Origin: Acidobacteriota bacterium | Lineage (GTDB): Bacteria; Acidobacteriota; Blastocatellia; Pyrinomonadales; Pyrinomonadaceae | Assembly: GCA_020199995.1 (NCBI GenBank) | Contig: JAIVJM010000001.1 | Coordinates: forward strand, 1-32,259 | Length of the DNA: 32,259 nucleotides | Direction of reading: 5' to 3' | Part shown: piece by piece, positions 1 through 32,259 of the stretch | Numbering within the stretch: position 1 is the stretch's first letter | How the letters are laid out: every line of letters starts with the position of its first letter | Translations under genes and position numbers: made by a program | Notes under the pieces: generated by a model | The model's input: the letters and a program-made list of their open reading frames with translations, nothing else | Told to the model about the DNA's origin: nothing | The model's database searches: none

Positions 1-234
1 GCCCTCGTCCGTCGTCAGCGTGCGGTTGAAAGAACCGGCGGCGGCGGCTGTCGGGTTCGCGGCGTCAACGCGGGTGCGGTTCTGGACCGTGATGGCCACG
101 CCCGTCACGACGTTGCCCTGCGAGTCTTTGACCGTGACTTCGATAGAACCTGTCGTCTCCTGACCGAAGCTGAGGCTGGACAGGCTCAACACAAGGGCGG
201 CGACGAAGGCCATCATTCTGAATGTGATCTTCAT
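1..234 (-). CDS. Secreted/outer-membrane protein with carboxypeptidase-regulatory-like N-terminus (partial, 5' end only)
   Basis: The 78 visible residues begin MKITFRMMAFVAALVLSLSS and form a classical Sec signal peptide with probable cleavage after SFGQ. They continue as GSIEVTVKDSQGNVVTGVAI, the start of a carboxypeptidase-regulatory-like (CarboxypepD_reg, Ig-like) beta domain. In acidobacteria and Bacteroidetes this domain usually opens very large TonB-dependent or OmpA-like outer-membrane proteins, so the complete gene is probably long; that part is inference because the body lies outside the window. The ATG at 232-234 is supported by a purine-rich GAGGAG about 8 bases upstream on the minus strand. 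It is divergent from the SpoVR gene at 672. Confidence 0.75.
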   Translation of the reverse strand, partial: MKITFRMMAFVAALVLSLSSLSFGQETTGSIEVTVKDSQGNVVTGVAITVQNRTRVDAANPTAAAAGSFNRTLTTDEG

Positions 235-671
235 TCTGTTTTGGCTCCTCTGCAAATCAAAAAAGGTGGAGTTCCTCTGTAAGGGGGTTTGAGTTCTTTT
301 GTCTCCTGCACCGCTACCTTGCGCCCGGTCTCTTTACGGCGAGGGCTATCAGCGTTTTCACAGGGATAAATTACACACAGGCAAATATGAAACCGAGAAC
401 CCACGACACACCGCTGAAGTAGGTTAAGTGTTGAAATAGTGTGAGTAAGGCTCTGGTCGCAGCTTCCTTCGGGCGTTCGGCTGAGAGGGTTCTTGATAAA
501 ACCGGAGACAGAAATCTGAATAAAATCCAAATTTGTGGATACAAGATAGAAGACCTCTCCCTGTCAGGTTTACGGGGAGAGGTTTAAGAAGCAGTCTCGG
601 CCCCACACGGGACGCCCAAAATATTTGGGAAGAATCTTGCTCGCGAGAGCGGCGGGGGGCAAAATGAGGGC
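235..671. other. Divergent intergenic region, noticeably AT-richer than the genes
   Basis: This gap of about 440 bases separates two divergently transcribed genes and must hold both of their promoters. I see no convincing coding sequence. A 9-bp hairpin (ACCTCTCCC at 553-561 pairing with GGGAGAGGT at 575-583) has no T-run on either side, so it looks more like a leader structure than a terminator. A TTGATA (493-498) and a TAAAAT (521-526) lie on the plus strand but are 22 bases apart, too far for a standard sigma-70 promoter. Confidence 0.5.
615..629. promoter_or_regulatory. Short palindrome CCCAAA-n3-TTTGGG upstream of the SpoVR gene
   Basis: Perfect six-base arms flank a three-base AT centre, ending 42 bases before the SpoVR start. 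It is AT-rich in the core and placed like an operator or a small leader hairpin. Its function is not shown by sequence alone. Confidence 0.3.
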
Positions 672-2108
672 ATGGAAGACCGCGAAATCAAGGACCTGGA
701 AAAGACCCTCGAACAAATCTGGGAAATCGCGCGCAACTTCGGCCTCGACCCCTTCCCGACCCGTTTCGAGATCGTCCCCGCGACCGTGATGTACGAGATC
801 GGCTCCTACGCGCTACCCGGTCGCTATTCGCACTGGACGTTCGGCAAGGCCTACCACCGCATGAAGACGATGTACGACTTCGGGCTCTCGAGGATTTACG
901 AGGTCGTCATCAACACCAACCCGTCCTACGGCTTTCTTCTGGAGACCAACAGCCCCGTCCAGAACAAGCTGGTCATGGCGCACGTCCTCGGCCACGTGGA
1001 CTTCTTCAAGAACAACGCCTACTTCTCGAAGACCAACCGCCGGATGGTCGAGTCCGTCTCGACGCACGCCGGGCGGATGAGCGAGTACGAGTTCAAGTAC
1101 GGGCGCAAACGGGTCGAGCGTTTCCTCGACGCCGTGCTCTCGGTCGAAGAGCACATTGACCCGAACTTCTTCATCCGCCGCGAGCAGTCGCCGCCCCGCG
1201 AGGACGACGAGCGGAAGGGCGCGGACGAGCAGAAGAAGCGCCCGCCGGCGGGGCGCTACGACGACCTCTGGAACATCGGCCAGCAATCGGCGGAGTCGGA
1301 CGATTCGGGCATCGAAGGCCAGCCGCCGCGCGGCGAGCGCCTGCCCGAGAAAGACCTCATTTATTACGTCATGCGCAATTCGCCCGCGCTCGAAGACTGG
1401 CAGCGCGACGTGATGGCGATGGTTCGCGAAGAGATGGAATATTTCGTCCCGCAGATGCAGACCAAGACGATGAATGAAGGCTGGGCGTCGTTCCACCATG
1501 CCCGCATCATGCGGGAGCTGGACCTGCCGGACAACGAGTTGCTGGAGTTCGCAGACCTCCACTCGGGCGTCGTCTCGCCGCAGAAGGGGCAGTTGAACCC
1601 GTATTACCTCGGCTACAAAATATTCGAGGACATCGAGCGGCGCTGGGACAACCCGACCGAGGATGAGCGTCGCGACTTCGGGCGCAAGGCCGGCGAGGGA
1701 CGCGCGAAAATCTTCGAGGTGCGCGAGCTCGAATCGGACGTCTCGTTCCTGCGCAACTACCTCACTGAAGAGCTGTGCGAGGAACTCGACCTCTACGTCT
1801 TCGAGCTGGTGGACGACGAGGAATGGACGGTCACGGAGAAGAGCTGGGAGCGCGTGCGCGACCAGCTCGTCGCCAACCTGACCAACTTCGGCTTCCCCTA
1901 CATCGTCGTCGCCGACGGCGACTACGAAGGCCGCCGCGAACTCTACCTCAAACACTCCTACGAGGGCGCTGAACTCGACTCGTCCTACGCCCGCAAAGTC
2001 CTCGAACACGTCCACACTCTCTGGGGCCGCCCCGTCCACCTCGAAACCATCGTGGACGACGAGCGCATCCGCATGCACTACGACGGAGAGGATCACGACG
2101 AGGACTGA
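672..2108 (+). CDS. SpoVR family protein
   Basis: The 478-residue product has the usual SpoVR/YcgB length and hallmark segments: an N-terminal region reading [18 protein letters not shown], the [21 protein letters not shown] block, [15 protein letters not shown], and a later [19 protein letters not shown] block. The family is named for a Bacillus spore-cortex gene but is widespread in non-sporulating bacteria, where it often sits beside PrkA-type kinase (YeaG) and YeaH genes and responds to stress or starvation. Neither partner is visible here, so the gene appears solitary. Residues 170-230 are a charged, low-complexity insert. The ATG at 672 follows a GGCGGGGGG purine stretch; an ATG at 664 is out of frame. 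The gene ends at a strong hairpin terminator shared with the convergent cysteine dioxygenase. Confidence 0.93.
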
Positions 2109-2113
2109 AGAGA

Positions 2114-2185
<72 letters not shown>

Positions 2186-2186
<1 letters not shown>

Positions 2187-2776
2187 CAGATTGTCGGGTT
2201 CCAGGAGTTCATGCAGAGCGTGCTGACGGAGTCGCGCTGGCCGACGCGGTAGATGTTGAGGCTGGTGAGGGGCGGGGAGTAGAGGTGGAGAGTGACGAGG
2301 TCCCGGCCGCTCACGTCGGGGTTGCCGAGCTGGTGGATGTCGGGGATGTCCGCGCCCGTGACGAGTCCGGGCGACCACTCGCGCGCTCTCTCGTAGACGA
2401 GCCCACGCTCCTCTTCGAGCGTGAAGACGGTCTCCCACATGAAGCCTTCGAGGACGCGCACGGAGCCGTAGGAGCCGTTGTGGTCGTGGATCGGCGTGCG
2501 TTGTCCGGGCCGCCAGCAGAGCACGAGCAGCTCGGCGAACTCGTTGATAAAGACACGGTGGCGCGCGTAAGTCGCCTCCTTGAAGCCGACGTAGGGGCGC
2601 AGCTCCGCGCGCTCCAGCCGCACGTCGCGCATCCATGTGTCCAACTCGGCAAGCAGCGGCCTCCGGCGCAGGGCCGCCAATTCCCCGACCAGAGATTCGA
2701 GCGAGAAGCGCGCTGCCGGCGCCTCTCCGGACGAGGGCTGCGTGGACGTGTGCGCTTGCGCGTCGGTCGTGGACAT
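2186..2776 (-). CDS. Cysteine dioxygenase type I family protein
   Basis: The 196-residue cupin-fold protein matches bacterial cysteine dioxygenase, a cytosolic non-haem iron enzyme that oxidises L-cysteine to cysteine sulfinate with O2. The iron-binding histidines are visible as HDH (H97, H99) in RPGQRTPIHDHNGSYG and H148 in IPDIHQLGNP. Y166 in LHLYSPPL fits the conserved active-site tyrosine. The position that is cysteine in the Cys-Tyr crosslink of mammalian enzymes falls in GSYGSVRVLEG and appears to be glycine, as in many bacterial homologues. A related 3-mercaptopropionate dioxygenase cannot be excluded. The first 25 residues are a disordered Ser/Thr/Pro/Ala-rich tail. The ATG at 2776 follows a GAGAGG about 13 bases upstream. 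Confidence 0.82.
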
Positions 2777-2918
2777 GTGTCGGTCTCTACCTCTCGAAGA
2801 ATAATGTGAAGCGTGGACGCTCCCGCGGCCAATGATAAATCTAATCCGTCGTATTCCGAAAGGGAAGTCATAGAAGTTTCACTTCCCACCCCCACCATCT
2901 TTCCCATAGACTCATGCC

Positions 2919-4241
2919 ATGAGTGTGTCCCGACGGCACTTGCTCCTCTGGGCATCAATGGGGGTGGTTTGCTTCTCGCCCGGCGCTGTCGGCGCGTTGC
3001 CTGCCGTCCGGTATGCGCCCGCCGCGGGGGCGCTGCTGGTCTTCGCCGCCTACGCCTTCGGCCCCGCGCGACCGCCGTACGCGAGACAGGCCGCGCTCTT
3101 TCTCCTCTCGATCTGCTTCGCCGTGACGCTCTTCGACCTCGCCGCGCGCCCGCTGCTTTTTTACCTGTTCGAGGTCAGGCCAGCGGAGCGTTACATTTAC
3201 CGCTGGCCGCCGCTGCCGCGACTGCAACGCTACACCGCGGGCGTGACGTTCGAGGGGGTGACGTATGGAGACCTCGCGGCAATCTCAGGGCGCAGGGACT
3301 GGCGCGAGGAGAGGCGTGTCAGGTTCGTAACCGACGCGTACGGCTTCCGGAATGAGCCGTCCCTCGGGAGCGAGCCGGCGCGCCCGCTCGACGTGATCGT
3401 GCTCGGAGACTCGTTCGGTGTCGCGGGCGGGACGAGTCAGGAGGACACGCTGGCCGGCCTGCTGGCGCGCGACTACGGGCTGAGCGTGTATAACCTGTCG
3501 ATCTCCAGAGAGAACCCGTTGCAGCAATACGCCAACCTCCTGCTCGAAGGCCCGAGACTGAAGACTCGGGAGGGGACTTGCGTCCTGTGGCTCATCTTCA
3601 CGGGTAACGACCTTGACGACCCGTACTATCCGGAGCTGGCGAATCCGCGGCCCGAACCGCCGGGGCTGCGGGCGCGGCTCGCCGCGGGCTTCAATGACTT
3701 CAGGTCTCGCTCACCCGTGCGCCGCCTCCTCTCCCCCGGCGGGGCGGGGCAGATAGTCGAGAGGACGTTCGTTGATGGGCGGCGCATCCTCTTCTCAGCG
3801 CCCTATGCCGAGCGCAGGGGCCGCACGGCGGAAGAGGTGAGTCGCCATCCGAACTTCGAGAGCCTCAAGGCGACACTCGACGCGATGGGGAGGCTGGCCG
3901 GGGAGAGTCGCCTGACGGTCGCGGTGGCTCTCGTCCCGAGCAAGGAGGAGGTTTACTCGTGGGCGCTCGACGGCGCGACTCCGTGGTCTACGGCGAGGGG
4001 GCCGTCGGGCTTCGCCGTCGTGATGCGGGAGTTGTGCGAGCGGCGAGGGTTTCGTTTCCTTGACCTCAAGCCGACGTTGGTGGAGGCGTCGGGTCGCGTC
4101 TTCAAAGAGTCGGGCGCGCTGCTTTGGTGGCGCGACGACACGCACTGGAATGGGTTGGGGCAGCGAGAGGCCGCAGCGGTCATCCATGAGTCGCTGCTGG
4201 GCGGCAAGGGGGGACAGCAGGGCGGGCGGCGAAAGCCTTGA
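2919..4241 (+). CDS. Membrane-anchored SGNH/GDSL hydrolase family protein
   Basis: The N-terminus carries two to three hydrophobic segments (about residues 8-27, 33-50 and 57-85). A periplasmic-type SGNH domain follows. Block I is VIVLGDSFGVAGGT with nucleophile S165, block III is IFTGNDLDD (GND 229-231), and block V is DDTHWNGLGQREAA with Asp406 and His409 of the DxxH signature. This combination resembles AlgX/AlgJ-like or DHHW-type SGNH proteins, which add or remove acyl groups on envelope polysaccharides; the substrate here is unknown. Length is 440 residues. The ATG at 2919 has no clear Shine-Dalgarno. It is followed by an SRPBCC gene and two small membrane genes on the same strand. Confidence 0.8.
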   Translation: MSVSRRHLLLWASMGVVCFSPGAVGALPAVRYAPAAGALLVFAAYAFGPARPPYARQAALFLLSICFAVTLFDLAARPLLFYLFEVRPAERYIYRWPPLPRLQRYTAGVTFEGVTYGDLAAISGRRDWREERRVRFVTDAYGFRNEPSLGSEPARPLDVIVLGDSFGVAGGTSQEDTLAGLLARDYGLSVYNLSISRENPLQQYANLLLEGPRLKTREGTCVLWLIFTGNDLDDPYYPELANPRPEPPGLRARLAAGFNDFRSRSPVRRLLSPGGAGQIVERTFVDGRRILFSAPYAERRGRTAEEVSRHPNFESLKATLDAMGRLAGESRLTVAVALVPSKEEVYSWALDGATPWSTARGPSGFAVVMRELCERRGFRFLDLKPTLVEASGRVFKESGALLWWRDDTHWNGLGQREAAAVIHESLLGGKGGQQGGRRKP

Positions 4242-4279
4242 TTCACGTTTCGTTGGGAAGTCGTGTCGAAGTCTTGAAG

Positions 4280-4305
4280 GATGAGCCGGGAAGATGAGCC
4301 GGGAA
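4280..4305. repeat. Tandem duplication of a 13-base unit
   Basis: GATGAGCCGGGAA occurs twice back to back between the SGNH stop codon and the SRPBCC start. It is a simple local duplication in the intergenic spacer with no evident function. Confidence 0.75.
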
Positions 4306-4327
4306 GAGGCATCATTTTATTGAAGCT

Positions 4328-4975
4328 ATGAGATTCGTCAAAGAGAGTTTGATTCGCGCCGCGCCCGAGCGCGTCTTCGCCTTTCACGAGCTGCCGGACG
4401 CGCTGGCGCGCCTGACGCCGCCGTGGGAGAGCGTCAGCGTCTTGCAGCCCCCCGCCAATTTACAGGTGGGCGCGATAGCCATCCTCGAGACGCGACTGTT
4501 CGGTCTCGTGCCGGTGCGCTGGGTGGCCAACCATTCGGCCTATGACCCGCCGCGGATGTTCGAGGACGTGCAGGTCTCTGGGCCGTTCCGGAGCTGGCGA
4601 CACCGGCATCTCGTCGAGCCGCACGAAAACGGTGCGGTGCTGCGCGACGAGATCGAGTTCGAGCCGCCGCTCGGGCCGCTCGGCAGGCTCGCCGCGCCGC
4701 TCCTCGTCGTCCCGCGCCTGCGTCGGATGTTCGAGTACCGCCACAGGGTGACGCGCGAGTGGTGCGAGCAGGGCGTGGATGAGCACTCAAACGACTCGAA
4801 ACAAAACGCACCGGACGCGCGGCCTGCTCATCGCGGGCGTCTCGCTGGTCGTCCTGTTCGGCATCGCCCTCCTCAAGGGGCGCGCCGATTCCGGGTCAGA
4901 ACTCGATCAAGTTTAAGGGAACAAAGGGAGAAGGAATACCATGGCAACAGCAGCAACAAAGGTCACACAGGGTAA
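4328..4975 (+). CDS. SRPBCC (START/polyketide-cyclase fold) family protein with doubtful C-terminus
   Basis: Residues 1 to about 150 match the small SRPBCC ligand-binding fold: FVKESLIRAAPERVFAFHE at the start, LFGLVPVRWVANHSAYDPP and FEDVQVSGPFRSWRHRH in the middle, and RMFEYRHRVTREW at the usual domain end. Homologues are about 150 residues, sometimes fused to an epimerase domain. Here the frame runs on for 65 further residues that are Arg/Pro-rich and lose the GC-rich third-position bias of the gene. Over the same bases another frame (4779-4916) encodes a clean membrane segment with good codon use. The tail is therefore probably spurious: either a natural run-on or a one-base indel just before 4779, where an ATGA stop/start overlap would be expected. 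Ligand unknown. Confidence 0.75.
   Translation: MRFVKESLIRAAPERVFAFHELPDALARLTPPWESVSVLQPPANLQVGAIAILETRLFGLVPVRWVANHSAYDPPRMFEDVQVSGPFRSWRHRHLVEPHENGAVLRDEIEFEPPLGPLGRLAAPLLVVPRLRRMFEYRHRVTREWCEQGVDEHSNDSKQNAPDARPAHRGRLAGRPVRHRPPQGARRFRVRTRSSLREQREKEYHGNSSNKGHTG
4779..4916 (+). CDS. Small single-pass membrane protein (45 aa), overlapping the SRPBCC frame
   Basis: ATG at 4779 opens a 45-residue frame ending TAA at 4914-4916. The product begins MSTQTTRNKTHRTRG, a basic cytoplasmic-type head, then LLIAGVSLVVLFGIALL, a clear transmembrane helix, and ends KGRADSGSELDQV. Third codon positions are strongly GC-rich in this frame and poor in the overlapping SRPBCC frame, which argues that this is the real coding frame here. 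It starts where the SRPBCC domain ends, and the next gene begins 24 bases after it. It could be a separate small protein or, after a frameshift correction, a membrane anchor of the SRPBCC protein. Confidence 0.55.
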   Translation: MSTQTTRNKTHRTRGLLIAGVSLVVLFGIALLKGRADSGSELDQV

Positions 4976-5237
4976 CACAGGGGTTAGCAACCAAAGCACC
5001 GCGATGACGAGCGGCAGCAACGACGTGGTGGAAACGGCACTGGTCTCGGTTGACGAATCGACCAAGTCGGCGACGGGCGTGAGCCTCTTTCACATCCTCA
5101 CGCTGGCCTCCATTGGCGGCTCGCTCGCGCTCTTTTTCGCGGGCAAGAAGTCGGCGGCGATCTTCGTCGGTCTCTGGCCGCCCACCTTCCAGGCGCTCAA
5201 GTCGGTGGCCGACACGAACAAGAATAAGAACCAGTAG
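4941..5237 (+). CDS. Small hypothetical membrane protein (98 aa)
   Basis: ATG at 4941 is preceded by a good Shine-Dalgarno (GGAGAAGGA, about 6 bases spacing). The first 45 residues are polar and rich in Thr, Ser, Asn and Gly. Residues 47-66 (VSLFHILTLASIGGSLALFF) form a transmembrane helix. A second weakly hydrophobic stretch (SAAIFVGLWPPTF) and a KNKNQ tail follow. I do not recognise the family. Its position behind the SGNH, SRPBCC and small membrane genes, and the strong palindromic terminator just after it, suggest it closes that transcription unit. Confidence 0.75.
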   Translation: MATAATKVTQGNTGVSNQSTAMTSGSNDVVETALVSVDESTKSATGVSLFHILTLASIGGSLALFFAGKKSAAIFVGLWPPTFQALKSVADTNKNKNQ

Positions 5238-5267
5238 GCTACGGGTTCTTAATCATCATCCTAAGCG

Positions 5268-5310
5268 GAGAGAGCCGCGCGCTCAGTCGACTGAGCGCGC
5301 GGCTCTCTCT
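5268..5310. terminator. Perfect 42-base palindromic terminator
   Basis: Bases 5268-5309 read identically on both strands: 21-base arms beginning GAGAGAGCCGCGCGCTCAGT with no unpaired loop beyond the centre, followed by CTTT. It lies between convergent genes (4941-5237 plus and 5335-6429 minus), so it probably terminates both. A perfect palindrome this long can also extrude as a cruciform. Confidence 0.8.
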
Positions 5311-5334
5311 TTAGTGCCTTAACTCGCCGCAGCC

Positions 5335-6429
5335 TTAACTCATCTTGAGCGCCTCGCCGACCGAGGGGTCGCGGCGCACGCGCCAGATTTTGGAGTCGAG
5401 GTAGTAATGGACGAAGGCGTAGCCCCAGAGGAACCCGGAGGACATCTGCGTGACGAAGGCCGTGGGGTCGGCGGCGTGGTTGACGTACTGGCGCGGCACC
5501 TGATACCAGACGCCGAAGATGACGCCGAAGGCGACGTAATAGAGCAGGCGGCGGCTGATCAGTTCAGCCGCGCCGTGGCGCTCGCGTGAGTCTTCGGACT
5601 TCTGGTATTTCCGGTTGTGGAACCAGATGAGCCGGTGGTACTGGAGGTTGTGATAGATGGTCAGGATGGCGACGACGGCGATGGGTTTGTGCGGCATCGG
5701 CGTCAGCAGCACGATCCAGTGCATTGGTATCGCCGCCGCCAGCAGCAGGTACTTCGGGACGTTTAAGGGCAGCCCCTTCATCCACCTCTGCGCCTGACGA
5801 CCGAACCATGCGAGCCCCGCGACTAGTGTCGCCCAGAGCAGCGCGGTCTCCAGAATTTTGAGTCCGCCGTGCAGCGCGGCGGGAACGCGCGCCATCGCCT
5901 CGGCGTCGCGCGCCACAAAGGCGACGAACGGGTAGGTGAAGGCGACAAGCAGGAAGACGCGGTCGAGCGCGTTGTCCAGCGCGCCGAGGTCTTCGTTCTT
6001 CTTCTTGTAGAGCACCATGAAGCCGTAGTGCTGCTTGACGAGGTGGTAGTAGGCCCACAGCGCCGCGAGAAAGAAGAAGACGAACCCCGCGCCCGCCAGC
6101 ACGGCCAGCGGCCCGGCGGCGAAAAAGAGCAGCGAGAGCCAGAGCAGGCGACGGCGCGCGCGCCGCTCCTCGCGGTCGAAGTAGGTGCGCGAGAAGGTGC
6201 CGAAGACGTGCGGCGCGTCCACGAGCACGGCCCACGCGACGACCATCGGGATGAGCGGCACGAAGCCCCCGGCGTAAAGCACGAGCAGCGCGTAGCTCGT
6301 CACGACCGAGCCGATGAACCACACCAGATCGTCGCGCGCGCCGATGATCCAGCGCACGGACAGAACGGTGTGCGCCCGCTCCACGCTCGCGGCGGTCATG
6401 TGGTCAGTCGTCGTGGTGGTCGCGGACAT
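5335..6429 (-). CDS. Polytopic membrane protein with conserved-looking histidine motifs
   Basis: The 364-residue product has roughly eight hydrophobic helices. Histidines cluster at helix ends: H74 in DAPHVFGTFSRTYFD, H129 and H134 in YYHLVKQHYG (HX4H), H260, H265 and H271 in YHNLQYHRLIWFHNRKY (HX4H then HX5H), and H341 in FVHYYLDSKIWR. That spacing recalls membrane di-iron enzymes such as desaturases and hydroxylases, but I do not recognise a named family, so an enzymatic role is inference. The N-terminal 20 residues are Thr-rich. ATG at 6429 lacks an obvious Shine-Dalgarno; it is divergent from the pyrophosphatase gene 160 bases away. The sequence is complete with no sign of truncation. Confidence 0.7.
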   Translation of the reverse strand: MSATTTTTDHMTAASVERAHTVLSVRWIIGARDDLVWFIGSVVTSYALLVLYAGGFVPLIPMVVAWAVLVDAPHVFGTFSRTYFDREERRARRRLLWLSLLFFAAGPLAVLAGAGFVFFFLAALWAYYHLVKQHYGFMVLYKKKNEDLGALDNALDRVFLLVAFTYPFVAFVARDAEAMARVPAALHGGLKILETALLWATLVAGLAWFGRQAQRWMKGLPLNVPKYLLLAAAIPMHWIVLLTPMPHKPIAVVAILTIYHNLQYHRLIWFHNRKYQKSEDSRERHGAAELISRRLLYYVAFGVIFGVWYQVPRQYVNHAADPTAFVTQMSSGFLWGYAFVHYYLDSKIWRVRRDPSVGEALKMS

Positions 6430-6588
6430 GATTATTGATAAGTGACGGCGGCTGCTTCGGCAACTTGAATGGAGCGCCCGCGCCGCTCATAATCGGAGAC
6501 GCAAATCAACGGCGACGCGGTCGAAATTTTAGCACAGCAGAGGCGCTGAGCCAGCCGCCGCCGGACAAGCGGAGGAGTTCAAGAAGAG

Positions 6589-7284
6589 ATGTCGGAAGAC
6601 GACGACAAGGCGCTGCACAATCTGCTCTCGCTCCTTTTTCAGGCGCACCCGTGGCATGGCGTGACGCCGGGCGAGGGCGCGCCCGGCGTCGTTAACGCCT
6701 ACATCGAGATCGTGCCCACCGACGCCGTCAAGTACGAACTCGATAAGACTTCGGGCCACCTCAAGGTTGACCGTCCGCAGCGTTTCTCCTCGTTCCCGCC
6801 GACGCTCTACGGCTTCATCCCGCAGACCTTCTGCGGCGACCGCGTGGCCGAACTCTGCCGCGAGCGCACGGGCGGCGCGCAGATTCGCGGCGACGGCGAC
6901 CCGATGGACATCTGCGTCTTGACCGAAAGGCCCGCGGCGCACGCGGGCTTCCTCGTCCGCGCGCGGCCCATCGGCGGCCTGCGCATGATTGACGGCCGGG
7001 AGGCCGACGACAAGATCATCGCCGTCCTGGAGAAGGACGTCTCCTACGGCCACATCAACGACCTCGCGGAAGCGCCCGCGGGGCTCGTCGAGAGGCTCCA
7101 GCATTACTTCCTCACCTACAAGCAACTGCCGCATGAGAGCCCGCGCCGCGTCGAGATCGCCGAGGTCTACGACCGCGCCGCCGCGCTCGAAACCATCGCG
7201 CGCAGCTTCGACGATTACCGCGCGCGCTACGGCGAGCCGGAGACGCGCGTCTCGTCGCTGCGCAGGCTGCTCGGCGGGGAGTAA
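6589..7284 (+). CDS. ppa: Inorganic pyrophosphatase, family I
   Basis: The protein hydrolyses pyrophosphate to two phosphates with Mg2+ in the cytoplasm. The family signature is [13 protein letters not shown] (101-113), with metal-binding D102, D104 and D107, and the [17 protein letters not shown] strand (48-64) carries substrate-binding Lys and Arg positions. Further support comes from [12 protein letters not shown] and [11 protein letters not shown]. At 231 residues it is longer than the 175-residue E. coli enzyme, with about 30 extra residues at the N-terminus and a longer C-terminal helix. ATG at 6589 follows GGAGGAG at about 13 bases and an AAGAG closer in. It is a single-gene unit between divergent and convergent neighbours. 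Confidence 0.93.
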
Positions 7285-7374
7285 TGCGTCTGCCACGCCG
7301 ACGCGCCCGCTCGTCACGCGCGCCGCCCCGTCCGTCACAAATTTTTTCAGAGCCTTTGAAGAAGTCCCGCTGCC

Positions 7375-7620
7375 TCATCCCAAAGAGTTGTGTAAGTTTT
7401 CTTCAACGCCGCAGCGCGGACAGACGAGCGTGCGGCGGGAGCCGTCTTTCCAGCGCGCGAGCGCGTGCGTCGAGAGACGCGTCTCGCGCTCCTCGGCCTC
7501 GCCCTCGCGGAAGAAGCGCGGGAGCAGTCCGTCTCGCGCGGCGTCGGGCACGTCCCGGCCGCCGCACTGCCTGCACGTCCAGCCGTAAGCGTCGTTGACG
7601 AAGCGCTCCATTTCAGCCAC
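7375..7620 (-). CDS. Small zinc-ribbon-like protein (up to 81 aa)
   Basis: Two CxxC knuckles are present, WTCRQCGG near the N-terminus and LVCPRCGVEEN near the C-terminus, about 49 residues apart. This is the layout of a single zinc-ribbon or rubredoxin-like fold. The middle is charged and helical (FFREGEAEERETRL). I do not recognise a named family. Two starts are possible: GTG at 7620 or ATG at 7611 (MERFVNDAYGW); the ATG leaves the zinc knuckles intact and is equally likely. It lies downstream of htrA on the same strand, separated by a hairpin region. Confidence 0.65.
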   Translation of the reverse strand: MAEMERFVNDAYGWTCRQCGGRDVPDAARDGLLPRFFREGEAEERETRLSTHALARWKDGSRRTLVCPRCGVEENLHNSLG

Positions 7621-7632
7621 GCGGAAAAGCTT

Positions 7633-7704
7633 GAGGCCGGAAGGTGACGAAAGTCAATCGTCGCCTTCCGGCCTCCCGGCCTCTCGGTCTCCGGCTTCGG
7701 TCTT
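7633..7704. repeat. Inverted repeat with degenerate 7-8 base CGGCCT-like tandem units
   Basis: An 18-bp stem (7633-7650 with 7658-7675, one mismatch) surrounds a 7-base loop in the gap after htrA. The right arm continues into irregular units of 7-8 bases (CCGGCCT, CCCGGCCT, CTCGGTCT, CCGGCTT, CGGTCTT). It probably acts as the htrA terminator and resembles the other seven-base repeat sites, though the period here is less exact. Confidence 0.6.
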
Positions 7705-8900
7705 TACCTTCGGATGGCGCCGCGCCGCTGCTCGGGGAGCAGGCGGACGGGGACGGTCGTACGCCGCCCTTCGCGGACGACTTCGACCTGCACCACCTCA
7801 TTGAACTTGCGCTTTTCGAGGACGCGGAAGAGGTCGTTCCCGTCGCCGATCTTCTCGCCGTCAATGGCCGTGATGATGTCGCCGAGGTTGACGTCGCCGC
7901 GCGCCGTCTCGGTCAGGCCGCGCAGGCCCGCCGCGGCGGCGGAGCCATTCGGGTCGAGCTGGTAAATCAGGATGCCCTCGTTGACGGGCAGGCGCAGGCC
8001 CCTCACGTCGCTCAGGCTGATGGGGTAGATGCCGAGCTTGGGCCGCACGACGCGGCCCTCGCTGATGAGCTGCGGGATGATGCGCTTGGCGATGTTGACG
8101 GGGACGGCGAAGCCGACGCCGACCGAGCCGCCCGCAGGCGAAAGGATTTGCGAGTTGATGCCGATCATGCGCCCCTGCGAGTCGAGAAGCGGCCCGCCCG
8201 AGTTGCCGGGGTTGATCGAGGCGTCGGTCTGGATCGCGCCCTCGATGATGCGGCCCGTGCGCGCCTGAATCGGGCGCTGCAACCCGCTGATGACGCCGGT
8301 CGTGAGCGTCCGGTCGAGGCCGAACGGGTTGCCGATGGCGAGGACTTTCTGCCCCACGACGAGCTTATCCGAGTCGCCCAAAGGCACGACGCGCAGCACG
8401 TCGCGCGGCGCTTCGACCTTGAGCACGGCGAGGTCTGTGTCGGGGTCGAGCCCGACGACGCGCGCCGGAAAAGTCTTGTCGCCGCCGAAATTGACGCTGA
8501 GGCTGTCCGCGCCTTCGATGACGTGGTTGTTGGTCAGGATGTGCCCGGCTTCGTCAATCAGCGAGCCGGAGCCGGAGCCGCGCCCGCCGGGGTCGAAATA
8601 GCCGCGCGGGTGCGTCGTCGTGTTGACCGAGACGACGCCGGGCGAGATCGCCTTGAAGACTTCGATGTTGTTGCGCTCGTCGGTCGCGACCGAAGTGTCC
8701 GTCATGGCCGCCACCCCGGCGGGCGCGGCGTCTTCGTTAAAGGCGGAGGTCGGCTGCTGGAGTCGTCCCCCCCAGCGGTCGAAGCAGGCGACCGTGACGG
8801 CGGCGAAGAGCGCCGAAAGCAGCGCGACGGACAGGATTTGTCTGGCGGTCAGTCGATACATGGCTTTGTTCTCTGATGATGTCATAGATCGTTTCGGCAT
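7704..8900 (-). CDS. htrA: HtrA/DegP-like trypsin-family serine protease with PDZ domain
   Basis: This envelope protease acts in protein quality control. It has an N-terminal signal anchor (residues 18-39) and a polar linker. An S1C protease domain follows with the full triad: H126 in TNNHVIEG, D156 in DTDLAVLKV and S234 in NPGNSGGPLL. One C-terminal PDZ domain spans about 290-385 (LGIYPISLSDVRG, LGDIITAIDGEKI). The length of 398 fits DegS/HtrA-type proteins with one PDZ. Starts at residues 1, 6 or 14 are all possible; only the last (8861) has a weak purine-rich AGAGAA upstream. The region upstream (8901-9183) holds GC-rich hairpins. Confidence 0.93.
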   Translation of the reverse strand: MPKRSMTSSENKAMYRLTARQILSVALLSALFAAVTVACFDRWGGRLQQPTSAFNEDAAPAGVAAMTDTSVATDERNNIEVFKAISPGVVSVNTTTHPRGYFDPGGRGSGSGSLIDEAGHILTNNHVIEGADSLSVNFGGDKTFPARVVGLDPDTDLAVLKVEAPRDVLRVVPLGDSDKLVVGQKVLAIGNPFGLDRTLTTGVISGLQRPIQARTGRIIEGAIQTDASINPGNSGGPLLDSQGRMIGINSQILSPAGGSVGVGFAVPVNIAKRIIPQLISEGRVVRPKLGIYPISLSDVRGLRLPVNEGILIYQLDPNGSAAAAGLRGLTETARGDVNLGDIITAIDGEKIGDGNDLFRVLEKRKFNEVVQVEVVREGRRTTVPVRLLPEQRRGAIRR

Positions 8901-9183
8901 ACGGTTTCGGTGGCCTTTCAGAAGATGTCTGTGAGATGCCCGCGGGCCGGGCGGCGTTGCGCGTCCGGCCCCGGCCCCGGCGAGCCGGACATGCGTTGCG
9001 GGGAGCGGAATTTACTACGACGCCGCCCCGCTACATGTTCACACACGAGCCGCGAGCAGCGTCCGGAAGGCTTCAGCGGCGCGCGCACACGCGAATATGA
9101 TTCGTCAGTGATTCAGACGAAGTGAGAGAAAGGTTCCAGTGAGCGCGGAGACTGGCCGCAGGCCCGACCGTGCGGGAGGGCGC
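8901..9183. other. Intergenic region upstream of htrA
   Basis: No supported gene is seen here. It holds a GC-rich hairpin (GTCCGGC 8963-8969 with GCCGGAC 8984-8990) in what would be the htrA leader. A 6-bp hairpin (TTCGTC 9101-9106 with GACGAA 9116-9121) lies closer to the end of the next minus-strand gene. No promoter could be named with confidence. Confidence 0.45.
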
Positions 9184-9552
9184 TCAGGAAAAAAGCGCGA
9201 GCAGGTTGTCGGGCAGGGTGGAAACGAAGGCGACGACCAGTGCGGGCGGCTGCCAGCCGAGGGCGGACGCGCCCGTCGCCGCGTGGACGAGCATCAGCGT
9301 GAGGTAGAGGCCGAGGGCGAAGTGCAGGCCGCGCCGTGCCAGCGTGAGGTGCGAGAAACGGAAGAACGTGTAGGCCACGAGCGCGCCGACCAGAAGTTTG
9401 GTGAAAAGAAACGGGACGTTGCCCGCGTCCAGAAGGCGCGCCATGAGCCCGTTGCCTTCGGTCGCCCAGCCGCCGCGCACCCACACAATCGTCAGCTGCG
9501 CGTCCAGCCAGTTGAGGACGAAAAGCAGAAGGCTCTTGGTGATGATGCTCAT
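9184..9552 (-). CDS. DUF5658-like small membrane protein
   Basis: From ATG at 9552 the product is 122 residues with four hydrophobic helices. The start MSIITKSLLLFVLNWLDAQ and the following EGNGLMARLLDAGN, FLFTKLLVGALVAYTFFRF pattern match the DUF5658 family, small inner-membrane proteins of unknown function with a conserved N-x-x-D in helix 1, EXNP/EGN loop and a Lys in helix 2. A longer frame from a TTG at 9579 exists, but ATG 9552 has a better Shine-Dalgarno (GGGAGCGAG) and is preferred. It stands alone between the EEP operon and htrA. Confidence 0.65.
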   Translation of the reverse strand: MSIITKSLLLFVLNWLDAQLTIVWVRGGWATEGNGLMARLLDAGNVPFLFTKLLVGALVAYTFFRFSHLTLARRGLHFALGLYLTLMLVHAATGASALGWQPPALVVAFVSTLPDNLLALFS

Positions 9553-9612
9553 CTCGGGTCTCGCTCCCTTCGCGGCCAACTCCGTTTAACTTTTCCCTCC
9601 TGAAACGAGCGA

Positions 9613-9636
9613 ACCCCCAGTCCGCAGACTGGGGGT
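9613..9636. repeat. Perfect 10-bp hairpin, REP-like palindrome
   Basis: ACCCCCAGTC and GACTGGGGGT pair around a CGCA tetraloop in the gap upstream of the DUF5658-like gene. It has the same C-run/G-run form as the REP-like palindromes at 16136-16354, 21560-21630 and 21686-21702. It may also stop read-through from the EEP operon (its last gene ends at 9785). Confidence 0.6.
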
Positions 9637-9784
9637 CCTTCAATCGCACCGACGGAGGAAAATGCAGAAAACTCGCTAACGTTACACCCCGGATAAACTC
9701 GCAATGCGCGCCGCGTTCCAAAGACGTGTTAACGGGACATCTCTTTGAATACTCCTCGGAGAAGGTGTTCCGCGTTTGAGGTCT

Positions 9785-10537
9785 TTACGCCGTCTTGAGG
9801 CGCGCGCGCAGAGGGAAGTGATCCGAAGCACGCGCGAGCAGCGGGTCGCCCTCTCTGACGACCCGGCAGTCTTCCAGACGGTCGGCGAAGCGTTCGGGGA
9901 GGAAGACGAAATCGAGGCGCACGTGCGGCGACCAGGTGGGGAAGGTAAAACCCTTGTCGAGCGGTTGGAGGGCGCGGTAGGCGTCGAGGTAACGCGCGTC
10001 GAGCATGATCTTGATCGTCTCGTAGCGGACGCGCCCGCCGCCGAGCCAGAGGAGCGCGCGGAGGCGCGGGGGCAGGAGTCGCGCGTCGAGCAGCTCGCCG
10101 GGCGCTAAGGTGTTGAAGTCGCCGGTCAGGACGTGGAAGCCCTGCTGGTGGCGCTCGATGCTCTTGAGCGTCGCGCGGAGTTCGCGCATGCGCCGGCGCT
10201 CAGTCCAATTCGAGTGGACGGCGCTCAGGTGGAGTCCGAAGACACGCAGGTCCGTCCCCTCGGGCACGATTTCAAGGAAGGGGTGACGAGCGCCGTGCGG
10301 CCTGTGCCACTCGTGGTGTGAGATGGCGACGCGGCTCATAAAGGCCAGCGAGTGGCCGGGGCGTGCGCCCCACCGGGACATCCCTGTCTCGTGCGCCAGC
10401 AGCTCGACGATGCCGGGCCGCGTGGCCTCCTGAAGGACGACGAGGTCTGCATCGCACTCGCGGATGACCGAGGCCAGATGCGCCTCGCGCCCGACGCCGC
10501 CGCGCTGGATGTTGTAGCTGAGCAGGTTGAGGGTCAA
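9785..10537 (-). CDS. Endonuclease/exonuclease/phosphatase (EEP) family hydrolase
   Basis: The 250-residue protein has the EEP (DNase I-like) signatures in order: LLSYNIQRGG (8-15), VVLQEATRPG with the metal-binding Glu, LHLSAVHSN, LTGDFNTLAPGE with the catalytic Asp and Asn, LDFVFLP, and the terminal SDHFPLRA with the catalytic His. Members cleave phosphodiesters in nucleic acids, lipids or inositol phosphates; the substrate cannot be read from sequence. No signal peptide is visible, so a cytoplasmic location is likely. It starts with TTG at 10537, overlapping the stop codon of the upstream nucleotidyltransferase-like gene by four bases (TTGA), a sign of translational coupling. Confidence 0.85.
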   Translation of the reverse strand: MTLNLLSYNIQRGGVGREAHLASVIRECDADLVVLQEATRPGIVELLAHETGMSRWGARPGHSLAFMSRVAISHHEWHRPHGARHPFLEIVPEGTDLRVFGLHLSAVHSNWTERRRMRELRATLKSIERHQQGFHVLTGDFNTLAPGELLDARLLPPRLRALLWLGGGRVRYETIKIMLDARYLDAYRALQPLDKGFTFPTWSPHVRLDFVFLPERFADRLEDCRVVREGDPLLARASDHFPLRARLKTA

Positions 10538-11037
10538 GAGTCTCCGACCTTGCCGATCATGCTCAGGTAGGGCTGGCCGAGCCAGTCCCCTCGGAGCTGC
10601 ATCACGAAGTCGCGCGTGGCCTGAATGTTGACGGGGCGATTGACCATCGCCACCAGCTTCTCGCGTAAGGGGATGAGGTCGGGGGCGATGTCCGGGTCTT
10701 TTTCGCTCAGAGGTTTCGTATGGACGCCGGGGAGGTAGAAGCCGTCGAGGATGTAGAAGCTCAACACTTCGTCGCCCACTAAAGTGAGGTCGAGGTCGCT
10801 CGTGCCCGGCCCGTCGGCGTCAAACGGCGCTCCGTCCTTCCAGCGCTTGCCCGTCACGGCGCTGCCCCGCAGCACGACCGTCGTCCCCTCCGGGATGCCT
10901 GCGCGCACCACCTCGCAGAACTCCTCGTAGCGACGCGCATCGCCGTCGAACGCGAGCCGGATGACGCTCTTGCGCATCTCCTCTTCGCTCAACTCGCCTT
11001 CCTTGCGCCCGTCGCTTTCCTTTGCTTCGTGAGCCAT
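10534..11037 (-). CDS. Nucleotidyltransferase-fold protein
   Basis: The 167-residue product contains the minimal polymerase-beta-like motif: VVLRGSAVTG (GS at 58-59) followed by a long loop and SDLDLTLVG with the metal-ligand pair D81 and D83. This identifies a nucleotidyltransferase fold, but the gap between GS and DxD is longer than usual and the rest is not a family I recognise; substrate unknown. The N-terminus (1-22) is charged and probably disordered. A strong Shine-Dalgarno (GGGAGGGA) supports ATG at 11037. It lies 28 bases after cysE and is translationally coupled to the EEP hydrolase, so the two probably work together. Confidence 0.7.
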   Translation of the reverse strand: MAHEAKESDGRKEGELSEEEMRKSVIRLAFDGDARRYEEFCEVVRAGIPEGTTVVLRGSAVTGKRWKDGAPFDADGPGTSDLDLTLVGDEVLSFYILDGFYLPGVHTKPLSEKDPDIAPDLIPLREKLVAMVNRPVNIQATRDFVMQLRGDWLGQPYLSMIGKVGDS

Positions 11038-11065
11038 CGAACGTCCCTCCCTGTTTTCGAAATAT

Positions 11066-11980
<915 letters not shown>

Positions 11981-11992
11981 AAGAAGAGCTCT

Positions 11993-12060
11993 TAGCTATA
12001 AGCTGTTAGCCCTTAGCTTTTTGTCTTTGCTGACAGCTAAAGGCTAACAACTGACAGCTA
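11993..12060. repeat. Imperfect 26-base inverted repeat with TAGCTGT-like seven-base units in the cysE leader
   Basis: Bases 11993-12018 pair with 12035-12060 with four mismatches. Read on the minus strand, the right arm divides into seven-base steps TAGCTGT, CAGTTGT, TAGCCTT, TAGCTGT. The element lies between a small gene ending at 12066 and the cysE start at 11980, so it sits in the transcript immediately before cysE. No T-run follows the stem. Confidence 0.7.
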
Positions 12061-12065
12061 GTCGC

Positions 12066-12323
12066 TTATTCAATCTCGATCCCGCGCTCCTGCGCGATGC
12101 CGCGGGCCTTCATGATGATGTCGTCGTCGGGGGGTTCGCTCCCACCCATCCACGCCTCGACCTCTTCGATGGGCCGACCGAGGACGAGCGCGAATTTGTC
12201 GTTGTCCGCCTCGAAGCCTTCGTCGCGCAGCCGCTTGAGGAGCGCGAGCCCCGCCTCGTTGTCGGTCCCGTGGTCGTCGAGCGCGTTCGTCTGGCTCTCG
12301 CCCGTGTCGTTAGCTTCCGCCAT
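12066..12323 (-). CDS. Small hypothetical protein (85 aa)
   Basis: The preferred start is ATG at 12323, with AAGGGAG at a good distance; a longer frame reaching 12449 has no Shine-Dalgarno and an unlikely Arg-rich head. The product has a polar N-terminus (MAEANDTGESQTNALDD) and two to three predicted helices. The segment FALVLGRPIEEVEAWMGG resembles a compact helix-turn-helix, followed by DDDIIMKARGIAQERGIEIE. It could be a small DNA-binding or adaptor protein; this is inference. It lies 85 bases upstream of cysE on the same strand. Confidence 0.65.
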   Translation of the reverse strand: MAEANDTGESQTNALDDHGTDNEAGLALLKRLRDEGFEADNDKFALVLGRPIEEVEAWMGGSEPPDDDIIMKARGIAQERGIEIE

Positions 12324-12490
12324 TCGCTTTGTCTCCCTTGTTATTGTTGATCCCCGCCCCGGATGTGAAACTCGGCCTTCGTCTCTCCCCCGTCCCCTTT
12401 GAAAGCACCGCGCGGCCACGCGTAAAAGACACCAAAGGCGTGGCGACACGGGCGCGGACAGAAATTTTGGCCTTGCTTGAAGTGGCGCGT

Positions 12491-12496
12491 ATTATA
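12491..12496 (-). promoter_or_regulatory. Possible -10 element (TATAAT) for the small gene/cysE run
   Basis: A perfect TATAAT on the minus strand lies about 170 bases upstream of the ATG at 12323. No good -35 hexamer is found at the standard spacing (only T-rich CCTTTT/TTTTGC), so this is a weak call. Confidence 0.3.
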
Positions 12497-12545
12497 TCGC
12501 ACAGCGTAACGCAAAAGGAAAAGGGGCAGAAGCCAAAACCGCGAG

Positions 12546-13430
12546 ATGAGCGAACGATTGATGAGTCTGACGATTGCCGAAGCCTTGACGGATGCCGCGC
12601 GGCGCTTGCGCGAGGCGGGCGTGGGGGAGGCGCGGCGCGAGGCCGGGTCGCTGCTCGCGCATACGCTGGGGCGCGACAGGGCGTACCTCTTGACGCACGA
12701 CGACGAAGCGCCCGCGCCCGCTAAGCTTTCACTCTTCCGCGGCCTCGTCGAGCGCCGCGCCGCGGGCGAGCCCTTGCAGTACGTCACGGGCCGGCAGGAG
12801 TTCTACGGACTCGACTTCGAGGTCACGCCCGACGTGCTCATCCCGCGTCCCGAGACCGAGCTGCTGGTCGAGACGGCGCTCGGCGTCCTCGGCGGACACG
12901 CGTCGCCGCTCGTCTGCGACGTCGGGACGGGGTCGGGCTGCATCCCCGTCGCGCTCCTCCACGAACGTGTGGACGCGTGCGCCCTTGCCCTCGACATCTC
13001 GCCCGCGGCGCTTCAGGTCGCCGGACGCAACGCCGCGCGGCACGGCGTCGCGTCGCGCTTGACGCCGCTCGTCTCGGACTGCTTCGACGCGTTGCGCGCG
13101 GGCGTGTGGAAGGCGACGCGCTTTCCCCTCATCGTCTCGAACCCGCCTTACATCGCCGGGCGAGACATCGCGGGGCTCCAACGCGAAGTGCGCGACCACG
13201 AGCCGCGCTTCGCGCTCACGCCCGGCGGCGACGGCCTGCGCGTCATCCGCCGCCTCGTCTCCGAAGCGCCTGACTTCCTCGAAGCGCGCGGCCACCTTCT
13301 CTTCGAGATTGGCTTTGACCAGCACGAAGCCGTCTCAGCCCTCGTTGACCCGCGCACGTGGACGCTGCTCGATATTCATCGAGACCTCCAAGGCATCCCG
13401 CGCGTCGTCGCGCTCCGGCGCAAAGAGTAG
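12546..13430 (+). CDS. prmC: Peptide chain release factor N5-glutamine methyltransferase
   Basis: PrmC methylates the glutamine of the GGQ motif in release factors RF1 and RF2 using SAM. The 294-residue protein has the expected parts: an N-terminal helical domain for release-factor binding (1-80) with EPLQYVTGRQEFYGLDF, VLIPRPETE (98-105), the SAM-binding DVGTGSG (125-131), and the NPPY catalytic motif (199-202). The later DGLRVIRRLVSEAP and GHLLFEIGFDQ are typical. In many bacteria prmC follows prfA; here it precedes murA, 141 bases downstream across a long seven-base-repeat hairpin. The start is ATG at 12546, or MSLT at 12561; neither has a strong Shine-Dalgarno. Confidence 0.95.
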   Translation: MSERLMSLTIAEALTDAARRLREAGVGEARREAGSLLAHTLGRDRAYLLTHDDEAPAPAKLSLFRGLVERRAAGEPLQYVTGRQEFYGLDFEVTPDVLIPRPETELLVETALGVLGGHASPLVCDVGTGSGCIPVALLHERVDACALALDISPAALQVAGRNAARHGVASRLTPLVSDCFDALRAGVWKATRFPLIVSNPPYIAGRDIAGLQREVRDHEPRFALTPGGDGLRVIRRLVSEAPDFLEARGHLLFEIGFDQHEAVSALVDPRTWTLLDIHRDLQGIPRVVALRRKE

Positions 13431-13475
13431 CCGACGCGTGTGAGCCGTGCTAGAATTCGCGGAAAACCAGTAAAC

Positions 13476-13567
13476 AGTTTTCAGTTTTCAGTTTTCAGCA
13501 GGGAGGGTTGAAAGAATCTGACGGTCTTTCGTTCCGGCTCGAAACTGAAAACTGAAAACTGAAAACT
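13476..13567. repeat. Perfect 23-bp inverted repeat of AGTTTTC units in the prmC-murA gap
   Basis: Three copies of AGTTTTC (13476-13496, plus AG) form the left arm, and the exact complement occupies 13545-13567. The 46-base centre contains a second, nested 6-bp hairpin (GAAAGA 13510-13515 with TCTTTC 13525-13530). The right arm ends four bases before the murA ATG, so the structure occupies the place of the murA ribosome-binding site. There is no trailing T-run, which argues against simple termination. Confidence 0.85.
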
Positions 13568-13571
13568 CTTT

Positions 13572-14888
13572 ATGGATAAATTTCTCATCACCGGCGGGCA
13601 GCCCTTGAGCGGACGCGTCGTCGTCAGCGGGGCGAAGAATTCGGCGCTGCCTTGTATGGCCGCCGCCGTGCTGACGCCCGAAACCGTCACACTGCATAAC
13701 GTCCCCTACGTGCGCGACTGCCTCACGCAGCGCCGCCTCCTCGAAGACCTCGGCGCAACCGTGCTCGTGCCCGACCTGCGGACGCACAAGATCACCGCGT
13801 CGAACATCGAGCTTTTCGAGGCGCCTTACGAGCTGGTCAAAACGATGCGCGCCTCGGTGCTCGCGCTCGGGCCGCTTCTCGCCCGCTTCGGCAAGGCGAA
13901 GGTGAGTCTTCCGGGCGGCTGCGCCATCGGGACGCGCCCCATAGACATGCACCTCGAAGCTTTGCAGATGCTCGGTGCGGAGGTGCGGCTCGAATCGGGC
14001 GACGTTGTGGCGCGCGCGCCCAAAGGGGGAAGGCTCGCGGGCGGCGACGTGCATTTCCCGAAGGTGACTGTGACGGGCACGGAGAATCTTTTGATGGCCG
14101 CGACGCTCGCGCGCGGCACGACACATCTACACAACGCCGCGTGCGAGCCGGAGATCGTAGACCTCGCAGACCTTTTGAATCGTATGGGGGCGCGCGTGCG
14201 CGGCGCGGGCACAGAGACGATAACGGTCGAGGGCGTCGAGGCGCTGGGCGGCGCGGAGCATACGATCATCCCCGATCGCATCGAGACGGGCACGTTTCTA
14301 GTCGCCGCGGCGATAACGAACGGCGAACTGGAGATTAAAGACTGCCGGCCCGAACATCTTGGGTCGGTCATCGCCAAACTGCGCGACGCCGGCGTCGAGA
14401 TCGAGGAGGTCAACCCGACGACGCTCGTCGCGCGCCGCTCGGCGTCGGGCCTGAAGGCGAGCGACGTGACGACCGAGCCTTACCCGAACTTTCCGACCGA
14501 CATGCAGGCGCAGTACATGGCCTTGATGACGCAGGCCGAGGGGCGAACGCGCGTCACCGAGACGATCTTCGAGAACCGCTTCATGCACGCCTCCGAGATG
14601 CAGCGCATGGGCGCGCGCGTGCGCGTCGAGAGCCACAACACCGCAACGGTCGAAGGCCCGTCTGAACTGATGGGCGCGCGCGTGCAGGCGTCGGACTTGC
14701 GCGCCTCGGCCTCGCTGGTTCTGGCGGGCTTGGCTGCGCGCGGCGAGACTTGGATCGAGCGCGTCTATCACATTGACCGCGGCTACGAGAAGATCGAAGG
14801 CAAGCTGCGCGCGGTCGGCGCGGAGATAGAGCGCGTCCGCGAGTCAGTCACCGCCCAACTCCCGCCGGTCGAAACGGTGGGCACTTAA
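13572..14888 (+). CDS. murA: UDP-N-acetylglucosamine 1-carboxyvinyltransferase
   Basis: MurA transfers enolpyruvate from PEP to UDP-GlcNAc, the first committed step of peptidoglycan synthesis, in the cytoplasm. Length (438) is standard. Family markers are visible: GAKNSALP (20-27) with the substrate-binding Lys22-Asn23, and the fosfomycin-target cysteine C117 in LPGGCAIGTRPID. Others are NFPTDMQAQYMAL, TVTGTENLLMAA and ETIFENRFMHASEMQRMGA. The enzyme keeps Cys rather than the Asp of resistant forms, so fosfomycin sensitivity at the target is expected. ATG at 13572 has no Shine-Dalgarno; the space is filled by the AGTTTTC hairpin. The gene is followed 38 bases later by a secreted unknown. Confidence 0.96.
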   Translation: MDKFLITGGQPLSGRVVVSGAKNSALPCMAAAVLTPETVTLHNVPYVRDCLTQRRLLEDLGATVLVPDLRTHKITASNIELFEAPYELVKTMRASVLALGPLLARFGKAKVSLPGGCAIGTRPIDMHLEALQMLGAEVRLESGDVVARAPKGGRLAGGDVHFPKVTVTGTENLLMAATLARGTTHLHNAACEPEIVDLADLLNRMGARVRGAGTETITVEGVEALGGAEHTIIPDRIETGTFLVAAAITNGELEIKDCRPEHLGSVIAKLRDAGVEIEEVNPTTLVARRSASGLKASDVTTEPYPNFPTDMQAQYMALMTQAEGRTRVTETIFENRFMHASEMQRMGARVRVESHNTATVEGPSELMGARVQASDLRASASLVLAGLAARGETWIERVYHIDRGYEKIEGKLRAVGAEIERVRESVTAQLPPVETVGT

Positions 14889-14926
14889 ACGTCCGGCGCG
14901 GCCAGCGCCCACGGAGGAACAAAAAA

Positions 14927-15706
14927 ATGAGAGCCGTCCTTCTAGCATGGCTGTTAATCGTTTCGCAGCCCATCCCTTTCTGCCTCGGTCTGACGACCGG
15001 CGAGGCAGCGCCGGGGCACGGCGGCGGGGTCACGTGGCCCGCGCAAAATGGAGCGACGCTCACGCTCCGCTTGGGGGCCGCGAGCGTCGCGCTGCCCGCG
15101 CCGGAAGGGTTCGGCGAGGCCGCCTCGCAGTCCGAGATCGTGAAGAAACATTTCAGCGAGACCGAAGACCCGGCCAACGAGATGGTGGCCGTTCACTTGC
15201 CCGCCGCCGAAATGGAGTCCCTGAAGCGGGGCGAAGTCGCCGAGATGAATTTCTACACGAAGGTCTCAGTCAACAAGAGTTTGAAGGAGACTAACTTCAC
15301 GGCGGCGAACTTCGCGTCCGTCATCTCCGCGTTCGAGCAGCAGGGCGTCAAACTGCTCGCCCCTAACAACTCGGAGATGAGGGACACAGTAAAAAGGGTC
15401 GAGGACATCGTTAACAGCAGGAGCGAGACCGGCGCGAAGATGAGCATGTCGCCGCCGCAGTACCTCGGCGCTTTCGAGCAGACGCCGAACGTCTACAGCC
15501 TGATAATATTGGCCCGGCTCTCAATCAAGTCCGGAGCGGAGGTAAAGGAAATCCCGGTGCTGTGCGCGGCATCATTCGTTGTGGTCAAGGCGCGTCTGCT
15601 CTACGTCTACGTCTACCGCAGGTACAACTCCGAGGCCGACTTAAACGCGCTCAAGGACTTCTCCAGCAAGTGGACGGCTCAGATCGTGGCGGCCAACCGG
15701 GCCTGA
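14927..15706 (+). CDS. Secreted hypothetical protein (259 aa)
   Basis: A strong Shine-Dalgarno (ACGGAGGAAC) supports ATG at 14927. The N-terminus MRAVLLAWLLIVSQPIPFCLG is a signal peptide, with cleavage likely around residues 21-28. The mature part is mixed alpha/beta with few landmarks: LRLGAASVALPAPEGFGEA, a Lys/Glu/Asn-rich middle, and a C-terminal ARLLYVYVYRRYNSEADL stretch. Stretches such as LPAPEGF and a late LNALKDFSSKWTAQI recall small stress or export-related periplasmic proteins, but I do not recognise the family. It follows murA closely and precedes the HIT gene by 29 bases, so the three could be cotranscribed. Confidence 0.75.
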   Translation: MRAVLLAWLLIVSQPIPFCLGLTTGEAAPGHGGGVTWPAQNGATLTLRLGAASVALPAPEGFGEAASQSEIVKKHFSETEDPANEMVAVHLPAAEMESLKRGEVAEMNFYTKVSVNKSLKETNFTAANFASVISAFEQQGVKLLAPNNSEMRDTVKRVEDIVNSRSETGAKMSMSPPQYLGAFEQTPNVYSLIILARLSIKSGAEVKEIPVLCAASFVVVKARLLYVYVYRRYNSEADLNALKDFSSKWTAQIVAANRA

Positions 15707-15735
15707 GGCCTTTTGACTAAGCCGGAACCCTAATT

Positions 15736-16086
15736 ATGTCTGAGCAAAACTGCCTCTTCTGCAAGATCGTCGCGGGCGAGATGCCCGCCGAGAAGGTTTT
15801 CGAGGACGCACGGGCCGTCGCCTTCCGCGACGTTAACCCGCAGGCCCCCACGCACGTGCTGGTCATCCCGCGCGCGCATCTTGAGTCTCTGGACGACGCC
15901 GCGCAGACGGACGAATCGCTGCTCGGGCACCTGCTGAGAGTCGCCGCGCGCGTCGCCAACAGTGAGGGCCTGTCCGAGAGCGGCTACCGCACCGTGGTCA
16001 ACACGGGCGCGGACGCCGGGCAGTCAGTCCTCCACATCCACGTCCACCTCCTCGGCGGACGCCCGCTCGCGTGGCCTCCGGGCTAG
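15736..16086 (+). CDS. HIT family (HINT-type) nucleotide-binding protein
   Basis: The 116-residue protein is a complete histidine-triad hydrolase of the HINT branch, which cleaves adenosine phosphoramidates in the cytoplasm. It opens with CLFCKIVAGEMPAEKVFED (zinc-type C-x-x-C and the family start), then HVLVIPRAHLESL. The catalytic triad HIHVHLLGG contains the HxHxH motif near the C-terminus, and the terminal RPLAWPPG matches HINT proteins. ATG at 15736 lacks a clear Shine-Dalgarno. The gene is followed by the nested palindromic repeat at 16136-16354. Confidence 0.93.
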   Translation: MSEQNCLFCKIVAGEMPAEKVFEDARAVAFRDVNPQAPTHVLVIPRAHLESLDDAAQTDESLLGHLLRVAARVANSEGLSESGYRTVVNTGADAGQSVLHIHVHLLGGRPLAWPPG

Positions 16087-16135
16087 AGCTGATCCAAGCG
16101 TGCGTCGAGCCGGGCGCTGAAAAGTTGTTGGAATG

Positions 16136-16354
16136 AGCCCCTCTTAAGGGGCGACAGAATTTAGCCCACGGCGTCGGGCCGTCGGAATCAGGACCAAAAA
16201 AAATTGAGAGCCCCGTCAGGGGCGAAAGAAGTCCAAGCTACGGCTTGTGCGAGTCGGATTTCTTTCGCCCCTGACGGGGCTCGATGTTCTCCTCCTGCTT
16301 GAGTCCCATGGCTCTTGGCCGTGGGCTAAACTCTGCCGCCCCTTAAGAGGGGCT
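16136..16354. repeat. Nested REPIN-like element: one palindromic doublet inside another
   Basis: The outer arms (16136-16172 and 16318-16354) are 37 bases and match at 35. The inner arms (16208-16230 and 16260-16282) are 23 bases and match perfectly. Each outer arm starts with its own small palindrome (GCCCCT-CTTA-GGGGC type) and each inner arm with a related one (GCCCC-GTCA-GGGGC). The whole can fold into a long compound hairpin, as REP doublets (REPINs) or small MITE-like elements do. It fills the gap between convergent genes (HIT and AI-2E transporter). No transposase gene is in the window. Confidence 0.8.
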
Positions 16355-16380
16355 TGAGGATTACTTTTCGCCCTGCTTCT

Positions 16381-17502
16381 TTACGTCTCAGCCGTCTCGC
16401 CCCGTGCTCCGACCGCCTCTTCGGCCTCCTGCACTCTCTCTTCCTTGAGCAGAGAGGTCTCGTATTTGACATCTCCGACGAGCGTGTCGAGCACGGCTTT
16501 GGCGAAGCCGAGGATGGCGGGGCCGAGGACGATGCCGGGGATGCCGAAGGTGAAGACGCCCGCCACGAGCCCGATCAGCATCCAGTAGAAGTTGAAGCGC
16601 TGCGCGCCGAACGCCGCCAGCTTGGGGCGCAGTATCAATGAAGAGGAGGCCGTCATCGCCAGCCCGATGAGGAGATAGACGGCGGCGCTCGTCGGGCTGT
16701 TCTGGAAGACGAGCAGGAAGATGCTGACGGGGATATAGACCGCCCATTCGCCGAGCAGAGGGAAGAAGCCGATGAGGAAGGTCACGAGCGCGAGCACCAC
16801 CGCGAGCGGCACGCCGAAGACGAGATTGAGAACGAGGATGACGAACGCCTTGGCCGTCTGGTCAATGACGACCGCGAGGAGCGCGCCGCGCAAAGCGCCG
16901 CCGACGTTCTCCGAGAGCTTCTCGTAGAGCGGCAGGAACTCGCCCGGAATTCTCAGCTTGATGTAGGCCGTGAGGCGCGCCCTCTGCGTCAGGACGTAGA
17001 AGACCGTGAAGAAGAAGACGGTCGCCGACGCCAGAAGCAGCGCCGATTTCTTGCGCGCCACCTCAATCGCCGCGCCGGTGCGCATGAGCGCCTCGGCGAA
17101 GACGGTTTCGAGCCCGGCGCGCGTGTTCTCGACCGCGACGTAGCGCGCCAGCGAGTTGCTGATGGCCGCGATGATCTCGCCGCGCCGCTCGTGCACGATG
17201 TTCGAGTAGCCGGAAAGCTCGTACCAGCCGTAGCCCAGAAGCGCGAGGAGCGGGAAGACGATCAAAGAGATCGTCACCAGCGCGCTCCCGGCCCGCGCCT
17301 TGAGCCGCGCTTCGAGCCATTCCTGCACGGGCACGAGGTACGCCCCGGCCACAACTCCCAGCAGCAGCCCGACCAGAACCTTCCCCACCAGCAGCCCGAA
17401 CAGTGCGAGCGCCAAAAGCGTCGCCGCCGCGTAGATCAGTATCCGCTTGGCGTCGCCGAGCGTGAGCTCGCTGAGCCGCTTTTGATCGTCATTCTGTCCC
17501 AT
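16381..17502 (-). CDS. AI-2E family transporter (PerM/TqsA-like)
   Basis: The 373-residue inner-membrane protein shows the AI-2E transporter pattern: two or three N-terminal helices (22-60 and 74-93), a large periplasmic loop (about 95-150), and further helices from about 150 onward. Family-typical segments are RARLTAYIKLRIPGEF, YEKLSENVGGALRGALL, GVPLAVVLALVTFLIGFFPLLGEWAVYIP and FGIPGIVLGPAILGF. Named for a proposed AI-2 exporter, the family includes proteins with other roles such as Na+/H+ antiport, so the substrate is open. The C-terminal tail is acidic (EERVQEAEEAVG). It is divergent from gntR, sharing a 135-base promoter region. Confidence 0.9.
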   Translation of the reverse strand: MGQNDDQKRLSELTLGDAKRILIYAAATLLALALFGLLVGKVLVGLLLGVVAGAYLVPVQEWLEARLKARAGSALVTISLIVFPLLALLGYGWYELSGYSNIVHERRGEIIAAISNSLARYVAVENTRAGLETVFAEALMRTGAAIEVARKKSALLLASATVFFFTVFYVLTQRARLTAYIKLRIPGEFLPLYEKLSENVGGALRGALLAVVIDQTAKAFVILVLNLVFGVPLAVVLALVTFLIGFFPLLGEWAVYIPVSIFLLVFQNSPTSAAVYLLIGLAMTASSSLILRPKLAAFGAQRFNFYWMLIGLVAGVFTFGIPGIVLGPAILGFAKAVLDTLVGDVKYETSLLKEERVQEAEEAVGARGETAET

Positions 17503-17573
17503 CTTTTTCGGCCCGACTATAGCACGCCGCTCTTGGCGAAATTTTGTCGCCCGGCGCGCCCGAAAAAAAAATC

Positions 17574-17603
17574 TTGACAGAATCGGCCCGCCGGGAGCAT
17601 AGT
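17574..17603 (+). promoter_or_regulatory. Sigma-70-like promoter of the gntR-ABC operon
   Basis: A perfect -35 hexamer TTGACA (17574-17579) is followed after 18 bases by CATAGT (17598-17603), a 4/6 match to TATAAT. Transcription would start around 17610, inside the palindrome at 17607-17630. Confidence 0.6.
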
Positions 17604-17606
17604 CCT

Positions 17607-17630
17607 ATTGTGCTAGTTCAATAGTACAAT
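17607..17630. promoter_or_regulatory. Probable GntR (YtrA-type) operator
   Basis: ATTGTGCTA (17607-17615) and TAGTACAAT (17622-17630) are inverted arms with one mismatch and a 6-base spacer. The site overlaps the predicted transcription start and ends 7 bases before the gntR ATG. It has the GT...AC symmetry typical of GntR operators and is placed for autorepression of the operon. Confidence 0.65.
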
Positions 17631-17637
17631 CTTGATT

Positions 17638-18069
17638 ATGTTCTTCAAGCCAAACACAGCATCGGGGGTCGCGATCTACGTCCAGTTGATGGAGCAGGTG
17701 AAGCACGCCGTCGAGACGGGGGCGCTCAAGGCGGGCGACCAGCTTCCCCCGATCCGGAAGGTGGCGGAGGAGCTGGTCATCAACCCGAACACGGTGGCGA
17801 AGGTCTACCGCGAGCTGGAGCACGAGGGCGTGATCGAGCTGCGGCACGGCGCGGGGGCATTCGTCGCCGCGGCGCGGCGCGGGGCCGAGCCGGAGGAGCG
17901 CACCGAGCGCCTGCGGCGTGGGCAGGGGGTCGTCCGGGGCGCAATCGCGAAGCTCGACGCGCTGGGGCTTTCCGGGGAAGAGGTGCGGCGTCTGTTCGAG
18001 GCGGAGCTGACGCGCCTGCGCGAGGGCGCGGGCGACGAGCCGACCGCCGCGGGCGCGAGGAGGAGATGA
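17638..18069 (+). CDS. GntR family transcriptional regulator, YtrA subfamily
   Basis: The protein of about 143 residues has an N-terminal winged helix-turn-helix: SGVAIYVQLMEQVKHAVETG, LKAGDQLPPIRKVAEELVINPNTVAKVYRELEHEGVIELRHGAGAFV, a textbook GntR DNA-binding domain. A short helical C-terminal part (95-143), rather than a large ligand domain, marks the YtrA subfamily, whose members usually sit in front of ABC transporter genes and repress them. ATG at 17638 is preferred over a TTG at 17632. Its stop overlaps the start of the ATPase gene by four bases (ATGA), so the pair is translationally coupled. Confidence 0.92.
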   Translation: MFFKPNTASGVAIYVQLMEQVKHAVETGALKAGDQLPPIRKVAEELVINPNTVAKVYRELEHEGVIELRHGAGAFVAAARRGAEPEERTERLRRGQGVVRGAIAKLDALGLSGEEVRRLFEAELTRLREGAGDEPTAAGARRR

Positions 18070-18989
18070 TGATGACGGTCGAGAACGCAATCGAGGCGCG
18101 GGAGCTGGCGAAGTCTTACGGGGCGGTCGAGGCCGTGCGCGGCGTCGCTCTCAAGGTTCCGCGCGGCTCTATCTACGGCTTTCTGGGGCGCAACGGCGCG
18201 GGCAAGACGACGACCATCAAGATGCTGCTCGGCATGACGAGCCCGACATCGGGCGGAGCTTCGGTCCTCGGTCGGGACATCGCGCGGCGTGACGAGAGCG
18301 TCGAGATTCGACGCCGCACCGGCTTTGTGAGCGAGGACAAAGGTCTCTACGACTTCATGACCATCGAGCAGCTCATACGCTTCACGCGCCCCTTCTTCCC
18401 CGGCTGGGACGTGGGGCTCGAGGCGAAATATCTGCGCGCCTTCGAGCTCCCGCCGCGCCGCAGGGTGAAGGCGCTGTCGAAGGGGATGCGGACGAAACTG
18501 GCGTTGCTCTTGGCGCTCGCGCGCGGCGCGGAGCTGCTCGTTCTGGACGAGCCGACCGAGGGGCTCGACCCGGCGATGGTCGAGGAACTGCTCTCGCTGC
18601 TCGCGGGGCTCGCCGCGTCTGGGGAGTTGACGATCTTCTTCTCCTCGCACCAGATCGCCGAGGTCGAACAGATCGCCGACCGCGTCTGCGTCATCCACCG
18701 CGGGCGCGTGGTGCTGGAGGGCGCGCTCGACGAACTGAAGGAGAGATACCACCGGGTCAACCTGATTTACGGCGAGGGCGCGACGCCGCCAGCCGCGTTC
18801 GCGACGCCGGGCGTCGAGCGGCTGAAGAGGGACGGGCGCTGGCTCACGCTCATGGTCAGTGAGAACGCCGAGCGCATCGCCGCAGAGGCCCGTGCCGACG
18901 GGGCGCTCTCGGCTGACCTGCTCCCCGTCGGGCTCAAAGAAATATTCCTCGAAACGGTCAGGGAAGAAAGTCAGAAGTCGGAACGATGA
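18066..18989 (+). CDS. ABC transporter ATP-binding protein
   Basis: The 307-residue ATPase has all ABC motifs: Walker A GRNGAGKTT (41-49), Q-loop-region SEDKGLYDFMT, signature LSKGM (137-141; LSGGQ-like, altered), Walker B LLVLDEPTEGLDP (157-169) and switch H195 in FSSHQIAEVE. The shortened LSKGMRTKLALLLAL signature is typical of the YtrB/CcmA-type ATPases paired with ABC-2 permeases and YtrA regulators. The ATP-binding domain ends near 220; the rest is a C-terminal extension. Its stop codon (18987-18989) lies inside the left arm of an inverted repeat that separates it from the permease. Confidence 0.93.
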   Translation: MMMTVENAIEARELAKSYGAVEAVRGVALKVPRGSIYGFLGRNGAGKTTTIKMLLGMTSPTSGGASVLGRDIARRDESVEIRRRTGFVSEDKGLYDFMTIEQLIRFTRPFFPGWDVGLEAKYLRAFELPPRRRVKALSKGMRTKLALLLALARGAELLVLDEPTEGLDPAMVEELLSLLAGLAASGELTIFFSSHQIAEVEQIADRVCVIHRGRVVLEGALDELKERYHRVNLIYGEGATPPAAFATPGVERLKRDGRWLTLMVSENAERIAAEARADGALSADLLPVGLKEIFLETVREESQKSER

Positions 18990-19043
18990 ACGATGAACGA
19001 ATAGCATCCGACTTGTCTTTACAGTTCATCGTTCTGACTTCTG
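18972..19043. repeat. Inverted repeat with GAACGAT seven-base units between ABC ATPase and permease
   Basis: Bases 18972-18991 pair with 19024-19043 over 20 bp with a single mismatch (tolerated as G-U in RNA). The left arm runs into GAACGAT, GAACGAT, GAACGA (18981-19000). The ATPase stop codon is within the arm, and the permease Shine-Dalgarno begins 13 bases after the right arm. A T-rich run (TTTGTTTTT, 19046-19054) follows, so it may act as a partial terminator. Confidence 0.75.
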
Positions 19044-19067
19044 CGTTTGTTTTTCCGGAGGTGCGTG

Positions 19068-19829
19068 ATGCTCTGGTATAAGGCATGGCTTGAGACGCGC
19101 TGGCGTTTCATCGTGGGGTTGGTGCTGCTGACTTGCTTCGGCGCGGCGGTGGTGCTGACGCACCCGCTGATGGAGAACATGCAGGTCGAGATACCAAACC
19201 TGCCGGGCAGTCTGGGCGAGTCGGTGCGCGAGGCGTTCGCGCTCATGACCACATACAGAGGCTACGTCTGGTCGCAGTGGTTCGCGAAAAACCTGCTCCA
19301 GTTCTGGACGCTGTTCGCGGTGCTGCTGGGCGTCGGCGGGTTCGCCGCCGAGGCGCAACGCGGGACGGCGCTGTGGACGCTCTCGCTGCCCGTCACGCGG
19401 CGCAGGCTGTTGGGCGTGCGCGCGGGGGTGGGCGCCGCCGAGCTGCTGCTGCTGGCGCTCGTGCCGTCGCTGCTGGTCGCGGCGCTCTCGCCGCTCGTCG
19501 GCCAGAGTTACCCGCTGGGCGAGGCGCTCGCCTACTCGCTCATGATGTTCATCGGCGGCATGTTTTTCTACGGGCTGGCGCTCCTGCTCTCGACCGCCTT
19601 CGGCGACCAGTTGAAACCCATACTCGCGGCAATGGCGGTCTCCATCGCGATGGGGCTGCTCTCGCTCTTCAGCAAGAGGCTGGCGGATTACAGCGTCTAC
19701 AGTGTGATGAGCGGCCAGAAATATTTCAACGAGGGCGCGCCGCCGTGGGCGGGGTTGGCCGTCTGCGTGGCGCTCGCCGCCGCGATGTTCTACGCCTCGC
19801 TCCGCGTCCTGGAGCGGAGGGATTTCTGA
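19068..19829 (+). CDS. ABC-2 type transporter permease
   Basis: From ATG at 19068 (Shine-Dalgarno CCGGAGG, 6-base spacing) the protein is 253 residues. It begins MLWYKAWLETRWRF, the usual amphipathic start of ABC-2 permeases, followed by six hydrophobic segments. EAQRGTALWTLSLPVTRRRLLGVR is the conserved cytoplasmic coupling segment of this family. The C-terminal helix ends RVLERRDF. With the preceding YtrA-like regulator and ATPase it forms a complete small ABC system; in Bacillus related systems respond to cell-wall-active compounds, but substrate and direction here are unknown. A frame reaching 19047 exists but adds only seven residues without a better start. Confidence 0.88.
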   Translation: MLWYKAWLETRWRFIVGLVLLTCFGAAVVLTHPLMENMQVEIPNLPGSLGESVREAFALMTTYRGYVWSQWFAKNLLQFWTLFAVLLGVGGFAAEAQRGTALWTLSLPVTRRRLLGVRAGVGAAELLLLALVPSLLVAALSPLVGQSYPLGEALAYSLMMFIGGMFFYGLALLLSTAFGDQLKPILAAMAVSIAMGLLSLFSKRLADYSVYSVMSGQKYFNEGAPPWAGLAVCVALAAAMFYASLRVLERRDF

Positions 19830-19847
19830 AGCACCGGGAGGTGAAAG

Positions 19848-20046
19848 ATGAAAAATCTACTTTTGACCATTGCGGCAATCGTCGTCGCGCTCTTCACACA
19901 CGGCACGCCGGTCGCGCGCGGGCAGGCCGCGGCGGCGGCGGCGCCCACTTCCGGCGCGGCGGGCACCTACACGACCTACGTCGCCGGGCAGCAGTTCGGG
20001 ACGGAGTCTTACACGTTGAGCGCGCGCGGACGGCTCGCGCCGGGCG
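19848..20046 (+). pseudogene. 5' fragment (signal peptide part) of a frameshifted alpha/beta hydrolase
   Basis: ATG at 19848 has an excellent Shine-Dalgarno (GGGAGGTGA). It encodes a signal peptide (MKNLLLTIAAIVVALFTHGT, cleavage near RGQA) and then TYTTYVAGQQFGTESYTLS, a mature-domain start. After about 20025 this frame turns into Arg/Gly-rich sequence and runs to a stop at 20429. The continuing homologous sequence (AEAEVTFSGLKFKATT) lies in the +1 frame, which opens at 20020 after a TGA at 20017-20019. A CG-rich run at 20020-20030 is the likely site of a one- or four-base insertion. Either the gene is broken or the assembly has an indel. Together with 20071-21510 it makes one gene. Confidence 0.7.
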
Positions 20047-20070
20047 GAGGCCGAGGTCACTTTCTCGGGG

Positions 20071-21510
20071 TTGAAGTTCAAGGCGACGACCGTCTTCGGG
20101 CCGAACAACAGACCGCTCAGCTACTCGTCGGAGACGAACGGCGCGCGGACGTTTGCGGAAGAGTTCACCGACGCGGGCGTCAAGGTGTCGGCGGCGGGCG
20201 TGCCCGAAAGGGTCGTGCCGGGCCGCCCGCGCGCTCTGCTGGAGAACGGCGTCTGGCATCACTTTATCTTCCTCCTCGCGCAGTACGACTCGAAGGGCGC
20301 GGCGCGCCAGAGCTTCGACGCCTTCTTGCCGTCGCAGACACTCGCCTTCCAGATCACGCTCGAACGCGACGCGTCGCCCGCCTTCGACGTGAAGGGGCGG
20401 CGCGTCGAGACCGAGCACTGGCGCGCTGAGACGAACCTCGGCCTCGACTTTGAAATCTGGACGGACGCGGCGCGCACGCCCTTAGTTTTCCGCATCGCCT
20501 CGCAGCAGATCAGGGCGGTGCGCGGGGGCGCTGAGGACTTGGCGGAAGTCGCGGCCCCGGCGGTCGCCGCGCCGAAGGCCGCGACGTCGCCGGACGATCC
20601 CTTCAAGAGTGAGGAGGTCGAATTCCGCAACGGCGAGCAGAAGCTCGCGGGCACGCTCACAATGCCGAAGACGGGGGCCGCGCCTTTCCCCGCCGCCGTC
20701 ATCATCAGCGGCTCGGGCGCGCAGGATCGGGACGGCACCATCGTCGCCGACCTCTACCGGCTCGTCGCCGAGCGCCTCTCGTCGAACGGCTTCGCCGTCC
20801 TGCGCGTGGACGACCGCGGCGCGGGCCGCAGCTCGATGCCGTCGAAGCCGACCTCTTACCGCGAACTCGTCAATGATAGCCGCGCGGCCTTCGAGTATCT
20901 CCTGACGCGCCGCGAGGTGGATAAGGAGAGAGTCGCGCTCGTCGGGCACAGCGAGGGCGCGGAGAGCGCCGCCATCATCGCCGCCGAAGACCCGCGCGTG
21001 GCCGCCGTCGCGCTGCTCGCGGGCAGTTCGCGCCCGGTGGACAAGGTGGTCGTCGAACAGGCTCTCTTTCAGCTCGCGCTCGCGGGGCCGGTTGACCCTT
21101 CGGACAAATCGAGGCTCCCGGCCATCTCGCGGAAGCTCGCGGAAATCTTCGACGAGGCGAAGGCGAACCCGAAGCCCGCGGCGGGGGCGGCTGACGATCA
21201 ACTGGCATGGTTCCGCGAACACGCGGCGAGCGACCCCGCATCCACCATCCGGCGCGTCAAAGTGCCCGTGCTCATCCTCAACGGCGAGCGTGACGCGCTC
21301 GTTTTGCCCTACCACGCCGTCGAACTCTCGCAGGCGCTCGCCGGGGCCGGGAATAAGCACACGACGCTGCGCATCTTCCCCAACCTCACGCACCTCTTCA
21401 CGCCCTCGACGCTCGACTCCTCGGCGCGCGGCGAGAAATCGGGCGTCGTGAGCGCCGAAGTCCTCCAGACGCTCCAGACGTGGATGAGCGACGTGCTTGG
21501 CAAGAAGTAG
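20071..21510 (+). CDS. Secreted alpha/beta hydrolase (serine hydrolase), 3' part of a frameshifted gene
   Basis: This frame carries the catalytic domain of an alpha/beta hydrolase. The oxyanion strand region is AAVIISGSGAQDRDGT, the nucleophile elbow is VGHSEG with S294, the acidic residue is D408 in LILNGERD, and the histidine is H441 in FPNLTHLF. Residues 1-175 are a beta-rich N-terminal domain (LLENGVWHHFIFLLAQYDSK, LAFQITLERD). Such proteins are usually secreted peptidases or esterases. The TTG at 20071 is not a believable start: the frame is open from 20020, and its missing signal peptide is encoded 220 bases upstream in another frame. It is the last gene of the gntR-ABC run and is followed by a strong palindrome at 21560. 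Confidence 0.8.
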   Translation: MKFKATTVFGPNNRPLSYSSETNGARTFAEEFTDAGVKVSAAGVPERVVPGRPRALLENGVWHHFIFLLAQYDSKGAARQSFDAFLPSQTLAFQITLERDASPAFDVKGRRVETEHWRAETNLGLDFEIWTDAARTPLVFRIASQQIRAVRGGAEDLAEVAAPAVAAPKAATSPDDPFKSEEVEFRNGEQKLAGTLTMPKTGAAPFPAAVIISGSGAQDRDGTIVADLYRLVAERLSSNGFAVLRVDDRGAGRSSMPSKPTSYRELVNDSRAAFEYLLTRREVDKERVALVGHSEGAESAAIIAAEDPRVAAVALLAGSSRPVDKVVVEQALFQLALAGPVDPSDKSRLPAISRKLAEIFDEAKANPKPAAGAADDQLAWFREHAASDPASTIRRVKVPVLILNGERDALVLPYHAVELSQALAGAGNKHTTLRIFPNLTHLFTPSTLDSSARGEKSGVVSAEVLQTLQTWMSDVLGKK

Positions 21511-21559
21511 CGCGCAAGCGCGGCGGAGTTCAACGGCCGCAAGCCCGACTCGCATAGCT

Positions 21560-21630
21560 AAAGGAATCCGACCCTCAAGGGGTCGCGCCGTAACGCTCGG
21601 TCTGCGACCCCTTGAGGGTCGGATTCCTTT
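21560..21630. repeat. Perfect 27-bp inverted repeat, REPIN-like, probable terminator
   Basis: AAAGGAATCCGACCCTCAAG begins the left arm (21560-21586); the right arm (21604-21630) is its exact complement and ends CCTTT. The loop is 17 bases. Each arm contains its own small palindrome GACCC-TCAA-GGGTC-like, the arrangement seen in REP doublets. It comes 50 bases after the hydrolase stop and would terminate that operon. Confidence 0.8.
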
Positions 21631-21827
21631 GTGTACGTGATCGGGGGGCGGCTTAGCTGCGGCACTTGCCCCCGGATATTATCTGCTGCCCTTTCAGGGC
21701 AGGACTAGAATCTGCCGTCCTCCTTGTCTGCGCCTCCCCTCACGGTCAGGACTCTGCCCATTTGTGCCTGCGCGGAAAGACGGTTAAACTCTCCGTTTCG
21801 GTTGAGGCGGGGAATTTTAGCTAAGGA
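21631..21827. other. Intergenic remainder before the ferredoxin-fusion gene
   Basis: With the preceding palindrome this makes a 317-base gap without a gene. It contains one further REP-like hairpin, CTGCCCTTTCAGGGCAG at 21686-21702. No convincing promoter hexamers were found. Confidence 0.45.
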
Positions 21828-22871
21828 GTGGAGAGCAAGACTGTGACCCCTTTGGAAGCTTTTCTGAACGAACACGACGAGAGGGCGTGGGGCGAGGCGC
21901 TGGCCGAGCTGGCGCCCTCGATTCACGAGGTTGACGGGGCGGCGACGCAAATCTGGTTCTCCTTCTTCCCGCTCGCGCTCCTGCGCGCCTTCGAGCACGC
22001 GGAAGACCCGGAGAAACTGGCGGGCGAGCTGCTCATGCAGGGCAAGTGGCTCCTCAAGGATCAGGTTGATTCTTCGCACACTTTCCTCTACGGCCACCGC
22101 TTCTGGCCGGAGGCGAAACGCGAGGTCGGGGCGCTGGCCGAGTCGCAGACGATGCGCGCAGAGGGCTCTCTCGCCACGCTGATTCGGGAGACGGCGGGCC
22201 GCGTCGCGGCGTCGCGCAAGGTGGAGCCGTCGCTCGCCTTGGGTATCACGGCGGCGGCCTTGATGACGCTCAGACAGGCCGGGCTCGAAGCGTTCAGCCG
22301 GACGCCGGGCGAGGTTTTGCTCGACTCGAAGCACCTCAAAAAATCGCCCGCGGAAATTTTGCGCGAGCGGGCGCGCGACGACAGTCAGGGGCTCTTTGGA
22401 TTCCTGCGGACGACCGACAAGCGTTGGACTGTGGTGTGGGACGAGAACCGCGACGAGCGGCGTTTTCCGGTGACGCACACGCAGGAGATCGCATCGGGAG
22501 CGGCGGAAGATAAGCGCCCGTGGCACGAACTCGACGCGCGCTGCACGCCGGAGGAAGGGCCGATACCTGTGCAGTGCCGCTCGGCCTCTTGCGGGACGTG
22601 CTGGGTCGGCGTGCTCGGCGGCGCGGAGAAGCTGGCTCCGGTGGCCCCGCGCGAGCGCAAGCTCATGCCACTGCTCGGCTACGTCGAGACTGACGAGGCG
22701 CAACCGCTCATCCGTCTCTCGTGCCAGGCGCGCGCCGAGGGCGCGGTCTCCATCGTCATCCCGCCGTGGAACGGCTTCTACGGAAAGTATCTGAAGAGGC
22801 AGCGAGGCGAGGCGACCGTCACCGCGGACGACGTGTCGTCAGAGCCGACCGCCGACGAGGCGCAGGCTTAA
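21828..22871 (+). CDS. Plant-type [2Fe-2S] ferredoxin domain fused to an unknown N-terminal domain
   Basis: Residues about 235-320 form a plant-type ferredoxin domain. Cluster cysteines are C250, C255 and C258 (VQCRSASCGTCWV, the CX4CX2C pattern) and C299 in IRLSCQARAEG, as in adrenodoxin- or plant-like folds; an extra C239 precedes it. Residues 1-190 are helical (TQIWFSFFPLALLRAFEHAEDP, LLMQGKWLLKDQVDSSHTFLYGHRFWPEAK) and match no family I know. Residues 190-235 are a linker with GLFGFLRTTDKRWTVVWDE. The fusion suggests an electron carrier tethered to a partner-binding domain; this is inference. Start is GTG at 21828 or GTG at 21843, the latter with GGAGAG better spaced. Two small unknown genes follow. 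Confidence 0.75.
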   Translation: MESKTVTPLEAFLNEHDERAWGEALAELAPSIHEVDGAATQIWFSFFPLALLRAFEHAEDPEKLAGELLMQGKWLLKDQVDSSHTFLYGHRFWPEAKREVGALAESQTMRAEGSLATLIRETAGRVAASRKVEPSLALGITAAALMTLRQAGLEAFSRTPGEVLLDSKHLKKSPAEILRERARDDSQGLFGFLRTTDKRWTVVWDENRDERRFPVTHTQEIASGAAEDKRPWHELDARCTPEEGPIPVQCRSASCGTCWVGVLGGAEKLAPVAPRERKLMPLLGYVETDEAQPLIRLSCQARAEGAVSIVIPPWNGFYGKYLKRQRGEATVTADDVSSEPTADEAQA

Positions 22872-22901
22872 AGCGCGCGCGGGAGCATTCGCGAAGAGGA
22901 A

Positions 22902-23456
22902 ATGGCAGAAGCTCACACAGACGCGGCGTCATCAATCGCCAGACAACCCCCCGCGCTCCGCCGCGACGCGGAGGGCCGGGTCGAGCCCGCGTCTCTGGCC
23001 GACCTCATCCAGTGGTTCCTCGACTTCGACGAGCGCGTGGCGGTCGTCCGCTTCCCCGCCGTCGAGGCGCTCTTCCACTGGAAGCAGCAGGCGACGCTCG
23101 ACGTGCAGCCGGACTCTTACGCCTTCGCGCACGCCGAAGACCGCCTCGCCGTCGGCATCATGCAGGCGCTCACCGAGTACACGACCGAGCGCGAGCTGCA
23201 CGGGTGGGTCAAAGAGCTTCTGGGCGCGCTCGACGACGCATCGAAGACGAACGAGGCCATCGCGGGGGCCTACGGCCTCGCGCCCGGCGCGGACTCTTCG
23301 GTCGTCGCAGAGGCGGAGAAGATTCCTTCGGCGCGCGAGCGCGCAGTCTACCTCACCTGCTGCTGGCTGGAGACGCTCTGCACCGCCGAGGCGCGAGTCC
23401 TCGGATGGGTCTACCAGTCGCTCTACGGCAGACCTTTTCATCCGGAAAATTTTTGA
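22902..23456 (+). CDS. Hypothetical protein (184 aa), downstream of the ferredoxin fusion
   Basis: ATG at 22902 follows GAAGAGGAA. The product is mostly helical and acidic with no signal peptide or membrane segment: LADLIQWFLDFDERVAVVRFPAVEALFHWKQQATLD, then GIMQALTEYTTERELHGWVKELLGAL, and a C-terminal AVYLTCCWLETLCTAEARVLGWVYQSLYG. The three Cys (CCW and C) in the last helix could bind a cofactor or simply be buried. I do not recognise the family. It starts 30 bases after the ferredoxin-fusion gene and ends 51 bases before the next gene, so the three are likely cotranscribed and may form one functional unit. Confidence 0.7.
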   Translation: MAEAHTDAASSIARQPPALRRDAEGRVEPASLADLIQWFLDFDERVAVVRFPAVEALFHWKQQATLDVQPDSYAFAHAEDRLAVGIMQALTEYTTERELHGWVKELLGALDDASKTNEAIAGAYGLAPGADSSVVAEAEKIPSARERAVYLTCCWLETLCTAEARVLGWVYQSLYGRPFHPENF

Positions 23457-23507
23457 TAAGATACACGCCTTAAAGAGGCGCGAGAATAGTTTTGAGGGTT
23501 AAGAGAG

Positions 23508-23777
23508 ATGGCAAACGAGCCGACTAATCATACGAATAATTCGCAGACCGTGGTGGTTGACGCCGCCACCTTCGACTTCGAGACGCTCGAACAGCAGAAC
23601 GGCAACGCCACGGTCGTCCGCTTCAAGGTCGAGAATCCGGACGTGCGCGCCGGCGACGTGCTGCTCGTCCTTTCCGGCAGCGACATCCACTTCCACGGCA
23701 TGATCGGCATGATGGAAGAGGGCCACGGCGTCGCCACCGACCGCCGCGGCTCGCTCCTGCCCGCCACGGTGCAGTAA
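23508..23777 (+). CDS. Small hypothetical protein (89 aa)
   Basis: ATG at 23508 follows AAGAGAG. The N-terminus is Asn/Thr-rich (MANEPTNHTNNSQ) and the rest is predicted beta strands: TVVVDAATFDFETLE, ATVVRFKVENPDVRAGDVLLVLSGSD, then IHFHGMIGMMEEGHGVATD. The His pair in IHFHG could be a metal site. No family is recognised. It is the last gene of the ferredoxin-fusion cluster and meets the histidine kinase gene convergently with only 38 bases between stops. Confidence 0.65.
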   Translation: MANEPTNHTNNSQTVVVDAATFDFETLEQQNGNATVVRFKVENPDVRAGDVLLVLSGSDIHFHGMIGMMEEGHGVATDRRGSLLPATVQ

Positions 23778-23815
23778 GCTCGTCCGCAAGCACCCCGCGC
23801 GCTTTTAGACGGGAT

Positions 23816-26800
23816 TCAAGAGTCCGCTACCGCCGCGTTTTTCCGCAGCACGAACGTCGTCCCGCCTTCGGGCCTTCTCCTCCACATGACTTCGGCGTCA
23901 ATGATGCTGGCGCGCCCGCGGATGCCCGCGAGGCCGCGGCCCCCCCGCGCCTTCCGGTTATCGGCGTCGAAACCCTGCCCGTCGTCTTCGAGCGTGAGCA
24001 CGAAGAGACCTCTCTCCGAGAGGTGGACGCCGAGCCGGACGCGCGTGGCGTGCGCGTGGCGGCAGACGTTGCTGACGGCCTCCTGCACGATGCGATAGAC
24101 CTGCATCTGGACGCCCGGCGTGAGGCGCAGGCGCTCCTCCAAATCCTCGTCGCACACGAACTCATACGCGAACTTGCAGCCGGCTGGAAGGTGCGCGAGC
24201 GCCGAGGCGAGCGACCATTCGAGAGCGGCGGCGAACCCGACGTTCTCCAGCACTGACGGCGAGAGGTCTTCGCAGATGCGCCGCACCTCCTGCGAGATGG
24301 ACTCGATCTCTGAGCGCAGCAGCGCCGGGTCAACGCCGTCCGCCGCGACGCGCCCGTCCCCCGAGCCATCCGCGTCGCCGCCCTGAGCTATCGCCTCAAC
24401 GACGCCGGGAGCGTTCGCGGCTTCGCCGCCCGGAGCATTCGCGGCGACGCCTTCCGGCTGCATCTCGTCGGTGAGCAGGAGGAGGCGGCGGAGGTCTGCG
24501 AGCGTCTGGTCGTGGAGGTCGCGCGCGATGCGTCGGCGCTCGCTCTCGGCCTCGTTGGCGAGCCGGAGGCGCGCCGAGGCGAGTTGGCGGTTGGCGTCGC
24601 GCAGCTCCTCGCGGCTGCGCACGATGCGCCGGTGCTGGACGTAAGTCCAGACGAGCGCGACGAGCGCCAATGCGAGCAGCACCGAGAGCGCGACGGTCGT
24701 GCGGGGGAAAGGCGCGCGCGCCACCTCGAAGTCGAAGGCGAGCACATCCGAGGGCAGGAGGTCGAGCGTGTAGGCGCGCGCCTCGACGCGGTAGAGCCCG
24801 GCGGGGAGCGCCTCGATCTGGAACTGCGAGTCGTGCGAGAGCTTCTGCTTGACGACGCGGCCCTTCGAGTCGTGGAGCACGAAGGCGTACTGGAACTGCT
24901 CGGGGAAGGTGCGGCTGGCGCTGGCGGCCACGTCCACGACGAGGCTGTCTTCCGGGTAGTCGAGGCGGAGCACGCCGCCGCGCAGCTCTTCGGGCTGGTG
25001 CGTGCGCGAGGCCGTGACGCGCGTCAGGCGGAGCGCGGGCGCGAGCATGCCGGGCTCGTAGCGCGCGACACCTTTCGTCGTGCCGACGAGCAAAGTCTCC
25101 TCGCCGGATGCTCCCGCGCCGTTCGCTCCCGTGCCTGTACGCAGCACGGCGAAGGCGCTCTGCGTCGGCAGGCCCTGCTCGACGTCGAGCCCCGCGACGA
25201 CGGGGCCGAAGCGTTCGTCGAGCAAGACCTTGACGACGCCCGAGTCCGCCGTCGCGCACCACGCGCGCGCGGGGCCGCCCGCCGCCGACGGGATGACCAC
25301 GACGCCGCGCGCATCCACGCCGCGCACCACTTCCCAGACCGCGCCCGCATGGTGCACGTAGAGGCCGCGGCTCGTGGCGAGCCAGACGAGCCCGTCGGCG
25401 GCGGCGACGCCCCACACAGTACTGTCGCCGAGGGCGGCGAAGGTCGGGTCGCTCCTCACCTCGCGCCCGTCGAAGAAGAAGACGCCCGCGTTGGCCGTGC
25501 CGACCCAGAGGCGGCCCGCGCTCTCGTCGGCGTGGAGGCTCACGACCTCGCGCGCGCGCGCGTCCGAGCCCTCGCGCGGCCAGACGAGGGTGCGGCGTCC
25601 GGGGCCGTCGAAGCGCTCCAGGCCGCGCCCGAACGTGGCGACGTAGACCGCGTCGCCGAAGGCCGCGATGGCGCGCACGCTCCCCTTGAGCGCGGGCTCC
25701 GGCGTCTTCCGGGCGGGCTCCTTCACGCCCCCGCCCGCGTCCTTCTCTTGATCCCCCGGCGCGTGACGATTCCGCTCCGCGGCTGTCCCCTCGTTCGCCG
25801 CGTCAGTCGCCTTCCCGGACTCCCCCTCGTCCGGCTCCGTCCGCGCCGCCGCGCCGCCAACCGGACTCGACCGCTTCGCCCTCCCGGCGTCCTCCTCCTC
25901 TCCCCTCTCTTCCTCCGGCGCGAGCTTCACAGCGCGTCCCGGCACGCCCCCCCCGGTCTGGAGTCCGACGTAGAGGCCCGACGAAGTGCCGACGAGAATT
26001 TGCCCGCGGCGGTCTTCGGCGACCGCGTAGACGGCCTTGCCCGCGACCTCTTCGACGGCGCGCCAGACGCCCGCTCCTTCGTCGCGCGCGAAGAGGCCGC
26101 GGTTGGTTCCGACGAGGAGGCGGCCCGCGTTCGTGCGGTAGAGCGAGCGGACGAAGTTGGCCTCCGTCTCGGTCGAGAGCGTCTCGACGCGCACGCCCTG
26201 CGGGTCATAGCGGCAGACGCCACGGTTGGTGCCGAACCAGACGACGCCCTCGCGGTCAACAAAGACCGCGCTCACTCGGTCTGAGCGCAGCCCGCCCGCC
26301 GTGCCCGCGAAGGTGAAGTGCTCGAAGACCTGCTCGCCACGGTAGCGGAAGACGCCCTGCCCGTCCGTCGCGGCGTACAAGTCGCCGCCCGCGCCGCGCG
26401 CCAGACCCGTGACCGTGCCTGTCGCGCCGCCCGCCGCCATCTTGACCGTGCGCCACACTTGCGGCCCCGCGCCCTCGATTTTGAAGAGTCCGCTCTCGCC
26501 GACCGAAGTCTGTACGCCGACGCGGACGCCGCCTTGTGCGTCTACCGCGAGCGCCTCGACGAAGAAGACGCGCGGGCGGCCCGAGACCTCCTTGAGAGTG
26601 CCTTCGGGCGTGACCGCGAGGAGCCCGCGGCCACGCGTCCCGACGAGCAGCGTCTCGCCTGAGGCGGCGAGGCTCGTTAGTCCGAGCGGCTGGCTCTTCC
26701 CGGCGGCGGTGACGGGCTCGGCGAGCAGCGTGCGCGCCGTGAACGAACCGTCCGGCTGCTTCCGGCAGTCGAAGAGGAGGCCGTCGCCCGTCGCCAGCAG

Positions 26801-27325
26801 CGTGCGGCCCCCGGCGGGCGTGTTGATGGCCGTCACCGCCTTGCCCTTCGTCTCGGAGAGCAGGCGGAAGCGCGTGCCGTCGTCGCCGCCCGCGCGCACG
26901 AAAGCGCCCACCTCAGTCCCGACCCACAGCTCGCCCTCGACACCGACGCGCACCACCAGCACGCGCCGCCCGGCGAGCCCTTCGTCCGTCACGGTCTGCG
27001 TCCGCCGCCCGTCGTAGCGCGCCAGCCCCGCGTCCGTCCCGAACCACATCACGCCCTCCGCGTCCTGTGCAATCGCGCGCACCATGTCCGAAGGCAGTCC
27101 ATGGAAGAGCGTCACCGCGCCCCACTGGTGGAGGCTCGACGGCAGCGCCTGAGAGAAGGCAAAAGGCAAAAGGTAAAAGGCGAAAGGGAGGAGGCAGAAA
27201 GCGAGTGCGAGGCCAGAGGCTAGTGCCTTGAGGCTTGAGACTACAGACTTGGGGCTTGAGACATACGAATAGCCAGCCTCAAGCCTCAAGCCTCTAGCCT
27301 CCTTCCTTTTCTGCCTGTCCGTCAC
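23816..27325 (-). CDS. Propeller-type sensor histidine kinase (NarL/LiaS class)
   Basis: From N to C the 1169-residue frame encodes: a signal peptide built from seven-base repeats (to about residue 60); two beta-propellers of two-component-regulator repeats (WFGTDAGLARYDG, LLVGTNRGLFARDEG, LWVGTANAGVFFFDG; about 65-780); and a Y_Y_Y Ig-like domain (about 790-872). Then come one transmembrane helix (878-895), a coiled linker, a HisKA_3 domain with phospho-acceptor H938 in RRRIARDLHDQTLADL, and an HATPase with QEAVSN (1081-1086), DDGQGF and GRGLAGI. A Glu/Arg-rich linker (about 466-546) interrupts the propeller, and an insert (about 957-1001) splits the dimerisation helices. The GTG start at 27325 overlaps the response regulator stop by four bases. 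The ligand is unknown. Confidence 0.9.
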   Translation of the reverse strand: MTDRQKRKEARGLRLEAGYSYVSSPKSVVSSLKALASGLALAFCLLPFAFYLLPFAFSQALPSSLHQWGAVTLFHGLPSDMVRAIAQDAEGVMWFGTDAGLARYDGRRTQTVTDEGLAGRRVLVVRVGVEGELWVGTEVGAFVRAGGDDGTRFRLLSETKGKAVTAINTPAGGRTLLATGDGLLFDCRKQPDGSFTARTLLAEPVTAAGKSQPLGLTSLAASGETLLVGTRGRGLLAVTPEGTLKEVSGRPRVFFVEALAVDAQGGVRVGVQTSVGESGLFKIEGAGPQVWRTVKMAAGGATGTVTGLARGAGGDLYAATDGQGVFRYRGEQVFEHFTFAGTAGGLRSDRVSAVFVDREGVVWFGTNRGVCRYDPQGVRVETLSTETEANFVRSLYRTNAGRLLVGTNRGLFARDEGAGVWRAVEEVAGKAVYAVAEDRRGQILVGTSSGLYVGLQTGGGVPGRAVKLAPEEERGEEEDAGRAKRSSPVGGAAARTEPDEGESGKATDAANEGTAAERNRHAPGDQEKDAGGGVKEPARKTPEPALKGSVRAIAAFGDAVYVATFGRGLERFDGPGRRTLVWPREGSDARAREVVSLHADESAGRLWVGTANAGVFFFDGREVRSDPTFAALGDSTVWGVAAADGLVWLATSRGLYVHHAGAVWEVVRGVDARGVVVIPSAAGGPARAWCATADSGVVKVLLDERFGPVVAGLDVEQGLPTQSAFAVLRTGTGANGAGASGEETLLVGTTKGVARYEPGMLAPALRLTRVTASRTHQPEELRGGVLRLDYPEDSLVVDVAASASRTFPEQFQYAFVLHDSKGRVVKQKLSHDSQFQIEALPAGLYRVEARAYTLDLLPSDVLAFDFEVARAPFPRTTVALSVLLALALVALVWTYVQHRRIVRSREELRDANRQLASARLRLANEAESERRRIARDLHDQTLADLRRLLLLTDEMQPEGVAANAPGGEAANAPGVVEAIAQGGDADGSGDGRVAADGVDPALLRSEIESISQEVRRICEDLSPSVLENVGFAAALEWSLASALAHLPAGCKFAYEFVCDEDLEERLRLTPGVQMQVYRIVQEAVSNVCRHAHATRVRLGVHLSERGLFVLTLEDDGQGFDADNRKARGGRGLAGIRGRASIIDAEVMWRRRPEGGTTFVLRKNAAVADS
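27158..27301. repeat. Seven-base repeat cluster inside the 5' end of the kinase gene
   Basis: Four GGCAAAA-type units run at 27158-27185. Five CTTGAGA-type units run at 27227-27261, and three CCTCAAG-type units at 27277-27297. Bases 27216-27242 and 27275-27301 are inverted 27-base arms with three mismatches. All of this lies within the frame of the histidine kinase and is translated if the GTG start at 27325 is used; the GGCAAAA block then encodes the peptide LLPFAFYLLPFAF of the signal sequence. Confidence 0.8.
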
Positions 27326-28077
27326 GGCTTCGGCTCGTCGAGGAATCTTTTGCGGTCGCGCTCGATCCAGATTTCAAGCTCGACCGAGGCCTTCTCCAGC
27401 TCGTCGCTGTTGAGCAGGCCGCGCCGGAGCGCCTCGAAGAAGGCGCGCGTGCGCATGTTGTAGGCGAGCTTTTCGTAAGCCTCGTGAGGCGTGCCCTCGG
27501 GCGTCGAGGTGAAGAGCTTTTCGTAGAGCGTGGCGAGGCGGCTCTCGACGCCGCGTAAGGAAAGAGAGCACTTGCGCGCAATCGCCCAGTTCGAGAGGCC
27601 GAGCGCGAGGTAGTAGAGCGCCTCGGCCTCGAACTCTGTGAGGAGCGGTCGCTTGAAAGAGTCCTTGAAGGCCGGGTCGATCATGTCCGCGCCGTCTTCC
27701 AAGACCGCGGCGACGAAGCGCAGAAAGCGCGACTCGGGGTTGTTCTTATGGATGAAGCCGTAGGCGGGCGGCGGCTCGACCGCGCGGATGATCTTGCGTA
27801 TCTCGTTGATGTAAATCTCGTGCGGGAACTGCGTCCAGAAGATGATGCGCGCCGCGGGGAATTCGCGCCACACCGCGCGCGCCGCCTTGACGCCCGACAA
27901 GCGCGGCATCTGGATGTCGAAGACGCACAATTCGGGCCGCTCTTTGAGCGCAAGCTGCACGGCCTCCTCGCCGTCCGCCGCCTCGACGACGGGCGCGTGC
28001 GCCGGGAACTCACGCTCCAAAAGCTCACGCAGGTAACGCCGCTGCGCCACGTTGTCTTCGGCAATCAGGATGGACAT
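27322..28077 (-). CDS. Response regulator with REC domain and LuxR-type HTH
   Basis: From ATG at 28077 the product is 251 residues. REC domain: acidic pocket E7-D8 in ILIAEDNVAQ, phospho-acceptor D54 in CVFDIQMPRLSG, T82 in FWTQFP, K111 in FIHKNNPE. A LuxR-type helix-turn-helix follows (about 145-190: FEAEALYYLALGLSNWAIARKCSLSLRGVESRLATLYEKL), then an unusual helical C-terminal extension of 60 residues rich in Leu and Glu. The open frame continues upstream to 28194, but that extension (DIRHPTSDL) is a translation of the seven-base repeats, so 28077 is preferred. It is the first gene of a two-gene unit with the propeller kinase, its obvious partner. Confidence 0.9.
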   Translation of the reverse strand: MSILIAEDNVAQRRYLRELLEREFPAHAPVVEAADGEEAVQLALKERPELCVFDIQMPRLSGVKAARAVWREFPAARIIFWTQFPHEIYINEIRKIIRAVEPPPAYGFIHKNNPESRFLRFVAAVLEDGADMIDPAFKDSFKRPLLTEFEAEALYYLALGLSNWAIARKCSLSLRGVESRLATLYEKLFTSTPEGTPHEAYEKLAYNMRTRAFFEALRRGLLNSDELEKASVELEIWIERDRKRFLDEPKP

Positions 28078-28083
28078 GAGATC

Positions 28084-28186
28084 AGATGTCGGATGTCGAA
28101 TGTCAGAGGTCAGTAAGCACGGTCTCGGATTCGACGCTCTACGCCGCCGTGCTCCGATTCTAGCAGAACTCTCACGTCCGACATCT
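28084..28186. repeat. GATGTCG seven-base repeats and inverted repeat upstream of the response regulator
   Basis: Four seven-base units (GATGTCG, GATGTCG, AATGTCA, GAGGTCA) run at 28085-28112. The outer arms 28084-28096 and 28174-28186 match at 12 of 13 bases. A nested 7-bp hairpin (AGCACGG 28116-28122 with CCGTGCT 28147-28153) lies between. The element sits immediately before the response regulator start, in its leader. Confidence 0.7.
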
Positions 28187-28438
28187 AGCATCACGTATCT
28201 GTTTTTTGAATGTGGTTAGCCACAGGAGCGCCTGTCGGGAAAGACACGCCCGTGTGAGACGTGCGGCTGCGCGCGCGCACTGTTGGCCCCCGCATCGCCG
28301 CGCGTCCGGCGGGTGGGGATAATCGCGTGCGGGGCGGCAGGGGCGCGCAAGTCCGACGCGGGCCGCCGCGCCGCCCGGCCCGACGGGGTGCGGGGCGCGC
28401 GTCTGGGGAGGGGCGCGCCCCGCACAGGGCCGAACACG
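28187..28438. other. Intergenic region with a GC hairpin before the DUF3142-like gene
   Basis: Together with the repeat just before it this is a 361-base gap between divergent genes. It is very GC-rich with no supported gene. A perfect 9-bp hairpin (GGGGCGCGC 28392-28400 with GCGCGCCCC 28413-28421, 12-base loop) lies 18 bases before the preferred start at 28439. No promoter was identified. Confidence 0.45.
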
Positions 28439-30109
28439 ATGATGAGAAGCTTCCTGCACAAACGCGGCTTAAGGAAGATGGCGGCGGGCGCGGCGGGCCT
28501 GCTCGTCGCGTCGCTCGCTTCGGCGGCGTGGCGCTGGACGCACGAGCCCCGCGTGTGGTCGCCGGGCGAAGTTCCGGTCGCGTTCTGGGCATGGCGCGCC
28601 GAGACGCCTTCGGACGAAGACTTGGCGCGGGCCTTCGGCGTGACGGGCGCGCGCGCACTCTTCCTGCGCGCGGGCCAGCTCGATTACGAGACGGGGCGCG
28701 TCGCGCGCGTCCGCACGGTGGAAGGAAGGCTCCCGGCCCGCGTCGAGCTGCACCTCGTCTACAACGGGACGCGCTCGCTGCTCGCGGAGTTCGAGCGGGT
28801 GGACGAGGAATCTCTGGCCGTCGCCATCGCCGAGACTTTTCGGAAGGATACGGAGCGCGCGCGGCGCGACGGCGCGGTTGTCTCCGGGCTCCAGTTGGAT
28901 TTGGACGTGCCGACGCGGCTGCTCGCGCGCTACGGGCGCGTGCTGCGCGCGGTGCGCGCGAGGGTGCCGCGTGAGTCGAAGCTTTCGCTGACGGGCTTGA
29001 CGACGTGGATGAATTCGGCGGAGCTGCGGGGCATGCTCGACGCCGTGGACTTCTGGGCTCCGCAGTTTTACGGCGCGGAGATTCCCGTCACGCTGGAGAG
29101 AATCGTCCCCATCGCTTCGCCGCGCTCAATCGAGCGCGAGGTCGGGCGCGCGCGCTCGCTGGGCAAACCCTTCTACGCGGGGCTCGCCGCTTACGGCCAC
29201 GCGCTGCTCTATTCGGCGAAGGGGCGGCTGCTGTCGCTGCACGGCGATCTCGACCCGGCGCGCGTGGCCTCGGCGCGGAGTCTCGAATTAATCGAGCGGC
29301 GCGCGTTCGAGGGGCGCGCGGCGCAAGACGGAGGGGGGAGCGACGCGCCGCGTGCGAGCGAGTGGCGCTACGTGTTCCGCGCGCGGGAAGACGCGGTGGT
29401 GGACGGCGTCGTGGTACGCGCGGGCGAACAACTCGTCCTCGACTTGCCGAGCAGCGAAGCCCTGCGCGCTGGCGTCCGTTGGGTACGCCGGCTCGCGGGC
29501 GAGAAGCTGCTCGGCATCTGCCTCTTCCGCCTCCCCGTGCGAGGGGATGACACAACGCTCAACCTCGCGCAGCTCGCCGCCGCGCTCCGCGACGAAGAGG
29601 CGGTCGTCGGCGCGCGTCTGGGCGTCGAGGCCGACGACGTGGCCGGGGGGCCGAAGTCGGCGCGCGCCGCCGGGCAACTGCTGCTCACGGCGACAAACGC
29701 GGGCGCGGCGGGCGCACTCTTCGGCGAAGACGCGCTGGCCGTCACGCTGCTCGTCCCGCGCGGAAGCGTGCGCGGCGTCTCGAGCCTCGACGGCTTCGAC
29801 TCGTTCGAGACGCTCTGTGCGACGACGGACACTGGGACGGGCGGGCGCGTCGCGATGGGCGAGATGAAAGCCGGTGAAATGGAAGCAGGCGAGAGGGAAG
29901 CGGGCCTGCGCCCGTGCGCCCCGGCGCGCGCGAGTGTGATTCGTTTACGGGCGCGGGGCTGGGCGAGCGGCGCGACGGCGAGCGTCGGGCTGAGCTTCGA
30001 GGGCGACCCGCCCGCAGAGCTTTCGGCGACGATCACGGCGCGGGCCGACGACGGGCGCACGTGGGAGCAGACACAAAGGTTGAAATGGAGAGGGGCGGAC
30101 GGACGATGA
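28439..30109 (+). CDS. DUF3142-like exported protein
   Basis: From ATG at 28439 the product is 556 residues. It begins MMRSFLHKRGLRKMAAGAAG and continues LLVASLASAAW, a signal peptide or signal anchor. The next 280 residues match the DUF3142 pattern: EVPVAFWAWRAETPSDEDL, ALFLRAGQLDYE, VELHLVYNGTRSLLAEFERVD, GLQLDLDVPTRLLARYGRVL, LSLTGLTTWMNSAELRGMLDAVDFWAPQFYGAEIP. This reads as a TIM-barrel glycosidase-like fold with acidic residues at strand ends, but no activity is established. A C-terminal beta domain follows (400-556). A frame open to 28283 has only a TTG start. Its stop overlaps the next gene by four bases (ATGA), so it is coupled to the TPR protein. Confidence 0.75.
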   Translation: MMRSFLHKRGLRKMAAGAAGLLVASLASAAWRWTHEPRVWSPGEVPVAFWAWRAETPSDEDLARAFGVTGARALFLRAGQLDYETGRVARVRTVEGRLPARVELHLVYNGTRSLLAEFERVDEESLAVAIAETFRKDTERARRDGAVVSGLQLDLDVPTRLLARYGRVLRAVRARVPRESKLSLTGLTTWMNSAELRGMLDAVDFWAPQFYGAEIPVTLERIVPIASPRSIEREVGRARSLGKPFYAGLAAYGHALLYSAKGRLLSLHGDLDPARVASARSLELIERRAFEGRAAQDGGGSDAPRASEWRYVFRAREDAVVDGVVVRAGEQLVLDLPSSEALRAGVRWVRRLAGEKLLGICLFRLPVRGDDTTLNLAQLAAALRDEEAVVGARLGVEADDVAGGPKSARAAGQLLLTATNAGAAGALFGEDALAVTLLVPRGSVRGVSSLDGFDSFETLCATTDTGTGGRVAMGEMKAGEMEAGEREAGLRPCAPARASVIRLRARGWASGATASVGLSFEGDPPAELSATITARADDGRTWEQTQRLKWRGADGR

Positions 30110-32259
30110 AGCACACAGCGCAGTCGCGCATCACGCGGCGCATCGCAAGGGCACGACACTTTCGGGGGGCGCGGCACTTTCTTCGCTCTCAATCACGAAG
30201 CCTCCGCCGTCGCCTCGTCGGGGCGTCGCTCGGCGCGTTCGTCCTCTTCGTCGTCGGCGCGGGCGTTGCCGTCGGCTGCGGCTGGGTGGGCACGCAGCAT
30301 TCGGTGCGCTTCAACGGCTGGCTCGATGAGAAGGACTTCAGCCGACTGCCGCCGCTACCCTTCAGCGCGCGCGTGAAGACGAAGGATGTAGACGCGGACG
30401 AAGAAGAGTGGGAGGAAAGTTACGAGCGACAGAAGGAGCTTGCGAAAGAGGTGGACGCGCTCTGGCGGCGGGCGGACTTTGCCGCGGAGGGGGGCGAGCT
30501 CGAAGCGGCGCGGAAACTTCTGAACGAATATCTCGGACGCGCCGGCGATGATGGGTGCGGTGAAAATGAAAGTTGGGCGGCGGGCGGTTGCGTGCTCGAC
30601 CGGCGCAACTCCGCCGCCGACCAGCTCGACGCGCTCGCGGCGCTCGAACGTGGCGCGAGCGCGCAGGCAGTGCGTGCCTACCTCTCGGCGCGGCACGCTT
30701 ACGACTTCTGGCTGCGCGTTAAAGAAAGCGGGAAGACAAACGCCCCCGCGCCAGCCGTCACGGCGGAAGGCAGTGGGGAAGAGCAGAAGAAGGCCGACGG
30801 TGAAGAAGGCAAGGCCGCGACGGCGGACGAGGTGCGCGTGGCGCTCGAACTCGTCCCGCGTCACGCGAGCCTCGACGACAACGTCGAGTACCTGCGCGCG
30901 GCGGTGCTCTACCGCGAGGACAAATACGCGGAGGCCGGCGAAGCCTTCAAGCAGTTGGCCGTGCGTCACCCGCGCAGCGAGAAGCGCGAGGCCGCGCTCT
31001 ACATGACGGGGCTCCTCAGCCTGAAGCAGAGCAAGAGCTACACGGGCGAGCACGCCGCCGCCGAAGAGAGCTGCCCGGACTGCCGCGACGAGGCGTGGCG
31101 CGCGGCTGTCGCGTCCTTCCGCCGCCTGCTCTCGGAGTACCCGCGCGGGCGCTTCGGGGGCGAAGCGCGCGGGTGGCTCGGCTACCTCCACCTGCGCGTC
31201 GGCGAGACGGCGGAAGGGCTCGCTGAGTATTACCGACTTCTCGCCGACGAGCGCGACGAGTCAGCGCGCGCCGAAGGCGTCATCTCGCTCAAGCTCGCGC
31301 GCGGCGTGGCCGCGGAGCCCGACATGGAGCGGCTCGAAGCCCTCCTCGCCGCAGAGCCGCGCGTGGCGCTCGCCTACGCCTACCACGAAATATACAGCTA
31401 CACGTTGCCGGAAGGTTCGGGCATCGAAGTTCCCGAGGAGCTGAACCCGTACCGCTATTTCAAGAATAAGGAAGGCTTCGACTTTTATACCTCCGATTAC
31501 TACCACAAGTATTACGAATGGGAGGAGAAAGAGCGCGAGAAGATACGGCGCGCTTCAGAAGAGAAGGCGCTCCGGCGCGTCGCGGCCTTCGCCACGCGTA
31601 TGATGCGGCGCTCGCCGGGCGCGGCGGTCGGCGGCGGCTTCGCCCTGCGTCTCGCGCAAGTTCAGCTCGAACTCGACGATGCGCGGGCGGCGCGCGAGCT
31701 GGCGCAGCGCGCTCTCTCGCTCGGCGCGGCGGGCGACGAGCGCGCCGCGGCGATGTGGGTCAAGGGCGTGGCCGAGCAGCGCCTCGGCGACTACGCCGCC
31801 GCGCGGCGGACGCTCTCGGCGCTCGTCAGGGAGTTCCCCGGGGGCGACCTGACTGAAGGCGCACGCCGCCTCATCGCCGTCGCGGCGGAGGACGCGGGCG
31901 ACCTCGACGCGGCGCTCGAACAGTACCTCGCGCTCGAATACGAGACCGACGTCGCCTACTTCGTGGACGTGCTCCTGACGCCCGAACAGCTCGACGCCTT
32001 CATCTCCCGACACCCGAACATCCCGCAGCGAGACATGCTGCTCTACTCGCTCGGCGTCCGACACCTCCGGCTCCACCACTTCGGAGAGGCGCGCGCCGCC
32101 TACGCGCGCGTGCTCACGAAGAACACGGAGGGCAACTACGACTTCTCTTACGGCGGCGGGTGCGAGCCGTATCCGGGCGCGGCGGCCCGGCGCTGCCCCG
32201 ACCCGAAGGAGCCCGGCGAGGAAGAGGCGAACGCCGTCCTCGGTCGCTGGGTCTTGCGC
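30106..32259 (+). CDS. Membrane-anchored TPR-repeat protein (partial, runs off the end)
   Basis: An open frame of 718 codons begins with ATG at 30106 (ATGA overlap with the DUF3142-like gene) and has no stop before the window ends. The N-terminus is strongly basic (residues 1-36), followed by a hydrophobic segment LVGASLGAFVLFVVGAGVAV and Cys58, which may be a lipoprotein cysteine although the lipobox is weak. The rest is a helical solenoid with TPR-like units: EYLRAAVLYREDKYAEAGEAFKQLAVRHP, AAVASFRRLLSEYPRGRFGGEA, AAAMWVKGVAEQRLGDYAAA. A Lys/Glu-rich linker lies near residues 210-245. A periplasmic scaffold acting with the DUF3142-like protein is likely; this is inference. Confidence 0.8.
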   Translation, partial: MKHTAQSRITRRIARARHFRGARHFLRSQSRSLRRRLVGASLGAFVLFVVGAGVAVGCGWVGTQHSVRFNGWLDEKDFSRLPPLPFSARVKTKDVDADEEEWEESYERQKELAKEVDALWRRADFAAEGGELEAARKLLNEYLGRAGDDGCGENESWAAGGCVLDRRNSAADQLDALAALERGASAQAVRAYLSARHAYDFWLRVKESGKTNAPAPAVTAEGSGEEQKKADGEEGKAATADEVRVALELVPRHASLDDNVEYLRAAVLYREDKYAEAGEAFKQLAVRHPRSEKREAALYMTGLLSLKQSKSYTGEHAAAEESCPDCRDEAWRAAVASFRRLLSEYPRGRFGGEARGWLGYLHLRVGETAEGLAEYYRLLADERDESARAEGVISLKLARGVAAEPDMERLEALLAAEPRVALAYAYHEIYSYTLPEGSGIEVPEELNPYRYFKNKEGFDFYTSDYYHKYYEWEEKEREKIRRASEEKALRRVAAFATRMMRRSPGAAVGGGFALRLAQVQLELDDARAARELAQRALSLGAAGDERAAAMWVKGVAEQRLGDYAAARRTLSALVREFPGGDLTEGARRLIAVAAEDAGDLDAALEQYLALEYETDVAYFVDVLLTPEQLDAFISRHPNIPQRDMLLYSLGVRHLRLHHFGEARAAYARVLTKNTEGNYDFSYGGGCEPYPGAAARRCPDPKEPGEEEANAVLGRWVLR

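Follow-up and report, generated by a model that had tools for sequence, protein, structure and literature searches.

The window, as the whole 32,259-nucleotide stretch analyzed is called here, comes from a soil acidobacterium and carries an operon in which the gene of a response regulator precedes that of a histidine kinase. Reg_prop repeats and a HATPase_c domain occur together in the kinase, identifying it as a two-component regulator propeller kinase; 34 loci related to it were found, nearly all acidobacterial. The two genes meet in a GTGA overlap, the TGA stop codon of the regulator beginning on the last two bases of the kinase GTG codon (27325 onward). The features of this junction are the following.

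23816..27325, minus strand: two-component regulator propeller histidine kinase, 1169 aa, GTG start; Reg_prop PF07494 and HATPase_c PF02518 (Pfam)
27322..28076, minus strand: response regulator (Response_reg, GerE), upstream of the kinase in the operon; likely ATG start, MSILIAED
27273..27316, minus strand: purine (5') arm AGGCAGAAAAGGAAGGAGGCTAGAGGCTTGAGGCTTGAGGCT, read as basic n-region RQKRKEARGLRLEAG; inverted repeat I1, 27 nt, 89% complementary
27216..27262, minus strand: TCTCAAG/CCTCAAG heptads, inverse partner of the GAGGCTT arm; translated VSSPKSVVSSLKALAS
27152..27205, minus strand: pyrimidine (3') arm, a degenerate TTTTGCC array read as hydrophobic core LAFCLLPFAFYLLPFAFS; used for the period-7 chance tests
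27146..27157, minus strand: plausible signal-peptidase site, AFS-Q or SQA-L, of which AFS-Q is the orthologue pattern; no cleavage predictor used

About 65 codons, nearly all built of heptamers, separate the regulator stop from LHQWGAVTLFHGLPSD, the first conserved propeller motif. The kinase frame (27325..23816, minus strand) is open all through this cluster, and the N-terminus reads MTDRQKRKEARGLRLEAGYSYVSSPKSVVSSLKALASGLALAFCLLPFAFYLLPFAFSQALPSS-LHQWGAVTLFHGLPSD. The passage of the frame through the repeats with heptapeptides LLPFAFY and LLPFAFS, proposed in an earlier note on this DNA, was borne out, the two being encoded at 27193-27173 and 27172-27152, respectively; the SQA cleavage site it had suggested after the core is also there (27154-27146), slightly beyond the segment that note had delimited. 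In a register read by eye, the heptads run TCTCAAG CCCCAAG TCTGTAG TCTCAAG CCTCAAG GCACTAG CCTCTGG CCTCGCA and continue, after CTCGCTT, with TCTGCCT CCTCCCT TTCGCCT TTTACCT TTTGCCT TTTGCCT. The purine arm AGGCAGAAAAGGAAGGAGGCTAGAGGCTTGAGGCTTGAGGCT faces this run, and together with the TCTCAAG/CCTCAAG heptads it forms a predicted stem (z = -2.3). The kinase array is short, with about two perfect units and imperfect ones otherwise.

Judged by eye and by hydropathy, without a predictor, the leader has the features of a Sec signal peptide: a basic RQKRKEARGLRLEAG stretch, a hydrophobic LAFCLLPFAFYLLPFAF stretch and small residues at -3/-1 of either candidate site. The TTTTGCC arm reads LLPFAFYLLPFAFS ahead of the plausible cleavage site, QALPSS follows directly after LAFCLLPFAFYLLPFAFS, and AFSQ or FSQ recurs in the equivalent position of four orthologues (L176, L179, L181 and L193). 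The whole inverted pair is translated in this frame, and the basic n-region is therefore also repeat-derived. The kinase has a second hydrophobic stretch before its kinase domain; an N-terminal export signal is therefore expected. The repeat part looks non-coding (codon-usage log-odds -0.015 versus 0.31; GC 54% versus 73%), which fits a captured intergenic element and is no positive evidence of translation.

No ATG, GTG or TTG occurs downstream of the last array before the conserved propeller motif begins, so that a true start after 27158, which would have refuted the earlier note, finds no support. Upstream of the hydrophobic array the only such codons in frame are GTG 27325 and TTG 27289, a further in-frame TTG (27169) falling within the array itself. 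The codon TTG 27289 is preceded by AGGAGG, and starting there would shorten the n-region, which is long with GTG 27325. It was weighed as the kinase start and disfavored, since the GTGA overlap with the regulator stop recurs in orthologues L170 and L173; GTG 27325 was accordingly preferred. Translation from this codon, export and cleavage are all inferred from the nucleotide sequence.

Leaders of kinase orthologues and of other proteins

Kinase orthologues carrying the anchor motif (43) were scored for an array in the open frame before that motif. Heptamer arrays were found in the leader of 16, and in 14 of these the array overlapped the most hydrophobic 13-mer, compared with 4.6 expected for random placement. 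The unit was TTTTGCC in the window, L170, L173 and L174; of TTCTGCC/TACTGCC type in L175, L177, L179, L180, L188, L189, L190 and L193; GCTCACT in L176 and L181; and TTCTGGC in L197. The remaining orthologues had ordinary signal peptides in the same position. Parsimony on a tree of the propeller region, obtained by a quick search and with several weak forks, required at least nine gains or losses of array presence. In the closest pair, L182 and L189, the flanks KLTTCATSLL (before) and AQNE.PSPPAQ (after) are identical and the sequences differ by the array between them, the core ATLFLATMPSLTLGLLTK being replaced by a heptamer-coded TVFLLSAYCLLPSASTRGLLPR.

These data bear on the proposal of the earlier note that the repeats supplied a secretion signal or replaced one. 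It is supported by the alternation, among orthologues, of several types of repeat unit with ordinary signal peptides and, as regards replacement, by close pairs in which the hydrophobic core is swapped between conserved flanks. A conserved non-repeat signal peptide in close relatives would have spoken against it; the nearest relatives have TTTTGCC-type (L170, L173 and L174) or degenerate heptamer (L171) signal peptides, and non-repeat ones are present in more distant relatives.

Two other features were observed around the leader of this kinase. Arrays of octamers (GACGCGGG-type) and nonamers lie near it in L209, L205 and L202; in L209, the orthologue of genome G014, the purine arm is read as RRGDAGTRGRG and its complement as SPRLRVSASPRL. 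Long Ser-Pro repeats (SPSPSPSP) stand right behind the signal peptide in many orthologues, e.g. L177, L193 and L203.

The phenomenon is not confined to the kinase gene, a refinement of the earlier note, as is the translation of the whole inverted pair. In G014, a leader similar to that of the kinase belongs to an unrelated protein, the cytochrome c lipoprotein L125, which may resemble the ActE lipoprotein of alternative complex III. Heptamer arrays of several units occupy the leader in 19 of 28 orthologues of this lipoprotein and end, in most cases, at the lipobox just before the cysteine, as in LLTAYCLLAVGC or LLPTAYCLLFSGC. On the cytochrome tree, array presence changed seven times and the unit 18 times. 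The genome of the window has its own copy with an array leader, MWSTKKSEQRAESREQVGRRRRAVFCCLLLTAYCLLSLGC. In the comparisons of cytochrome and own-genome leaders, lags other than seven were near zero. The orthologues compared are related sequences and are not independent samples.

Cytochrome leaders (L125/L210-L239 and L260) are a hot spot for arrays, with a higher incidence than the kinase. The overlap of stop and start codons within an operon is suspected to be the reason why these two genes gather arrays.

Single further cases were a beta-lactamase/NamZ protein (L120), a POTRA/Omp85 protein (L132) and a YCF48-like protein of the window's genome (L078). Elsewhere, arrays in an N-terminal frame were rare (9/204 own-genome genes and 6/135 flanking genes), and an array lay on the hydrophobic segment in one of 142 other genes with hydrophobic N-termini. 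No array-coded signal peptide was found among 60 genes with hydrophobic N-termini in an unbiased 388 kb sample of a relative, G028, indicating that certain genes, and not secreted proteins at large, are where such signal peptides accumulate. Of the "in-frame N-terminal" arrays of G014, the majority were mere upstream extensions of the frame before a good ATG, and were left uncounted. The exact pattern of two perfect heptamers followed by AFSQ codons occurred, among 162 genomes, in the window only, a shifted control giving two unrelated sites; this pattern is too strict to gauge generality.

Period, frame and arm order of the heptamers

Seven was the only clearly over-represented period both in the window and in a 286 kb sample of its genome that includes the window. 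In this sample, 26 arrays had period 7 versus 4-11 at other lags, about four per lag being masked N runs. Arrays of the own-genome sample lay outside predicted genes in 20 of 22 cases and had many different units, and close inverted pairs numbered 65 among 220 arrays of the genome samples. The arrays thus combine the properties of an intergenic heptamer element (period 7, several units, dispersed and mostly intergenic) with an inverted layout. Array rates rest on samples and not on whole genomes, gene calls come from a simple codon model, and the sequences are from MAGs. Further arrays of the window are:

2114-2182: AATGATG/ATTCATC inverted pair, intergenic
13475-13567: CAGTTTT/AAACTGA inverted pair, intergenic
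18965-19050: GAACGAT with partial partner, intergenic
28077-28119: heptamer array adjoining the response-regulator ATG upstream; an open frame passes through it (LTSDIRHPTSDL)

The last of these is probably untranslated, a negative example of frame extension through repeats. The occurrence of similar inverted pairs elsewhere and the period-7 excess place the kinase cluster among the intergenic heptamer palindromes that occur throughout the genome. Inverted pairs of TTTTGCC are often located immediately behind stop codons (L001-L012, G014 loci), where they may serve as bidirectional terminators or mRNA 3'-end hairpins.

Since 7 is coprime with 3, a heptamer array encodes one and the same cyclic heptapeptide whichever frame of a strand is read, so that only the total length and the absence of stops must fit. 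To this extent the earlier note was right about heptamer runs in general; its expectation that such runs tend to give hydrophobic heptapeptides proved too broad, as 110 strand readings of intergenic arrays comprised 39 hydrophobic, 30 polar and 41 with a stop. Stops and polar readings leave only some units as a possible source of signal peptides. In the leaders studied here, the peptides read from purine-rich units are rich in K/R/E/G/Q, and those read from the complements of these units in L/F/P/A/C. With arms of such opposite hydropathy, an inverted pair that begins with the purine arm and stands in an open frame encodes a basic n-region and, after it, a hydrophobic core.

Units in h-regions were hydrophobic in 30 of 30 cases, a result that is partly circular, since hydropathy had defined the h-region arrays; it was therefore set aside for comparisons of frame openness, which is independent of hydropathy, and of arm order. 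Of the arrays near starts, 22/23 in kinase genes and 26/26 in cytochrome genes (48/49 in total) left the frame of the gene open, compared with 28/94 in the background, which consisted of arrays no more than 150 nt upstream of other genes (Fisher P about 1e-16, a value inflated by the relatedness of the sequences). Where both arms were in frame, the purine arm came first in all 12 leaders counted (six kinases and six cytochromes), as against 35 purine-first and 30 pyrimidine-first among the 65 inverted pairs of the genome samples.

Origin of the kinase leader

Taken as a reading of sequence data, it is very likely that the N-terminal 58 or so codons of the kinase are a captured intergenic pair of facing heptamer arrays that would act as an ordinary Sec signal peptide. 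Such an element is inferred to reach an operon junction by insertion or slippage and, landing where stop and start overlap, to fall into the 5' end of the downstream gene. Its purine-rich heptamers would yield a Lys/Arg/Glu-rich peptide and the reverse complements a Leu/Phe/Pro/Ala-rich one, and the resulting signal peptide would carry the propeller sensor across the inner membrane. The element would survive in a downstream gene that requires a signal peptide, provided that the reading frame is preserved; signal peptides may simply be those parts of coding sequence in which arrays of this sort are tolerated.

Heptamer arrays in inverted pairs are frequent, chiefly between genes; the region is predicted to form a stable stem, its codon usage is not coding-like, and the array at 28077-28119 illustrates that the upstream frame of the regulator can cross an array unused. 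All this would suit repeats that merely form a hairpin between the two genes, for regulation or RNA stability, with an open frame that is incidental and a kinase that starts elsewhere or is expressed without a signal peptide. We regard this as improbable, given the lack of a start codon after the last array, a frame kept open over kinase and cytochrome arrays far beyond the 30% of background arrays, and the coincidence of arrays with the hydrophobic core in the kinase and with lipoboxes in the cytochrome. The repeats could have a structural function in the RNA in addition to coding for a signal peptide.

Still more doubtful is a phase-variation switch, in which gain or loss of one unit would turn the kinase off or on by frameshift. 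A unit not divisible by three inside the 5' end of a coding region invites this reading, and CTCTT in opa leader peptides of Neisseria is a direct precedent (PMC4534519, PMC3960869); however, slippage should be rare in arrays this short and imperfect, and practically every relative sampled preserves the frame. This judgment on switching rests on a single MAG, without population data. Signal peptides are generally of low complexity and rich in Leu, and the repetition in the DNA could be a mere by-product of Leu/Phe/Pro/Ala composition and codon bias in an ordinary inherited signal peptide, an account that is scarcely tenable because recoding with synonymous codons, drawn according to their usage in the kinase, equaled the best lag-7 match in only 7 of 10,000 trials and the extent of the signal in none of 10,000, codon-order shuffles reached neither in 10,000, other lags were near zero in the leader comparisons and close relatives carry different units at the same place.

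Capture of a heptamer pair is thus retained as the origin of the kinase leader. That signal peptides of Pyrinomonadaceae-like acidobacteria have come time and again from heptamer palindromes of intergenic DNA is likewise a putative reading, in which export is inferred. In its full form, which we consider probable, signal peptides in these bacteria would turn over by capturing such palindromes, with the n-region derived from the purine arm and the hydrophobic core, or the signal of a lipoprotein, from the pyrimidine arm. Capture would recur at the orthologous operon junctions of the propeller kinase and the cytochrome c lipoprotein and would happen occasionally in other genes (NamZ/beta-lactamase, POTRA/Omp85 and YCF48-like proteins), so that a selfish or slippage-born repeat would be a standing source of secretion signals.

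Significance and relation to known systems

The origin and fast divergence of signal peptides are poorly documented; here, exchange of the core is visible between close orthologues and the DNA source is recognizable. From the rule that the two arms of an inverted repeat read first as basic and then as hydrophobic peptide, one can predict which repeat elements are able to turn into export signals. There is also a warning for gene finders: such leaders look non-coding, and a start called behind the repeats would delete the signal peptide.

A literature search that covered few subscription journals turned up no account of heptamer palindromes being used repeatedly as signal peptides by Acidobacteria. 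Repeats in signal peptides (opa), in-frame palindromic elements and intergenic heptamers are each already known. Intergenic heptanucleotide repeats have been described in cyanobacteria, as the GGGAATC type of Xanthomonas and Nostoc (PMC4692102) and as TAACTGA in Beggiatoaceae (PMC4679880); as far as the accessible parts of these sources go, they too are seven-base tandem arrays enriched in intergenic DNA, are treated mainly as intergenic or regulatory, and are not mentioned in connection with signal peptides. Rickettsia palindromic elements (RPE) and the small mobile elements ERIC and YPAL of enterobacteria form in-frame fusions to genes, including fusions with predicted transmembrane or signal-peptide segments (reviewed in PMC2229807). 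Like the acidobacterial elements they are dispersed, palindromic, mostly intergenic and sometimes translated in frame; unlike them, they are families of defined sequence, whereas the acidobacterial elements share period 7 and an inverted layout with many unit sequences and are repeatedly exchanged at one orthologous position. In nematomorph mitochondrial genes (PMC6649704), both arms of coding palindromes are likewise translated into functional protein, but these are perfect long hairpins within conserved enzyme regions, neither tandem arrays nor signal peptides. The closest likeness in coding terms is to Neisseria opa, where phase-variable CTCTT repeats lie in the region encoding the leader peptide (PMC4534519, PMC3960869): as in the kinase, a short tandem repeat whose unit length is no multiple of three codes for part of a signal peptide and gives an identical cyclic peptide from every frame of a strand. 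The opa repeat is a pentamer of one gene family and phase variable, whereas the acidobacterial arrays are heptamers of several sequences and low copy number, occur in at least five unrelated protein families and, as inverted pairs, also code for the n-region.
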